Assembly (NCBI GenBank): GCA_016213895.1
Contig: JACQZJ010000126.1
Span: 1 to 58,340 of the forward strand
Reading direction: 5' to 3'
Source: Planctomycetota bacterium
Lineage (GTDB): Bacteria > Planctomycetota > B15-G4 > JADJEK01
DNA length: 58,340 nt
The notes beneath the pieces were generated by a model that was not told the DNA's origin, made no database searches, and saw only the letters and a list, made by a program, of their open reading frames with translations. Of this stretch, positions 1 to 58,340 are shown piece by piece. Made by a program: the position numbers and the translations under genes. Position 1 is the first letter of the stretch, and every line of letters begins with the position of its first letter.

Positions 1-469
1 CGCCGCGGCGCTCCTCGTCGTTGAAAAAGCCGCGCGCCTCGACCGCAAAGAGGGGCGGGCGCCGCTCGCGGCGCTCGCCCTGATCGGCGTCGTGGTCGCG
101 GTCCAGGCGCCGGTGCTCCTGTCCGACATGAAGGGCGGGCCGCGCTTCCCCTGGCGCGCGGCGCTCCTGCGCCTCGACCGCACGGAGCAGAGCGGGGCCG
201 CGATCCACACCACGCAGCCGCGGGTGGTGGAGACGCTCACCGGCCGCGAGGTCCGCGACTTGCCCGGGTCGGCCAAGGAGTTGGACGCGCTCCTCTCCGG
301 CGGAGCGCCCGCCGTGCTCCTCCTGCCGATCGAGGGCGGCGCGCTCTATGGAGCGTCCGATCCGTCGCTCCTTGCCGAGGTCGAGCGCCGCAGGGTTGCC
401 TCCTTCGAGATCATGACCAGACGCTTCGACCTCTACCGCTTCGAGGTGCGCGCGTTCATCTTCCCGTAG
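1..469 (+). CDS. C-terminal part of a membrane protein, possibly a PMT/ArnT-type glycosyltransferase (partial)
   Basis: The frame is open from the left edge (first codon at base 2) to a TAG at 467-469, so the start lies outside the window. About 155 residues are visible. A positively charged stretch is followed by one hydrophobic segment (LAALALIGVVVAVQAPVLL), then a soluble tail of about 115 residues. One terminal membrane helix followed by a small alpha/beta tail is the usual end of polytopic lipid-linked-sugar glycosyltransferases, but no catalytic motif is in view, so this is only an inference. The gene converges on the cobalamin adenosyltransferase gene and overlaps its end by 14 bp. Confidence 0.6.
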   Translation, partial: AAALLVVEKAARLDRKEGRAPLAALALIGVVVAVQAPVLLSDMKGGPRFPWRAALLRLDRTEQSGAAIHTTQPRVVETLTGREVRDLPGSAKELDALLSGGAPAVLLLPIEGGALYGASDPSLLAEVERRRVASFEIMTRRFDLYRFEVRAFIFP

Positions 470-1031
470 CAGCCCGGCCGCTCCAGCGCGTCTCGGCCTG
501 GCCCTTCTTCAGGTTCTCGTAGCGCGCCAGCACGAACAAGAGGTCGGAGAGGCGGTTCAGGTACTTCACCACTGCAGGGGCGACCTCCTCCTGGCGCTTG
601 AGCCCCACGGCGGAGCGCTCCGCGCGGCGGCAGACGGTGCGCGCCACGTGCAGGTGCGCCGCGCAGGGCGCCCCCCCCGGCAGCAGGAAGCTGGCGAGGG
701 GCTGGAGCTCGGCGGAGAGCCGATCCACGTGCGCCTCGAGGGCGGTCACGCGCTCTTCCTGCAGGAGCGGCGCCCGCTGGCTGCCTTGCTCGGCGGCGGG
801 CAGGCTCAGGTCGGACCCGAGGCAGAGCAGGTCGTTCTGGATCTCCTCGAGCACGGCCGCGACCGCCGCGTCCGGAGCGCAGGCGCGGGCCAGGCCGATG
901 CACGCGTTCAGCTCGTCCACCGTGCCGTACGCGGCCACGCGCTGGTCGTCCTTGGGCACACGCCGGCCGGAGCCCAGCATGGTGAAGCCGTCGTCGCCCG
1001 CGCGCGTGTAGATCCTGGCTCGTCCTGGCAT
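456..1031 (-). CDS. pduO: PduO-type cob(I)alamin adenosyltransferase
   Basis: This enzyme transfers the 5'-deoxyadenosyl group of ATP to cob(I)alamin, making adenosylcobalamin in the cytosol. The 191-residue length is typical of the PduO family. Visible signatures are the ATP-binding N-terminus TRAGDDGFTMLGSGRR (residues 9-24), RVAAYGTVDELNACIG (31-46), the substrate-site helix with CRRAERSAVG (134-143), and KYLNRLSDLLFVLAR (156-170). The ATG is preceded by a GGAGGG ribosome site. It lies 46 bp downstream of the 964-aa regulatory-like-domain gene on the same strand and may be cotranscribed with it. No cobalamin biosynthesis gene or B12 riboswitch was seen nearby, so a salvage role is the simplest reading. 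Confidence 0.92.
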   Translation of the reverse strand: MPGRARIYTRAGDDGFTMLGSGRRVPKDDQRVAAYGTVDELNACIGLARACAPDAAVAAVLEEIQNDLLCLGSDLSLPAAEQGSQRAPLLQEERVTALEAHVDRLSAELQPLASFLLPGGAPCAAHLHVARTVCRRAERSAVGLKRQEEVAPAVVKYLNRLSDLLFVLARYENLKKGQAETRWSGRAATGR

Positions 1032-1077
1032 GGGTCCCTCCGGAAGGGGCGGGCGCGGCAGGCGGCGGCGCCCCGGC

Positions 1078-3972
1078 TCACTGCATCCTGATCGTGACCT
1101 CGGCGCTCTCGCCTTCCTTCATCGCCACCCGGGCGCTGCCGGAGAGCGCGCTCTGGCCGCCGTCGACGGCCTGATTGACGCTCAGCGTGCCGCTCGCAGC
1201 CGTCCCCACCTCCATCCACATCCACTCCTCCTCGCCCGGCCACTCCCAGGAGGTCTCCTCGCGGCCGTCGTCGCCGGTGAAGCGTAGGATCACCCACGTG
1301 TCGGAGAGCACTTCCCGGCTCGCTCCCTCGAGCCGCACCTTCACCCAGCCGCCGCTCTGCATGACCACGTCCAGCGGGCCGGTCGCGCGCTGCGCCGCCA
1401 CGCGGATGGAGTTCACGGTCTGCGTGACGAACCCCTTCACGCGGACCGTGAGGTCGAACGCGCCCGCCTGCAGGTTCTCCAGCACGTAGCGGCCGTCCGC
1501 GTCGCTCTCCGCCGACTGCCCCCAGCCGAAGGACGCGACCGCGCCCTGCCCCCGGTTCACGGACACGTCGGCCGCGGCGATCGGCTGCTGCTTGGCATCG
1601 AGGATGCGGCCGCTGATGGAGCCGATGCCCACTTCGACCGTCACCTGGCTCTCGATGTTGGAGTTCACGCGCACCTGCCCGCCTTCGAAGGCGATCGACC
1701 AGGTCTTCATGACGACGAGGGCGTAGTTCGCCGGAGCGAGGCGCCGGAAGCGGAAGCGGCCGAGCGCGTCGGTCTTCACGTTCTCGCCCCAGCGGTAGCG
1801 GCGCTGCCGGCCGCTGTCATCCACCACGTTGACCACGACCGAGACGCGCGCCGCCGGGCAGCCGTTGAACAACACGACTCCCGCGAGCGAGCCGGGATCG
1901 ATGCGCTCCACGGTCACGTCGTGCTGCGCGGTCTGGCCGTCCTCGACCAGCACCGGGAAGCGCTCCGCCTCCGGGATCTCGCGGCTGTCGCCGCGCCGCC
2001 GGTCGGACGAGAAGGGCATGCCGGAGCGGGAACCGTCCTCGAGCCGCGCCTGCACGCTGTAGCGCCCGGCCGGCAGCCCCTCGATGCGGTAGCTGCCGTT
2101 CTCCAGGGAGACGGCCTTGCCGCTGCCGTTCGGCCCGCGCGCGTCCACCTCGAGCGCCGGCTCCGGAACGTTGCGGTTGTTCACCACTCTCCCCTCGATC
2201 GCGCCGCCCTTGGTGAGGAGCATCTCGACCGGCTCGGGTTCCACGCCGGGGCGCACCTCCACCCCGCCCGCGATGGCGCGGGCGTAGCCCTTCTTCTCGG
2301 CCGCGAGGGCGAAGCTCCCCGCCGCCAGGGTGGCGCAGCGGGCCAGCCCCGCCTGGTCGCTGACGATGCGCTCGATCCACTCGCCGAGCGCCTCCGGCCA
2401 GGCCTCGATGCGCCCGCCCGGGCCGATGCGCACCGGCGCCGGCTCCTGCGAGCTGTCGGGGGGAGCGGCCCGGTGGACGTTGACGATCGCGCCCGCCACG
2501 GGCTCCCGCTTCTCCGCGTCCAGCACCTTCACCGTGAGGCCGAGGCCGGGATCGACGCGCACCAGGATCCCGGACATGCCGCTCGATTCACCCGCGAGCC
2601 GGAACTCGGTGGACTCGCCCGGAGCGAATCCCTTGGCGTGCGCCTCGATCTTGAAGCGCCCGCCCTCGCTGTTGACGCTGAAGGCGAGGGAGAAGGTCCC
2701 GTCCACCTTCATGTCCGTCTCGGTGTCCTCCCAGTAGCGCTCGAAGCGCGCCTCTTGCTCGTCTTCATCCCACGGCGGAATCCACAGCAGATTGAGGGAC
2801 TCGGCCTCGACCGGCGCGCCGTCCCGGGAGTTGACCACCATGCCCTGCACTTGGCAGGAACGCCCCATGGTGATCTCGAGCGGCGCTCCGCCTGCCTCGA
2901 CCTCGCCCACCCACTCCTGGCGGTAACCCCTGGCCGAGGCCCAGATCTGGTACTTCCCCGGACAGATGGAGTCGAAGCGGAAGCGTCCGTCCTGGTCAGA
3001 GGTCTGCTGTTCGCCGTACCACTCCCATGCGCCGCCTTCCTGCGTGCGGCTCACGCCGAGGCGCGCGCCGGCGATGCCGCGCCCGGCCTCGTCCACGACC
3101 CGGCCGGAGATCAGCGCCGCCGGGATGACGACCAGCTCGAGATCGTCGACCCGGTCCCCCTCGACGAACTCCCTCGTGACCGGCTCGGGCAGGGCATAGC
3201 CCTTTGCCTTGACGGTGATGCCGTGGCGGCCGGGGAAGAGGACCTCCTCCGGGAAGCGGCCTTCCGCGCCGGTCAGGATCGGCTTCTCCGACCACCTCCA
3301 GCCGAAGGCGACCTCCGCGCCGCTCAAGGGCAGGCCGCCGTCGGTGCGCACCTGGCCCGAGACCAGGGCGCCGCGCCGCAGCGGAACGTCGCCCACGTCG
3401 AAGACCAGCTTCTCGAAGACCTCGACGTCGTCCCTGCGGCCGAGCAGGCCCTCCTTGGACTGGACCTTGATCTCGAACTGCGGCGACGCCACGAGGTCGA
3501 TGATGACGAAGCGCCCCTCCTGGTCCGTTTCGCCGCCGCGCTCATAGCGCGCGTACTCCTCGCCCGGCTCGACCTGCACGCCGAACTTCGCGGCCTCCTT
3601 GGGCTCCACGTGCCGCCGCACCACGACCTCGACTCCGGCCGCCGGCTTGCCGTCCTTGCCGATGACGCGCCCGCTGAGCCCGGTCGCGTCCGGCGGGATC
3701 CCTCCCGCGGCCGCCTCCTCGGCCGGCTCCTCCGCGGGCAGGCCCGCGGGCTCGCTCGCGGCGCGCTCGGCGCCGTCCCCCTGCTGCGCGTCCGCCACCC
3801 CCTCCGGCCCGCCGTCCTGAGCCGCCGCCTTGCCCAGGGCGGCCGCCTCGTTTTCAGCGCGGGGGTCGGCGGAGCCCCCTCCCCACACCAGGAACGCGCC
3901 CGCCAGCGCCACCATCAGAAGGACCGCCGCCATGACCGTGGCGGCGCGCGCTGACCCTCGCATCTCGCCCAT
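1078..3972 (-). CDS. Large membrane-anchored carboxypeptidase-regulatory-like domain protein (964 aa)
   Basis: An N-terminal hydrophobic segment at about residues 13-31 (VMAAVLLMVALAGAFLVWGG) anchors or exports the protein. An acidic, Ala/Glu-rich linker follows. The rest is a chain of about eight beta-sandwich units of 80-100 residues, recognised by the recurring start 'hSGRVhD..G.PhAGA.V', for example GLSGRVIGKDGKPAAGVEVV, ALISGRVVDEAGRGIAGARL and GSISGRILDAKQQPIAAADV, each with a later 'G.Y.h..L..G.Y.h.V' strand pair. This is the CarboxypepD_reg-like / CnaB-like fold, which acts as a structural or adhesive module. No enzymatic domain is visible. The first of two in-frame ATGs is chosen because GGAAGG sits 6-7 bases upstream. 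A 1004-aa relative lies at 10382-13396 and another at the right edge. Confidence 0.8.
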   Translation of the reverse strand: MGEMRGSARAATVMAAVLLMVALAGAFLVWGGGSADPRAENEAAALGKAAAQDGGPEGVADAQQGDGAERAASEPAGLPAEEPAEEAAAGGIPPDATGLSGRVIGKDGKPAAGVEVVVRRHVEPKEAAKFGVQVEPGEEYARYERGGETDQEGRFVIIDLVASPQFEIKVQSKEGLLGRRDDVEVFEKLVFDVGDVPLRRGALVSGQVRTDGGLPLSGAEVAFGWRWSEKPILTGAEGRFPEEVLFPGRHGITVKAKGYALPEPVTREFVEGDRVDDLELVVIPAALISGRVVDEAGRGIAGARLGVSRTQEGGAWEWYGEQQTSDQDGRFRFDSICPGKYQIWASARGYRQEWVGEVEAGGAPLEITMGRSCQVQGMVVNSRDGAPVEAESLNLLWIPPWDEDEQEARFERYWEDTETDMKVDGTFSLAFSVNSEGGRFKIEAHAKGFAPGESTEFRLAGESSGMSGILVRVDPGLGLTVKVLDAEKREPVAGAIVNVHRAAPPDSSQEPAPVRIGPGGRIEAWPEALGEWIERIVSDQAGLARCATLAAGSFALAAEKKGYARAIAGGVEVRPGVEPEPVEMLLTKGGAIEGRVVNNRNVPEPALEVDARGPNGSGKAVSLENGSYRIEGLPAGRYSVQARLEDGSRSGMPFSSDRRRGDSREIPEAERFPVLVEDGQTAQHDVTVERIDPGSLAGVVLFNGCPAARVSVVVNVVDDSGRQRRYRWGENVKTDALGRFRFRRLAPANYALVVMKTWSIAFEGGQVRVNSNIESQVTVEVGIGSISGRILDAKQQPIAAADVSVNRGQGAVASFGWGQSAESDADGRYVLENLQAGAFDLTVRVKGFVTQTVNSIRVAAQRATGPLDVVMQSGGWVKVRLEGASREVLSDTWVILRFTGDDGREETSWEWPGEEEWMWMEVGTAASGTLSVNQAVDGGQSALSGSARVAMKEGESAEVTIRMQ

Positions 3973-4060
3973 CGCTGCCTTCCCGTTGCTCTCTCGGCGG
4001 GACTCTCGCCCTTCGATTCTACCCGAAAGCCGGCCGCGCGTCGCGCGGCCGCGCGCACGA

Positions 4061-4960
4061 TCAAGAAACCCGGCCCGCGGCCCGCCGCAGCGTGAGCAGG
4101 GCCGCCTCGGCCGGCGCCCCCGCCCGGCAGGGGACGATGAGCACGCCCACGCCCGCAGTCACGTGAACGAGCGTCTCCCCCACGCGGTTCAGGCCGGGCG
4201 CGAGGCGGCTGCGCGCGCCGCCCCGCGCCAGCAGGCGCCCGAGCAGCGGAACCTGCCCGCCGTGCGTGTGGCCAGCGAGGAGCAGGTCGACGCCCCTGCC
4301 CGCGACGCGCTCGGCGACGTCCGGATGGTGGCAGAGCAGGACGACGACGTCCCCGGCGCGCCGCGGGGCGAGCGCCGCGTCCAGGTCCACGACCTTTCCT
4401 TCCTCCACGTCCTCGATCCCGGCGAGCAAGAGGCGCGCGCCGCGCGACTCGATGACGCGGCCCTCGTTGCGCAGCGTGGCGATGCCCTGGGCCGCGAAGA
4501 CGTCGGCCAGCTCCGATTCGCGCCGGCCGTGGTAGTCATGGTTGCCGAACACGGCGAAGGCGCCGATCCGGCGGCGGATCGCGCCGAGCGCCGGGGCCAG
4601 CTCGATCCCCTCCTCGACCCGATGCGTGATGTAGTCCCCGGTGAGGCAGAGCAGGTCCGGATCGCACTCGCTGACCAGCGCGACCAAGTCCGCGAGCGCC
4701 GCCGAGTCGAGGAACGGGCCGGCGTGGAAGTCGGAGAGGTGGGCGATGCGCAGGCCGTCGAGGGCGGACGGGAGGCCCGCGAGCAGGACGTCGCGCTCGC
4801 TGAGGCGGAGCGCGCCGCGCGCCAGGCGGGCGCGGTAGCGCGCCTTGCCGTTGAGCAGCCGCGAGCAGGTCCATTCGATGGCCGTCGCGGCCTGAAGCAG
4901 CGGTCGGCGGTAGCGGCGCGGAGCACGCCGCGCTTCCTGGTGCCCTCCGGTCGCGTCCAC
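4061..4960 (-). CDS. Calcineurin-like metallophosphoesterase (YkuE/LpxH-like group)
   Basis: All five blocks of the calcineurin-like phosphoesterase fold are present: SDFH (D77, H79), GD (108-109), GNHD (139-142), a histidine pair CHHP (210-213) and GHTHGGQ (230-236). These bind a two-metal centre that hydrolyses phosphoester or pyrophosphate bonds. The N-terminal 45 residues are basic with a short amphipathic stretch, as in members that work at the membrane on lipid substrates such as UDP-diacylglucosamine; the substrate cannot be read from sequence. The start used is a GTG at 4960 without a strong ribosome site, so the first residues are uncertain. It is followed, 37 bp away going right, by an acyl-CoA ligase relic and then a Nudix gene, all on the minus strand. 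Confidence 0.85.
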   Translation of the reverse strand: MDATGGHQEARRAPRRYRRPLLQAATAIEWTCSRLLNGKARYRARLARGALRLSERDVLLAGLPSALDGLRIAHLSDFHAGPFLDSAALADLVALVSECDPDLLCLTGDYITHRVEEGIELAPALGAIRRRIGAFAVFGNHDYHGRRESELADVFAAQGIATLRNEGRVIESRGARLLLAGIEDVEEGKVVDLDAALAPRRAGDVVVLLCHHPDVAERVAGRGVDLLLAGHTHGGQVPLLGRLLARGGARSRLAPGLNRVGETLVHVTAGVGVLIVPCRAGAPAEAALLTLRRAAGRVS

Positions 4961-4997
4961 GACAGGAAGGTAGCACGCCGCGCGCCAGCGGCGTGCG

Positions 4998-5446
4998 TCA
5001 GCCCTCCTGCAGCATCCTGCGCAGCTCGTGCCTTTTGACCTTGCCGCTGCCGGTCAGGGGGAACTCGTCGACGAAGATGATGCGCGCCGGCACCTTGTGG
5101 TCGGCGAGGAACTGGCGCGCGCGCGGCTCTTCTGCAGGATGTAGACGATCTCCGGCAGCTTCAGCGCCGTGTTCGCCGTGACCAGGACCGCTCCGGCCCG
5201 CGCCAGGCCGTACTGCAGGGCGAGCCACTCGGGGATGTTGCAGGCCCAGACCACGGCGCGGTCTCCGGGCGCGAGGCCCGCGGCCACGCAGGCCGCCGCC
5301 ACGCGGTCCGCTTCCTCGTCGAGGCGGCGGAAGGTCCAGCGCACCCCGCGCTCGGGCGAGACCACGGCCTCGCGCTCGGGAAAGAGCGCGGTCGCGCGCC
5401 GCAGGAGTCCGCTGACCGTGCAGTCTCGGATGGGGATGCCGCGCAT
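4998..5446 (-). pseudogene. Acyl-CoA synthetase (AMP-binding) relic with internal deletion and frameshift
   Basis: The first about 107 codons from the ATG at 5446 read as the N-terminus of a FadD-like acyl-CoA ligase: TFRRLDEEADRVAAA, GLAPGDRAVVWACNIPEW and GAVLVTANTALKLPEIVYIL. Around 5118-5128 the similarity jumps, in another frame, to the extreme C-terminus: FLADHKVPARIIFVDEFPLTGSGKVKRHELRRML, ending at 4998. The GSGK segment holds the catalytic C-terminal lysine of this family. About 400 residues that should carry the ATP/AMP-binding core are missing. A GCGCGCG run at the junction would fit a deletion between short repeats. The relic cannot be an active ligase. Confidence 0.8.
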
Positions 5447-5483
5447 GGTTCCTGACCCCTTCCGCGGGATCGCGCTGGGCGAA

Positions 5484-6113
5484 TCAAACTGCTTCGACCA
5501 CGCGCTCGATCCCCTCGGCGATGAGCCGCGACCAGGTTTCCATGTCGACGCCCGGGTCCGCCGCCAGCGTCTTCAGCTCCGCAAGCGGCACGAACGAGGC
5601 CTCGGTCAGCTCGCCGCGCCGCACCCGCGCCACTCCCTTGGCCACGCGCGCCGCGTGCACCACGCCGAAATGCACCGCGCCCACGGGGTTCGAGTCGTCG
5701 TTGATGATCCCGACCGGCCGGGCCGTGACCACCTCGTCGAAGCCCACCTCCTCGTCGAGCTCGCGCCGCGCGCACGCGGCCAGGAGGTCGCCGTCCCGGG
5801 CGTCCGGAGGATTGATGTGGCCGCCGAGGCCGATCGAGAGCTTGTCGTGCAGGCGCGCGTCGCCGCCCTTCTTCGAGCGCCTGAGCAGGAGCACCTCGCT
5901 GCCGCGCAGTATCACCACGTAGGGGATGATCTGCTGGAAGGAAGGGTCGGTCTCGGCGTGGCGCCGCTCCAGGAAGAAGCCCCTGCTGCGGGCGCGCTCG
6001 AGGTAGCGGCCGATCTCGTCGCCGTGCGTCGACCGCGGCAGGAAGCCGTGCGGGCAGCGTTCGTCGAACAGGTCGGCGCGCTTCACGACGTAGACGAACT
6101 CCACCGGGATCAT
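5484..6113 (-). CDS. Nudix hydrolase domain protein
   Basis: A 209-residue protein with a Nudix fold. The Nudix box lies at about residues 98-125 (GGHINPP, then DLLAACARRELDEEVGF). The catalytic helix RELDEEVGF matches the REUxEExGU part, while the first box glutamate is replaced by Asp109. The family hydrolyses nucleoside diphosphates linked to other groups; the substrate here is unknown. The N-terminal 60 residues form an additional domain seen in some Nudix proteins that begin with a short beta segment (VEFVYVVKR). The ATG at 6113 directly abuts a GGAGG, so the GTG three codons later (6104), eight bases from that site, may be the real start. It diverges from rnpB, about 50 bp away. Confidence 0.8.
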   Translation of the reverse strand: MIPVEFVYVVKRADLFDERCPHGFLPRSTHGDEIGRYLERARSRGFFLERRHAETDPSFQQIIPYVVILRGSEVLLLRRSKKGGDARLHDKLSIGLGGHINPPDARDGDLLAACARRELDEEVGFDEVVTARPVGIINDDSNPVGAVHFGVVHAARVAKGVARVRRGELTEASFVPLAELKTLAADPGVDMETWSRLIAEGIERVVEAV

Positions 6114-6162
6114 CCTCCGTTGCCGTCGCTTTCTGCGCGAGCGCCGGCTACTCTACATGGCG

Positions 6163-6548
<386 letters not shown>

Positions 6549-6603
6549 TCTTGATCTCCCCCCGCGGCTGCGGCCGGGACCGCTGCGCAATCGTGCAAGT
6601 CGC

Positions 6604-6631
6604 TTGACGAATCACGCGCGCGTGCGATACT
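6604..6631 (+). promoter_or_regulatory. Sigma70-like promoter for the small PEP-CTERM gene
   Basis: TTGACG (6604-6609) and GATACT (6626-6631) are separated by 16 bp, a near-consensus sigma70 pair in a GC-rich background. Transcription would start near 6638 and leave a leader of about 170 nt before the ATG at 6810. No riboswitch-like fold was recognised in that leader. Confidence 0.55.
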
Positions 6632-6809
6632 TGGTCCTGCTCAGTCTGTCGTTCAGGACTTGCTGGAAGGTTTGCCTTCGCTCAGGATCCTCGCGGGAAT
6701 CCCGCCAGCGGCCTTGTGCCGCGCGGCTGGATTCGCCGATAGGAGCGGCCGCTTTTCGGGACGGCCGTCCACTCGCCGGAGCGATGGCGCCGCTCGAGAC
6801 CGAGACACC

Positions 6810-7031
6810 ATGACCTGCCGCTCGATGATCGCCGTTCTCGCCTTCGTCCTTGCCCCAGCGCTGAAAGCGTCCGCCGCCGCCGCGGAATCCCTGGAGGGGT
6901 CCGCGCAGGAAGGCGCTTCGCTCCTTTCCGGCGCCGCCCCTTTGCTCGAGCCGTCGACCTTGGTCCTGGTCGGCCTCGGCCTGATCGGCTTGGCGGTGTT
7001 CCGCACGCGCTACCGGCAGGAGCACGACTGA
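6810..7031 (+). CDS. Very short exported protein with a PEP-CTERM-type tail
   Basis: This 73-residue protein has only three parts: a signal peptide (MTCRSMIAVLAFVLAPALKA, cleavage near ASAAAAES), a spacer of about 20 residues, and a C-terminal tail LEPSTLVLVGLGLIGLAVF followed by RTRYRQ. That tail has the order of a PEP-CTERM sorting signal: (P)EP motif, hydrophobic helix, basic cluster. The first Pro is Leu here. PEP-CTERM proteins are processed by exosortase and shown at the cell surface or in exopolysaccharide; no exosortase gene is in this window. It stands alone between rnpB and the HEAT/VWA gene and has its own promoter upstream. Confidence 0.7.
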   Translation: MTCRSMIAVLAFVLAPALKASAAAAESLEGSAQEGASLLSGAAPLLEPSTLVLVGLGLIGLAVFRTRYRQEHD

Positions 7032-7154
7032 GCGCGCGGCGCGTGGACTGATCAGAGCCGCGGCCGATCTCCCCGCCGCGCTCGAATCCAGGGGCGCCTC
7101 CTTCCCGGCCGGCTGGTACGATTCACTCCTCACCACGGCCCGCCGGAAGACGCT

Positions 7155-9398
7155 ATGAGCACAGCGCCGCTGCTCCTCGCCCTCCTGCTCTTCTCCCCCG
7201 CATGGCAGGCCGACGCGGACTTCGAGGTCGCGCGGCGCGAGTACGCCGACCTGGTGCGCGACCAGCTCGACGCCGAGACCCTGAGCGAGGCGGACGTCGA
7301 GAAAGCGCGCGCCGCGGTCAGCGCCCTGGTGCAGACCGGGCACGCGCAGGTCCTCGACACCCTCTCCGTGGACGCCGGCAGGGTAGGCGCGCGCATCCTC
7401 AAGCTCACGGTCGAGCTGGAGGACGCGCGCCTGCGCCAGCAGAGAATCAAGGAGAAGCTCGCCAAGCCGGACGCCTCGGAACGTGCCGCGGCCGAGGAGG
7501 AGGTCAAGACCCTGGAGAAGCGCACCGCCGAGCTGCAGGCGCTCCTGCCGCTCCTCAAGGCCGTGCGCGCCGCGCTGCAGGAAGGTCTCCTGGACATCAC
7601 CGAGAAGGCGGCGGCGGTCGAACCGGAGGCGGTCTTCAAGATGCTCGTGGCCTACTTCGAGACCGACACGAACGGCTTCTACCAGCTCGAGCAAGAGGTG
7701 CGCCAGGGAGAGGCGCTCCTCGCGTCCGTGCGCGAACGGCTCCCGGCGGTCCCGGCCGAGGAGGAGGCGGAGAAGGTCCGGCTCGAGGACGCGGAAGCGC
7801 GCGGCGCCGCTGAAGTCGAGGAGAAGCGCGCGGCGCTCTTGCAGCTCGGCCGCCTCAAGGACCGGCGCATCGCCGTGCTCGGCGCGCTCTTCGCGCGCCT
7901 GCCGCCGGGAGTCCAGGCGCGCGAGATGAAGAGCATCCAGGCCAACCTGCGGGACGACGTCCGCTGGGAGACGCGCGCCGTGTACGCGTAGCTGCTCGGC
8001 CAGGTCCCGGCCGAGGGCGCCGCAGAGGACCTGCTGCAGGTGATGCGGCGCGCGGCGCGGAACAACCGGGACCTGACCAAGGACATCGAGCCGCTGCGCG
8101 AGGTCTACGACCGCGCGCTCAAGGCGGTCACGACCCAGATCGCCGGCAGCGGCGTGGTGTACACCGACGTGCTCGCCACCAAGGAAAAGGCGGAGAAGGA
8201 GCTGCAGGCCGCCTCGGCCCGCGCCTACGGCGAGGAGCGCGTGCTCGAGTCGGCCGTGGCCGGGCTCGGGCGCGCGCTCGCCCTGGCGCAGGGAGAGGGG
8301 CGGCAGAAGGCCCTGGACACGGTGATCAAGCTGGCCGAGAAGGACCAGGACCCGGAGGTGCGCGTGCGCGCCGTGGATGCACTCGGCCGGGTGGACGCGG
8401 CGCCGGTGCGGGAGAAGCTGCGCGAGCTGGTGGAAAAGAGCGCCGACCTGCGCCTGCGCCTCGCCGCGCTGGACTCCCTGGCGCGCCTCGCGGACGAGGA
8501 CACGGTCGAGCTCGCCATCGGCTCGCTGCTGCAGGACGCGGAGTGGCGCATGCGCGCCGCGGCCATGCGCTTCCTGGTGAAAGTCCCGCGCAAGAACGCC
8601 GTGCCCGCGCTCATCGAGTCCATCGGGGGGGAAGTCGGACGCCTGGTGGACGACGCCGAGCAGGCCCTGGTGCAGCTGACCGGCAGGTCGTTCCACGGGG
8701 ACGCCGCCCTCTGGCGGGAGTGGTGGGCGGCGAACAAGGAGTCGTTCGAGATCGGCGGAGCGCTGGCCCAGGGCGAGGCCGAGGCGGGCAAGCGCGAGGA
8801 AGGGAAGGACGTCCCGGGCCACGTCTCGTTCTACGGCATCAGCACGCGCTCCAAGCGCATCCTCTTCGTGCTCGACCGCTCCGGCTCGATGAACGATCCC
8901 GTGGGCAAGGGCGCGACCGGTCCCGGCGCGCAGAAGAAGATCGACGCCGCCAAGATCCAGCTCAAGGCCGCGCTCGCCGGACTCGCGGACGGCGACCTGT
9001 TCAACATCATCACCTACGCCGTGGACGTCGAGCGCTGGCAGAAAAGGATGGCGGAGACGTCGAGCGCGCTGCGCAAGAAGACGGTGCGCTACGTGGACGC
9101 CCTCGAGGCGGCCGGCGGCACGAACATCTACGACGCGCTCGAGCAGGCCTTCCGCCTGGCGGGCATCGGCGCCATGGACAAGGCGTACGAGTCGAACGTG
9201 GACACGATCTTCTTCCTCACCGACGGCCAGCCGACGGCCGGCGAGGTGCAGGATCCGGCGGAGATCCTGCGCCGGGTGAAGGAGTGGAACCGCCTGGCGC
9301 GGGTCGTGGTGCACACCGTCGGCGTCGGCCTGGACCACGACGCCGCGTTCCTGCGGCGGCTGGCCGAGGAGAACGGCGGGCAGTACGTCAGCCGCTGA
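7155..9398 (+). pseudogene. HEAT-repeat / von Willebrand factor A protein interrupted by an in-frame TAG
   Basis: The two open pieces 7155-7991 and 8040-9398 are in the same frame, joined without frameshift across a single TAG at 7989-7991 (codon 279 of 748) in the context VYA-stop-LLGQVP. Read through, the protein has a signal peptide (MSTAPLLLALLLFSPAWQA), a long charged coiled-coil region (about residues 30-300), HEAT-like repeats (about 365-515: VRVRAVDALGRVD, LRLRLAALDSLARLA, WRMRAAAMRFLVKVP) and a C-terminal VWA domain with a complete MIDAS: DRSGS (from residue 574), Thr in GGTN (656) and Asp in LTDG (690). Such proteins bind partners through a metal ion outside the cytoplasm. A single G-to-T change (GAG to TAG) would explain the stop. 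It may be a young pseudogene, a polymorphism or a sequencing error. Confidence 0.8.
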
Positions 9399-9407
9399 GC
9401 GCGCGCC

Positions 9408-9860
9408 TCACGGCCGCCGCGCGTCGAGATAGTCCCGCAGGATCTGCGCCGCGGCCATCGCGTCCACCCGTCCCTTGTCGCCCTTTCTCTTCCTGCGGCG
9501 CCCCATCTCCCGCAGCCTTCCTTCCGCTTCCCACGAGGTGAGCCGCTCGTCGGAGAAGTCGACCGGCAACCGCGTCGCCTGCGCCAGCTTGGCGGCGAAT
9601 CCGCGGACCTCGCGCGCCATCTCTCCCTCGCTGCCGTCCATGTTGAGCGGCAGGCCGACCACGATGCGCTCGACTTGCCGCTCGGCGCAGAGGCGCAGGA
9701 TGGCCGCGAGCGCCTCTTCCGGCGTGCCTTCGTGCGCGCCGATCGGTTGGGCCGTGATTCCCAGGGGATCGCATGCCGCGAGGCCGATGCGGCGGCGCCC
9801 GTAGTCGATGGCCAGGATCCTCTCCACGGCGGCGCGTTCTTCAGCAGGCGGTGCGGACAA
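9408..9860 (-). CDS. ruvX: Putative pre-16S rRNA nuclease / Holliday junction resolvase RuvX (YqgF)
   Basis: The YqgF family has an RNase H fold and trims the 5' end of 16S rRNA precursor; some members resolve Holliday junctions. Visible motifs are AIDYGRRRIGLA (residues 17-28, catalytic Asp19), RIVVGLPLNMDGSEG (65-79), DERLTSWEAE (104-113) and RVDAMAAAQILRDYL (131-145, with Asp133). The 150-residue frame begins at a TTG (9860); a GTG at 9827 would give 139 residues, the family norm, so that start is as likely. It converges on the HEAT/VWA gene with 9 bp between stops. Confidence 0.88.
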   Translation of the reverse strand: MSAPPAEERAAVERILAIDYGRRRIGLAACDPLGITAQPIGAHEGTPEEALAAILRLCAERQVERIVVGLPLNMDGSEGEMAREVRGFAAKLAQATRLPVDFSDERLTSWEAEGRLREMGRRRKRKGDKGRVDAMAAAQILRDYLDARRP

Positions 9861-10381
9861 GAAGGACGGGGGCGTTCACCAGATCCTTGGGTGGAGGGAG
9901 AAACTGCGAGGGATTGTCGTTCAAGCCTAAATCAGGATCTTCGATGAGTGGAGCACTCTTGTGCAGATCCAGCGTAGCCCCCGTCCATCACTCTTTCTTG
10001 TTCGAAGCGGCGCTCCCTCGGAGGGCTCGCCGCGCGCCTGTGGAGACGGTCTCCCGACATGTTGCCCGTCGGGTGGACAAGAAGAGCCAACCAGGTGCGT
10101 GCCTTGGTCCCGAACCAACCGCCAATCTTCTGGCGCCGATCATTCACTTCGGAATCCCGGATTCCAGCGAAACACGAAAAGCGATTAACATTCTTTTCCC
10201 GCTGCTTCGCGGCCCTGAAACATGGCCGATCCATCGGGCTTCTGTCCATATGCTCAACACCGATGAGACGGCGGAATAACGGAAAGATCGCGCCGAATCA
10301 GACGAGAACCTCGCGCCGCACGGGCCGGGCGTCTTGCGCGCGGTCCAGAATCGGGACCGCGGCCCGAGCCCGCGGCCCGGT
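9861..10381. other. Non-coding stretch with a small dyad
   Basis: These 521 bp between ruvX and the 1004-aa gene have lower GC than the surroundings and no frame with coding character; the open frames here have random composition. The only structure noticed is GGAATC-CCG-GATTCC at 10151-10165, a 6-bp inverted repeat with a 3-bp centre. The ruvX promoter may lie here, but none was identified. Confidence 0.5.
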
Positions 10382-13300
10382 TCACTGCACGGGTGCGAGG
10401 GCGAAGCTCTCCACGCGCCGATCGTTGTGCCCGATGCGCACCGTCTCCACCCTCTTCTGGAAACCCTTGTGGGAGACGGTCACCTGGTACTCGCCGGTGA
10501 GCACGTTGTCGAACACCGCCCTGCCGGAATCGTCGGTCCGGCGCTGATAGGCGGCTCCGCCCTTTTCCCGCTTCAGCTCGACCTGCGCCTTGGGCAGGCG
10601 GAAGCCGCGGTCCTCGCTCACTTCCACGGTCAGGTCCCCGACCGCGTCGACCCGGAAGTCCTGCAGGACGCGCCCTCCCTCTTCCACCAGGATCTGGAAC
10701 GGCCCGGCCGCGGGCTCGGCCGCGTTGCCCACGCCGATGTCGTAGGCGCCGGGCTTGACGTCGCGGAACGAGTACTCGCCCCGACCGTTCGTGATCCTGC
10801 GCAGCACCTTGTCCGCGGCCTGCCGGCCGCCCCCGGGCTTCTGCTGCCCTGACTCGTCACGGCCCGCGGCCGCGTCTCCTCCCTCGGGCCCGCTGGTCTT
10901 GAGCCTTGAAACGCCCCCGCTCGCGCGCCGCAGGAAGACCGGCGCGCCCGCCACCGCCGAACCGTCCGTGGCGAGGACGCGCCCCTCCACCACCGACGCC
11001 GGTTTGAGCTCGATGAGCAGCGTCGCCACCCCGGCGCCGCCGAGCGCCACGGGGCGCGGCTGGGGCGTCTTGTAGCCCGCCGCCGACGCGGTCACCTCGT
11101 ACCTGCCCGGCCGCAGCTCGGCCAGCACGAACGACCCGTCCTGCGAGCGGAAGGAGCGCGAGACCTCCCGGCGCAGCGAGAGCAGGCCGGGCAGGTCGGC
11201 GGCGCGCGCCTCGTCCCCGACCGGCGCGGCCGTGACGTGGAAGGAGGGAATCGGCAGGCGCGTGCGTTCGTCGACCACGCTGCCGGCGAGGGTGAGGAGC
11301 GGCGCGAGCACGATGCGAAGCTCCGGGCCGCCCGGAGAGACGCCGAGCCTCTGCGCGGACTCGTGGCCGTCGAGGCGCACGGCCAGCGCGAGCGACTCGC
11401 CCTCGTCCAGGCCCACGAGCTGGAAGAGTCCGTCCTCGGCCGTGCGATCGAGGGCGCGGAAGGCCGTCAGCATCCTGTTCCGCCCGCCGGTCGCCGCGCG
11501 GAACAGCCGCGTGGGATCGACCCGGCGCGCGAACCGCGAGAGCTGTTCCTGGGCGCGTTCCGCGCGCCGGTCCTGCTCCCGCTCCCCCTTGCGCTCCCCG
11601 CCCCGGCCGGCCCGGTCGCCCGGCCTGCGCTCGCGCCCGGGCTGCGCGCCCTCGCCGGCGCGCAGCGCCCGCGGCACCTCGGGCATGGCGAAGTCCGGGT
11701 CCATGGCGAAGGCCGTGACCAGGGCATCGGCGAGCGGCGCCCCGGACGGATCGGTCACAATGCCGCGGATCACCTGGCCCTGCAGGAGCGCCAGGGTCAG
11801 CTCGTGCACGCCGCCCGGGATCACGGTGACCTGCGCGCCCGCGGAGTAGAACTCGCCGCTGCGAGCGGAGACCGTGAGCAGCGCGGCAGGCAGGCCCTTC
11901 AGCTCGAAGGTGCCGGCGTCGCCCGTATAGGTGAGCGGGGACTCCTCCAGGACCTTCCAGACGCGCGCGTCAAGGCCGTCGATCAGCACCCAGGCGTAGG
12001 GCGCGGGCGCGCCGAGGGCGTCCACCACCACGCCCTTCACCGTGCCGCCGGGCTGCAGGGCGATCGCCACGTCCTCGAGCGACTTGCCTTCGTCCACGGC
12101 GAGCCCTTCGACCGTTCCCGGCGCGTGCCCGCTCTCGGCGGCGGCCGCCACCAGGTCGAACTTCTGCCAGGGCGCCACGGCGTTGAACACGAAGCGGCCG
12201 CCGGCGTCCGTGCTCACCGTTTCCTCCTCGACCGCGTCGCGCTCCAGGCCGAGCAGCCGCACCGCGGCGCCGGCGAGCGGCTCGCCGGCCGGCCCGGTCA
12301 CGATTCCGGACACGGTCGCCCCGCGGCGCAGCTCGATCACGATCTCCTCGTTCTCGTCCTCCGGCGCCTGCAGCGGCTCGCGCGACGCTGCGTATCCGGC
12401 GGCGCGCGCCGAGAGCGACACCCCGGAGCGCGAGACCGCGTCCAGGGTGAAGCGACCCTCGGCGTCCGTCAGAGCCGACTGCTGCAGGTAGGTGACGATC
12501 TCGCCATCCTCCCGGCGCTCTGCCGCCGCCTCCACGGTCGCGCCCGGAATCGGAGCGCCGCTCGACGCGTCCTTCACCGCGCCGCCGAGGCTCGCGCCCC
12601 GCGCCAGGCGCACCTCGCCCGCGTCGCCGCCCGCTTCTCCCACGAGCACGCCGTTCAGGCCCAAGACGTCGTACCCTTCGGCCAGGATCTCGACGCGGTA
12701 CGTTTCCGCCGCCAGGTCCGCGACGCGGAAGCGGCCGCCGGCGTCGCTCTCGACCGCCGCCTCCTCGCCCGCTCGCTCGACGCGCACGCTGGCGCAGGCC
12801 ACGGGCGAGCCGCTCTCGTCGTCCACGAGCCGCCCGATCAGGTCGTGGCCGGCCTCCATCCTCAGCACCACGTCGTCGCCCGGCAGGATGGGCGACATCC
12901 TCCCCGGAGCGAAGCCCGCGCACCTGGCGCTCACGGTGAACACGCTCACGCACGGCACCTTGAAGGCCACGCCGCCGCCCGCGTCCGAGGTCTCCTTGAG
13001 CTCGAAGTCGCGGAACGGGACCGGGATCCGGTCCGACTCCCCCACTCCCGCCTGGAGCAAGACCTCGGCTCCTGCGATCGGCCCGCCCGCCTGCGTCTCG
13101 ATCCGCACCTTCACCTCGGCGGTGAGCAGGGCGGCGGGCGGCAGGTCAGCGACCTCGCCGCTCTCGGTGAGCACGACTTCCTCGCGCCGGACGCCCGCCG
13201 CAGTCTCCGCGTCCGGGCTGGACTCCTCCGCAAAGGGAGGCGCTCCCGCGCCATCAGCCGGGCGGCCGGCGAGAGCCGGAGCCTCCGCGCCGGGGAGCGG

Positions 13301-13396
13301 CATGCCGCCTCCTTGCTCCGAATCCAGGAAGAGCAGAGCGGCGCCCGCGGCCAGCAGGACGAAGACGGCGAGGACGGCGATGCGCAAGAGCTTCAT
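10382..13396 (-). CDS. Large membrane-anchored carboxypeptidase-regulatory-like domain protein (1004 aa)
   Basis: The N-terminus has a short basic start and one hydrophobic helix (KLLRIAVLAVFVLLAAGAAL, about residues 2-21). An Ala/Pro/Glu-rich linker precedes about nine CarboxypepD_reg-like beta-sandwich repeats. Typical unit starts are GGAVKDASSGAPIPGATVEA, GTVKGVVVDALGAPAPYAWV, GIVTDPSGAPLADALVTAFA and VVEGRVLATDGSAVAGAPVF; the last unit ends near YQVTVSHKGFQKRVETVRIG. A low-complexity Arg/Glu/Gly insertion lies near residues 575-610. The ATG at 13396 is chosen because GGGAGGG precedes it; an upstream TTG is in frame but lacks a ribosome site. It follows the lipoprotein gene on the same strand, 90 bp away. 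It is a structural or surface protein with no visible catalytic domain. Confidence 0.8.
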   Translation of the reverse strand: MKLLRIAVLAVFVLLAAGAALLFLDSEQGGGMPLPGAEAPALAGRPADGAGAPPFAEESSPDAETAAGVRREEVVLTESGEVADLPPAALLTAEVKVRIETQAGGPIAGAEVLLQAGVGESDRIPVPFRDFELKETSDAGGGVAFKVPCVSVFTVSARCAGFAPGRMSPILPGDDVVLRMEAGHDLIGRLVDDESGSPVACASVRVERAGEEAAVESDAGGRFRVADLAAETYRVEILAEGYDVLGLNGVLVGEAGGDAGEVRLARGASLGGAVKDASSGAPIPGATVEAAAERREDGEIVTYLQQSALTDAEGRFTLDAVSRSGVSLSARAAGYAASREPLQAPEDENEEIVIELRRGATVSGIVTGPAGEPLAGAAVRLLGLERDAVEEETVSTDAGGRFVFNAVAPWQKFDLVAAAAESGHAPGTVEGLAVDEGKSLEDVAIALQPGGTVKGVVVDALGAPAPYAWVLIDGLDARVWKVLEESPLTYTGDAGTFELKGLPAALLTVSARSGEFYSAGAQVTVIPGGVHELTLALLQGQVIRGIVTDPSGAPLADALVTAFAMDPDFAMPEVPRALRAGEGAQPGRERRPGDRAGRGGERKGEREQDRRAERAQEQLSRFARRVDPTRLFRAATGGRNRMLTAFRALDRTAEDGLFQLVGLDEGESLALAVRLDGHESAQRLGVSPGGPELRIVLAPLLTLAGSVVDERTRLPIPSFHVTAAPVGDEARAADLPGLLSLRREVSRSFRSQDGSFVLAELRPGRYEVTASAAGYKTPQPRPVALGGAGVATLLIELKPASVVEGRVLATDGSAVAGAPVFLRRASGGVSRLKTSGPEGGDAAAGRDESGQQKPGGGRQAADKVLRRITNGRGEYSFRDVKPGAYDIGVGNAAEPAAGPFQILVEEGGRVLQDFRVDAVGDLTVEVSEDRGFRLPKAQVELKREKGGAAYQRRTDDSGRAVFDNVLTGEYQVTVSHKGFQKRVETVRIGHNDRRVESFALAPVQ

Positions 13397-13465
13397 GCCC
13401 GGCCCTCCCGGCAAGACGCCGGAACCCGCGTTGCTGAACCGCGACCATTACAACAGGTTTCGCCC

Positions 13466-13486
13466 CGCCGCTCTGTAAACGCGGCG
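13466..13486 (-). terminator. Short GC hairpin directly after the lipoprotein stop
   Basis: CGCCGC (13466-13471) and GCGGCG (13481-13486) form a 6-bp stem with a 9-nt loop that begins at the base after the stop codon of the upstream gene. There is no U-tract, so it may be only a weak terminator or a 3'-end stabiliser. Confidence 0.25.
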
Positions 13487-14137
13487 TCACGAGCCCATGC
13501 GCTCGGCGAGGACGGGCGGCGGCGCGCCGCCCGGCAGACCGACCACGAGCACGTCCCCGGCGAGGGGCCCGGCCAGGCGCGCGGCGAAGAGCGCCTCGTC
13601 CTCGCGGACGAAGAGCAGGACCGCGTCGCGCGCGCGGCAGGTCAGGGTCTCGAGGGCGCGGCGCCGGCCCGGACGGAGCACCAGCCGCAGGCCGCGCTCC
13701 CCGGCGATCTCCTGGAAGACCACCTGCTCGAAGTCCTCGAGCGTGAGGTCCGCGCCGTCGTCCACGCGGCACAGCGCCAGGCGGCCGAGAGGAGTGGCGA
13801 AGCCGAGAACGCCGCCCAGGTCGTCCGGCAGGCTCACCCAGGCGCAGCCTGCCGGGGCCGGCAGGTCCCTGAGCGGCGGGCCGGCGCTCTCCCAGGCCGC
13901 GGCGCCGGGCGCGGCGAAGAGCGCCGCGAGCACGCGGCGCGCGCGCTCCACGTCCGCGCCCAGCCCCGCCTCCTGCATGCGCAGGTGGACCGGCCTGCCG
14001 GGAGCGAGCGCCGCGGGCGTGGCGACTCGATAGCCGGGCGCGCCGGAATCGGCGCAGCCCGGCAGCAGCGCCAACAGCCAGAAGAGCGGCGCCGCGCGCG
14101 CCGGACGCGGGCTCAGCCGGCCGCGAGGAGCTGGCAC
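13487..14137 (-). CDS. Lipoprotein of unknown function, downstream of hemY
   Basis: About 216 residues. From the GTG at 14137 the N-terminus is basic (RGRLSPRPAR), then hydrophobic (PLFWLLALLPGC), and ends in a lipobox LLPGC, so signal peptidase II processing and lipid attachment are expected. The mature part has no family I recognise: an alpha segment (VERARRVLAALFAAPG), then beta-rich sequence, including LTLEDFEQVVFQEIAGERGL, and an ending with alternating hydrophobics (DVLVVGLPGG). The start overlaps the last 25 bp of hemY, so it is translationally coupled to the haem genes. Whether it has a haem-related job is unknown. Confidence 0.65.
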   Translation of the reverse strand: MPAPRGRLSPRPARAAPLFWLLALLPGCADSGAPGYRVATPAALAPGRPVHLRMQEAGLGADVERARRVLAALFAAPGAAAWESAGPPLRDLPAPAGCAWVSLPDDLGGVLGFATPLGRLALCRVDDGADLTLEDFEQVVFQEIAGERGLRLVLRPGRRRALETLTCRARDAVLLFVREDEALFAARLAGPLAGDVLVVGLPGGAPPPVLAERMGS

Positions 14138-15495
14138 AGCACCTTCTCCGCCGTGTTGCGGCCGCTTCTCACGCAGTCGTTCACCGAGACGCCGCTGTAG
14201 CCCGCGCCGGCGAGGAAGAGGCCGGGGTGGCGGGTGAGCGCGCGCTCGATGGCGGCCAGGCGCTCCGCGTGTCCAAGGTTGTACTGGGGCAGCGCCCGCT
14301 CGTGGCGGAAGACGCGCAACCGCTCCGGCTCGCCGCGGAGGCCCAGGAGGTCGTCGAGGTCCGCGAGCGCGGCGCCCGCGATTGACTCCTCCGGCGCCCT
14401 GGCGATCTCCGGCGAGAAGACTCCGCCCAGAAGCGCGCGCAGGCTGACGAGCCCGGGCGGCGCGTGCCCGGAGAAGACGCTCGAGGCGAAGATGCAGCCG
14501 AGGATGCGCCGGCCCTCGCCTCGGGCGCAGAGGAAGCCGAATGAGTCCAGGGGGTGCCGGACGCGCTCGCGCGGGAACGTCGCGCACACCACGGCGATCC
14601 CGGCGAGCGGGATGGCCGCGAGAGCCGCCGCGAGCTCGGCGTCGAGCGGCTCGACCAGGCCGCGCGCCGCGTCCACCGGCAGCGCCAGGACGAGCGCGTC
14701 GGCCGCGAGCGATTGCGGCCCCTTGCCCGTGAGTTCGAGGAAGTAGCCGGAGCCCTGGCGCTTGAGCGCGCGCACGCGCGTTTCGCCGAGGTAGCTCTCG
14801 CCCAGGGAACGCATGAGCGCTTCGGTCAGCTCGCCGAGCCCGCTCTTGAACGAGCAGAGCGCGGGCAGACGCCGCGCCTCGCCGCGCGCCTTCCTCTGCT
14901 TGGCGCGCGCCATCATGCCGCGCAGCAGGCCGCCGTGGTCGCGTTCCAGTTCGTTGAGCAGCGGGAAGCAGCTCCTGAGCGACAGGGCGCGCACGTCCCC
15001 GGCGTAGATCCCGGTCACGAACGGCTCGAGCAGCGGTGCAATCACGGCCTTGCCGAGCCGCCGCGCCGCGAAGTCGGCCACGCTCTCTTCGGCCGGCGCG
15101 CGCGCGCGCACGAAGGGCTCGAGGAAGAGCCGGAGCTTGCCGGAGAGCGGCAGGAGCCCGCTGGCGAGAAGCCCGCGCGGGGAAGCCGGCACGTCCTGCA
15201 GCCGGCCGGCGTAGAGGACGTGCCGGCGGCGCGCCTCGTCGCGGCTCAGGAGCAGCCTCGCGCTCAGGCCGAGCTCGGCGATGAGGTCCATGGTGAGCGG
15301 CGCGTTGTCCAGGATGCCGTGCGGCCCCCACTCGAGCACGCACCCCCCCTCGCGGATGGTGCGCGTCTTGCCGCCTGGATGGGGCGACGCCTCGATCAGG
15401 CGGACGTCGAGATCCGCGCGCGGCCGCGCCGCCGCCAGGTAGTGGGCCGCGGCCAGGCCGGCCACGCCGCCCCCGACCACGACGACGCGCTTCAC
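14113..15495 (-). CDS. hemY: Oxygen-dependent (copro)protoporphyrinogen oxidase, HemY/CgoX type
   Basis: A 460-residue FAD enzyme that oxidises coproporphyrinogen III or protoporphyrinogen IX. It opens with a Rossmann dinucleotide motif VVVVGGGVAGLAAAHYL (GxGxxG at residues 8-13) and a second FAD contact SPHPGGKTRT, and ends with the conserved LFLAGAGYSGVSVNDCVRSG that closes over the flavin. The internal YAGDVRALSLRSCFPLLNELE segment is typical of the family. The GTG start overlaps the hemH stop as GTGA, so the two are translationally coupled, as in the B. subtilis hemEHY order. No hemQ or hemE is in view, so the sequence does not decide between the coproporphyrin and protoporphyrin routes. 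Confidence 0.93.
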   Translation of the reverse strand: MKRVVVVGGGVAGLAAAHYLAAARPRADLDVRLIEASPHPGGKTRTIREGGCVLEWGPHGILDNAPLTMDLIAELGLSARLLLSRDEARRRHVLYAGRLQDVPASPRGLLASGLLPLSGKLRLFLEPFVRARAPAEESVADFAARRLGKAVIAPLLEPFVTGIYAGDVRALSLRSCFPLLNELERDHGGLLRGMMARAKQRKARGEARRLPALCSFKSGLGELTEALMRSLGESYLGETRVRALKRQGSGYFLELTGKGPQSLAADALVLALPVDAARGLVEPLDAELAAALAAIPLAGIAVVCATFPRERVRHPLDSFGFLCARGEGRRILGCIFASSVFSGHAPPGLVSLRALLGGVFSPEIARAPEESIAGAALADLDDLLGLRGEPERLRVFRHERALPQYNLGHAERLAAIERALTRHPGLFLAGAGYSGVSVNDCVRSGRNTAEKVLCQLLAAG

Positions 15496-16580
15496 GAAGC
15501 GCCCTCCGCCCGCTCCGCGCCGCGCAGCTCGAAGGGGAGGGCCTGGCGCACCAGGGAGGCGAGAGCGCCGACCAGGCCGGGATCGCCGTTCAAGGCCGGC
15601 ACGCGCCGGTACTGCTTCACTCCAGCGCGCGCCGCCTCCATGTAGAGCTGGTTGTCCAGCTCGTGCAGCGTCTCCAGGCCGTCGACGGCGAACGACAGCG
15701 GCGCGACCACCAGCGCCTTCACGCCGCTTGCCGCGCGCTCGCGCACCAGATCGAGGAGCGACGGCGAGAGCCAGCGCCCCGGGCCGCCGAGGTTCTGGAA
15801 CCCGGCAGCGGCGCGCTCCTCGCCCAGGCCCACTCCCTTCATCACGGCCTGCGCGAGTTCCTCGGCTCGGGCGAGCAGCGGGCCCTTGCGCGCCCGGGCC
15901 GCGGGCGGGGAAAGGACCGAGAAGAGCAGGTGGGCCGCGCCGCGCACGTCGGGCGGGATCAGGTCGAAGGTGCGGCGCACGCGCTCGACGAGCGCTCCGC
16001 GAAAGAGCGTGTGCGCGTGGAGCGGCGCGGCGAGAGAGAAGCGGCCGGAGAAGCCCGCGGCGCGGCAGGCGTCCTCGAGCTCGCCGGCGCACGCGGCCGC
16101 GAGCTTCTCGTCGAGGAGCGGATAGAGCGAGACGCCGACCACGTGGCGCGCCCCGAGCGCGGCCGCGGTCTGCGCCGCGGCGGTCACGCCCGGCGCAGCG
16201 TGACGGAGTGCGAGCAGGACGCGCGCCGGGCCCGCGGCGGGAAAGGACATCACCGGCCGCCCGCACAGGCTGTTCTCGAGCGCCAGCGCCCGGGCGGAGA
16301 GCAGCTCCAGAGCGGGCGAGCCGCCGCCGAGCCGCGCGTAGGCCTGCAGCAGGTCGTCTTGCGCCGCGTGAAAGGCCTGCTCCGCCCGCTTCCTGCGCCG
16401 CGCCTGGGTCGCGAGACCGGGCAGGACGGCCGGATCGGACCAGAGGTCGACGTGGAATCTCTCGATGTCCGCGGTCGCCGCCGGGCCGCCGAGGTGCATG
16501 AGGATCACGACCGCGTCAGGAGGAGAAGCGTCCGCCCGGAAGGACGCGTTCTCGTCGAGATGCCTCGTGACGGTCTTCAT
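15492..16580 (-). CDS. hemH: Ferrochelatase-family protein lacking the usual catalytic histidine
   Basis: Ferrochelatases insert Fe(II) into porphyrin. The family is clear from VILMHLGGPAATADIERF (residues 25-42), YARLGGGSPALEL (81-93), ARHVVGVSLYPLL (144-156), FQNLGGPGRWLSP (261-273) and LETLHELD (302-309), which keeps the conserved glutamate E303. The catalytic block, normally 'hhxSxHgxP', reads LLFSVLSPPA (218-227), so the histidine is replaced by Leu223; the histidine of the later 'SDHLET' block is also replaced, by Gly301. Length (362) is slightly longer than usual because of an N-terminal extension. It lies between tyrS (40 bp) and hemY (overlap). Either metal insertion uses another residue or the protein has lost or changed activity. 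Confidence 0.85.
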   Translation of the reverse strand: MKTVTRHLDENASFRADASPPDAVVILMHLGGPAATADIERFHVDLWSDPAVLPGLATQARRRKRAEQAFHAAQDDLLQAYARLGGGSPALELLSARALALENSLCGRPVMSFPAAGPARVLLALRHAAPGVTAAAQTAAALGARHVVGVSLYPLLDEKLAAACAGELEDACRAAGFSGRFSLAAPLHAHTLFRGALVERVRRTFDLIPPDVRGAAHLLFSVLSPPAARARKGPLLARAEELAQAVMKGVGLGEERAAAGFQNLGGPGRWLSPSLLDLVRERAASGVKALVVAPLSFAVDGLETLHELDNQLYMEAARAGVKQYRRVPALNGDPGLVGALASLVRQALPFELRGAERAEGAS

Positions 16581-16591
16581 GACGCGCGCCT

Positions 16592-16621
16592 GCCTGGCGG
16601 GAGCGCCCGGGGGTGCCAGGC
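16592..16621 (-). other. Inverted repeat between tyrS and hemH
   Basis: GCCTGGC (16592-16598) and GCCAGGC (16615-16621) can pair across a 16-nt GC-rich loop and fill most of the 40-bp gap after the tyrS stop. No U-tract follows, so it may be an attenuator or processing hairpin rather than a full terminator. Confidence 0.3.
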
Positions 16622-17889
16622 TACCCCACGATCTTCAGCACGTGGTAGCTCCTGCGCCCCTTCCTTAGCACGAACACGCGGCCTTCGATCGCCTGGCCCA
16701 CGTCGAGCGTGGCGTCCGTGCCCTCTGCGCGCCGGTTGTTGACGTAGATGCCGCCGCCCTCGATCGAGCGGCGCGCCTCCTTCTTGCTCTTGATCACGCC
16801 GGCCTCGACCAGCACGTCCACGAGGGGCACGCCGCCCGCCAGCCGGTCTTTCGCGATCTCCGCCGAGGGAACGTCGGCGAACACGTCGAGCACCTCGCCC
16901 GCCGGCAAGTCGTCGATCTCGGCGCCGAAGAAGACCCGGGTCGCCTGCTCGGCGCGCTCCAGTCCCTCCACGCCATGCACCAGCCGCGTCACCTCCTCGG
17001 CGAGGCGGCGGTGCGCGCGCCGCTCCTCCGGCGCCTCGCGGTGCGGCGCCTCGAGCTCCTCGATCTCCTCCCTGGTGAGGAAGGTGAACCACCTGAGGTA
17101 CTGGAGCACGTCGCCGTCGGGAGTGTTCATCCAGAACTGGTAGAAGCGGTACGGCGAGGTGCGGCGCGGATCGAGCCAGATCGCGCCCTCCTCGGTCTTG
17201 CCGAACTTCGCGCCCGAGGACATGGTCACCAGGGGGAAGACCAGGCCGTGGGCGCGCACGCCGCAGCGCGCGCGGATGAGGTCGATGCCCGCGGTGATGT
17301 TGCCCCACTGATCGCTGCCGCCGATCTGCAGGATCACGCCGTGCTTTTGGTGCAGCTCGAGGAAGTCGTAGGCCTGCAGCACGAGGTAGCTGAACTCGGT
17401 AAAGGAGATGCCCTGCTCGGAGCCGATGCGGCGCTTCACCGAGTCCTTGGCGATCATGTAGTTGACGGTGAAGTGCTTCCCAACCTCGCGCAGGAAGTCG
17501 ACCATGCGGAACTGGCCGAGCCAGTCCATGTTGTTCACCACCTCGGCCGGGTTGTCGCTGCCGAAGTCGAGGTAGCGCGCGAGCTGCGTCTGGATGCCGC
17601 GCGCGTTGCGCGCGACCTCGCCCTCGGTGAGCAGCCTGCGCTCCTCGGACTTGCCGCTCGGGTCGCCGATCATGCCGGTGCCGCCGCCGACCAGGGCGAT
17701 GGCGCGATGGCCGCAGCGCTGCACGCGCGCGAGCGTGGTGAGCGGCAGGAGCGAGCCGACGTGCAGGCTGTCAGCGGTCGGGTCGAAGCCGATGTAGGCG
17801 GCCACCGGGCCGGCGCCGAGCAGCTCGGCGACACCCTCGGTGCTGCCGTGGATCATGTTCCTCCACTCGAACTCCTCGTACAAACCCAT
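16621..17889 (-). CDS. tyrS: Tyrosyl-tRNA synthetase
   Basis: This class I synthetase charges tRNA-Tyr. The 422 residues match the bacterial TyrS layout: a Rossmann catalytic domain with the HIGH-type motif HVGS (residues 43-46, in DPTADSLHVGSLLPL), the tyrosine-binding segment, the KMSKS-type loop KFGKT in SSGAKFGKTEEG (about residue 235), an alpha-helical anticodon domain, and a C-terminal S4 RNA-binding domain (KKEARRSIEGGGIYVNNRR). The ATG has GGGAGG upstream. It is the first gene of a run tyrS-hemH-hemY-lipoprotein. No T-box leader was seen in the 275 bp upstream. Confidence 0.97.
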   Translation of the reverse strand: MGLYEEFEWRNMIHGSTEGVAELLGAGPVAAYIGFDPTADSLHVGSLLPLTTLARVQRCGHRAIALVGGGTGMIGDPSGKSEERRLLTEGEVARNARGIQTQLARYLDFGSDNPAEVVNNMDWLGQFRMVDFLREVGKHFTVNYMIAKDSVKRRIGSEQGISFTEFSYLVLQAYDFLELHQKHGVILQIGGSDQWGNITAGIDLIRARCGVRAHGLVFPLVTMSSGAKFGKTEEGAIWLDPRRTSPYRFYQFWMNTPDGDVLQYLRWFTFLTREEIEELEAPHREAPEERRAHRRLAEEVTRLVHGVEGLERAEQATRVFFGAEIDDLPAGEVLDVFADVPSAEIAKDRLAGGVPLVDVLVEAGVIKSKKEARRSIEGGGIYVNNRRAEGTDATLDVGQAIEGRVFVLRKGRRSYHVLKIVG

Positions 17890-18164
17890 GCTGCCTCCCG
17901 TGCTCTCGGCGCGCTGGGATCAGGCGGACCCGGCATCTTAGCAGTCGCCTCGGGCTGCGCACCTGGATTCGCGGGACGGTCGGGAGCAGACGCGGTCGGC
18001 AGGCGGGGAGCCGGGGCGCGGCCGCGCGTTTCGCTGGCGCCGATCCGCTCCCGGACGGGTATCCTGAAACACGGCAAGTTTCCCGAGGAGAGCCTCGGCG
18101 GCGCCCGGTGACACGAGCATCCCGGCCCCGGCCGCACCCGGACCCGGCGAGGCGCGTAAATCCC

Positions 18165-19523
18165 ATGGGCGCTCTTAATCCCGCGTTCGCGGGGCTTCTG
18201 CCCCACCCGCCGATCGTCGTCCCCGAAGTGGGCCAGGCGCGCCTCGCGGAGTGCCAGGCCACCTGCGCCGCGTGTCGCGAGTTCGCGGCGCGCCTGGTCG
18301 CGGCGCGCCCTGACCGCCTGCTCCTCGTCTCCCCGCACGCGCCGCGCCGCACCACCACGTTCGGCATCTACGGCGGGGAGCGCCTGCGCGGCGACCTGGG
18401 ACGCTTCGGCGCGCGCGCGGCAGCCGTCGACCTGAAGAACGACGCGGAGGCCGCGCAGGGCATCGAGCAGGCGGCGCGGCGCGCCGGACTGGAGGTCTGG
18501 TCGATCCCGCAGCAGCCTCTCGACCACGGCGCGGTCGTGCCCCTGCGCTTCCTGGTCGAAGCCGGCTTCGCCGGGCCGGCCTGCGTGGTCTCGCCGCCGG
18601 CGGTCCAGGACCTTCCCGCCCTCAGCGCTTTCGGCGGCGCGATCGCCGAGGCATACGGCGCGCTCGGCGGCAGGCCGGCGCTGGTCGCGAGCGGCGACAT
18701 GTCGCACCGCGTCACCCCCGCCGCGCCGAGCGGCTACGACCCGCGCGGCCTGGAGTTCGACCAGGCCCTGGTCGGCCTGGCGGCGGCCGGCGAGTTGGAG
18801 TGCATCCCGCGGATCGACGCCGCCCTGCGGGAGGCGGCGGGCGAGGACACGACCGAGTCGATCACGATCGTCAGCGCCGCGCTCGGGTTCCATCCGAGCG
18901 GGGCCGCCGTGCTCTCCTACGAGCACCCCTTCGGCGTCGGCTACCTCGTGGCGATCCTGCATGACGGAAAGCGGGCGGCGGCCGGGTCCCCGTCCTTGGC
19001 GCTCTTGCCGGCGATCGCGCGCGAGGCGGTCCAAGCGCGCCTGGAGCAGCGCGAGCCCGTGCTGCCGGAGGCGGAAGGAAGGCTGCGGGAGAAGGCCCCC
19101 GTGTTCGTGACCATCAGGCGCAAGGACGGCTCGCTGCGCGGGTGCATGGGATCGCTCCACGCGCTGCACGCGGACCTCGTGGCCGAGACGGCCGATCGCG
19201 CGCTGACCGCAGCCTTCCACGACCCGCGCTTCCCACCGGTCGGCAAGGAGGAGATGCGCGGCCTGCGCATCGAGGTGAGCGTTCTCGGTCCGTGCCAGCG
19301 GGTGTCCTCGCTCCAGGAGCTCGACCCGGAGCGCTTCGGCGTGGTCGTCTCCGACGAGTCGCAGCGCCGCGGCGTGCTCCTGCCCGCCATCGAGGGCGTC
19401 GACTCGGCCAGCGCCCAGATCGCCATCGCAAGGCGCAAGGCCGGAATCCCCGAGGGCGACGACGTGCGCGTCGAGCGCTTCCAGGTGGAGAAGACCGGCG
19501 AGCCCGAGGAAGGAGCGGCATGA
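18165..19523 (+). CDS. LigB/MEMO-like plus AMMECR1 fusion protein of the AmmeMemoRadiSam system
   Basis: A 452-residue two-domain protein. The N-terminal part (about 1-260) is a class III extradiol dioxygenase B (LigB/MEMO)-like domain with histidines placed as metal ligands: LLPHPPIVVPEVG (His14), LLLVSPHAP, QPLDHGAVVPL and ASGDMSHR. The C-terminal part (about 275-440) is an AMMECR1 domain: FVTIRRKDGSLRGCMGSL, TAAFHDPRFPPVG and GVLLPAIEGVDSASAQIAIA. In other genomes these are often separate genes (amrB, amrA). The ATG at 18165 is preferred over a GTG at 18108 because the LigB domain begins directly after it. It overlaps the radical SAM gene by ATGA. The function of this conserved trio in bacteria is not firmly established. 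Confidence 0.88.
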   Translation: MGALNPAFAGLLPHPPIVVPEVGQARLAECQATCAACREFAARLVAARPDRLLLVSPHAPRRTTTFGIYGGERLRGDLGRFGARAAAVDLKNDAEAAQGIEQAARRAGLEVWSIPQQPLDHGAVVPLRFLVEAGFAGPACVVSPPAVQDLPALSAFGGAIAEAYGALGGRPALVASGDMSHRVTPAAPSGYDPRGLEFDQALVGLAAAGELECIPRIDAALREAAGEDTTESITIVSAALGFHPSGAAVLSYEHPFGVGYLVAILHDGKRAAAGSPSLALLPAIAREAVQARLEQREPVLPEAEGRLREKAPVFVTIRRKDGSLRGCMGSLHALHADLVAETADRALTAAFHDPRFPPVGKEEMRGLRIEVSVLGPCQRVSSLQELDPERFGVVVSDESQRRGVLLPAIEGVDSASAQIAIARRKAGIPEGDDVRVERFQVEKTGEPEEGAA

Positions 19524-20614
19524 GCCGCGCCTCCGCCCACGCGGCGCGCTTTTGGCGCGGCCTGGCAGGCGGCAAGATCGCCTGCGACCTGTGTCCGCGG
19601 CGATGCGTGCTCGGCGCGGGCCAGCGCGGCTTCTGCTTCGTGCGCAGGAACGAGGGCGGCCGCATGGAGCTGACGACCTTCGGCCGCTCGACCGGCTTCT
19701 GCGTCGATCCCATCGAGAAGAAGCCGCTCAACCACTTCTTCCCCGGCACGCCGATCCTGTCCTTCGGCACGGCCGGGTGCAACCTGGGCTGCCGCTTCTG
19801 CCAGAACTGGAGCATCTCGCGGAGCCGCGACGTGGACGCGCTGGCCGACGCCGCTTCTCCCGAGGAGATCGCGGCCGCGGCGCGCGAGCTGGACTGCGTC
19901 TCCGTGGCCTACACCTACAACGACCCGGTCATCTGGGCCGAGTACGCCATCGAGACCGCGCGCGCCTGCCGCGCGCTGGGTGTGCGCTCGGTGGCGGTGA
20001 CCAACGGCTACATCACGCGCGAGGCCAGGGGCGAGTTCTTCAGCCACATGGACGCGGCCAACGTCGACCTGAAGGCGTTCTCCGCCGAGTTCTATCACCG
20101 CCAGGCCCTGAGCGGCCGCGGCGGCCTGGAAGACGTCCTGGACACGCTCGTCTTCCTGCGCCGCGAGACCAGCACGTGGCTCGAGATCACGACCCTGCTC
20201 ATCCCGGGACTCAACGACTCGGAGCGCGAGATCGGCGCGGCCTGCGAGTGGATCGTGCGCGAGCTGGGAGCGGACGTGCCGCTGCACTTCACCGCCTTCC
20301 ACCCCGACTACCGCCTGTGCGACCGCCCCCCGACCCCGCCTGCCACGCTGCGCCGCGCGCGCGAGATCGCGCGCGCCGCGGGCCTGCACCACGTCTACAC
20401 CGGCAACGTCCACGACCCGGCCGGACAGAGCACCTGCTGCCCGGGCTGCGGGGAAACGCTCATCGCGCGGGACGGCTACGAGATCCGCGCCTATCGCCTG
20501 GACGAGCGCGGCGGCTGCACGCGCTGCGGCGCCGTCCTCGCCGGGCGCTTCGGCGTTGCGGCCGGGACCTGGGGCGGGCGGCGCCTGCCGGTGCGGATCG
20601 CCCGCGCGCGCTGA
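19520..20614 (+). CDS. amrS: AmmeMemoRadiSam system radical SAM enzyme
   Basis: The 364-residue protein has a canonical radical SAM cluster CxxxCxxC at Cys87, Cys91 and Cys94 (CNLGCRFCQNW) that binds a 4Fe-4S cluster and S-adenosylmethionine. It starts with a cysteine motif CDLCPRRC (residues 22-29) and closes with a zinc-ribbon-like pair CCPGCGE ... CTRCG (about 317-345). It resembles the pyruvate-formate-lyase-activating-like AmrS family always found with AMMECR1 and MEMO genes. The ATG overlaps the upstream stop, so the fusion protein and this enzyme are made together; a shared modification reaction is inferred, with the substrate unknown. Confidence 0.92.
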   Translation: MSRASAHAARFWRGLAGGKIACDLCPRRCVLGAGQRGFCFVRRNEGGRMELTTFGRSTGFCVDPIEKKPLNHFFPGTPILSFGTAGCNLGCRFCQNWSISRSRDVDALADAASPEEIAAAARELDCVSVAYTYNDPVIWAEYAIETARACRALGVRSVAVTNGYITREARGEFFSHMDAANVDLKAFSAEFYHRQALSGRGGLEDVLDTLVFLRRETSTWLEITTLLIPGLNDSEREIGAACEWIVRELGADVPLHFTAFHPDYRLCDRPPTPPATLRRAREIARAAGLHHVYTGNVHDPAGQSTCCPGCGETLIARDGYEIRAYRLDERGGCTRCGAVLAGRFGVAAGTWGGRRLPVRIARAR

Positions 20615-20659
20615 GCGGCGGCCCTGCGCGTCCAGCTCTCCACGGAGGCCCAACAGTCG

Positions 20660-20689
20660 TGGACGCGGTCGCGTACTTCGGGCTATCCT
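20660..20689 (+). promoter_or_regulatory. Probable promoter of the secreted repeat protein gene
   Basis: TGGACG (20660-20665) and TATCCT (20684-20689), 18 bp apart, precede the gene at 20742 by about 45 nt. An AGGAG ribosome site lies at 20731-20735. Confidence 0.4.
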
Positions 20690-20741
20690 GCAGCGAGCCT
20701 TCTCAGGACGAGCCGCCACCATCCGACAAGAGGAGCAGAGA

Positions 20742-22367
20742 ATGAACAGACAACATGCCATTGCATGGACCGCCGCGGCGCTGGCGCTGGCGAGCGTTGC
20801 CTTGACCCGCGGCGCCGCCGCGGCCGATCCGGCCGTGACTCCCACCGCGGTCGTGGTCGAGGGCGACACCGTGATCGGAGTGGGCCTGGTCACGTTCGTC
20901 GACAACCTCGCGGTGAACAACGGCGGCGAGACCCTGGTCGCGGCCGACACCGACAACGCGAACACCAACATCGACAGCGTGCTGCTCAAGGACGGCCCGA
21001 CCCTCTACCTGCAAGAGGGCCAGCTGCTCACGCTCCCCGCCGGCGCCTGGATCGACTCCTTCGACACCGTCAACCTGAACAACGGCGGCAGCAGCGGCTG
21101 GAACTTCTTCCTCGCCGGCACGTCGGGCATCAACGACGACTCGGGTGTCTACCTCGACACCACGCTCCTCATCCAGGAGGGCAGCATCGCCACCGCCATC
21201 CAGTTCTCGCCCGGCACACCGTACATCGGCTTCTTCGAGTGCGGCGTGAACGACTCGAGCCAGGTGCTGATCGTGGCCAGCGTCGACGACCCGGCCATCG
21301 CCACCACCGTGGACCGCGCGCTCGTGGTGGTGGACGCGAGCAGCGGCGTGCAGAACGTCATCCTCAAGGAAGGCGACGTGGCGCCGGGCACGGTCGAGTT
21401 CATCGACGACTTCGGCACGAGCCCGCAGTACTTCGACTTCAACAACGCCGGCGACGCTATCTTCTACGCCGACCTGACCGGCAGCACGGTGTCGGACTAC
21501 GCGGTCTACTACAACACCGCGCTGCTGGCCCGCGAGGGCGATCCCTCCCCGGCCGCCGGCCGTCTCTGGGACCTGCTCTCCTCGTGCGAGGTGGGCATGA
21601 ACGACGTGGGCGGCTGGGTGCTCCACGGCAGCATCGACGGCGATACGGCCACGGACTACATCATCGTCAAGAACGGCGCGGTCTACATGCAGGAGGGCGG
21701 CACGCTGCCGGCGGTCGCGCCCTACAAGTTCACCTCCTTCGGCAGCACTCGGACGGACATCAGCAACGCCGGCGACGTGCTCTGGTACGGCGACTGGGAC
21801 GACGCGGACACGACCAAGGACGAGGGCCTGTTCGTCAACCGCAAGCTGCTCATCCAGGAAGGCGTCACGCAGGTGGCCGGCATGACCGTGACGGACGTAC
21901 GCGGCACGCAGGACACGCAGGACATGAGCGACGACGGCCGCTACTACCTGGCCGAGGTGACGCTCAACTCGACCCTCGACGCCGCCGTGCTCATCGACCG
22001 CGGGCCGTGGCAGATCCTCGGCGGCGAGTTGGCGGGCACGAACGGCACGCCGCAGCTCCGCGGCTGGGGTCCGCTCACCGGCGGCAGCTACGTCACCTTC
22101 GATCTCACGGACGCCAAGCCGCTCAGCACCGCGTTCCTGATCCTGGGTTACACGCCGATCAACGCGCCCTTCATGTGCACCACGCTCATCCCCTACCCGA
22201 ACGCGATCGTCGGCCTGCCGACCGACGCGAACGGCGTGCTGTCCTTCAGCACGATCATCCCCGGAGGGCTGCCCGCGGGCGTGCCCTTCTACATGCAGTA
22301 CTTCATCAGCGACGCGGTGTGCATGGGGGTCTCGGCCTCGAACGGCATCCAGGGCACGCTGCAGTAG
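20742..22367 (+). CDS. Secreted repeat-containing protein with a C-terminal beta domain
   Basis: 541 residues starting with a signal peptide (MNRQHAIAWTAAALALASVA, cleavage after GAAAA). The body has degenerate repeats of about 65 residues, each with a phrase such as LLIQEGS, LYLQEGQ, VILKEGDVAPG, LLAREGDPSP or VYMQEGG, interleaved with NNAGDAIFYAD-type and ISNAGDVLWYGD-type strands. This resembles the 'choice-of-anchor / NxxGxxxF' tandem repeats of large environmental secreted proteins. The last about 115 residues (GTNGTPQLRG ... GLPAGVPFYMQYFISD ... GIQGTLQ) match in pattern the end of the FG-GAP protein at 45923-48346. Only three cysteines are present. It has its own promoter. Function unknown; probably a surface or extracellular structural protein. 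Confidence 0.8.
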   Translation: MNRQHAIAWTAAALALASVALTRGAAAADPAVTPTAVVVEGDTVIGVGLVTFVDNLAVNNGGETLVAADTDNANTNIDSVLLKDGPTLYLQEGQLLTLPAGAWIDSFDTVNLNNGGSSGWNFFLAGTSGINDDSGVYLDTTLLIQEGSIATAIQFSPGTPYIGFFECGVNDSSQVLIVASVDDPAIATTVDRALVVVDASSGVQNVILKEGDVAPGTVEFIDDFGTSPQYFDFNNAGDAIFYADLTGSTVSDYAVYYNTALLAREGDPSPAAGRLWDLLSSCEVGMNDVGGWVLHGSIDGDTATDYIIVKNGAVYMQEGGTLPAVAPYKFTSFGSTRTDISNAGDVLWYGDWDDADTTKDEGLFVNRKLLIQEGVTQVAGMTVTDVRGTQDTQDMSDDGRYYLAEVTLNSTLDAAVLIDRGPWQILGGELAGTNGTPQLRGWGPLTGGSYVTFDLTDAKPLSTAFLILGYTPINAPFMCTTLIPYPNAIVGLPTDANGVLSFSTIIPGGLPAGVPFYMQYFISDAVCMGVSASNGIQGTLQ

Positions 22368-22863
22368 CGGCGCCTCGCGCCTGCTCTCGGGCCGCGCTTC
22401 GAGTAGTCGGTCGTGGTCGCCGAGCTTCACGGACACGCTCCCGAGCGCCTCCGCGTCCCCGCACGTCGCGTGGTCGAACGTTGTCGCCGTCGCGTTGCCC
22501 GTCCGGTGAAGTTGCGACCTCTGCGCCAGCCGCCGGAGCACCTCCTGGACCCCGTGGCGCAGCGCAGCTGGCGGCTTCACCAGGCACTCATCCGACCGTG
22601 CCGCGACATCTCCGCCGCCAGGCGCTGCCACTGCGGCCGAGGTACAACGACCCTCCGCCAGGTCACGAACGGGACGCCTCCTGTAGCAGCCGACCCACAG
22701 CCGCGTCAGGCGGTTCGATGGCAAGCTGGTCAGGTTCTCTTGTCGGACTTCCCCCCTGTCGCACTCTTTGGATTCTGAGTATTCAGGGCGGCGCAACTCT
22801 AGATTGCACAGCCTAACCGTTTATTTATGAATTACTTAGACGCGTGCATGGAATGCGCGACAT
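22368..22863. other. Non-coding stretch
   Basis: About 500 bp between the secreted protein gene and the chromate promoter. I see no frame with coding character, no tRNA and no recognisable insertion-sequence end. GC falls from about 22800 onward. Confidence 0.5.
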
Positions 22864-22905
22864 ACAACTGTGTTGTTTTTTCTACATTCCTGTTGTATAT
22901 ATAAC
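22864..22905 (+). promoter_or_regulatory. AT-rich promoter and candidate operator of chrBA
   Basis: ACAAC-TGT-GTTGT (22864-22876) is a perfect 5-bp inverted repeat that overlaps a -35-like TTGTTT (22873-22878). A TATATA (22896-22901) follows at 17 bp; TATAAC (22900-22905) is an alternative -10. A further GTTGT half-site lies at 22892-22896. Transcription would begin only a few bases before the ATG at 22910, and there is no ribosome site, so the message may be leaderless. Confidence 0.55.
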
Positions 22906-22909
22906 GTCC

Positions 22910-23863
22910 ATGGAATGGAACCTGCTTGTCCTCACGCTTCCGACGGAGAACACCGCCGCCCGCATGCGCTCCTGGCGGGCTCTGAAGGCCTCCGGCGCCA
23001 CCGTCCTGCGGGACGGCGTCTACCTGATGCCGGACGGCGGCAAGCGGAAAGAAACGCTCCAAGCGGTCGCCCACGACGTGGAGGATTCCGGCGGCACGGC
23101 CTACCTTCTGGAAGTTGCGGGAACCGGGCATTACCCGCTGGCCAGCCTGTTCGACCGCTCCGAAGACTACCGCAGGCTCGCGGATGAGATCGGGGCCTGC
23201 GTCGCCGGCATCGAAACTGGCGCCCCGCAGGAACTCGCGCGGCAAGCGCGCAAGCTGCACAAGACGTTCGAACATCTGTCCGAAATCGACTTCTTCCCCG
23301 GCGAAGCGCGATGCCAGGTGCAGGCCCTCCTGCTCGACCTGGACCGCAGCGTTCAAGCCCGGATCAGCCCGGACGAGCCAACGGGGCAGGCCGGTGCGGT
23401 GCTGCGACGCAGCCCCAACGAATACCAGCTTCGGCTCTGGGCCACCCGCAAAGATCTGTGGGTGGACCGCCTGGCCTCGGCGTGGCTGATCCGCCGCTTC
23501 ATTGACCCTGCCGCACGGTTCCTTTGGCTCGATTCCCCCGCAGACTGCCCGCCGGACGTCCTGGGCTTCGACTTCGACGGGGCACGATTCAGCCATACGG
23601 TAACCGAGGAGGGGCTGATGGTGACCTTCGAGACCCTGGTGTTCAGTTTCGGAATGGGCAGGGACGCCGCCTTGCGGCGCATCGCCCGCATCGTTCACTA
23701 CCTTGACGCTGGGGGACTCCCGGCTCCAGAGGCCGCGGGCCTGGAGGGCCTGCTCAGGGGAATGAAGTCCCGTCTGGACAATGACGATGCCCTGCTCCTC
23801 GAATTCGGGCGCGTGTTCGATGACCTCTACTGCGCGTTTGGGCAGGAGAAGGTGGGACCATGA
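22910..23863 (+). CDS. chrB: Chromate resistance protein ChrB
   Basis: A 317-residue protein with the two ChrB parts: an N-terminal domain ([28 protein letters not shown]) and a C-terminal 'chromate resistance' domain ([40 protein letters not shown]). In characterised cassettes ChrB senses chromate and controls chrA. The ATG at 22910 starts exactly at the conserved MEWNLLVL block; an upstream in-frame ATG (22844) would place the promoter inside the gene. The stop overlaps chrA as ATGA. Codon use is less GC-biased than in neighbours, which fits recent acquisition of the pair. Confidence 0.9.
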
Positions 23864-25200
23864 AGGACCCCCAGCAGAGGCCTTCCCAACCGAGCTTCTG
23901 GGCGGCTTTCCGCTACTGGCTGAAGCTCGGCTTCATCAGCTTCGGCGGCCCGGCAGGGCAGATTGCTGTCATGCACCAGGAGCTGGTGGAGAAGCGTCGC
24001 TGGATATCCGAACACCGATTCCTGCATGCCCTGAACTACTGCATGCTGCTACCCGGACCCGAAGCGCAGCAGCTCGCCATCTACATTGGTTGGCTCCTGC
24101 ACCGCACGTGGGGCGGCATCGTGGCTGGTACGCTCTTCGTACTGCCCTCGCTCTTCATCCTGACCGCGCTCACCTACGTGTACCTGGCCTTCGGCGACCT
24201 CGCTGCCGTGCAGGGCGTCTTCAACGGCATCAAGCCAGCGGTGGTGGCCATCGTGGTGTTTGCCGCCTGGCGCATCAGCGCGCGCGCGCTCAGAAGCAAG
24301 GCTCTTTGGGCCATGGCCGCGGCCTCATTCGTCGCGATATTCGCATTCGACGTGCCCTTCCCCTGGATGGTACTGGCCGGAGGCATCCTGGGCTTTGTCG
24401 GCGGCAGGGTGGCCCCGGAGCACTTCAAGGCAGGTGGTAACCATGGCGCGTCCGACAGGAGTCGTAGTCCGGCTCTCATCGACGACGACACGCCGCGACC
24501 AGATCACGTGAGATTCAAGCCAGTCCGGCTGGCTCTCCTCATCGCGGCGGTACTTTCCATCTGGGCGGCGGGCATGCTCGCGCTGGGTCCCTCCGTCTTG
24601 AGGGACATGGGCGAGTTCTTCACCAAGGCAGCGCTCGTGACTTTCGGCGGGGCCTATGCGGTGCTGCCCTATGTCTATCAGGGCGGGGTCGAGGCCTACG
24701 GCTGGCTCACTGGCCCGCAGATGATCGACGGGCTGGCCTTGGGCGAGACCACCCCGGGCCCGCTGATCATGGTGGTCGCCTTCGTGGGTTTCGTGGGCGC
24801 CTGGACCAAGGAGATTCTCGGACCGGATACTCTGCTGCTGGCTGGCTTCGCCGGCGCATCGGTGGCCACGTTCTTCACCTTCTTGCCGTCATTCCTGTTC
24901 ATCCTGGCGGGCGGCCCGTTGATCGAAGCAACCCGCGGCGACCTCAAGTTCACCGCCCCGCTCACCGGCATCACCGCCGTCGTCGTAGGGGTGGTGTTGA
25001 ACCTGGCCATCTTCTTCGGCTGGCACGTGCTCTGGCCGGGGGCCACCAAGACGGCGCCGTTCTTGGGTACGTTCGAGTGGTTCTACGCCCTGATGTCCCT
25101 GGCCGCATTCGTCGCCCTCTGGAAGTACAAGATCGGCATCATGAAGGTGATCGGCGCGTGCGCTGCTGTGGGCCTCATCTACACCTACTCAGTCTTCTGA
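23860..25200 (+). CDS. chrA: Chromate efflux transporter ChrA
   Basis: A 446-residue long-chain CHR transporter with two homologous halves and about ten to twelve membrane segments. The first half carries [21 protein letters not shown] and [16 protein letters not shown]; the second carries [18 protein letters not shown] and [20 protein letters not shown]. These are the duplicated FGG and PGP motifs of the family. It expels chromate across the inner membrane. A charged hydrophilic linker (about residues 195-222) joins the halves. It is translationally coupled to chrB and converges on the Gld-like ABC gene cluster. Confidence 0.95.
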
Positions 25201-25511
25201 GGTCGCCCGCCGCTGTGCTGTGCAACAAGACCCTTCGCTGGGGACTGGGCCGGGCCCGGCTCGGACGGTTCGAGGCGCGGACTTCGGCGAATCGGCGGGC
25301 CTCGGGCGACTGCGTTTCTCGTGGCCACCACATTCCGCCTGCTCCCGGCGAAGGACGCGCGGCGGCGGCGCAGCCAAGCTCGCTCGCTTGAGTCCGTGTC
25401 AAACAGCCTGGTCTCGTTCCCTTGCGGCGAGTCTCGCCGCGACGAGTCGGAAGTTCCCCTCGGCCTGCTCCGCCCCCTCCTTCCTGCGCGGCGCGCGCGC
25501 CGCCGGAACGG
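25201..25511. other. Convergent spacer
   Basis: 311 bp between the chrA stop and the stop of the DUF4340 gene. I see no gene, tRNA or clear terminator; a GGTTCGAGGC near 25269 resembles a T-loop but has no tRNA around it. It may contain the right border of the acquired chromate segment. Confidence 0.45.
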
Positions 25512-26582
25512 CTACCGCCGCAGCCAGGGCTTCCAGGGAGCGGCGGTCGCGCTTGCCGCAAGCAGCTCCGCGCGCGGCGCCAGCAGGGCGGCGACCTCGG
25601 ACGAGACCTCGTAGCGACAGGCCGCGGCCGCGTTGTCGATGACCGCCTTGCCGCGTTCGTCCGGAGCGCCGATGCAGAGCTCGAGCGGCTCGCCTTCCGC
25701 GGGGCAAAGCGAGATGGTGGCGCGCAGAACGAAGGCGCCGGGCTCCTGCTCGTCGAGCGCGGCCACGATGCGCTCGTACGGCGCGCACATTAGGAACGAG
25801 TAATACGCCGCCGCGGCCTCCTGGCTCGCCTCGACCGCGCGGCCGTCGGCGCTCAGGCGCCAGGCGAAGGACGGTTTGCCGCGGCGCAGGTCCTCCTCCG
25901 TCACCTGAAGCTCGACGAGCGTGAGCTCGAGGAGCGGACCGCCCGTGTGCTCCACGCGCACGCGCTCGATGCGGCGGGATGCTTCCGCCACGACCCGCGG
26001 CACGACGCAGGGATCGAGGAGCAGCGGCCGGTTCGGCGCGGCGCCCATGAGCAGCGCGCTCCAAGGGTTGGTGTCGATCGACCAGACGACCTGCTGGCCG
26101 GAGCGGCGCACGAAGCAGCCGTCCTGCGCCTCGTTCTGGCGGCCAAGCTCCACCTCGAGGAGCACGTTCTCCTCAGGCGTGCGCGGCAGCAGAGGTCCAT
26201 GCAGGCGCACGATCCACGCTCCGGCCGCGCCGATGCCGTAGTCAGCGGCGCGCTTTGCGTCGGCGCTGCTCACCACTCCCTCGGCATCGAGGAGCGCCTG
26301 CAGCAGGGCGTCAATCGCCGCCATGTTTGCGACCGCGCCGAAGTGATCGAGACAGCGCCAGATCCCGCCGACCGGCGCGTAGCGGAGAAGCGCGCCGCCA
26401 CGCGGGCCAACGCTCAGCGCGGCGATCTCGAGCCGCTTCCCCTCCTCGCTCGGGATGAGGCGGCCGATGCGCTCGGCCGCGTCGCGCGCCTCCTCCTCTC
26501 GCTCGTCCAGTCGGCCGTTCCAGAGACCCGCCGCGACCGCCACGAGCAAGAGCACGATCCACGCTGGGAGCGCCTTCCTCAC
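25512..26582 (-). CDS. DUF4340-type membrane-anchored protein of the Gld-like ABC cluster
   Basis: 356 residues from a GTG start, with one N-terminal helix (RKALPAWIVLLLVAVAAGLW) and a long extracytoplasmic part. Features typical of DUF4340 proteins are a heterodimer-like pair of domains with phrases such as WRCLDHFGAVANMAAIDALL, LLDAEGVVSSADAKRAADYG and RRSGQQVVWSIDTNP. These proteins almost always follow gldA-gldF-gldG-like ABC genes and probably act with the exporter outside the membrane; substrate unknown. The gene starts 3 bp after the stop of the GldG-like gene. The long Ala-rich C-terminus (LLAASATAAPWKPWLRR) is not family-specific. Confidence 0.75.
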   Translation of the reverse strand: MRKALPAWIVLLLVAVAAGLWNGRLDEREEEARDAAERIGRLIPSEEGKRLEIAALSVGPRGGALLRYAPVGGIWRCLDHFGAVANMAAIDALLQALLDAEGVVSSADAKRAADYGIGAAGAWIVRLHGPLLPRTPEENVLLEVELGRQNEAQDGCFVRRSGQQVVWSIDTNPWSALLMGAAPNRPLLLDPCVVPRVVAEASRRIERVRVEHTGGPLLELTLVELQVTEEDLRRGKPSFAWRLSADGRAVEASQEAAAAYYSFLMCAPYERIVAALDEQEPGAFVLRATISLCPAEGEPLELCIGAPDERGKAVIDNAAAACRYEVSSEVAALLAPRAELLAASATAAPWKPWLRR

Positions 26583-26585
26583 GGC

Positions 26586-29500
26586 TCACGCTCCCGCGGC
26601 GCGTAGGAGCGCCAGGCGGCGCGCCGCCCCGATGAGCAAGAGGAGCGCCACGATGGTCAGGATTGCCGCGAGCTGCCAGCGCGCGCGCGCGTGCGCGCCC
26701 GGGGGCTCGAAGCCGCGCGCCGCCGCGCGCCGCGCCCCGATCTCCGCGAGCGCCGGCTCAAGCGCTAGTGCGGCTGCGGCATTCACGAGCAGGTGGTCGG
26801 CGCGGAACTCGGGCCGCAGCGCCAGCAGGCGCTCGTCCTTGAACATCTCCGAGCAGCCGAGGAAGAAGAGCCGTCCGGGTGCGGCCTCGGCTGCGGGCTC
26901 GGGCCGCGGATAGGGCGGCACAGGGTCTTTCACGGGCACGCCGTCGCCGCCCAGGCGCACGGGCGGATGGACGAAGGCGCGCTCCGGCCAGGGGAAAGTC
27001 CCCTCCACGAGGAGCGCGAGGGGCGCCCTGCCGAGCAGCGGCACGGGCGCGCCATCGTCCGTGCTCGGTGGAAACGACAGGCAGCCGCGCGGCAGCCAGC
27101 CCCCCTGCCAGTCGAAGGACCAGCTTCGCGGCGACGTGGTGATCAGCGTTCCGGCCTTGAGTCCCTCGGCGGCGAGCTTCGTCTCGTCGAGGCGGAAGTA
27201 GCTGCCACACAGGAAGGCCTGGTCGCCCAGGTTGCGCGTGATGAGGGAATCGCGCGAGAAGTCCGCGGCCAGCGCGCGGATGAGGAACGGCTTGGCGATG
27301 TGCATGAAGGCGAATTCGCGCCGCGCGCTGCGGTCCACCTGCGACTCCAGGTCGATCGGCATGCTGACCGCGTCGAACAGGACCTCGCGCACGAGCTGCA
27401 GCCCGAGGTCGGGGAAGTAGAACTCCTCCACGTCCGGCGACTGAGGCTGCGGCCAGTAGGCGAACTCCAAGTCAGCCCCGAGGTGCTGGCGCGACTGGAT
27501 GTTGAAGTGCTGCGCCGCGAGCAGCGCTCTGCCCCCGCGGTAGAGGTGCTCGACGAACGCCTCCATCATGAGCTTGACGTCGCGCCGGGGCTGCAGCCAG
27601 ACGAGGAGGTCGACGTCCGGCGGCATCTCGGGAGCGCGCGGGTTGACGTGCGTCACGCGGAAGCCGGCGCGCCGCAGGATCTCGCGCGCCAGGCTGTAGG
27701 CGTCCTTGCCGGCGGGCGGGATCAGCCCCCTCGTCTGGAAGTAGTGGTGCGCCTCGCCGGCCGACAGCCGGGGCGCGTCCGAGGCGAACGCCACGTGCGG
27801 CCGCCGGCCGGTCGCGAGGCGCCAGAGCGCGAAGGCGATCCGGAACTCGAGGTCCTCGAAGGCTGCGGCGTCGGGCAGGGGCAACGCCTCGACGCGCCCG
27901 GCGCTCTCGAACCGCAGCGCGCTCCAGACGGTGCGCACCGTGGTGACCTCGTCGTTCTTGCTGGTCACGCGCGCGGGCTCGCAGCCCTCGGGTCCACAGG
28001 CATCGAAAACGCCCACGCTGCGGAGCCCGGGTTTGGCGACACCAACCGCCGGCGCAGCGCCCAGAATCGCCCCTTCGATCGTGTCGGGGGTCAAGCGCTC
28101 AGGGGCAAGCAGAAGCTCCACGTCGACCTCGGCCCGGGCGCCGGCCCTCCTCGCGATCTCGATTGAGGCAGGGCAGAGCGAGTTGGTCTTGGCGCCGCTC
28201 AAATCGACGCGCCAGCCGGGAGCGGCAGCCCCCCGCGCCACGAGGAGCACGCCCAGGAGGCCGGCCGCGACGCGCAAGAAGAGAGAACCGCACCGCCCGC
28301 GCGCGGCGCGCGCGCCTCGCGGCGCGGACACGCGGGCGCCTTGCCGGCTCAGGCGGCGCGCGACCGCGACCGCGGCGAGCAGGGCCGGGAAGAGGAGCAC
28401 GGCGAAGGCCTGCCACGCCGTGCGCGCCGCGCGCGAGAGCGCGGGCAGAGGCGCCGGGCGATGCACGCCGGAGCGGCCGAGCACCAGGCGGTCGCCCGAA
28501 GCCAGGGTGTCGACCAGCACTCCCGTCAGGCGCTTGTGCGCCAAGGTGTCGATGTCGAAGGTCTCGTCGTGAAAGAGGCTCGAGGCGGCGGCCGCGACGA
28601 GAGAGCCCTGCCACGGGTCGGCGTGGCAGAGGCGCACGAGCAGCGCCTGCTTGGGCACGCCTTCCCCCGCCGCCGCGGCAAGCGCGGAGAGCGGCAGCTC
28701 CCCCGCGCCGACCTGAAGGAGCGACGACCGATCGGACGACGTGGTCAGCACGTCCGCCGTCCACCCTTCCTCAGCCAGCCGTTCGGCCTCGAGCGCGAAA
28801 GGCGTGGGCACGAAGAAAAGCAGCACTCCCAGGGGCTCGCGCGCCAGAGAGTGGAAGTCCTGGTCGGGGGCGAGGCAGGCCACGCGGAACGGCGCAGGCG
28901 CGCCGCCGGACGGCAGCTCCAGCTCCGCGGAGCGGGCGTCGAGCAAGAGCCCGGGAACGGGCCGCAGGCCGAAGGCACCAAGCAGCGCATCGGCGTCGTA
29001 GCCGCTCGCGGCGAGGCGGAGCGCCGGTGCGTCCGCCGCGCCGCCGAGCGAGGCGGCGTAGAGCCCGCCCGCCACCACCACGCTGCGGCCGCTCGCCAGG
29101 AAGCGGCGCAGCTCGGCGATGAGCGCGGCGTCCGCCTGCCCGGGGTCCATCCAGAAGAGCACGTCCGCGTCCTCCGGGATCCGCGCCCCGGCCGCGAGCG
29201 CGCACTTGACCACGCGCCCCTTCTCCTTGAGGAAGGCCTCGAGCCGCGCGAAGCCAGCCGGAGCCGATAGGGCGAAGACCGGCGCCCGCGGGATTTCCAG
29301 CTGGTTCAAATGGCCAAGGATGAGCGCCTGCAGGCGCGGCAGGTGCTCCGGGCCGACTCCCTCGATCATGGCGGGCTTCCGCGGCCCGTAGGCGATCGTG
29401 ATCGTCGACCACACCTCCTGCTCGCTGTAGGCGTCGCGCGCGACGTGCCTGAGGCGCAGCGGCGCGACCGCGCGCCGCGCGGCGAAGCGCTGCAGGTCCG

Positions 29501-29825
29501 CCGCCGCGGTGGGATCGACGATGTGGAATTGGAGCCGGCCCCGGGCCGCTTCGCGCATGGCCTCGAGCAGGTCGGTCACCTCGCGCTCGACGCGGCGCAT
29601 GTGCGAGGGCATGCGCTCCCTCGCGGTGACGTAGTAGATGATGAAGACGTCGTCCCGCAGGGAGGCGAGCTTCCGCTCGAACGCGGGCGAAAGGCGCAGG
29701 CGCGCCACGCGCCCCAACTCCAGGCGCGCGGCGCGCTGGCGCGCGACCAGGACCGCGGTCTCTGCCAGCGCGAGATAGCCCAGGGCGAGCGTGATCGAGA
29801 CCGCGAGGAGGGCGCGCGCTCTCAT
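26586..29825 (-). CDS. Double-length GldG-like ABC transporter auxiliary protein
   Basis: 1079 residues, about twice a normal GldG-like protein. Each half has the same plan: N-terminal membrane helix, an extracytoplasmic 'intramembrane ABC auxiliary' region, C-terminal helix. First half: RALLAVSITLALGYLALAET, a substrate-like part with VIDDL-type segments such as IVDPTAAADLQRFAARRAV, and a closing helix FAVLLFPALLAAVAVARRL (near residue 510). Second half: LFLRVAAGLLGVLLVARGAA, DLSGAKTNSLCPASIEIARR (the typical GldG start, here near 550), VDLLVWLQPRRDVKLMMEAF, and a last helix AAILTIVALLLLIGAARRL. The ATG overlaps the permease stop (ATGA). The duplication and fusion suggest both partners of an auxiliary dimer have become one chain. 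Confidence 0.75.
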   Translation of the reverse strand: MRARALLAVSITLALGYLALAETAVLVARQRAARLELGRVARLRLSPAFERKLASLRDDVFIIYYVTARERMPSHMRRVEREVTDLLEAMREAARGRLQFHIVDPTAAADLQRFAARRAVAPLRLRHVARDAYSEQEVWSTITIAYGPRKPAMIEGVGPEHLPRLQALILGHLNQLEIPRAPVFALSAPAGFARLEAFLKEKGRVVKCALAAGARIPEDADVLFWMDPGQADAALIAELRRFLASGRSVVVAGGLYAASLGGAADAPALRLAASGYDADALLGAFGLRPVPGLLLDARSAELELPSGGAPAPFRVACLAPDQDFHSLAREPLGVLLFFVPTPFALEAERLAEEGWTADVLTTSSDRSSLLQVGAGELPLSALAAAAGEGVPKQALLVRLCHADPWQGSLVAAAASSLFHDETFDIDTLAHKRLTGVLVDTLASGDRLVLGRSGVHRPAPLPALSRAARTAWQAFAVLLFPALLAAVAVARRLSRQGARVSAPRGARAARGRCGSLFLRVAAGLLGVLLVARGAAAPGWRVDLSGAKTNSLCPASIEIARRAGARAEVDVELLLAPERLTPDTIEGAILGAAPAVGVAKPGLRSVGVFDACGPEGCEPARVTSKNDEVTTVRTVWSALRFESAGRVEALPLPDAAAFEDLEFRIAFALWRLATGRRPHVAFASDAPRLSAGEAHHYFQTRGLIPPAGKDAYSLAREILRRAGFRVTHVNPRAPEMPPDVDLLVWLQPRRDVKLMMEAFVEHLYRGGRALLAAQHFNIQSRQHLGADLEFAYWPQPQSPDVEEFYFPDLGLQLVREVLFDAVSMPIDLESQVDRSARREFAFMHIAKPFLIRALAADFSRDSLITRNLGDQAFLCGSYFRLDETKLAAEGLKAGTLITTSPRSWSFDWQGGWLPRGCLSFPPSTDDGAPVPLLGRAPLALLVEGTFPWPERAFVHPPVRLGGDGVPVKDPVPPYPRPEPAAEAAPGRLFFLGCSEMFKDERLLALRPEFRADHLLVNAAAALALEPALAEIGARRAAARGFEPPGAHARARWQLAAILTIVALLLLIGAARRLALLRAAGA

Positions 29826-30589
29826 TCCCGGTTCAGCTCCAGCGCCAGCGCGTTCGCCCAGAGGAACAGCAAGGAAAGCCCGCCGAGGTACGCGAGCGAG
29901 GAGAGGCCGACCACGCCGCGCACGAACGCCTCGAAGTGCGGCATGATCGAGAACCACTCGCAGAAGAGCGTGCCGAGCGACAGGGCCGGCCAGCGCCCGT
30001 CGGCCACGGCTACGAACGCGTCCCAGCCGGTCAGCACGAAGAGCGACGAAAAGAGGGCGGCGATCACGAAGGCGACGATCTGATCGCTCGCGAGCGCGGA
30101 GACGAACATGCCGAGCGCCAGGAACATGGCGCCAGAGAGCAGCACGCCCAGGTAGCCGGACACGATCAGGCCGAGGTCGGGATCGCCGAGGAAGCAGAGC
30201 ATGACCGGGATGGGCAGCGTGCCGGCGAGCGACAGCAGGAACAGGGAGAGGGCGGCGGCGTACTTGCCGAGCACGGCCTGCAGGGGCCGGATCGGCATGG
30301 TGAGGAGCAGCTCGATGGTGCGCGTGCGGCGCTCCTCGGCCCAGAGGCGCATGGCGACCGCCGGCAGGAAGACCGGCAGGAGCCAGGGCATGAGCTCGAA
30401 GAAGCCGGTCATGTCCACCGTCCCGGTCAGGAAGAAGCCGTTCATGAAGACCAGGTTGGCGAGCAGCACGAACGCGATGGTGTAGACGTAGGCGATCTTC
30501 GAGTCGAGGTAGGCCGCGAACTCGCGGCCGGCGATGGCGCGCGCGCCGGCGCAGAAACCGCAGCGCGCGCCGCGCGTTGCGCCACTCAT
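29822..30589 (-). CDS. ABC-2 type permease (GldF-like)
   Basis: A 255-residue membrane protein with six hydrophobic segments: IAYVYTIAFVLLANLVFMNG, LMPWLLPVFLPAVAM, ALSLFLLSLAGTLPIPVM, YLGVLLSGAMFLALGMFVS, VIAALFSSLFVLTGW and a final LGGLSLLFLWANALAL. The cytoplasmic segment RLWAEERRTRTIELLLTMPI after the second helix is the characteristic ABC-2 'EERRTGTIELLLTLP' coupling helix. An N-terminal GARCGFCAGARAIAGREF precedes the first helix. It forms the membrane pore with the ATPase encoded just before it (ATGA overlap) and the GldG-like protein after it. Confidence 0.92.
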   Translation of the reverse strand: MSGATRGARCGFCAGARAIAGREFAAYLDSKIAYVYTIAFVLLANLVFMNGFFLTGTVDMTGFFELMPWLLPVFLPAVAMRLWAEERRTRTIELLLTMPIRPLQAVLGKYAAALSLFLLSLAGTLPIPVMLCFLGDPDLGLIVSGYLGVLLSGAMFLALGMFVSALASDQIVAFVIAALFSSLFVLTGWDAFVAVADGRWPALSLGTLFCEWFSIMPHFEAFVRGVVGLSSLAYLGGLSLLFLWANALALELNRE

Positions 30590-31320
30590 GACTTCCCTCC
30601 CGCGGCGCGCACCATGTCGAGCAGCGCCTCCTCGAGATCCACTCCGCGCGCCGTCGCCTGCGCCCTGAGCGTCGCGACCGGCGTGTCGGCGAGCAGCACG
30701 CCGTCGTTGATGATGAGCAGGCGTTGCGAGATGCTCGTGACCTCGGCGAGCACGTGGCTGCTGAAGAGGATCGCGCGGCCGGCGCGCAGGCCGTCGATGA
30801 ACTGCCGGAAGGCGGCGACCTGCAAGGCGTCGAGGCCGTGCGTGGGCTCGTCGAGGATCAAGACCGGCGGGTCATGCAGAAGAGCCGCGGCCACGCCGAT
30901 GCGCTGGCGGTAGCCCTTGGAGCACTGGTGGATCCAGCGGGAAAGGACCGCCTCGAGGCCGCAGCGCTCCACGACCCAGTCGCGGCGCTCCGCGTAGCGC
31001 GCGCCGTCGAGGCCGCGCAGGCGGCCGGCGAAGCGCAGGAAGCGGTCGACTTTCATGCCTTCGTAGAGGGCGTTGTGCTCCGGCAGGTAGCCGATGGCCT
31101 GGCGCACGGCCAGGGGCTCGCGCGCGGCGTCGTGGCCGGCGATGGTGATCCGGCCGCGCGTCGGCAGGAGCCAGGTGCAGAGCATCTTCAAGAGCGTGCT
31201 CTTGCCGGCGCCGTTCTTGCCGAGGAAGCCGACGACCTCGCCCTCGCCGATCGCGAACGAGACCGAATCAACCGCGGTCACGGCCCCGAAGCGCTTGGTG
31301 ACGTTCTCGACGTGGATCAT
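30586..31320 (-). CDS. ABC transporter ATP-binding protein (GldA/CcmA-like)
   Basis: A 244-residue ATPase from the ATG at 31320 (MIHVENVTKRFG). Walker A is GKNGAGKST (about residues 34-42), the signature segment is QCSKGYRQRIGVAAALL, Walker B is VLILDEPTHGLD, and the switch histidine is in ILFSSHVLAEV. It powers the ABC-2 exporter encoded downstream. Upstream, its ATG overlaps the stop of the HsdR fragment (ATGA), so the fragment now leads this operon. The four ABC-cluster genes are contiguous (three ATGA overlaps and a 3-bp gap). Confidence 0.95.
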   Translation of the reverse strand: MIHVENVTKRFGAVTAVDSVSFAIGEGEVVGFLGKNGAGKSTLLKMLCTWLLPTRGRITIAGHDAAREPLAVRQAIGYLPEHNALYEGMKVDRFLRFAGRLRGLDGARYAERRDWVVERCGLEAVLSRWIHQCSKGYRQRIGVAAALLHDPPVLILDEPTHGLDALQVAAFRQFIDGLRAGRAILFSSHVLAEVTSISQRLLIINDGVLLADTPVATLRAQATARGVDLEEALLDMVRAAGGKS

Positions 31321-32183
31321 GGGCTTATCGCGTCTCCCGCTCCCGCGCTCTCGTAGGTGAGCCCGAAGACCGTGTCGGTCAGGCCCTCGCGCGTGAGGAC
31401 GCGCTTCCACAGGTAGTCGGTCTTGAGCCCGTTCGGATTGGGCGGGTTACCCGCACCGTCGTTCCAGCCCTGGCTGAAGGGCAGGAACCACGAGGCCTTC
31501 CCCTTGAGGTGCGTGGAGAAGCGCACCTCGTGGTCGTCCACGGCGAAGTGCACCACGCAGCGGCCGAACTCGAACAGCTTCTCGCGCGGGTCGCGATCGC
31601 GCCGGTACTGCTGGACCGCGTCCTCGACCGTCTGCTTGGTCAGGCTGTTCTTCAGCTCGAAGGTGGCCAGGGCCAAGCCGTTGATGAACAGGCACAGGTC
31701 GAGGGCGAGCTGCGTCTCGTCGCGGCTGTAGCGGAGCTGACGCGTCACGCTGAAGCGGTTGGCGGCGAAGCGCTCCGCGGCCTTGACGTTTCCGGGCGAC
31801 GGCGTGCCGTAGAAGAGGTCGAGGTTGTGCGCCGCGTGCTTGATCCCGCGGCGCAGAACGGCGATCGTCCCGCGCCTGCTGACCTCACCCTGGAGCCGGG
31901 CCAGGAACTTCCGCCTGGTCGGGCTGTCCTGGGCGAGGTCGAGCGCGCCGGCCGCCTCGGGCTGGGTGGCTCGCAGGAAGGCGGCGAGCTGGGCCCAGTC
32001 CACGCAATACTCGCGGTCGTAGTCGCCGGGCGCGCCGCAGACCCACCCCGAGCCGTAGACCGCCGGTCGATCGGCGACCGCCCCCGCCGCTCCCGCTTCC
32101 GAGCGGCCCGGGTCGCAGGGCGAGCCGGTCAGCGCCCTGCAGATCAGGCGCTCGAGGCCGCGTTCGCTGGTGTCCGTGGTCAT
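31317..32183 (-). pseudogene. Truncated type I restriction enzyme HsdR (N-terminal nuclease part only)
   Basis: From the ATG at 32183 the sequence follows HsdR: TTDTSERGLERLICRALTG, DYDREYCVDWAQLAAFLR, RGIKHAAHNLDLFYGTPSPG, RQLRYSRDETQLALDLCLF. The nuclease site D162 ... E176-x-K178 (FELKNSLTKQT) and the QQYRRDRDP segment are intact, as is THLKGKASWFLPFSQGWNDG. At about residue 270 (VLTREGLTDT) the similarity ends; 18 unrelated residues (VFGLTYESAGAGDAISP) follow before the stop. HsdR is normally about 1000 residues, so the helicase motor and the HsdM-contacting domain are missing. The unrelated tail overlaps the ABC ATPase start and looks like the end of that operon's former first gene. hsdM and hsdS are absent. 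Confidence 0.85.
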
Positions 32184-32368
32184 CGGCGGCTGCCCCACCC
32201 GATGAAACAACCATCGAGAAACGCCACGCTCCGTAACCATCTGGAATGGCAAGGACTTGAGTGGTGAGTCGGCCAGCAGGCCGCCCTCTGATGCGAGTAC
32301 CCATCAAGCAATCGGGTCTTCCGCGACTCTCTCGAAAGCAAGCCGCCTGAAGAGGCGTCCTCGCCAGA

Positions 32369-32392
32369 CCCTTTGCTAAGCCCTTTGCTAAC
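32369..32392 (+). repeat. Tandem 12-bp repeat CCCTTTGCTAA(G/C)
   Basis: Two adjacent copies, CCCTTTGCTAAG and CCCTTTGCTAAC. An inverted copy TAGCAAAGG lies at 32414-32422 and a partial copy CCTTTGCT at 32492-32499, giving four octamers in 131 bp. Confidence 0.7.
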
Positions 32393-32433
32393 ACTCCGGA
32401 ATCGCGTCCGATCTAGCAAAGGCAGAAACCATT

Positions 32434-32454
32434 TGTCACAACCAAATTGTGACA
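32434..32454. promoter_or_regulatory. Perfect 8-bp inverted repeat, candidate operator
   Basis: TGTCACAA-CCAAA-TTGTGACA. The arms match exactly around a 5-bp centre, in a 319-bp spacer that otherwise has no gene. A dimeric repressor site is the natural reading; no nearby regulator is an obvious partner. Confidence 0.45.
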
Positions 32455-32502
32455 TCGCTACGTCTCCAACACGCCCTTCTCCGGCTGCTTTCCTTTGCTC
32501 GA

Positions 32503-33354
32503 TCATCGCCGCCCTTGACCGCTGGCAGCGTCCGGCACGACCCACTGGGGATGCGCACGGCTCCCGCGGTTGACGATTCTCCCGGCTCGTCGGAGTTCCT
32601 GCAGCAGATTGTGGATTCGACGCAGCTTCTGTTCCGGCGTCAACCGGGCGACTGCAGGCGAAAGCAGGGTCGCCGACTCTCCGCGTCCGAGCAGCAGGAT
32701 CGCGGCGTTCGTGAGCGCGCCCTGCTTCAGGACCCTGGCCTTGTTCAGGAGGGTGCGGTCATCCCACTCGGAGGCTTCGTCTGCCTGTCTCGGGTGCTTG
32801 ACGGCAAAGACCTCGCGAGCCCTCGCCACGGCCTCGGGGTCCAGGTCGTCCAGGGTCGCTCCCTCGCACAACTCCGCCGACCAGTCGGACCCGCGCGTCC
32901 AGAGCGCGCGCGCCTTCTCCGGGTGGTTTCGCAGCTCGGTCTTGCTCGTTCCGACGCGCACGTAGGCCGTGCCGTAGAAGCTCACCGGCTGATCCTTGGC
33001 CGGGCCGACCTCGAACAGCACGACGCGCCCGTCCGGGTGCTCGACCACGCGCACCTCGAAGCCCGGGTTCGGCTCGAGGCCCGCCGCGAGCCACAGAAGC
33101 AGGTCCTGGTTGCCCTTCCCCTTCGCGGCACGGGGATCAAAGTCCGTGCCGGCGACCTCGTGCGCCGTGTCGTCGATGCCCAGCACGAGGTAGCCCCGGG
33201 GCTGGTTCGCCAGGCAGGCCGAGTTCGCGAGCGCCGACAGGTACTCGCCGAGCAACTGCGGCTCGCAGCGGCTCCGCTTGAACTCGAGCCACTCCGACTC
33301 CGACGGCTGCGCCCGCAGCCGGTCGATAAGCGCGAGCTGTTCGCTGCCCTTCAC
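32503..33354 (-). pseudogene. AlbA_2 (Schlafen-type) domain protein with a large in-frame internal deletion
   Basis: The first about 236 residues match the N-terminal part of the long AlbA_2-domain proteins found in type I restriction loci: ESEWLEFKRS (residues 20-29), GYLVLGIDDTAHEVAGTDFD, SFYGTAYVRVGTSKTELR, NAAILLLGRGESATLLSPAVARL. At residues 236-239 it jumps to the extreme C-terminal helix of the same family: EQKLRRIHNLLQELRRAGRIVNRGSRAHP. The roughly 280-300 residues between, including the GHKL-like ATPase part and most of the winged helix, are missing, yet the frame is kept. Full-length homologues have about 550 residues. The GTG start overlaps the fic stop (GTGA). Confidence 0.75.
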
Positions 33355-34538
33355 GCCTCGGCCTCCTCGTCGAAGAGATGGACGTAGGCGTCGTAGCGGA
33401 AACGGCGGTGGCGGGCGTGCCCGGTGATCTCGCGGAGCACGTCCAGGTCGACCAGGCGCTGCACGATCTGGTTCGCGCCGGCGAAGGTCGTGCCGAGCAA
33501 CGCCTGGACGTCCTTCACGCTCACGATCGGCCGCTCGTAGAGGCTCTCGAGGATACGGTGGCCGTTCCCGGCGGCTCGGCCCAGGCGATCAGTGATGCTG
33601 CGGCGATGGTCTTCGCGCAGCTCGAGGATGCGCCGCGCCGTGCCGGCGGCCTGGACGCTCACCTCGGCCACGCCGCGCAGGAAGAACGCCAGCCAGCCCT
33701 CGAAGTCGCCGGCGTCCCGCACGGCCTGCAGACGCGCGTAGTACTCCGGCCGCTGGCGCTTGAAGTAGTGCGACAGGTAGAGCACCGGCTTGCAGAGCGC
33801 ACCGCGCTCGCAGAGCAGGAAGGTGATCAGCAGGCGGCCGATGCGCCCGTTGCCGTCGAGGAAGGGGTGGATCGTCTCGAACTGGGCGTGGGCGAGTCCG
33901 ATCTTGATGAGCAGCGGCAGGTCGTCCTGGGCGTGCAGGAAGGACTCGAGCGCGCCGAGCAGCGCCGGGACTGCGGCGGGCGGCGGGGGCACGAACGTGG
34001 CCTCGGCGAGCGTGCACCCGCCGGGGCCGATCCAGTTCTGGCTGCGGCGCAACTCGCCCGGCGTGAGGTGGGAGCCGCGCACCCCGCGCAGCAGTTCGGC
34101 GTGGATCTCCCGGATGAGGCGGACCGTGACAGGAAGCTCCGGCAGCCGCCCGAGTCCGTGCTTCATCGCACGGACGTAGTTGACCACCTCGTCCACGTCG
34201 CGCGGGCGACCCCGGTCCAGGATCCGTGCCTCTGCGGCGAGCAGGTCCTGCAGCGAGCTCTGCGTGCCCTCGATCTGGCTCGAGAGGACCGCTTCCTTGC
34301 GCACGTACATGAAGACGAAGAGATCCGGGTTCGGCAGGGTCTGCACCGATCCGTCGAGGCGACCGAGCGAGAGGTCAGCATCCGAGAGCAGCCGCTGCAG
34401 GTCACCCTCCGTCCGCACCGGCGGCGCGGGCGGCAGAGAGGTGGGAAGGAACGCGCGATAGCCCTCGATCTGGCGCACGTAGCGGCCCGAGCGGCCAAGG
34501 GCAGTGAGGCCCTCCTTCTCGTTCTCCGCGTTTACCAT
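33351..34538 (-). CDS. Fic family AMPylase-type protein
   Basis: 395 residues from the ATG at 34538. The catalytic Fic motif is intact: HPFLDGNGRIGR (HxFxDGNGRxxR), with the flap region upstream. The N-terminal Fic_N domain has an inhibitory helix motif SSQIEGTQSS, matching (S/T)xxxE(G/N), so this is an auto-inhibited class II enzyme. A C-terminal winged-helix segment (FAGANQIVQRLVDLDVLREI) follows. Fic enzymes transfer AMP, or related groups, to protein hydroxyls. Such fic genes sit commonly within type I restriction operons, together with the AlbA_2 gene that follows by GTGA overlap. It is the only apparently intact member of the eroded locus here. Confidence 0.9.
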   Translation of the reverse strand: MVNAENEKEGLTALGRSGRYVRQIEGYRAFLPTSLPPAPPVRTEGDLQRLLSDADLSLGRLDGSVQTLPNPDLFVFMYVRKEAVLSSQIEGTQSSLQDLLAAEARILDRGRPRDVDEVVNYVRAMKHGLGRLPELPVTVRLIREIHAELLRGVRGSHLTPGELRRSQNWIGPGGCTLAEATFVPPPPAAVPALLGALESFLHAQDDLPLLIKIGLAHAQFETIHPFLDGNGRIGRLLITFLLCERGALCKPVLYLSHYFKRQRPEYYARLQAVRDAGDFEGWLAFFLRGVAEVSVQAAGTARRILELREDHRRSITDRLGRAAGNGHRILESLYERPIVSVKDVQALLGTTFAGANQIVQRLVDLDVLREITGHARHRRFRYDAYVHLFDEEAEA

Positions 34539-34555
34539 GCGGCCTCGCTCTCCGC

Positions 34556-34585
34556 ATGATAAACACAGCATTTAGTACAATCCAC
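34556..34585 (-). promoter_or_regulatory. AT-rich putative promoter of fic
   Basis: On the minus strand TGGATT (34585-34580) and TATCAT (34561-34556) lie 18 bp apart, 18 bp ahead of the fic ATG, in an AT-rich patch (34556-34590) unlike its GC-rich surroundings. Confidence 0.35.
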
Positions 34586-34750
34586 GGTCGTTCCCATGCT
34601 CAACGGATGGTTGCGCCTCGGCTGGTCGCGCCCATCCCGATGACCTCGCGCCTCGCGGCGGCGTCGCAACCCAACACGCCCGCAGGCGGATTCTACGGCT
34701 GCCACGCGCGGCGCAGCAAGTGGCCCGCGCCTCCGGGCGCGGCGCTGTGC

Positions 34751-34756
34751 TACGCT
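34751..34756 (+). promoter_or_regulatory. -10-like element and start-deciding ribosome site of the DUF501 gene
   Basis: TACGCT (34751-34756) resembles the -10 elements before other genes here (TACGAT 7117, TATCCT 20684). GGAGGG and GAGGAAG follow and lead into a GTG at 34787, giving a protein of normal DUF501 length. Confidence 0.35.
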
Positions 34757-34786
34757 GCGCCGGAGGGAAGGGCGGCCGAGGAAGCC

Positions 34787-35272
34787 GTGCGCGCGAAGCA
34801 CCCGGACCTGGAGACCACGATCGAGCGGCGCTGCCCGGACGGCCATGCCCAGGTGCTGCGCTGCTACCCACTGCGCCGCGCGTACGGGCGCGTCCAGCCC
34901 TTCCCCACCCTGTTCTGGCTGGCCTGCGAACACCTCGACCGCCAGCTCGCCCGCCTGGAACGAGGCGGCGCGATCGCCCTGCTCGAGCGCGCGCTCGCCG
35001 CGGACGAATCCCTGCGCGCCGCGGTCCTGGCCGATCATCGGGCCTACAGCGAAGAGCGCTGGCGCGCCCTGCGCGAGGAAGACCGCCGCGTCCTCGAGGA
35101 GCGCGCCCTGGCCGGTCAAGCACGCACGCGCGGCATCGGCGGGATCCGGGACTTCTCGACCGTGAAGTGCCTGCACCTGCACTACGCGCACCACCTGGCG
35201 CGCGGGTCGGCGATCGGCCGCTGGCTGGAGAGCGCGTTTTGCATCATCCCCTGCGGGGAGGCCGGTCCATGA
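34787..35272 (+). CDS. DUF501 family protein
   Basis: 161 residues from the GTG at 34787. The family core is clear: RRCPDGHAQVLRCYPLRR, then PFPTLFWLACEHLDRQLARL, and near the end GIGGIRDFSTVKCLHLHYAH followed by HHLARGSAIGRWLE. The conserved Cys/His positions (FSTVKCLHLHYAHHLA) suggest a metal- or redox-related site, but no function is established. The frame is open back to 34556, but the ribosome site and family length support the later start. It overlaps the SGNH hydrolase gene by ATGA and diverges from fic. Confidence 0.8.
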   Translation: MRAKHPDLETTIERRCPDGHAQVLRCYPLRRAYGRVQPFPTLFWLACEHLDRQLARLERGGAIALLERALAADESLRAAVLADHRAYSEERWRALREEDRRVLEERALAGQARTRGIGGIRDFSTVKCLHLHYAHHLARGSAIGRWLESAFCIIPCGEAGP

Positions 35273-36360
35273 GCACGCCGCCGGCTGCGCGCGCGAAGAG
35301 ATGGCAGAAGCCGCTCCTGGCGCTCTCGATCGTCGTGCTCGGGCTCCTCGCCCTCGAGGCCGCGGCGCGCGTGCGCATGCTCTGGAAGTACGGCCGGGCC
35401 GACACCGAGCTGTACCGGAGCGAGTTCGATCCGCAGGCTCGGATCACGGCGCCCGTGCCGAACCAGGACGCCGGCTTCATCCACATCAACGCCCAGGGTT
35501 TCCGCGGCCCGGATCTCATCGAGCCCAAGCCCGCGGGCGCGCTGCGCATCGCCTTCCTCGGCGGCTCGACCACGTTCTGCGCCGAGACCAGATCGGACGA
35601 GGCGACCTGGCCGGCGCAGGTCTGCCGCCTGCTGGAAGAGCAGACGCCGGGAATCCGCTTCGAGTACATCAACGCCGGCCTGCCCGCCCTGCGCGCCGCC
35701 GACTCGCAGCGCTACCTGGAAGCGCGCGTAGCGCGCTGCCAGCCGGACGTCATCGTCATCTACCACGCCACCAACGACATGAGCCGCGACACGCGCGACC
35801 TCGCCGGCCAGCAGGGGCTGTTCACGGGCGACGGCGGCCGGCAGAGCGCGCTGGCGCGGCTCTCTGTCGCCTGGGACCTGGTCGAGAAGAACCTGAGGGT
35901 CAAGGCGCGGCAGCGCGCCTCCGGCGGCGCAGCGGACCGCCTGCGCTTCGATCCCGAGGAGCTGGCGCGGGGCTTTCAGGGCGCGCTCGAGTCCCTGATC
36001 CGCTCGGCAGAGGAGCGCGCCGAGCTGGTGGCGGTCCTCACCTTCTCCATCCGCCTGCGCTCCGAGCAGACGCCTGAGGAGCAGCTCGAGGCCTGCAGCA
36101 CGAGCCTGTTCTACATGCCCTACATGGACGTCGGCCGCCTGGCCGCCGGCTTCGCCGCGTACAACGGCGCGATCCGCGCCGCGACCGCGGCCACGGGCGC
36201 GCTGCTGATCGACGGCGAGGACGAGATCCCCGGGGACGCGGTCCACTTCAACGACTCGGTGCACCTGACCGACGCCGGCTGCCGCGCCATGGCGGAGCGC
36301 GTGGCGCGCCGCCTGCTCGCGGACGAGCGCTTCCTCAGCCTCATCGAGGCGCGGCGCTAG
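35269..36360 (+). CDS. SGNH/GDSL-type hydrolase, membrane anchored
   Basis: 363 residues with a basic N-terminus and one helix (KPLLALSIVVLGLLALEAA, about 14-32), then an SGNH hydrolase domain. Block I is LGGSTTFC with the nucleophile serine, block III is HATNDMS (Asn), and block V is DSVHLTDAG with the Asp-x-x-His pair. Substrates of this family include acyl and acetyl esters on lipids or glycans. The FRGPDLIEPKPAGALRIAFL stretch before block I is typical of large exported members. It is coupled to the DUF501 gene (ATGA) and its 3' end overlaps that of the converging small protein gene by 20 bp. Confidence 0.88.
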   Translation: MSTPPAARAKRWQKPLLALSIVVLGLLALEAAARVRMLWKYGRADTELYRSEFDPQARITAPVPNQDAGFIHINAQGFRGPDLIEPKPAGALRIAFLGGSTTFCAETRSDEATWPAQVCRLLEEQTPGIRFEYINAGLPALRAADSQRYLEARVARCQPDVIVIYHATNDMSRDTRDLAGQQGLFTGDGGRQSALARLSVAWDLVEKNLRVKARQRASGGAADRLRFDPEELARGFQGALESLIRSAEERAELVAVLTFSIRLRSEQTPEEQLEACSTSLFYMPYMDVGRLAAGFAAYNGAIRAATAATGALLIDGEDEIPGDAVHFNDSVHLTDAGCRAMAERVARRLLADERFLSLIEARR

Positions 36361-36850
36361 GCGCGCTCGGCGCCGCCGCGCGGCGGCGGAGGATGTGCTC
36401 GCAGAAGGAATCACCGCTCGGGATGGAGCGGCCGATCTTGTACTCGAGGGTGTCGTCGAGAGCGGCGACCAGGCTCTCCTCCATGCACGTGTGCGCGCGG
36501 CAGATGCGCTCCTCGGTGAAGGGATAGGGGCAGCGGCGCACGCCGATGACCAGCCGCTCGGGCGTGAACTCGCGCACCTCCCAGTCGTCGCACACCATGT
36601 CGAACACCTTGAGGAGGTAGCGCCCCACCGCGGCCACGCCCTTGATCTCCCCGCCCTTCCGCGCGTTCTGGCCGATGGCGGCGCCAAACTCGCGGCTGAC
36701 GTCCCGGATCAGCTCCAGGCCGGCCTCGCCGAAGCGCTCGTGGATGGCCTGGTAGAGCCGCGCCAGGCGCTTCATGTACCCGGGCACCGCGCGCCAGTAC
36801 TTCTCCTCTGGCGTCAGCCTGGCGAAGTCCAGTTCGCCGGGAAGATCCAT
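36341..36850 (-). CDS. Small cysteine-bearing protein, possibly ATC-hydrolase-like
   Basis: 169 residues. The N-terminal helix-rich part (EEKYWRAVPGYMKRLARLYQ, GLELIRDVSREFGAAIGQNA) and the C-terminal RRCPYPFTEERICRAHTCME ... LEYKIGRSIPSGDSFCEHIL resemble the L-2-amino-thiazoline-4-carboxylic-acid-hydrolase family and related ligand-binding domains with conserved cysteines. The match is by general pattern only. The ATG has AGGAGG upstream. It sits 29 bp after parC on the same strand, so it may be cotranscribed with parE-parC. Confidence 0.55.
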   Translation of the reverse strand: MDLPGELDFARLTPEEKYWRAVPGYMKRLARLYQAIHERFGEAGLELIRDVSREFGAAIGQNARKGGEIKGVAAVGRYLLKVFDMVCDDWEVREFTPERLVIGVRRCPYPFTEERICRAHTCMEESLVAALDDTLEYKIGRSIPSGDSFCEHILRRRAAAPSAPSAAPR

Positions 36851-36879
36851 GTCGCAGCCTCCTGCGCCGAAAACGACCC

Positions 36880-38793
36880 TCAGCCGCGCCGCCCCACCAG
36901 GGACACGCGCGCCACCGGCTTCGGCGCCAAACGGTTGCCGCGCGCGGCCACGCCCTTGACCTCGAGGCCGTCGAGGTCGAACGTCGCCTCGGCCACGCGC
37001 TGGCGCTTGGCCGGAACGAAGGCGAGGTGCACAGGGCCAGGCTCGAGGGTCGGCGCCAGCACGTCGAGGCGGCCGCCCTCGACCGGCACCAGGTCGTAGA
37101 CCTTGTCCTTGATGAAGCTCTGGATGTGCACCTTCTTGCCCCAGGCGATGCGCTCCCGGTCGCGGTAGACCACGGTGAAGCGCTCGCCCTGCTCCGGGTC
37201 GAAGAGGCCGCAGTGGAGCACCTTGCCCGGGAGAAGCACCTTGTCCACCGGACCCATCACGCGGTACGTGCCGTCGCTCGTCACCACCAGCACCTTGTCG
37301 AACTCGCTCATCGCCACCTGGTGCTCGGCGCCGCGCACCTTCGTGCCGAAGAAGCCGCTCTCCGGGTCGTAGCTCACGCGCAGGTCCTGGCGCGCCACGT
37401 CGCGCCGGTCGACCGACTCGAACTTCTTGATCTCGGTGCGGCGCGGGTAGGCGGCCGCGTACTTCGCGTGCATGCCCTTCAGGTAGTCGATGGTCGTCTG
37501 CTTCAGGTTGGCGAGCCTGCGCTCCAGCTCCTTGATGGCCTGCCGCGCCTCCTTGAGGTCCGCGCGGTTCCGGGCGATGTCGTAGGCGGAGATGCGGCGG
37601 ATGCGGATCTGCAGCAGGCGCTCGACGTCCTCCTCGACCATGGGGCGCACGAAGAAGAGCGCGTGCTGCTGCATGCCCTCCCACACCTGGCGGCGCACCT
37701 CCTCGTCGGTCTTCGCCTTCTCGATGCGTTTGTAGACGCGGTTCTCGATGAAGATCTGCTCCAGCGTCAGCCAGTGCAGCTTGTCCTGCTGGCGCGCGAG
37801 GTCGTGCTCCAGCTCGGCCTTGACCTGCTGCAGCAGCTGGTCGGTCAAGAAGGCCAGCACCTGCGTGACCGTCATCTCCTCGGGACGCCCGCCGCAGATG
37901 GCCACGATGTTCGACGAGATCGACACCTCGCAGTCGGTGTAGGCGTAGAGCTGCGGGATCACCTCGTCGGCGTAGACGCCGCGCTGCAGCGCGAGCTCGA
38001 TCTCGACCTTGTCGGTGGTGTAGTCGTTGAGCGAGGCGATCTTCACCTGGCCGCGCTGCGCCGCCGCCTCGATCGAGCCGATCAGGCTCTCGGTCGTGGT
38101 CGAGTAGGGCAGCTCGCTGATGACGACCTTCTTGTCGCCGCGCCGCGCGATGCGCGCGCGCAGCATGACTTTGCCGCGGCCGTCGTCGTACTCGGACACG
38201 TCCATGATCCCGCCCTGCGGGAAGTCGGGCTGGACGCGCCCCTCGCGCCCCTCGAGCAGGCCGATCTGCGCGGCGAGCAACTCGCCGAGGTTGTGCGGCA
38301 GGATGCGGGTGGCCATGCCCACGGCGATGCCCTCGGGCCCGAGCATGAGCAAGACCGGCAGCTTGGCCGGCAGGAAGACCGGCTCCTCGCGCCGCCCGTC
38401 GTAGCTCGGCGTGAACCGCGTGAGCGGCTTGTTGAACAGCGCCTCGCGCGCCAGGTCGGTCAGCCGGCACTCGATGTAGCGCGCGGCGGCGGCCGGATGG
38501 CCGGTGAGCACGTTGCCGAAGTTCCCCTGCCGCTCGATGAAGTAGCCCTTGTTGGCGAGCACGACGAGGGCGTCGCGGATGGGCGCGTCGCCGTGCGGGT
38601 GCAGCTTCATGGCCTCGCCGATGACGTTCGCCACCTTGTGGAAGCGCCCGTCGTCCATCTCGCGCAGGGTATGCAGGATGCGGCGCTGCACCGGCTTGAG
38701 GCCGTCGCGGATGTCCGGGATGGCCCGGTCCATGACCACGTAGGAGGCGTACTCCAGGAAGTTCCGCTGCATCAGGGGTTCGAGCTGCGCCAC
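36880..38793 (-). CDS. parC: DNA topoisomerase IV subunit A (ParC-like)
   Basis: 637 residues. The breakage-reunion domain has the conserved start (EYASYVVMDRAIPDIRDGLK), the DNA-gate helix (HPHGDAPIRDALVVLANKGY), the catalytic tyrosine in AARYIECRL (Tyr near residue 119) and GIAVGMATRILPHNL. A coiled-coil gate and a short C-terminal region follow with no GyrA-box, so topoisomerase IV fits better than gyrase. The quinolone-binding serine of E. coli GyrA (Ser83) is Ala in HPHGDAPI. The GTG start has AAGGAG upstream and lies 22 bp after parE. The partners decatenate chromosomes by ATP-driven strand passage. Confidence 0.9.
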   Translation of the reverse strand: MAQLEPLMQRNFLEYASYVVMDRAIPDIRDGLKPVQRRILHTLREMDDGRFHKVANVIGEAMKLHPHGDAPIRDALVVLANKGYFIERQGNFGNVLTGHPAAAARYIECRLTDLAREALFNKPLTRFTPSYDGRREEPVFLPAKLPVLLMLGPEGIAVGMATRILPHNLGELLAAQIGLLEGREGRVQPDFPQGGIMDVSEYDDGRGKVMLRARIARRGDKKVVISELPYSTTTESLIGSIEAAAQRGQVKIASLNDYTTDKVEIELALQRGVYADEVIPQLYAYTDCEVSISSNIVAICGGRPEEMTVTQVLAFLTDQLLQQVKAELEHDLARQQDKLHWLTLEQIFIENRVYKRIEKAKTDEEVRRQVWEGMQQHALFFVRPMVEEDVERLLQIRIRRISAYDIARNRADLKEARQAIKELERRLANLKQTTIDYLKGMHAKYAAAYPRRTEIKKFESVDRRDVARQDLRVSYDPESGFFGTKVRGAEHQVAMSEFDKVLVVTSDGTYRVMGPVDKVLLPGKVLHCGLFDPEQGERFTVVYRDRERIAWGKKVHIQSFIKDKVYDLVPVEGGRLDVLAPTLEPGPVHLAFVPAKRQRVAEATFDLDGLEVKGVAARGNRLAPKPVARVSLVGRRG

Positions 38794-38815
38794 CTCGTTG
38801 CCGCTCCTTCCCGCC

Positions 38816-40663
38816 TCAGTGGACGTCCGGAAGCAAGTTGTCGACGATGAACGCCTTCCTCTGCGGCGTGTTCTTCCCCATGCAGAACTCGAGCGCCTGG
38901 CTGACCTCGCCCAGGCTGCGCACCAGGACCGGCTCGAGCCGCATCTCCGCGCCGATGAAGCGCGCGAACTCCTTGGGGTTGATCTCGCCCAGCCCCTTGA
39001 AGCGCGTCACCTCGCCGCCCTTGAGCTCCGCCAGCGCCCGGTCGCGCTCCTCCTCGCCGTAGCAGTAGCGCGTCTCCTTCTTGTTGCGCACGCGGAAGAG
39101 CGGCGTCTCGAGCACGTAGACGTGCCCCTTGGTGACCAGCTCCTCGAAGTAGCGCAGGAAGTAGGTGAGCAGCAGGTTGCGGATGTGCATGCCGTCGACG
39201 TCGGCGTCGGTGGCGATGACCACCTTGGCGTAGCGCAGGCCGGCCAAACCGTCCTCGATGCCCAGCGCCCGCATCAGGTTGTACAGCTCCTCGTTCTTGT
39301 AGACCGCGGCGCGCTCCAGGCCGTAGCAGTTCAGCGGTTTGCCGCGCAGCGAGAAGACCGCCTGGGTGTGGACGTCGCGGCACTGGACCAAGGTGCCGCC
39401 CGCCGAGTCGCCCTCGACCAGGAAGATCATGCTCTCCTCGGCGCGCGGCCCGCGCTCGCCGAGGTGCGCCTTGCAGTCGGTCAGCTTGGGGATGCGGATG
39501 GCGACCTTGCGCGCGCGCTCGCGCGCCTCCTTCTTGATCGAGGCCAGCTCCTTGCGCACGCGCTCGTTGGCGCGCACCTTGGCCAGGAGGGCCTCGGCCG
39601 CCTCCTTGTTCCTGTGCAGCCAGACGACGACCTGTTCGCGCACCTCCTTGACGATCCAGGGCCGCACCGTGGTCGTGCCCAGGCGGTTCTTCGTCTGGCT
39701 TTCGAAGACCGGGTCCTGGATCTTGACCGCGACCGCCGCCACCAGGCCGTCGCGCACGTCCTCGCCCGCGAAGTTCGCGCCGGCGAACTCGTTGATCCCC
39801 TTGAGGATGCCCTCGCGGTAGGCGCTCTCGTGCGTGCCGCCGTCCTTGGTGTATTGGCCGTTGACGAAGCTGAAGTAGCTCTCGCCGTAGGTGTTCGCGT
39901 GGGTGAAGGCGAACTCGAGGCGCTCGCGGCGGCAGTGCATGGCCTGGTACAGCGGCCGCTCGTCGCCCATCTCCTGGCGCAAGAGGTCGGCGAGGCCGTC
40001 CTGGCTCTTGAACGCGCGGCCGTTGTACTCGAGCGTCAGCCCGGAGTTGAGGAAGGCGTAGTAGGACAGGCGGTTGCCGACGTGCTCGTCGTTCCAGGCG
40101 TACTTCTTGAAGATCTCCGCGTCGGGGGTGAAGCGCACCAGCGTGCCGGCGCGCTCGTCAGGCGCCCGGCCCTTGTGCTGCTGCAGGAGGACGCCACGCG
40201 CGAAGCTGGCGCGCACGAACTTGCCGTCGCGCCAGCTCGTCACCTCGAACTCGGAAGAGAGGGCGTTCACCGCCTTGGTGCCCACCCCGTTCAGCCCGAC
40301 CGAGAACTGGAAGACGTCGTCGTTGTACTTGCCGCCGGTGTTGATCTGGCTGACGCACTCGACCACCTTGCCGAGCGGGATGCCGCGCCCGAAGTCGCGC
40401 ACCGTGACCGATTCGCCCGTGCGCTCGATCTCGATCTTGCGCCCTTCGCCCATGATGAACTCGTCGATGGAGTTGTCGATCACCTCCTTCAACATGACGT
40501 AGATGCCGTCCAACGGGTGGCTGCCGTCGCCGAGGCGGCCGATGTACATGCCGGTGCGCAGGCGGATGTGTTCCAGCGCGTCGAGCGTCTGGATGGCCTT
40601 CTCGTCGTAGGCGACCTTCCTGCGGCCGCTGTCCTTCTGCTGCGGGGACGGCTCCTGGCTCAT
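38816..40663 (-). CDS. parE: DNA topoisomerase IV subunit B (ParE-like)
   Basis: 615 residues from the ATG at 40663. The GHKL ATPase part has LRTGMYIG, KEVIDNSIDEFIMG (catalytic Glu and Asn), DFGRGIPLGK and GLNGVGTKAVNALS. The transducer and Toprim domains carry FLVEGDSAGG and ATDADVDGMHIRNLLL, whose acidic residues bind Mg2+ for strand breakage. A short tail after KAFIVDNLLP ends the chain. The DGMHIRNLL variant is the ParE form known in several Gram-negative phyla. It precedes parC by 22 bp in the same operon; the two form the heterotetramer. Confidence 0.93.
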   Translation of the reverse strand: MSQEPSPQQKDSGRRKVAYDEKAIQTLDALEHIRLRTGMYIGRLGDGSHPLDGIYVMLKEVIDNSIDEFIMGEGRKIEIERTGESVTVRDFGRGIPLGKVVECVSQINTGGKYNDDVFQFSVGLNGVGTKAVNALSSEFEVTSWRDGKFVRASFARGVLLQQHKGRAPDERAGTLVRFTPDAEIFKKYAWNDEHVGNRLSYYAFLNSGLTLEYNGRAFKSQDGLADLLRQEMGDERPLYQAMHCRRERLEFAFTHANTYGESYFSFVNGQYTKDGGTHESAYREGILKGINEFAGANFAGEDVRDGLVAAVAVKIQDPVFESQTKNRLGTTTVRPWIVKEVREQVVVWLHRNKEAAEALLAKVRANERVRKELASIKKEARERARKVAIRIPKLTDCKAHLGERGPRAEESMIFLVEGDSAGGTLVQCRDVHTQAVFSLRGKPLNCYGLERAAVYKNEELYNLMRALGIEDGLAGLRYAKVVIATDADVDGMHIRNLLLTYFLRYFEELVTKGHVYVLETPLFRVRNKKETRYCYGEEERDRALAELKGGEVTRFKGLGEINPKEFARFIGAEMRLEPVLVRSLGEVSQALEFCMGKNTPQRKAFIVDNLLPDVH

Positions 40664-40812
40664 CGCGGAATCCTTGCAGTTTGCTCTCGGCGTATACCAG
40701 CACCGCGCCGCGGCGATCTCAAGCCCGGCGCGCGGAAACGCGCGCGCCGGGCGCCGGCGGCTTGCGCGGCGCGCCCCGCACCGGTAGGAATCGAGCCGCG
40801 AAAGGGCTTTCC

Positions 40813-41592
40813 ATGCTGCGGCTCCTCGTTTCCCTGCTCTTCCTCCTCGCGGCGGCGCGCGGCGCGCCGCCTCCCGGCGACTGCTCCTTCTGCGACGGCG
40901 GCGGCTCCATGACCTGCGAGCGCTGCGCGGGCAAGGGCAAACGCCCCGTGCTCTGCGGGCGCTGCGCGGGCGCGCGCAAGGTCCCCTGCTACTTCTGCCG
41001 CGCCGACGGCCAGTGGACCTGCCCGGCCTGCCGCGGCGCGACGGTGGTCGTCTGGAGCAGCGGGGACAAGGACCCATGCAAGATCTGCGGGAAGAAGGGC
41101 TACGGCAACTGCCCGGTGTGCAAGGGCGCGAAGTCCATCGGCTGCCCCATCTGCGGCCAGTCCGGCAAGTGCGCGGTCACGTGCGGCGCCTGCCTCGGCG
41201 TGGGCCTCTTCCCCTGCCCGCACTGCGCCGCGATCCCCTGCCCGGCGTGCGGCGGCGACCACGTCATCCGCTGCGGGCACTGCGGCGGCGACGGCCGCTT
41301 CGCCCGGGTCTGCCCGAAGTGCGCCGACACGGGCACGCGCTGCTGCGAGGCATGCACCTTCATCGGCGTGTCGCCGTGCGAGGACTGCCACGGCACGGGC
41401 AAGGTCCGCTTCGTCTACGATAAGGGCGGGGGCAAGGCCGGCGCCAAGTCCTGCGACAAGTGCGGCGGCAAGGGCTTCGCGCGCTGCCAAAAGTGCAAGA
41501 ACGGCATAGTGCCGTGCACCGAAAAGGTCGAGAGTACGGCCTGCCCGAGCTGCCAGAGCGGCTCGTACCCGTGTCCCCTGTGCGCGCGCTGA
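40813..41592 (+). CDS. Exported protein made almost entirely of CxxC zinc-finger-like repeats
   Basis: 259 residues. A signal peptide (MLRLLVSLLFLLAAARG) is followed by about 19 CxxC pairs with almost no spacers: CSFC, CERC, CGRC, CYFC, CPAC, CKIC, CPVC, CPIC, CGAC, CPHC, CPAC, CGHC, CPKC, CEAC, CEDC, CDKC, CQKC, CPSC, CPLC. Many continue as CxxCxGxG, the repeat of the DnaJ cysteine-rich domain, but here in far more copies and without a J domain. It should bind many zinc (or other soft metal) ions or form many disulfides outside the cytoplasm. Shorter N-terminal CxxC elements occur in the two degenerate gluzincins at 48517-49647 and 51407-52627. It diverges from parE and converges on the intact gluzincin gene. 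Confidence 0.85.
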   Translation: MLRLLVSLLFLLAAARGAPPPGDCSFCDGGGSMTCERCAGKGKRPVLCGRCAGARKVPCYFCRADGQWTCPACRGATVVVWSSGDKDPCKICGKKGYGNCPVCKGAKSIGCPICGQSGKCAVTCGACLGVGLFPCPHCAAIPCPACGGDHVIRCGHCGGDGRFARVCPKCADTGTRCCEACTFIGVSPCEDCHGTGKVRFVYDKGGGKAGAKSCDKCGGKGFARCQKCKNGIVPCTEKVESTACPSCQSGSYPCPLCAR

Positions 41593-41611
41593 GGCGCCGC
41601 CAGGCGGCGCC
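41593..41611. terminator. Perfect hairpin filling the gap between two convergent genes
   Basis: GGCGCCGCC-A-GGCGGCGCC: 9-bp arms around one base. The dyad covers exactly the 19 bp between the CxxC-array stop (41592) and the stop of the converging gene (41612), so either strand yields the same hairpin at the end of its message. There is no U-run. Confidence 0.55.
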
Positions 41612-43513
41612 CTAGTCCGGCAGCCCGACGTACTTGCGGAAGGGCGCGAGCGCGCCGGGACGCGCCGACCAGCGGCAGGCCTCCTCGACCAGCCGCTGGC
41701 CCCACTTCATGCGCCCGAGCCCGCCGTAGGCGGCCCCCAGGGCGGCCAGGCTGCGGTCCTCGGGGTCGAGTTCGACCAGCAGGCGCAGGGTATCGAAGAT
41801 CTCCGGCAGGCGCGCCGGGGCGAAGCACATCGCGAGGTGCAGCCACTCGGTGGCCGCCCGGCGGTCGACGGGGCTTCTCTCCAGCACCCGCGCCTGGGAG
41901 GCGAAAGCCACCTCGAGCAGGTCGTCGCCGAGCACCACGATGGCGCGCAGCTGTTCCGCCTCGCTCGCGCTCGCCTTGCTCGCGCGGCGCATGAGCGCCT
42001 CGCGCAGGTCGAACGCACCCGGCGGCCGCCGGATTCCGGCGGCCTCGGCCGCGACCTCGAGGACCCGGCGCACCAGGATCGAGCGGCGCGATTCGTCCTC
42101 CAGCTCGGGCAGCGCCGAGAGCCCGTCCTGCACCGCGCGCAGCAGCAGCCGGCAGGTCTTCATGTCCGGGTCGCCGAGCGCGGCGCGCTCAACCGCGCAC
42201 TCCAGTTCGCCGAAGCGCCGCTCCGCCTCGAGCGCCGCGTCCGTCCCGGACGGGACGCCGGCGAAGGACTGCTGCGCAATCTCCAGGTTCGTCTCCTTCT
42301 CGCGCCGGCTCTCGCCGCCGCGCGAGCGGTCCAGCGCCTCGTACCCCATGGCCAGGAACTGGTCCGGGCGCTCCAGCCGGAACTCGTGCGCGAACCAGGT
42401 GGTCCAGCCCACGCCCATGACATCGAGGTCCTCGGCGAAGACGCGCGAGAAGACGCTCCTCACGCATGCGCGCACCTCCTTCTCCTCCATCCCGGCCTTG
42501 ACCTCGTAGCGCAGCTCGAGCAGGAAGTCCGAGAAGCGCTTCTGGTGGTCCGGTCCGTTCAGGTAGTGGACCAGCGACCAGCTCCAGGCGTAGTGCTCGT
42601 ACTTGAGCTGCTCCCGGCCCAGGTCCATGAGCTGCTCCAGCGAGAAGCTCCGGTTCTTCTCCAGCTCCGCCATCAAGGTGAGCACCAGCCCGGCGGTAGC
42701 ACGGCCACGCGCCTCTCGCCCGCCGGCCGCCATGAAGCAGGCGATCCCCTCGTGCATCCAGAGGGGAAGCGCGGCGCCGTGGTAGGCGACGTCGAGCAGC
42801 AGGTGGGTGCACTCGTGCCGCGCCGTGTGCATGACCTCGTCCCGGTCGTGCGCCTCGTCGTAGAAGACCAGCCGGTGCTGCTCCGGGACGTAGTAGCCCA
42901 GGATGTGCTCGCCGCTCTTCTCGAAGCGCAGCACGTAGTCGATCAGGTAGTCGGAGCGGCTGGCGAAGAGCAGCACGTCGATGCTCGCCGGCTCGTAGGC
43001 GCGGAAGCGCCCCTTGAAGGAACGGTAGTAGTCGTTCAGGAGCTTCGTGTACGGGACCAGTTCCTCGGGCGAGAGGTCGGTCCAGAGGTCGAAGTAGGTC
43101 GACTTGTTGACCAGCTTGACGTCGCGGAAGCGGCCCTTGAGCAGCTCGTCGCGCTCGCGGCCCGCGGGAGCGCTGACGGCCGCGCCGCTCGCCGGCGGCC
43201 CCTCGGGCCGGAAGCGCAGGAGCTCCTCCGGCGCACGGCCCTGGTCGGACTCGGCGAGCCCCAGGAAGCCGGCGGCGGCCGCGCTCTGCTCGCCGCCGTC
43301 GCACAGCCCGGAGAGCACCTTCTCCGCGCTCTCGAAGAGACCCCGCGCCTGGCACCAGCGCGCGAACTCGACGAGTTGCGCGGGGTCCTTGCCCGCGGCG
43401 CTGGCGCGCTCCTTGGCCTCGGCGGCCAGGTCCTTCTGCACGTTCCAGGGCTGATCCTCGCCGGGGGCCGCCGCAGCGGCCGCCAGGCCCGCCCACAGGG
43501 TAAGTGAGAACAT
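41612..43513 (-). CDS. Exported peptidase-MA/DUF1570-like gluzincin, catalytic site intact
   Basis: 633 residues with a short signal peptide (MFSLTLWAGLAAAAAAPG). The centre carries a zinc metallopeptidase site HECTH (residues 233-237, in MHTARHECTHLLLDVAYHG) and the third-ligand segment LPLWMHEGIACFM (Glu255), the order of gluzincins of the peptidase-MA/DUF1570 type common in Planctomycetota-like genomes. A helical stretch (40-110) precedes it and a TPR-like helical region (430-630) follows. Such proteins are exported and may cut or bind peptides; no substrate is known. The ATG has an AGGGAGGG site. It diverges from asnA. Two catalytically degenerate relatives lie downstream at 48517 and 51407. 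Confidence 0.8.
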   Translation of the reverse strand: MFSLTLWAGLAAAAAAPGEDQPWNVQKDLAAEAKERASAAGKDPAQLVEFARWCQARGLFESAEKVLSGLCDGGEQSAAAAGFLGLAESDQGRAPEELLRFRPEGPPASGAAVSAPAGRERDELLKGRFRDVKLVNKSTYFDLWTDLSPEELVPYTKLLNDYYRSFKGRFRAYEPASIDVLLFASRSDYLIDYVLRFEKSGEHILGYYVPEQHRLVFYDEAHDRDEVMHTARHECTHLLLDVAYHGAALPLWMHEGIACFMAAGGREARGRATAGLVLTLMAELEKNRSFSLEQLMDLGREQLKYEHYAWSWSLVHYLNGPDHQKRFSDFLLELRYEVKAGMEEKEVRACVRSVFSRVFAEDLDVMGVGWTTWFAHEFRLERPDQFLAMGYEALDRSRGGESRREKETNLEIAQQSFAGVPSGTDAALEAERRFGELECAVERAALGDPDMKTCRLLLRAVQDGLSALPELEDESRRSILVRRVLEVAAEAAGIRRPPGAFDLREALMRRASKASASEAEQLRAIVVLGDDLLEVAFASQARVLERSPVDRRAATEWLHLAMCFAPARLPEIFDTLRLLVELDPEDRSLAALGAAYGGLGRMKWGQRLVEEACRWSARPGALAPFRKYVGLPD

Positions 43514-43739
43514 CCGGGTCCCTCCCTATCTTGCGGAAGGACTGATCCTAGGCGCAGGGCGCCCGGCCGGCAACGGGGGAGCCGCCTGCTGCCGGCCCGA
43601 AACCGCGCCCGAAGCGCTGGAATCCGGGCCGCGCGCGGCATAGGATGCTCGGCTTGTCGCACGTTTATTGCGGCGTTCTTGAAGCCCCGGGCTCCACGGG
43701 ACGCCACGTCCCCAACGAGTGTATCTGGAAGCGAGAACC

Positions 43740-44870
43740 ATGAGCGGAGACAAGAAGGCGGATCTGGCCGGGCCCGGCATCGGCAACTACGACGACCTGA
43801 GGAAGATCCTGCCCGACGGCTATACGTCGACCCTGAACCGCAAGGAGACGCAGCTCGCCATCAGCGCGGTCAAGAGCTACGTCGAGGAGAACCTGTGCAA
43901 GGAACTGAACCTGATGATGGTCTCGGTTCCGCTGATCGTCGACAAGGACAGCGGCGTCAACGACATGCTCGACCGCGACGGCTCGCGCACGCCGGTCGAG
44001 TTCCCCTGCGGGCTCGGCATCGAGCCGCGCATCACCGCCCAGGTGGTGCAGGCCGCGACCAAGTGGAAGCGCATGGCCTTGAAGCAGTTCGAGTGCAAGG
44101 TCGGCGAGGGCATCAACACGGACATGCGCGCGGTGCGCAAGGACTACTTCCTCGATCATGACCACAGCTCCTACGTCGACCAGTGGGACTGGGAACGGGT
44201 CATCACCGCGGACGAGCGCAACCTCGGCTTCCTCACCGACGTGGTCAAGAGGATCTGGAAGGTGCTGGTCGGCGCCGAGAAGCACGTGCAGAAGATGTTC
44301 CCCAAGCTCAAGGACCCGCGCGTCCCCAACTTGCCGGAACAGCTCACCTTCCTGCACGCCGAGGAGATCCTGGAGATGTTCCCCGACTTGCCGCGCAAGC
44401 AGCGCGAGACGCAGATCCTGCAGAAGCACCCGGCCGTGTTCATCTACGGCATCGGCTGGCCGCTGGCGGCCGGCTACCCCCACGAGATGCGCGCCGCCGA
44501 CTACGACGACTGGGTCACCGAGACCACGTCCGCCAAGGGCAAACCCATGCACGGCCTGAACGGCGACATCCTGGTCTGGAACCACGTGACCAAGCGCCGC
44601 CACGAGCTGACCTCGATGGGCATCCGCGTGAACCCCGAGACCCTCACGAAGCAGCTCGACATGAGCGGGCTGAACCACTACCTGAAGCTGCCCTACCACC
44701 AGGCGATCCTGAAGAACGAGATCCCGCTCAGCATCGGCGGCGGCATCGGCCAGTCGCGCACCTACATGCTCCTCTTGCGCAAGGCGCACCTTGGCGAGGT
44801 GAGCGTCACCGTCTGGCCGAAGGCGCTGAAGGACATGTGCGCCAAGAAGAACATCCACGTGCTCGAGTAG
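43740..44870 (+). CDS. asnA: Asparagine synthetase A (aspartate-ammonia ligase)
   Basis: 376 residues. AsnA makes asparagine from aspartate, ammonia and ATP with a class II synthetase-like core. Recognised blocks are ATKWKRMALKQFECKVGEGI, SSYVDQWDWERVI, FIYGIGWPL, HEMRAADYDDWVTET, GLNGDILVWN, LTSMGIRVNPETL and GGGIGQSRTYMLLLRKAHLG, the last being the class II motif 3 arginine. It is about 45 residues longer than the E. coli enzyme, with extra residues at the N-terminus and in the middle. It has no glutaminase domain, so it uses free ammonia. Confidence 0.95.
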   Translation: MSGDKKADLAGPGIGNYDDLRKILPDGYTSTLNRKETQLAISAVKSYVEENLCKELNLMMVSVPLIVDKDSGVNDMLDRDGSRTPVEFPCGLGIEPRITAQVVQAATKWKRMALKQFECKVGEGINTDMRAVRKDYFLDHDHSSYVDQWDWERVITADERNLGFLTDVVKRIWKVLVGAEKHVQKMFPKLKDPRVPNLPEQLTFLHAEEILEMFPDLPRKQRETQILQKHPAVFIYGIGWPLAAGYPHEMRAADYDDWVTETTSAKGKPMHGLNGDILVWNHVTKRRHELTSMGIRVNPETLTKQLDMSGLNHYLKLPYHQAILKNEIPLSIGGGIGQSRTYMLLLRKAHLGEVSVTVWPKALKDMCAKKNIHVLE

Positions 44871-44910
44871 GCCGCCGCGACTCCCTGGCGACTTCCAGGC
44901 CGGCGCGCGC

Positions 44911-44916
44911 TAGAAT
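44911..44916 (+). promoter_or_regulatory. -10-like TAGAAT before the 44948 gene
   Basis: TAGAAT lies in the 77-bp gap after asnA; no good -35 is found. A GGGAG ribosome site precedes the GTG at 44948, which decides that start. Confidence 0.3.
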
Positions 44917-44947
44917 GCGCGCGCCGGCCGCGCGTTTGGGAGCCGCC

Positions 44948-45748
44948 GTGAGTTTTCGAGCCGCGAGCACGTTGCTTCTGTTCCTCGGCTTGGCGCTCGT
45001 CCTGGCGCCGGGGCTCTCCGCCCAGGGCAAGAACAAGAAGTGGGCGCCGCCCGACCCGGGCGACGCCCCGGACGTCACGCGCGAGCACGGCGTGGGGACC
45101 ATCCGGCTCGGCGGCTCGGCGCGCGGCGACATCGTGCTCGGCTTCTACAACATGATCACGTTCGAGGCGGTGAAGGGGACGCGCGTGACCCTGCGTCTCT
45201 CGACGCGCCACAAGGAGGCGGAGCTGCTGGCCGATCTCATCGACCCGCGGCGCGCGAGCCACGTCGCTTTCGTCCCGGCGCCGGAGAACGCGCGCGACCT
45301 GGTGCTCGCGGACCACCTCCTGGAGATGACCGGCGTCTACTCCATCCGCTTCGGCTTCAAGACGGATCACAACGGCTCCTACCTGCTGGAGACGTCGGCC
45401 GTGTTCCCGGCGAGCGCCGAGGAGACGCTCGAGCTCGCGGCGCACGGCGAGGTGCGCTTCGCCATCGACGGCATGGCGGACCGGCGCATCGGCCTGCTCA
45501 AGGTCGAGCCGGACGAGGGCATGCGCATCGACCTGCGGCTGCTCGACCCGAGCGGCTGCGCGGTGGACGTGCGCGCCAAGACCCGCTTCGAGAACTTCGG
45601 GCGCAGGACCGAGGTCGCGGACGTGGTCATCGAGAGCAACGGCGAGTTCGAGCTGATCGTGCGCGAGACAGCCGGGGTCAAGGGAATGGTGCGCGTCGCC
45701 GTCGAGTTCAAGAACCCGCCCCTCTCGCGCCGGGTCAGCAAGATCTGA
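44948..45748 (+). CDS. Exported beta-rich protein of unknown function
   Basis: 266 residues from GTG with a signal peptide (SFRAASTLLLFLGLALVLAP, cleavage after GLSA). The mature part is composed of alternating short strands with two similar halves: GTIRLGGSARGDIVLGFYNM ... YSIRFGFKTDHNGSYLLETS, and GEVRFAIDGMADRRIGLLKV ... DVVIESNGEFELIVRETAGV. This resembles a pair of pre-peptidase C-terminal (PPC)-like beta-sandwich domains often found on secreted proteins, but no catalytic domain accompanies them. The first half contains NMITFEAVKGTRVTLRL, the second EPDEGMRIDLRLL, a likely duplication. No function can be assigned. Confidence 0.7.
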   Translation: MSFRAASTLLLFLGLALVLAPGLSAQGKNKKWAPPDPGDAPDVTREHGVGTIRLGGSARGDIVLGFYNMITFEAVKGTRVTLRLSTRHKEAELLADLIDPRRASHVAFVPAPENARDLVLADHLLEMTGVYSIRFGFKTDHNGSYLLETSAVFPASAEETLELAAHGEVRFAIDGMADRRIGLLKVEPDEGMRIDLRLLDPSGCAVDVRAKTRFENFGRRTEVADVVIESNGEFELIVRETAGVKGMVRVAVEFKNPPLSRRVSKI

Positions 45749-45922
45749 CGCGGCGCCGCCCTGCGGGCAGTCGCAGTGCCGCCGCCAGAACCCGACCCGC
45801 GGCACGCCGCGAACAGGACCGCGTGCCCGGCCCAAGACCACTGGCGAGCCAGGAGCCGAAGATCGGGCCTGGCCGGGCAGATGAGCGAGGGATCACTCGC
45901 ACAAGGCCGGCGAAGCGCGGGA

Positions 45923-48346
45923 CTACCCGCCGACCGTCCAGTCGAGGCCGTTCGTCTGCGCCGACTGGTAGTAGCCCGTTGCGCCGGGGTCGAAGAACAT
46001 CGCCTGGAAGTAGACGTGCACGCCGTCCGCCCACGGCGTGATCGGCACCGGCAGCACCAGCGATCCGCCCGCGCCGAGCGGCGGCAGCCCCACGACGAAC
46101 GCGGGAGTCACGAGCAGCGTGCCGCCGTCGAACGGCATTGCGGCCGGCGCGAAGCCGGCGAGGAGCAGCACGGGCGCGGCGCCCGCCAGGCCGTTGCTGA
46201 TGGTCAGGTCCGCGGTCGTGCCGATCTTCGGCAGGTTGGTGGACGAGAGCACGGGCACGCCCGCGGTTCCCGGCTTGCCTGCGCCGTAGCTCGTGGCCAC
46301 GGCCGTCGAGGAGCACACGTCGAAGACGTAGGCCGCGCCCGCATCGACGGCGCTGTTGTCGGCCTGGTAACCGTTCACCCCCGTGGCGGCGCTGTCCTCG
46401 TACTCAGCTCCCACCACCACCGTGTCGCCGGAGACCGAAACCGAGTTGCCGAACTCATCTCCGAAATCGGTGTTCGACGCCTTCAGGTACGCCTGCTGGC
46501 TCCAGGTCGAGGCTGTCCGCATGAAGACGTGAGCCGCGCCCGCGTTGTCGGCGCTGTTGTCGGCCTGGTTGCCGTTCACTCCCGTGGCGCTGCTGTCCTC
46601 GCCGGGGGCTCCGACCACCACCGTGTCGCCCGAGACCGAAGCCGACATGCCGAAGTGATCTTTGGCGCCGGTGTTCGAGGCCTTCAGGTAGGCCTGCTGG
46701 CTCCAGGTTGCGCCGCTGCGCGTGAACACGTACGCCGCGCCGGCCCAGGGTGCGCTGTTGTCCGCCTGGTTGCCGTTCACTCCCGTGGCGCTGCTGCCCT
46801 CGCAGGGGGCTCCGACCACCACCGTGTCGCCCGAGACCGAGACCGAGTAGCCGAACCAGTCGTTGGCCTCGGTGTTCGACGCCTTCAGGTAGGCCTGCTG
46901 GCTCCAGGTCGACCCAGTCCGCACGAAGACATAGGCCGCGCCCGAGATGGGGGCGTTGTTGTCGGCCTGATTGCCGTTCACGCCCGTGGCGGCGCTGTCC
47001 TCGTTGGCTCCGGCCACCACCGTGTCGCCGGACACCGAAACCGCGCCGCCAAAGAAGTCTCCGGCCTCGGTGTTCGAGGCCTTCAGGTAGGCCTGCTGGC
47101 TCCAGGTTGCGCCGCTGCGCGTAAACACGTACGCCGCGCCGGCGTAGGGTGCGCTGCTGTCCGCCTGGTTGCCGTTCACGCCCGTGGCGGCGCTGTCCTC
47201 GCCATAGGCTCCGATCACCACCGTGTCGCCGGAGACCGAAGCCGACATGCCGAAGTGATCATTGGCGCCGGTGTTCGAGGCCTTCAGGTAGGCCTGCTGG
47301 CTCCAGGTCGCGCCGGTGCGGACGAACACGTACGCGGCGCCCGACTCGTATGTGCTGTTGTCGGCCTCGTTGCCGTTCACGCCGGTGGCCGCGCTGTCCT
47401 CATATGGGGCGCCGACTACCAGCGTGTCGCCAGAGATCGAAACCGACTTGCCGAACTCATCTGGCTCGGTGTTCGAAGCCTGCAGGCAGGCTTGCTGGCT
47501 CCAGGTCGTGCCGCTGCGCACGAACACGTAGGCGGCACCCGTCCACGCAAGTCTGCGGTAGGCGCCAACCACCACGGTGTCCCCGGAGCGGCAAACCGAG
47601 TAACCGAAAAAGCTAAGATTCCCGGAGTTCGACGCTTTCAAGTACGCCTGCTGCGCATAGGGATCGATGGTGAGCGGATAGCGCGCGCCCGCGTCATCGA
47701 TCGTGAGGCGCAGGCCTCGCTCCGTGCGCGTGAACTCGGCCGGAAGCGGCCGGCCATCGGCGTCAACGACCGAGAGCCCCGCATAGGTGAGCACCGCGCC
47801 GCCGCCGGCGCTCGCGAACTGCACGTCGCGCCCGTCGCTCGAGATCGCGGGTTCGAGGCCGCCGCGCACGGCCAGCTCGAAGGCCAGAAGCACTCCCGCG
47901 CCCTCCGGCCGCGCATGCACCGTGTAGCCGTGCTCCAGGCCGCGCGCGTCGTTCACGTACCACTCGGCGAGCGTCTCGTCCCAGTCGTAAGAAACCCGCG
48001 CTCCCTCGGCGCAGTGGGCCTCGGGCCGGGTCATGGCGGCTTCCTCGCCCGCGACGCCAAAGTGCACGAGGTCGAGCCCGAAGCTCCAGCCCCCGCTGTC
48101 CGGCGTGATCTCGAAGCCACGCCCGTCGAAGCGCGTGACCCACTGCTGTCCCGGGTTTCGCGCCGCGAAGCCTCCGTCGATTGCGTAGGCCGCGTGCCGG
48201 CCGGCATCGTACGCCGCGCAAATGCTCGACCAGTCGCCCGCGGTCAGGCCCTCCGGAACGGTCTCTGCGGCAGCGGCTTCCAGGCGCGAAAGGGAGACCA
48301 GCGCCGCGGCGAGCGCCGCGAGCGCGGTGACGCGATGCCGGAGCAT
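45923..48346 (-). CDS. Secreted FG-GAP-type seven-repeat propeller protein
   Basis: 807 residues with a signal peptide (MLRHRVTALAALAAALVSLS) and a good ribosome site AGGAGGAG. The N-terminal about 215 residues form a separate beta domain (WVTRFDGRGFEITPDSGGWS, RLTIDDAGARYPLTIDPY). Then come seven FG-GAP-like repeats of about 66 residues with consensus QQAYLKASNT..., FG.SVSVSGDTVVVGA, EDSAATGVNGNQADN, GAAYVFxRxGxTWS, enough for one seven-bladed beta-propeller. The first repeat is short (52 residues) and lacks the EDSAATG loop. The last about 120 residues (GKPGTAGVPVLSS ... PWADGVHVYFQAMFFDPG ... TNGLDWTVGG) match in pattern the end of the 20742-22367 protein. Binding or surface role; no enzyme domain. 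Confidence 0.85.
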   Translation of the reverse strand: MLRHRVTALAALAAALVSLSRLEAAAAETVPEGLTAGDWSSICAAYDAGRHAAYAIDGGFAARNPGQQWVTRFDGRGFEITPDSGGWSFGLDLVHFGVAGEEAAMTRPEAHCAEGARVSYDWDETLAEWYVNDARGLEHGYTVHARPEGAGVLLAFELAVRGGLEPAISSDGRDVQFASAGGGAVLTYAGLSVVDADGRPLPAEFTRTERGLRLTIDDAGARYPLTIDPYAQQAYLKASNSGNLSFFGYSVCRSGDTVVVGAYRRLAWTGAAYVFVRSGTTWSQQACLQASNTEPDEFGKSVSISGDTLVVGAPYEDSAATGVNGNEADNSTYESGAAYVFVRTGATWSQQAYLKASNTGANDHFGMSASVSGDTVVIGAYGEDSAATGVNGNQADSSAPYAGAAYVFTRSGATWSQQAYLKASNTEAGDFFGGAVSVSGDTVVAGANEDSAATGVNGNQADNNAPISGAAYVFVRTGSTWSQQAYLKASNTEANDWFGYSVSVSGDTVVVGAPCEGSSATGVNGNQADNSAPWAGAAYVFTRSGATWSQQAYLKASNTGAKDHFGMSASVSGDTVVVGAPGEDSSATGVNGNQADNSADNAGAAHVFMRTASTWSQQAYLKASNTDFGDEFGNSVSVSGDTVVVGAEYEDSAATGVNGYQADNSAVDAGAAYVFDVCSSTAVATSYGAGKPGTAGVPVLSSTNLPKIGTTADLTISNGLAGAAPVLLLAGFAPAAMPFDGGTLLVTPAFVVGLPPLGAGGSLVLPVPITPWADGVHVYFQAMFFDPGATGYYQSAQTNGLDWTVGG
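46315..47655 (-). repeat. Seven tandem FG-GAP coding repeats, mostly 195-201 bp
   Basis: Repeat starts (QQAYLKAS codons) recur at about 47640, 47480, 47282, 47081, 46886, 46686 and 46484 on the minus strand. Repeats 3 and 6 are the most alike (both contain DHFGMSASVSGDTVV and similar following loops), which suggests a duplication of a multi-repeat block. Confidence 0.8.
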
Positions 48347-48516
48347 GGGGGGCTCCTCCTGTAGTCGGCTAGTCGGCGCGGCACGCGCCGCTTGCTTGTC
48401 CACGACCTTCCGGCCGCATTCTACCACAGGGCGCCCCCTGCCGAGGCGGCAAGCGACGGCGCCCGCCGCGCGAGCGTGTGGTATCGTGGCGCGCGGACGC
48501 CGGACGGAAACGGCTC

Positions 48517-49647
48517 ATGATCGGTCTTCTCGCCAGCATCGCGGTTCTCTTCCTCTCCCAGGACCCCGCTCCCCGGGAGACCTGCTCCGCGTGCGCCGAT
48601 CGCGGCAGCCTCCCTTGCCCGGCGCACAAGAAGCAGGACCTCGAGCTGGAGAAGAACGTTCTCTTCTGCTCCGAGGTGATCAAGTGCCGGACCTGCGGCG
48701 GGGTCCTGGAGATCGATTGCGACGAATGCGCGATCGGCGACAAGCAGATCGCCTACGCGCGGGAAGAGAAGGAGCGCTGGCTCGAGAAGCAGCAGCAGAA
48801 CTACGAGCTGCTGCAGCACGAGTTCCCCATCGGCCGCTCGCCCCACTTCGAGCTGTGGTGGGACGGCGACACGATCGTCGCCGAGAAGAGGCGACTCTCG
48901 GACCACGCGGCCATGCACCTCTACGTCGACCGCCTGGAGGATCTCTACCAGCAGTTCAAGGCGGCCACGGGCGCCACGGACGAGGACTTCAGCACCGTCT
49001 TCCAAGTGATGGTCTGGAAGCGCTACAAGCACCACCAGATCGCCGCCGGGCGCTTCACCGGGCAGCCCAACCCGGACACCGGCACCAAGCGCATGGGCGC
49101 GGTCGGCATCTACACCGTCTTCCTCGACCCGAGCACGGTCGACCCGGACGAGAGCGCCGCCGCCGACCTCTACCGCGCCATCGTGCACAACGTCTCCCAC
49201 CTGCTGCTCGCCAACGCGTGGAACGGCCTCTGGCCGGGCGAGCTGCAAGGGGGCTGGGTCGACACCGGCGTGGCCCACTACTTCGAGGACAAGCTGCACG
49301 GCCGGTGCACCAACTTCTGCTACCGCGAGCAGGACACCATCTCCAACTTCCGCGGCGCGCGCTGGCGGGCGCCGGCGCGCACGCTGGCCGCGGCCAATGA
49401 CCGCCCCTCCTTCGCCGAGACCATCCGCAAGAAGAGCGACGAGCTCTCCTACGACGAGCACATCCTCTCCTGGTCCTACTGCGAGTTCCTGATCTCGCGG
49501 AATCCCGCCGGCTTCGGCGCCATCTGTCGCGCCATCAAGCAGAGCAAGAGCATCCGCGAACCCATGCTCCAGCACTTCGAGTTCGACGTCTTGAACTTCG
49601 AAGAGGCGTGGCAGGCGCACGTCAAGGCGACGTATCGCGGGCGCTGA
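48517..49647 (+). CDS. Exported CxxC plus gluzincin-like protein with a degenerate active site
   Basis: 376 residues with a signal peptide (IGLLASIAVLFLSQDP). The N-terminal part has zinc-ribbon-like cysteines CSAC (23-26), CPAH (34-37), CRTC (57-60) and CDEC (68-71). The C-terminal part has the peptidase-MA fold outline but the HExxH site reads HNVSH (224-228) and the third-ligand segment reads GGWVDTGVAHYFED (Thr250 instead of Glu). Both glutamates needed for catalysis and zinc binding are lost, so it is probably a non-catalytic binding protein. The phrase 'HxVSH' is shared with the relative at 51407-52627. It is divergent from the FG-GAP gene and convergent to the Phd-like gene. Confidence 0.75.
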   Translation: MIGLLASIAVLFLSQDPAPRETCSACADRGSLPCPAHKKQDLELEKNVLFCSEVIKCRTCGGVLEIDCDECAIGDKQIAYAREEKERWLEKQQQNYELLQHEFPIGRSPHFELWWDGDTIVAEKRRLSDHAAMHLYVDRLEDLYQQFKAATGATDEDFSTVFQVMVWKRYKHHQIAAGRFTGQPNPDTGTKRMGAVGIYTVFLDPSTVDPDESAAADLYRAIVHNVSHLLLANAWNGLWPGELQGGWVDTGVAHYFEDKLHGRCTNFCYREQDTISNFRGARWRAPARTLAAANDRPSFAETIRKKSDELSYDEHILSWSYCEFLISRNPAGFGAICRAIKQSKSIREPMLQHFEFDVLNFEEAWQAHVKATYRGR

Positions 49648-49674
49648 CGAGTCCCACGCCGGAAACGGCCGCCG

Positions 49675-50067
49675 CTAATCCCCCTTGTCGATCTCCTGCT
49701 GCAGCAGCCGCTTGGCGGCCTCGATGTCCAGGCGCGAATCCAGGTTCTCGAGGAGCGCGAGATCCGAGGCGGGAACGAGCGCCGCAACGTCCTTGCCGTC
49801 CTCCACCAGCACGATGCGCTGGCCGCGTCCCGCCACCAGATCGACGTCCCGCGCCAGGTGGCGCTTCACGTCAACCGCGGGCACGTGCTCCACCGCGACC
49901 GCCGCCTCGCCGTCCAGGTTCTCGAGCAGCGCCAGGTCCTCGAGAGGAATGAGGGCCGCGCGGTCCGCGCTGCCGCGCTGGATCACGACGCGCTGCTTGC
50001 CGTTGCCGACCAAGAGCAGCACGTCGGCCAAGTTCTTCTTCACCACGTCGGCCTGAAAGCGTTCCAC
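49675..50067 (-). CDS. Orphan protein with two tandem Phd/YefM-like antitoxin segments
   Basis: 130 residues from a GTG at 50067. Two copies of the Phd/YefM core follow each other: ADVLLLVGNGKQRVVIQRGS + AALIPLEDLALLENLD, and RDVDLVAGRGQRIVLVEDGK + AALVPASDLALLENLD. In ordinary Phd/YefM antitoxins there is one such DNA-binding segment per chain, acting as a dimer; here a fused dimer is likely. A short charged C-terminal helix follows (EAAKRLLQQEIDKG). No toxin gene is next to it; neighbours are a gluzincin-like gene and a DUF4349 lipoprotein. Start and function are tentative. Confidence 0.55.
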   Translation of the reverse strand: MERFQADVVKKNLADVLLLVGNGKQRVVIQRGSADRAALIPLEDLALLENLDGEAAVAVEHVPAVDVKRHLARDVDLVAGRGQRIVLVEDGKDVAALVPASDLALLENLDSRLDIEAAKRLLQQEIDKGD

Positions 50068-50188
50068 GGCGGCAGCTCCGCGAATCCGTCCTGCGTGCGC
50101 GGCAGATTGTAGACACGGCGCAGAGCAAAAGCGAAGGCGCGGCGCCCGGACCTCGCACGCGCCTCTTCCGGACGCTACGCTTGGCGGC

Positions 50189-50932
50189 ATGAGACAGGGA
50201 CACACGCTCACGCGACTCTCGCTCTTCTGCCTCGTCCTGGCCCCAGCCATGGGCTGCCGCGCCGGCATGGATGGGCGCGCGGCGGCGGCGGACGTCGGGT
50301 TCGCCGCCCCCCACGCCGAGGCGGGCATCGCCCGCGCCGCCGCGCCGCAGGCCGCGCCCGCGCCCTCCGCGGCGCCGCTCGCCGCGCCGGCAGAGCGCCT
50401 CATGATCTACTCGGCGCGCTTCGAGGTCCTGGTGGCGAACGTGGAGGACGGCGTGCGGCGCTTCCTGGGCTGGGTCGAGGAGGACGGCGGCTACCTCGAG
50501 GCCAGGAACAACGGGCAGGTGACCTGCCGCGTTCCGGCGGACCGCTTCACGGCGCTCCTGAATCGCATCCAGGACCTCGGCGCGATCCTCTCCGAGTCGC
50601 TCGAGGCCGAGGACGTCACGCTGCAGTCGCTCGACCTGACCATCCGCATCGAGAACGCGGAGCGTTCCCGCCAGCGTCTGCTCGACCTCCTGGCGCGCGC
50701 CGACGACATCGAGGCGACCCTCAAGATCGAGCAGGAGTTGCGCCGCCTCACCGAGGAGCTGGAGCGCATGAAGGCGGAGCTGAAGCTGCTCGAGAGCCGC
50801 GTCGCTTACTCCACGGTCACGGTCGCCTTCCGCTCGAATGCGCCCGCCGCGACCGCGGTGCGGCGCCGCGCCGCGAGCCGCTTCCCGTGGCTGCGCCAGG
50901 TCGGCATCGAGCACGTCCTCGAGAACTTCTAG
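50189..50932 (+). CDS. DUF4349-type lipoprotein
   Basis: 247 residues with a lipobox LAPAMGC (Cys23) and an Ala/Pro-rich linker. The DUF4349 core follows: RLMIYSARFEVLVANVEDGV, DGGYLEARNNGQVTCRVPAD, DLGAILSESLEAEDVTLQSL, and a long coiled coil (about residues 150-205) before YSTVTVAFRS. Most DUF4349 proteins end with a membrane helix; here the chain stops after VRRRAASRFPWLRQ without one, so anchoring is by lipid. A -10-like TACGCT (50176-50181) lies just ahead of the ATG, and the message may be nearly leaderless. It is followed by another lipoprotein 15 bp later. Confidence 0.8.
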   Translation: MRQGHTLTRLSLFCLVLAPAMGCRAGMDGRAAAADVGFAAPHAEAGIARAAAPQAAPAPSAAPLAAPAERLMIYSARFEVLVANVEDGVRRFLGWVEEDGGYLEARNNGQVTCRVPADRFTALLNRIQDLGAILSESLEAEDVTLQSLDLTIRIENAERSRQRLLDLLARADDIEATLKIEQELRRLTEELERMKAELKLLESRVAYSTVTVAFRSNAPAATAVRRRAASRFPWLRQVGIEHVLENF

Positions 50933-50947
50933 CGGGAGATCGAGATC

Positions 50948-51397
50948 ATGCGCGCTCTCCATGTCCTGCTCCTCCTCGCGCTCGCGGCGGCGGCCGCGGC
51001 CTGCGCGGCGCCTCCGGCCCCGGCCGACTTCCTGGTGGTGGACAGCGGCCGCGGCGAGGTGAAGGCGATCGCGCCGGACGACTCCCTCTTCTGGGTGCGG
51101 CAGTTCAAGGATGGCATGCGCGGCGACTTCGCCTTCTGGGCCGAGGCGCTCGAGAAGGAGTTCGTCGAAAACCGCGGCTACACGCTGCTCGAGAAGCGGC
51201 CGGTCAAGTGGAACGGCGCTCCCGGAGTGGAGCTGCTCTTCGAGGTCAGCGCGGCCGGGCGCGCGCGGCGCTACCTGGCCACGATGGCGGTCGCGCCCGG
51301 CAGCTTCGCCAGCACCATCAGGGTGGCGGAGTACGTCGCCGACAAGGAGCGCTTCGGCGAGCACCTCGGCGCGGTGCGCGCCGCCCTCGGAACGTGA
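50948..51397 (+). CDS. Small lipoprotein of unknown function
   Basis: 149 residues: lipid signal MRALHVLLLLALAAAAAAC (lipobox AAAC, Cys19), a short Pro/Ala linker, then a compact alpha/beta domain (FLVVDSGRGEVKAIAPDD, LFWVRQFKDGMRGDFAFW, GYTLLEKRPVKWNGAPGVEL, YLATMAVAPGSF). The layout resembles DUF1795/PsbP-like small lipoproteins, a weak match. It follows the DUF4349 gene by 15 bp, so the pair are probably cotranscribed. It converges on the degenerate gluzincin gene with a 9-bp gap. Confidence 0.65.
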   Translation: MRALHVLLLLALAAAAAACAAPPAPADFLVVDSGRGEVKAIAPDDSLFWVRQFKDGMRGDFAFWAEALEKEFVENRGYTLLEKRPVKWNGAPGVELLFEVSAAGRARRYLATMAVAPGSFASTIRVAEYVADKERFGEHLGAVRAALGT

Positions 51398-51406
51398 CGC
51401 GAAGGC

Positions 51407-52627
51407 TCAGCCCTTGCCCTTCCTGCTGCGCGTCATCGGCCCTTGCCACGGCTTGAGCGTGTATTCCTCGCGCACGTACTCCCGCCAGCCCTCGACGAAC
51501 TGGCCCACGGTCAGGCCGTAGGCCTGCTGCAGGCAGTCGCGGTCCGCAGGCTGCGGGCCGGTCATCAGCTGCAGCATGGGCAGCATCTTCTTGGGGTCGA
51601 GCCAAAGCAGGTAGTCGATGTAGGACCAGGCGAACTGGTGGTCCATCGCGCTGAGCGATCCCACGTCCTTGCCGAGGATGTCCTGGAAGGCCGGTTCCTC
51701 CCCGGCCGCGACTGCGCGCTTGACGTTCGCCTCCCAGTTGCGGCTCTGCCAGTGCGCGAACTCGCCCGCCTCGGCCGTGCACCAGGTGACCGGCGAGCCG
51801 AAGTTCTTGACCTCCATGTAGTGGGCCAGCCCCTCGTACACCCAACCGTAGCGCTGGAAGAGCCAGTGCTGGCGGCCCGCCACCGCGTCGTGGACGTGGT
51901 GAGAGACGGCGTGCGTCAGGAACTGGTGGCGTTCCTCGTCGCAGGTGATGACCGACGGGTCGTCCCAGGAGACGAGATGCGACTCGATGCCGAGCAGCGA
52001 GACCTTGGTGCCCGCGGAGAGCGGCCGGTTGGCGAAGCGCGGCGCGGCGAGCTGCGCCGTCTTCTGGCTCTCGAAGAGGTAGAGGTGGTGCTTGACGCCG
52101 TTCGTGTCCGCGTCCGTCATGCCGTGCAGGTCGAGGATCTGGCGGTGCAGCTCCTCCATGCGCCGCGCGTAGAGGTGCATCCCCTCGTGCCGCGAGAGAA
52201 CGCGCTTGCCGAACGCGATCTTCGGGATGTCGAAGGCGATGACGAAGTGCGCCGTCTCGACGTGGTCGACCTTCTTCATGACCGCCTCGTCGACGGTCTT
52301 GCGGCGCTCCTCGAGCCACGCCCGGCGCGGCGCGAGCGCAGCGGCGAACTCGCTCTCCGCCGCCGCCTTGAGCGAGGGCGTGCGGCACTTCGCGCATGGG
52401 ACCCAGTCGAGACCGAGCGCCTCCGGGTCGCTCTCCAAGAACACCGAGCAGAAGATGGCGCCCTCCTCGAGGGCCAGCTCGGCGGCGGCGTGCTCGTGCT
52501 TGAGCCTGCCGGTGCCCTGGCAGTCGCCGCAGAGCGGCTCGCCCTGCTGCCCTGCGGCCGCGCCGGGCGCGCACAGGACCGCGCCGAGGAGAGAGAGACC
52601 CGCGCTCGCCCGCGGCCGCCGCAGCAT
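51407..52627 (-). CDS. Exported CxxC plus gluzincin-like pseudo-peptidase ending the metal/SPFH operon
   Basis: 406 residues with a signal peptide (LSLLGAVLCAPGAAAG). The N-terminal ribbon has CGDC-x-GTG (33-40), Cys60 and CAKC (78-81). The C-terminal domain resembles peptidase-MA proteins, but the HExxH site reads HAVSH (239-243), so the general-base glutamate is Ala240, while both histidines and the third-ligand Glu265 (GWVYEGLAHYMEV) remain. Zinc binding without catalysis is therefore possible. Its ATG shares one base with the hflK stop (TGATG), so it is translated with the HflK/HflC operon. It resembles the 48517-49647 protein (376 residues). Its task next to SPFH proteins is unknown. Confidence 0.78.
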   Translation of the reverse strand: MLRRPRASAGLSLLGAVLCAPGAAAGQQGEPLCGDCQGTGRLKHEHAAAELALEEGAIFCSVFLESDPEALGLDWVPCAKCRTPSLKAAAESEFAAALAPRRAWLEERRKTVDEAVMKKVDHVETAHFVIAFDIPKIAFGKRVLSRHEGMHLYARRMEELHRQILDLHGMTDADTNGVKHHLYLFESQKTAQLAAPRFANRPLSAGTKVSLLGIESHLVSWDDPSVITCDEERHQFLTHAVSHHVHDAVAGRQHWLFQRYGWVYEGLAHYMEVKNFGSPVTWCTAEAGEFAHWQSRNWEANVKRAVAAGEEPAFQDILGKDVGSLSAMDHQFAWSYIDYLLWLDPKKMLPMLQLMTGPQPADRDCLQQAYGLTVGQFVEGWREYVREEYTLKPWQGPMTRSRKGKG

Positions 52628-53631
52628 CAGCGCCTCCCCTCCTCCCCGCCATCTTCCTGCCCCGCCGGCTCCTTCTTCTTCTCGCCGGCCTCGAGGTAGA
52701 CCGCCACCCTCTCGCCGCCCGCGGCAGGCTGCACCACGATCGTCCGCCCGCGCGCCAGGATGCGCTCCACCGCGTCGAGCCAGAGGCGCCGCCTGGCCAG
52801 CCCCGGGTCCTTCTTGACCTCCTCCGCGAGCTTGATGAAGCTCGCGGCCGCGCCCTGCGCCCTGTTCAGCAGCTCGCTGCCGTAGGCCCGCGCGCCTTGC
52901 TCGAGGGTGTTCACGGTCGCGCGCGCCCGCGGCTTGATGCGCAGGGCGTAGCCCTGGGCCTCCTCGGTCTGCCGCGCCTTGTCTTGCTTGGCGGTGGAGA
53001 CGTCGTTGAACGCGCCGATGACGTCCTGTGGAGGACCGACCTCGACCACGTTGATCGCGTTGACGCGCAGGCCGGTGGCGAGCGCGTCCAGCTCATCCTG
53101 CAGCGGGCCGATCGTCTCGAGCGAGAGGCTCGCCTTGCCGGTGGTGAGGACGTCGTCGATCGCCATGGTGGCGATCAGCCCGGAGAGCACCGCCTCGCTC
53201 ACGCGGCGCACCACGTAGTCGCGGCTCGCGCCGTCCGCGGAGTCGCTCATGCCGAACAAGTACTCCACGGGATCGCGTACCGTGTAGTACACGGTCGCCT
53301 GCAGCTCGACGATGTTGGTGTCGCCCGAGAGCCACTGCACCTCGACGTCCGCCGGCGGGATGTTGCGCACCTTGTCCTGCATCTTGAAGCCGACCGGCAT
53401 GGGCCGCACCTGGGTGATGGACACGCGCTCCATGGTCTCGAGCGGCCAGGGGAGCGTGAAGTTGATCCCGGCCTGCGCCACGCGCGACACGCGCCCGCAC
53501 GTCAGCACCACGCCCTGTTCGTCCTGCTGCACCACCCAGGTCGACGAGTAGATGCCCGCCGCCAAAACGGCCAAGAGCAGCGCGCCGCCGCCCGCCGCGA
53601 TCGCCGTCCGCTGTCCGCGCCGCGCCATCAT
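52627..53631 (-). CDS. hflK: SPFH domain protein, HflK-like
   Basis: 334 residues. One N-terminal helix (QRTAIAAGGGALLLAVLAAG) precedes an SPFH/band-7 domain: VVQQDEQGVVLTCGRVSRVA, GINFTLPWPLETMERVSITQ, VEVQWLSGDTNIVELQATVY. A charged helical region follows (DVSTAKQDKARQTEEAQGYA). The MERVSITQVRPMPVGFK segment is the HflK form, and the C-terminus has KELRLWLDA-like residues LARRRLWLDAVERILARGRT. HflK and HflC normally form a large periplasmic cage that controls the FtsH protease; no ftsH is in the window. The first ATG of an ATGATG pair overlaps the hflC stop. Confidence 0.88.
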   Translation of the reverse strand: MMARRGQRTAIAAGGGALLLAVLAAGIYSSTWVVQQDEQGVVLTCGRVSRVAQAGINFTLPWPLETMERVSITQVRPMPVGFKMQDKVRNIPPADVEVQWLSGDTNIVELQATVYYTVRDPVEYLFGMSDSADGASRDYVVRRVSEAVLSGLIATMAIDDVLTTGKASLSLETIGPLQDELDALATGLRVNAINVVEVGPPQDVIGAFNDVSTAKQDKARQTEEAQGYALRIKPRARATVNTLEQGARAYGSELLNRAQGAAASFIKLAEEVKKDPGLARRRLWLDAVERILARGRTIVVQPAAGGERVAVYLEAGEKKKEPAGQEDGGEEGRR

Positions 53632-54533
53632 TCCTGCCCGGCCGTGGCGGGAGCCTCCGCCCGCGTCTCCTGCAGCACCCTGAGCAGCTCGTGGTCGCTC
53701 GGCAGGATCACGGTGGAGCCCTCGTCCAGGATCTTCTCCAGGGTCTGCAGGGAGCGCAGGAACCGGTAGAGGTCCGGATCGCGCGAGTAGGCCTCGGTGT
53801 AGATGCGCGTCGCCTCGGCCTCGGCCTCGCCGCGCAGCTCCTGGGCGCGCCGCTCCGCGGCGGAGACCATCTCCACCTCTTCGCGGTCGGCGTCCGCCTT
53901 GATCCTCTCGTACTGCTCCGTTCCCTCCGAGCGGATCCCCTGGGCGATGCTCTCGCGCTCCTGCTCCATGCGCCGGAAGACCGCCTGCTTGTTCTGCAGG
54001 GGGTAGTTGAGGCGCTTGATGCGCACCGCCGCCACCTTGATGCCGTAGCTCGCCCGCGCCTCCGCGGCCGCCGCCGCGGTGATGCGCTCCTCCACGTCCC
54101 GCAGCGTGGTCTCGTGCGATTCGTTCGAGACCAGGGCGGCGAACGGCTCGGCGCTGAGGACGTCGCCGACCACCGAGCGCAGCACGTCCGTGAGGCGCGA
54201 CTCGGCGACCATGCGGCTGCCGACGCTCTTCAGGAACTTGAGGGGATCCTCCACCGACCAGGCGAGGAAGCTGTCGACCATCACGTTCTTCTTGTCGCCG
54301 GTCAGGTACTCGTCCGGCTGCGGATCGAGCACGTGCATGCGGCCGTCGATGCGGATCACGACGTCGACGGGCGGCGGCCACTTGCAGCGCAGGCCGGCCT
54401 CGCTGATCGTGCGCCGCGGGTCGCCGAAACGCGCGACGATCACGTGCTCGTTCTCGTTGACCTGGAAGAGGCACGCCCAGCAGGCCAGCCAGAGCAGGCC
54501 GGCGAGCGCCAGCAGTCTGAAGGCAGTCTTCAT
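53628..54533 (-). CDS. hflC: SPFH domain protein, HflC-like
   Basis: 301 residues. An N-terminal helix (AFRLLALAGLLWLACWACLF) is followed by an SPFH domain: VNENEHVIVARFGDPRRTIS, GLRCKWPPPVDVVIRIDGRM, DSFLAWSVEDPLKFLKSVGS. Then comes the HflC-type coiled region with RIKRLNYPLQNKQAVFRRME, ERESIAQGIRSEGTEQYERI and the end RSLQTLEKILDEGSTVILP. It pairs with HflK in a membrane-anchored cage. Gene order here is hflC before hflK, the reverse of E. coli. It starts 37 bp after the permease-SPFH gene, overlaps hflK (ATGA) and has no ftsH or hflX nearby. Confidence 0.88.
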   Translation of the reverse strand: MKTAFRLLALAGLLWLACWACLFQVNENEHVIVARFGDPRRTISEAGLRCKWPPPVDVVIRIDGRMHVLDPQPDEYLTGDKKNVMVDSFLAWSVEDPLKFLKSVGSRMVAESRLTDVLRSVVGDVLSAEPFAALVSNESHETTLRDVEERITAAAAAEARASYGIKVAAVRIKRLNYPLQNKQAVFRRMEQERESIAQGIRSEGTEQYERIKADADREEVEMVSAAERRAQELRGEAEAEATRIYTEAYSRDPDLYRFLRSLQTLEKILDEGSTVILPSDHELLRVLQETRAEAPATAGQE

Positions 54534-54570
54534 CGCAGTGCCACCCGTCGCGTCGGTCGGATTCGCCGGT

Positions 54571-56712
54571 TCATTCCGGCTCCAGCTTCACCGGCGGGAC
54601 CACGGCCGGGCCGCTCTCGCCGGCGTCATAGAGGCGCACCTCAATGCCGTCGTCGAGGAGCAGAACCAGCCGGCAGCCGCCGAGGACCTGCTCCGCGGCC
54701 TCGTGCCGCAGCCTGAGCAGAGTAATGTCGCGCCCGCCGCCGTGTAGCGCCTCGAGCAGCGCCAGGAACGCGGCGACCTCGCCCGAGGCGGCGTTGACCG
54801 AGCGGTCGCGCGCGGCCTCCGCCTCCTGTTCGATGCGGTACGCCGTCCCCCGCGCGCGGGCCGTTTTCTCGCGCTGATAGCCCTCGGCCGCGCGGATCTG
54901 GCGCTGCTTGTCCTCGAACGCGCTCGCCACGTCGCGGTAGGCATAGTGCGTCTGCGGCGGCGCGTGCAGGCAGATGAGCTTGAGCGCCACCACCTTCATG
55001 CCTGCCTGCGCGCCGTCCAGCTCCTGCTGCAGGATGGCCGCCGCGGCCGCCTGCAGCTCGTCCCGATCGGCCACCAGGACCTCGTCGGAATGGCGTCGCG
55101 CCAGCACGCGCCGCAGGGAGGTCTCGGTCAGGGAGCGCAGCAGGGTCTCCGGATCCTCCACGCCGTAGCGCCAGCGATAGGCGTCGGCCACCATGTACTG
55201 CACGGCATAGAAGACGCGCACGATCTTCTCGTCCCCGGTGACGACCTCCGCCTCCGCCTCCAGGTCGCGCCCGTCCGCGCGCGCGAAGGCGCCCTCACGG
55301 AAGCGCGCCTGGCCCTCCGCCTCCGAGCTGAAGCCGAACTCCACGCCGCGCACCAGCGTGTCCCTCACGATGTCGACGCGATCTATGGGAAAGGGCAGGT
55401 GGAAACGTATGCCAGGCTCGCGGAAGGTGTCCGCCACGGCGCCGAAGCGGATCAAGAACCCGGTCTCGCCCGGCCCCACCACCGAGAACGCGGTCGCCAG
55501 GTAGGCGATCAACACGGCCGCCGCGGCGGCTGTCTTGCACAGCGGAGACGTTGGGTCGAAGCCCACGCGCGCGCACCACCCGCGCAGCCAGCGGCCGAAG
55601 CGCGCAGCCGCGTGCTGCGCGAGGGCGTGGTAGAAGAGCAGGAGCCCAAGCGCGGCGCCGCAGACCACGCGCGCGGCGGCCATGAAGGACGACTCCTCGC
55701 CGTTCACGAGGGACATCAGCGGCTCGATGTCGAAGGCCGAGTAGATCCCGTTCACCACGCCGCCGAGAGCGAGCGAGACGACCGCGATGGTCCCCAAGTA
55801 GACGAGGAGGACGCGGCGACCGAGCAGGTTCTTGACCACGAAGAACGTGGCCACGTTCGTGGCCGGCCCGGCAAGCAGCAAGACCAGCGCCGCGCCCGGA
55901 TCCAGCCCCTTGGCCACCAGGGCGGCGGCCACGGGCGTGCTGGCCGTGGCGCAGATGTACATGGGGATGCCGACCACGAGCATCACCAGCATGGAGAGCC
56001 ACGTCCAGCCCGCGGGCAGCACACCGGCGAGGAAGTCGTCCGGCACGCAGACCATAATCAGGCCGGACAGGACGAAGCCGATGATGAACCACGGGGTGAG
56101 GTCGGCCATGAGCGTGCCGAAGGAGTAACCGAACACCGCCCTCATGGCTTCGAGGAAGCGCCCGCCGCGCGCGCGCGAAACGTCCTTCCGGACGCCGGCC
56201 GCGGGCGCCTCGGCCGCGGCTGCCGCGCCGCAGGCGCAGCAGGGAGCGCCCGCGCCGCTCGGAGCCGCCTCCCCGGCGCCACGGTCATCCCAGCCGCGTC
56301 GCACCATCAGGTTGACGAGAGAGCCGGCGCCAAGCGCCGTGAGCAGGGCCGCGATGGGACGCGCGAAGGTCATGAGCGGGTCCATGACCGCCCAGGTCAT
56401 GCCGATGGAGTCCACGCCGGTCTCGGGCGTGGAGATCAGGAACGACGTCGTCGCCCCCTTGCTTGCGCCGCTCCTCCTGAGGGCCGTGGCCGTCGGGATC
56501 ACGGAGCAGGAGCACAGCGGGATGGGCACGCCCGCGCACGAGGAAACGAAGACGGAACGGAAGTCGTCCCGCCCCAAGTGGCGGACGACCTTGTCCGCGG
56601 GAACGAAGACCTTGATGAGCCCGGCGAGCGTGAAGCCGATGAACAGGAACGGTCCTGATTCCCTCAGGATCATCCACATGGCCGCCAGCCACTCGCTCAG
56701 GAAGCCGATCAT
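54571..56712 (-). CDS. Fusion of an SO_0444/ArsP-type metal permease with an SPFH (HflK-like) domain
   Basis: 713 residues. Residues 1-365 are a DUF318-type permease with the duplicated motif: CSCSVIPTATALRRSGASKG (Cys67, Cys69) with STPETGVDS in the first half, and ASTPVAAALVAKGLDPGAAL with AGPATNVATF in the second. A metal-binding-like cluster CCAC (158-161) lies in the cytosolic loop. A further helix (AAAAAVLIAYLATAFSVVGP, about 395-412) leads into an SPFH domain (about 412-690): GETGFLIRFGAVADTFREPG, RFHLPFPIDRVDIVRDTLVR, ending in a coiled region (VASAFEDKQRQIRAAEGYQR). The family of the first part includes Cu/Zn and organoarsenical efflux proteins. The frame is unbroken, so the fusion is not a frameshift artefact. 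Its ATG overlaps the ZIP gene stop. Confidence 0.85.
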   Translation of the reverse strand: MIGFLSEWLAAMWMILRESGPFLFIGFTLAGLIKVFVPADKVVRHLGRDDFRSVFVSSCAGVPIPLCSCSVIPTATALRRSGASKGATTSFLISTPETGVDSIGMTWAVMDPLMTFARPIAALLTALGAGSLVNLMVRRGWDDRGAGEAAPSGAGAPCCACGAAAAAEAPAAGVRKDVSRARGGRFLEAMRAVFGYSFGTLMADLTPWFIIGFVLSGLIMVCVPDDFLAGVLPAGWTWLSMLVMLVVGIPMYICATASTPVAAALVAKGLDPGAALVLLLAGPATNVATFFVVKNLLGRRVLLVYLGTIAVVSLALGGVVNGIYSAFDIEPLMSLVNGEESSFMAAARVVCGAALGLLLFYHALAQHAAARFGRWLRGWCARVGFDPTSPLCKTAAAAAVLIAYLATAFSVVGPGETGFLIRFGAVADTFREPGIRFHLPFPIDRVDIVRDTLVRGVEFGFSSEAEGQARFREGAFARADGRDLEAEAEVVTGDEKIVRVFYAVQYMVADAYRWRYGVEDPETLLRSLTETSLRRVLARRHSDEVLVADRDELQAAAAAILQQELDGAQAGMKVVALKLICLHAPPQTHYAYRDVASAFEDKQRQIRAAEGYQREKTARARGTAYRIEQEAEAARDRSVNAASGEVAAFLALLEALHGGGRDITLLRLRHEAAEQVLGGCRLVLLLDDGIEVRLYDAGESGPAVVPPVKLEPE

Positions 56713-57449
56713 GCGCCCAGCCTGTGAAAGAGCACCATGGCCCCGATGCCCAGCGCCATCAGCGTGATCTTGGCCACGCTGTCCTCGCGGTGGTGGAAGA
56801 CCTCGGGCAAGAGCTCGCAGAGGCAGACGTAGAGGAACGTCCCAGCCGCGAGCGCGGTCGCGATGGCGATGCCCTCCTGGGTGAGCTGCGCCGTGAGCAG
56901 GCCCCCGACCAGGATGCCGGTCGGCGTGATGAGCGAGAACAGGACCATGAGCACGACGATGCGCCGCCGGCGGAACTCCGCCAGCAGGAAGACCGAGGCC
57001 AGGGAGAAGGCCTCGAAGCCCTTGTGCGAGACCAGCGAGACGAAGACCGGCATCGCCAGCTCTGCATTCAGCGCGGCCGCCGAGTAGCCGATCCCGGCGG
57101 TGAAGCAGTGGATCGACAGGCCGGCGAGCGCCGCGTACCCCACCGCCGTGTGACGGTGCACGTCATCGCCCTCGTGCGTGCTGAAGAAGAGCGTCTCGAT
57201 CAGGTAGACCGCCAAGACTCCCGTCAGCACGAACCCCCAGATGAGCACGTTCCCGTGGGCGTGCGCGGCGCCATGCTCCGCCGCCTCGACCGCCGAGAGC
57301 GACGGCAGGAGGTGCAGGAACACCGCGCCGAGAAAGACCCCAGTGGAGAGGGCCAGCACCGAGTGCAAGTGCCGGTCCGACCAGTGCACCAGGAGCGGCA
57401 GCAATCCTCCGGCGAGGGCCACCAACAGAATGACGATGGACTCGACCAT
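56709..57449 (-). CDS. ZIP family metal transporter
   Basis: 246 residues with eight hydrophobic segments. The metal-site helices are visible: SIHCFTAGIGYSAAALNAEL (helix 4, His), SLVSHKGFEAFSLASVFLLA (helix 5, HKGFEA with His, Glu), and AGTFLYVCLCELLPEVFHHR (helix 7/8). The first loop has AAEHGAAHAHGN, a small histidine-rich stretch, and another loop has STHEGDDVHRHTAVG. ZIP proteins bring divalent cations, mostly Zn2+ or Fe2+, into the cytosol. As first gene of the operon (ATGA overlap with the permease-SPFH fusion) it sets the theme of the cluster as metal handling. Confidence 0.92.
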   Translation of the reverse strand: MVESIVILLVALAGGLLPLLVHWSDRHLHSVLALSTGVFLGAVFLHLLPSLSAVEAAEHGAAHAHGNVLIWGFVLTGVLAVYLIETLFFSTHEGDDVHRHTAVGYAALAGLSIHCFTAGIGYSAAALNAELAMPVFVSLVSHKGFEAFSLASVFLLAEFRRRRIVVLMVLFSLITPTGILVGGLLTAQLTQEGIAIATALAAGTFLYVCLCELLPEVFHHREDSVAKITLMALGIGAMVLFHRLGA

Positions 57450-57490
57450 GGACCGTCTCGCGGCTCCGCCCGGCGGGAAACGGAACCGGG

Positions 57491-57521
57491 ATCGTAGAAC
57501 CTAGTCCAAGCGCTCGGTCAA
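57491..57521 (-). promoter_or_regulatory. Promoter with MerR-type geometry before the ZIP operon
   Basis: On the minus strand TTGACC (57521-57516) and TACGAT (57496-57491) are separated by 19 bp, longer than the usual 17. The spacer contains the dyad ACCGAG-N8-CTAGGT (57518-57499), a 5-of-6 inverted repeat starting in the -35. A stretched spacer with a dyad between the hexamers is how MerR-family metal sensors such as CueR and ZntR act. No MerR-family gene is in this window. Confidence 0.5.
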
Positions 57522-57641
57522 GTCACGGGAAACACTTCCTGGCTCCACGGCCGCGCCGGGAAACCTGTCCGCAGCTTGCTCCGGCGCACGCGCTCTTCGC
57601 CCTGGGCGGACGCCGGCGCATGCCCGGCGGCGCGCAGGCCG

Positions 57642-58340
57642 TCACTGCGGCAGCATCAATGTCACCGGTCCCGTCTCCTCGCCGGCCGCCACGCGCGCGG
57701 TCACGGTGCAGCCAGGCGCGCTCACGCGGTAGGTCCCCTCCGGCAGGCCATCGAGCCGCAGCTCCCCCTTCTCGTCCGTGACGGCCGGGGACGGCGCGCT
57801 CGTCACCAGGCCCGCGGCGAGCCACGCGCTGGCCGAGGTCCCGGTCTCGACGTCGATCACCTCGAGAGGCATGGATCGCGCCGGTGCGCCCGCCGCGGTG
57901 ATGACCTTCAACCGCAGCGCGCCCTTGCGGCGCAGGGCCATCGTCAGGTTCGTGGTCTGGCCGGAGCGGCAAGACGCCTGGACCTCGGCCGGGAAGAAGC
58001 TCTCCGCCGCGGCGCGTACCGTGTACTCCGCGCTGGCCGCCCCGTAGAACACGCGGCGCTCCGGCAGCCACTCCTCGCGCACGCGCAGCGGCGCCATGCC
58101 TGATCCGTCCGCGCGCACCACGGAGCACTCGGCCGCGGCAAGCAGCGCGCCGGCGCGGTCCTTCACCACGACCTCGATCAGCGCCTCGGGCTCGAGCACC
58201 ACGTCGCGGCGGACGACGGACTCCTCGTCCACTACTGTGATCGTCTCCTCGACCCGGCCGAATCCCTCGGCCCTGGCACCGAAGCCGTAGGTCCCCGGCT
58301 TCACTCCCGCCAGGAAGTACGAACCGTCCGGCGTGGATGT
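57642..58340 (-). CDS. C-terminal part of a third carboxypeptidase-regulatory-like domain protein (partial)
   Basis: The frame is open to the right edge with no stop or clear start; about 232 residues are visible. Units with the pattern LIEVVVKDRAGALLAAAECS, RKGALRLKVITAAGAPARSM and LRLDGLPEGTYRVSAPGCTV match the CarboxypepD_reg-like repeats of the proteins at 1078-3972 and 10382-13396. The end TLMLPQ resembles the ends of those two (VTIRMQ, ALAPVQ). A structural or surface role is likely. Confidence 0.75.
   Translation of the reverse strand, partial: TSTPDGSYFLAGVKPGTYGFGARAEGFGRVEETITVVDEESVVRRDVVLEPEALIEVVVKDRAGALLAAAECSVVRADGSGMAPLRVREEWLPERRVFYGAASAEYTVRAAAESFFPAEVQASCRSGQTTNLTMALRRKGALRLKVITAAGAPARSMPLEVIDVETGTSASAWLAAGLVTSAPSPAVTDEKGELRLDGLPEGTYRVSAPGCTVTARVAAGEETGPVTLMLPQ

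Follow-up and report, generated by a model that had tools for sequence, protein, structure and literature searches.

A planctomycete locus in which an SO_0444-family permease is fused to an HflK-type SPFH protein and followed by HflC and HflK paralogues: a candidate dome with a built-in metal exporter

Introduction

The known cargo of SPFH domes, namely FtsH, AQP1 and UT-B, was identified by hard biochemistry. The gene fusion described here bears on the questions of what these domes contain and how a transporter is affected by being enclosed. HflK/C encloses FtsH (PMC12048511), and the stomatin domes of erythrocytes enclose AQP1 and UT-B (PMC12407830; PDB 9zd2). The permease half of the fusion belongs to a different field. 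Shewanella needs SO_0444 to grow when stressed by Zn or Cu (PMC3219624), and within its family the tested evidence from loss of tolerance comes from this protein alone, which is distant from the fusion. SO_0444-family genes of Nitratiruptor respond to Cu/Cd (PMC10092412), and in some family members Sec replaces one cysteine of the CxC motif, giving a UxC variant (PMC13188914).

The locus lies in a 58,340-nucleotide stretch of planctomycete DNA, here called the window. On its minus strand a gene for a ZIP-family protein is followed by a 713-aa permease-SPFH fusion, HflC, HflK and a pseudo-peptidase. Literature searches found no description of an SPFH-permease fusion or of an HflKC metal-efflux operon, in keeping with an earlier note on this DNA, whose author knew of no described system of such composition.

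Results

All five open reading frames were present, and their coordinates and family matches agreed with the earlier description of five genes joined by overlaps or a 37-bp gap (Table 1). The fusion overlaps the ZIP reading frame by 4 bp, HflK overlaps HflC by 4 bp and the pseudo-peptidase overlaps HflK by 1 bp; the 37-bp gap, between the fusion and HflC, is the only junction without an overlap. The single promoter proposed for all five genes gained no support from a scan, which recovered no sigma-70-type site (0.1 expected), a result that carries little weight in a GC-rich planctomycete. The same fusion frame was found on an independent contig of a sister genome, with 86% identity across residues 1-713.

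Table 1. Features of the permease-SPFH locus, in coordinates of the window
Feature	Coordinates	Strand	Basis
ZIP-family membrane protein with altered metal site, 246 aa	56709..57449	-	PF02535, 117 bits (gathering cut-off 35.1); BbZIP alignment
Fusion of a predicted SO_0444-family Cu/Zn exporter and an HflK-type SPFH protein, 713 aa	54571..56712	-	Profile matches, one frame
Permease half, residues 1-365	55618..56712	-	NF033936, residues 12-360; AF2 model
CxC metal motif of the first half-repeat, C67-S68-C69	56506..56514	-	No variation among 97 permeases (16 fused, 81 unfused)
Acidic loop rich in Cys and His that joins the permease halves, residues 137-199 (CCACG here)	56116..56304	-	Composition count
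C254, third invariant cysteine, second half-repeat	55951..55953	-	Invariant in 97/97 sequences
Basic linker that precedes the last TM helix, residues 365-390; cytoplasmic by prediction	55543..55620	-	Charge count
HflK-type SPFH half, residues 391-713 (TM helix, SPFH1/2, coiled coil, C-terminal strand region)	54571..55542	-	
HflC, clade apart from canonical HflC, 301 aa	53628..54533	-	TIGR01932, 181 bits (cut-off 134); tree
HflK, clade apart from canonical HflK, 334 aa	52627..53631	-	TIGR01933, 179.7 bits (cut-off 159.4); trees
Pseudo-peptidase, genus-specific addition, 406 aa	51407..52627	-	Motif, AF2 model, Foldseek, linkage

The fusion matched both ArsP_1 (PF03773, 151 bits) and Band_7 (PF01145, 61 bits) in a single protein. 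Against the SO_0444 Cu/Zn efflux profile NF033936 it scored 367.7 bits, and eight other fusions scored 320-401 bits, all above the equivalog cut-off of 300; the score against SaoE (142 bits) was under the cut-off of 325. The loop between the permease halves had a mean of 10 C+H and 14 D+E per sequence across 12 fusions. The permease half is predicted from these comparisons to be an SO_0444-family exporter, probably of Cu/Zn. The permease halves of the fusions did not form one clade (p-AU 1e-4), and therefore either the fusion arose independently more than once or permease halves were exchanged.

The permease carries, as had been claimed, its own SPFH domain, which is HflK-type, of full length and in the same frame. 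The fused SPFH half aligned with residues 82-349 of E. coli HflK (7vhp, E 1.2e-28) over the TM helix, SPFH1/2, coiled coil and C-terminal region, and Foldseek matched it to 7vhq_E (4.9e-14) and to 9cz2. Its score against TIGR01933 (hflK) was 159.6 bits at a cut-off of 159.4; the fused part at locus L125 scored 159.4, and the other relatives scanned scored 95-158.5 bits. In trees, the fused SPFH parts, the cluster HflC (clade support 98/96) and the cluster HflK formed three clades separate from canonical HflK and HflC. Judged by sequence, the fused SPFH part is an HflK-type paralogue rather than an HflK orthologue. A canonical HflK/HflC pair is encoded on another contig of the same genome, and the set at the locus is therefore a dedicated paralogous one. 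The linker before the SPFH helix is basic (mean over 12 fusions, 5.2 K+R against 1.4 D+E), and by this prediction the SPFH domain lies in the periplasm, like that of HflK. AF2 modelled the fusion with moderate confidence (pLDDT 72, pTM 0.46), with no defined packing between permease and SPFH parts.

The fusion was found in 14 of the 392 genomes sampled from the home phylum, spanning 8 families, and in two of 345 genomes from a second phylum. The sample labelled as the phylum of G395 consists of the same genomes as that of G398 (Pseudomonadota) and was not counted as an extra phylum. HflC and then HflK stood immediately 3' of the fusion at 16/16 loci, with reading frames that usually overlap or nearly touch; the three genes are co-inherited, and the neighbourhood is to this extent conserved. 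At locus L247, where the first annotation lacked HflK, a 312-aa frame overlapping the HflC stop is HflK. The linkage is exclusive to the fused form: SPFH genes were absent from the available sequence up to 6 kb around all 67 unfused SO_0444 loci of the home phylum (Fisher p 5e-16, 14 fused against 67 unfused loci). A fusion-length 713-aa frame in genome G632, from the phylum of locus L092, was rejected as a further fusion, the permease being C-terminal in a 661-aa frame with no SPFH domain after it. No record in the plasmid collection spanned both halves of the fusion.

The first gene is associated with the permease rather more broadly. Of the 12 fused loci in the home phylum that no contig end interrupts, 10 have it directly 5' of the fusion. 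ZIP genes also pair with SO_0444 permeases where SPFH genes are absent, a point missed earlier, and at six unfused loci ZIP and permease form one polypeptide. ZIP is absent from four fused loci (L101, L110, L246 and L247) and is therefore dispensable to the design. The protein has the motifs HCFTAG, HKGFE and TPTG, and a profile search matched it to BbZIP structures, which a single-sequence search had not. The binuclear transport site of BbZIP was compared at H177, N178, E181, Q207, D208, E211 and E240 (site residues as in PMC9873690). H177 and E211 are retained in the ZIP proteins of the fusion loci and Q207 is His; N178, E181, D208 and E240 are replaced in 10/10, E181 by A, T, N or S, D208 by K and E240 by T. 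The protein had been described as a divalent-metal importer; the family assignment stands, but the importer role is doubtful because the binuclear metal site is mostly lost.

The last gene encodes a protein with a Cys-rich N-terminus and a collagenase-like gluzincin fold (AF2 pLDDT 85; Foldseek match to the collagenase peptidase domain, 8.7e-4) and scored below the Pfam cut-off. Its motif, H239-AVS-H243 with E272, is missing the catalytic Glu, which the aligned paralogues also lack at this site. It was rejected as a member of the system, and the five genes do not form one unit: the linkage is found in this genus only and the family is multi-copy, with paralogues on other contigs, including a tandem pair at G000:C182.

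Discussion

The fusion and its linkage to HflC and HflK suggest a dedicated cage around a metal pump. The best explanation, and probably the right one, is in our view a dedicated dome of HflK/C type to which a metal exporter is covalently joined. The locus would encode a paralogue of the HflK/HflC cage with two HflK-type subunits, one of them made in a single chain with an SO_0444-family exporter. The fused HflK-like part, the cluster HflC and the cluster HflK would together form a dome at the inner membrane, on its periplasmic side. The exporter would sit at the N-terminus of every fused subunit, a position that in E. coli HflK is taken by no more than a cytosolic tail, and would act as built-in cargo, fixed in the dome or at its rim. 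A place for the permease inside the HflKC cage and a metal-responsive membrane microdomain had been put forward as hypotheses in the earlier note. The cage may then set the copy number of the exporter, its lipid surroundings and its access to the periplasm. The ZIP-like protein, an older partner of this permease subfamily, may join the exporter as a metal-binding or relay subunit and not as a free importer.

Other readings of the locus have evidence on their side. One is that the fusion is an assembly or binning artefact or the cluster a product of chance; in its favour, most carriers are metagenome-assembled. The joint and the gene order were found, however, on independent contigs of 16 genomes from two phyla, with diverged sequences. 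Because of this recurrence the fusion is no assembly artefact, and neither fusion nor neighbourhood is confined to one assembly, the case against itself that the earlier note had raised; this reading was ruled out, its probability being close to nil. A different role for the cage comes to mind because the best-known partner of HflK/C is FtsH (PMC12048511, PMC13220708): the fused HflK part could deliver the exporter to FtsH, so that regulated degradation, for example after metal stress, sets its level and the cage serves turnover rather than transport. The residues of E. coli HflK that contact FtsH (R141, E142 and R185) are partly retained in the cluster proteins, R185 in 14/16 cluster HflK and 8/16 fused proteins, but they vary even among canonical HflK and were rejected as a diagnostic criterion. 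Of the loci with examined neighbours, none had a recognised FtsH gene nearby, a separate canonical pair is available in the genome for FtsH, and a degradation tag would not need its own HflC and HflK. We regard this role as rather unlikely.

The SPFH part could also serve just as a scaffold, gathering the exporter into a patch of membrane, with HflC and HflK as conventional patch partners and no closed dome. SPFH proteins are commonly described as microdomain scaffolds, and the AF2 model, which shows no defined packing of the two parts, would fit. This is nevertheless improbable, since the fused part is as long as a dome-forming HflK, coiled coil and C-terminal region included, and since the fusion is strictly accompanied by HflC and HflK, a set that parallels the ring of alternating HflK and HflC. 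A last doubt concerns the substrate. The metal reading comes from family annotation, the ArsP_1 family is broad, the SaoE profile also gives a score and the nearest tested member is the distant Shewanella protein, so the permease might export another soft metal or a thiol-reactive compound. Every fused protein scanned exceeded the SO_0444 equivalog cut-off, however, and the invariant CxC...C, the Cys/His-rich loop, the mostly adjacent ZIP-family gene and the response of the Nitratiruptor genes to Cu/Cd (PMC10092412) all argue against such a substrate, which we think unlikely.

A bolder form of the dome explanation, which we put forward only tentatively, is a membrane encapsulin that carries a transporter. 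This would be a third type of HflK/C-like dome, with an HflK-type subunit that is covalently a metal exporter; Cu/Zn would be released into a chamber in the periplasm that SPFH proteins close off, and the ZIP-like protein would be the metal-relay subunit. If this is true, it would be the first SPFH assembly with its cargo fixed via gene fusion. Cargo and cage would lie in one chain with the dedicated partners encoded next to it, and therefore the genome itself would give the identity of the cargo. HflK and HflC appear to have been duplicated toward a purpose other than that of the canonical pair in the genome. The SO_0444 exporters, which have been little studied, are tied to ZIP proteins, with which they likely form a physical unit.

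Among described systems, the E. coli HflK/HflC cage (PDB 7wi3, 7vhp/7vhq, 9cz2), an alternating 24-subunit dome in the periplasm, is alike in that HflK-type and HflC-type genes stand together, as they do at 16/16 fused loci. The locus differs in having a third SPFH gene beside the usual two (order fusion-HflC-HflK), in a fused subunit that bears a predicted metal exporter where HflK has its N-terminal tail, and in proteins that fall in clades separate from canonical HflK/C. SO_0444 (NF033936) is matched by the permease half above the equivalog cut-off, with CxC and the third Cys invariant; SO_0444 and most of its relatives are free-standing proteins of 350-400 aa, whereas in the fusion an HflK-like protein is attached C-terminally. 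The stomatin domes resemble the proposed arrangement as SPFH domes with a membrane transporter as cargo. Their cargo is separate and captured non-covalently by a single stomatin, while this locus would encode the cargo and a cage subunit as a single polypeptide, whose partners would be HflC and HflK. The DUF1570/Peptidase_MA-like gluzincins and the collagenase peptidase domain share with the last gene a gluzincin-type fold, HxxxH and a downstream Glu, but that gene is without the catalytic Glu of HExxH, has a Cys-rich N-terminus and falls under the Pfam cut-off. With the ZIP transporters (BbZIP, PDB 5tsa, 7z6m) the first gene shares homology over TM4-TM8, including the TM4 His and the TM5 Glu; the fusion-locus proteins have a TM5 His where BbZIP has Gln, and in them, unlike in BbZIP, the binuclear site is largely lost.

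Gene Content of the Cluster

Contig C91, one of 218 in an assembly of 5.5 Mb, makes up the window. A sister genome of the same genus includes contig DYIW01000218.1, which was deposited under the name Phycisphaera mikurensis (Planctomycetota) as part of a bin from a mine metagenome. The cluster consists of five head-to-tail ORFs on the minus strand, with overlaps of 4, 4, and 1 bp and a single 37-bp gap. HMM scans identified a ZIP protein, a SO_0444 permease and a Band_7 domain within one 713-aa chain (the fusion), HflC, and HflK; the last gene, coding for a secreted-looking protein, stayed without a family assignment and gave a weak DUF1570 match. The SPFH part of the fusion barely reached the hflK equivalog cut-off (159.6 vs 159.4) and aligned to residues 82–349 of E. 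coli HflK, comprising the TM helix, SPFH1/2, coiled coil, and C-terminal region. Judged by its sequence, this part is HflK-type, and a Foldseek search with the AF2 model agreed with the assignment (HflK 7vhq_E, 4.9e-14).

The earlier note described the product of the last gene as an exported CxxC protein with a gluzincin-like fold that seems able to bind zinc but not to cut, and this description was right. Its AF2 model (pLDDT 85) matches a collagenase peptidase domain (8.7e-4), H239xxxH243 and E272 are present, the catalytic Glu is absent, and the N-terminal cysteines are conserved. It was left out of the system because linkage to the cluster was seen only in the window's genus and paralogues occur elsewhere in the genome. 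Pseudo-peptidases are a small family in this lineage, with a second HxxxH lacking the catalytic Glu.

Coordinates of the cluster and of related features in the compared genomes
Feature	Location	Remarks
Gene cluster	window 51407-57449 (-)	
Diverged pseudo-peptidase paralogue	window 48478-49647 (+)	
Tandem pseudo-peptidase paralogues	G000:C182:44774-47284	window's genome
Canonical HflK/HflC pair (L187)	G000:C119:51478-53445	run of N inside HflK; adjoins B12-radical-SAM-like ORF
Second ArsP_1 permease of window's genome (L189)	G000:C109:1754-2947	241 bits, well below SO_0444 cut-off
Fusion cluster of genome G970	L247:37-3168	convergent to RND-type efflux gene (by eye); possible efflux island
522-aa ORF	L109:8890-10458	SO_0444 permease followed at its C-terminus by two heavy-metal-associated domains (CxxC, HMA-like), by eye
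ZIP-permease ORFs	L103:7954-9897; L104:8456-10447; L105-L108	six genomes, all of family f32; a single chain combines an importer-like with an exporter-like domain
ArsP_1 permeases below SO_0444 cut-off	L112:8404-10254; L114:8305-10083; L116; L117	N-terminal membrane domain of ~230 aa; LHAFFDG/LHRLPVG-like motifs recall ZIP, no Pfam Zip match

Distribution and Linkage

A SO_0444 permease above the cut-off was found in 88 of 392 genomes spread over the home phylum, Planctomycetota. For most of them the flanking sequence was retrieved and annotated with profiles made from the window proteins, giving 81 loci. The fusion was present at 14 of them, in eight families. The earlier note had proposed a search for conserved neighbourhoods of the fusion, and one was found: HflC and HflK lie directly downstream at all 14 loci, and in the same order at both fused loci of a second phylum, that of a Desulfobacterales genome (2/345 genomes). 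In contrast, none of the 67 unfused home-phylum loci, 19 of which have less than 3 kb of sequence on one side, had an SPFH gene within 6 kb in the sequence available (Fisher p 5e-16 for the 14 vs 67 home-phylum loci). Searches of 289 genomes from a Verrucomicrobia-type phylum, 193 from Omnitrophota, about 400 from Pseudomonadota, and a plasmid collection did not find the fusion. The operon is real and conserved, apparently undescribed, and of the SPFH-cage kind.

History of the SPFH Proteins and Permeases

A tree was built from 60 SPFH sequences. In it the cluster HflC proteins grouped in a clade of their own (98/96), distinct from canonical HflC, and the HflK-type sequences separated into those of the cluster, those of the fusions, and the canonical ones. 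The fused HflK-like group was less well supported (80/52, compared with 96/87 when the tree was restricted to the home phylum), and support for all cluster HflK together was low. Since contig C119 of the window's genome also encodes canonical HflK and HflC as a pair, the SPFH set of the window is a dedicated paralogous set.

The same small groups recurred in the three gene trees, suggesting that the genes are inherited together. The fused loci L101 and L110, from the same order as the window, fell far from it in all three trees, and transfer of the whole block between lineages is therefore likely. A single clade for the permease halves of the fusions was rejected (p-AU 1e-4), the nearest relative of the L101 and L110 permeases being an unfused one from the same order (L140). 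Thus, either permease halves were exchanged or a common SPFH module was fused to a permease on several occasions.

Permease and ZIP Partner

Residues C67, C69, and C254 were invariant in 16 fused and 81 unfused permease sequences. Some members of the family have selenocysteine instead of one CxC cysteine, giving UxC (PMC13188914), which is consistent with a direct metal ligand at CxC. Many second-phylum SO_0444 permeases have one in-frame TGA (G1004:C38, G1103:C9, G931:C4, and others), matching this form. Growth of Shewanella under Zn or Cu stress requires SO_0444 (PMC3219624), and a family member of Nitratiruptor is induced by Cd and Cu (PMC10092412). Given these properties of the family and the invariant cysteines, the fused exporters look functional.

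Of the fused loci in the home phylum, 12 have enough flanking sequence to judge, and ZIP is encoded directly upstream of the fusion at 10 of these. It also adjoins the permease upstream at 13 unfused loci, and at six further ones (L103-L108) ZIP and a SO_0444-type permease are one polypeptide. The pairing of ZIP and permease thus extends beyond the loci with an SPFH fusion and is probably a physical one. The cluster ZIP had been taken for an importer of divalent metals. When aligned with BbZIP (site residues from PMC9873690), the ZIPs encoded at fusion loci retain H177 and E211 and have His in place of Q207, but N178, E181, D208 (to Lys), and E240 (to Thr) are lost in 10 of 10, which makes plain uptake doubtful. 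An uptake protein next to an exporter would, moreover, serve little purpose, and we prefer to read ZIP as a metal-binding or relay subunit.

Topology and Proposed Cage

The AF2 model of the fusion (pLDDT 72, pTM 0.46) contains some ten membrane helices. The loop leading into the last of them is strongly basic (mean 5.2 K+R vs 1.4 D+E), and acidic stretches occur at the N-terminus and in several further loops, so that the positive-inside rule predicts a periplasmic SPFH half, as in E. coli HflK; loop L5-6 is mildly against this topology. BbZIP ends outside, and if the cluster ZIP does likewise, a periplasmic SPFH half would fit the short ZIP-permease joints.

The most likely mechanism would be a dome in which HflC- and HflK-type subunits alternate, with an exporter attached N-terminally to some of the HflK-type subunits. 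Such a cage might contribute protected metal delivery into the periplasm, a lipid environment, or protection from or exposure to FtsH. The residues with which E. coli HflK contacts FtsH are partly conserved in the cluster proteins and vary among canonical HflK as well, so they do not discriminate between roles with and without FtsH. The closest functional precedents for the proposed exporter dome are a stomatin dome that encloses AQP1 or UT-B (PMC12407830) and the HflK/C cage around FtsH (PMC12048511).
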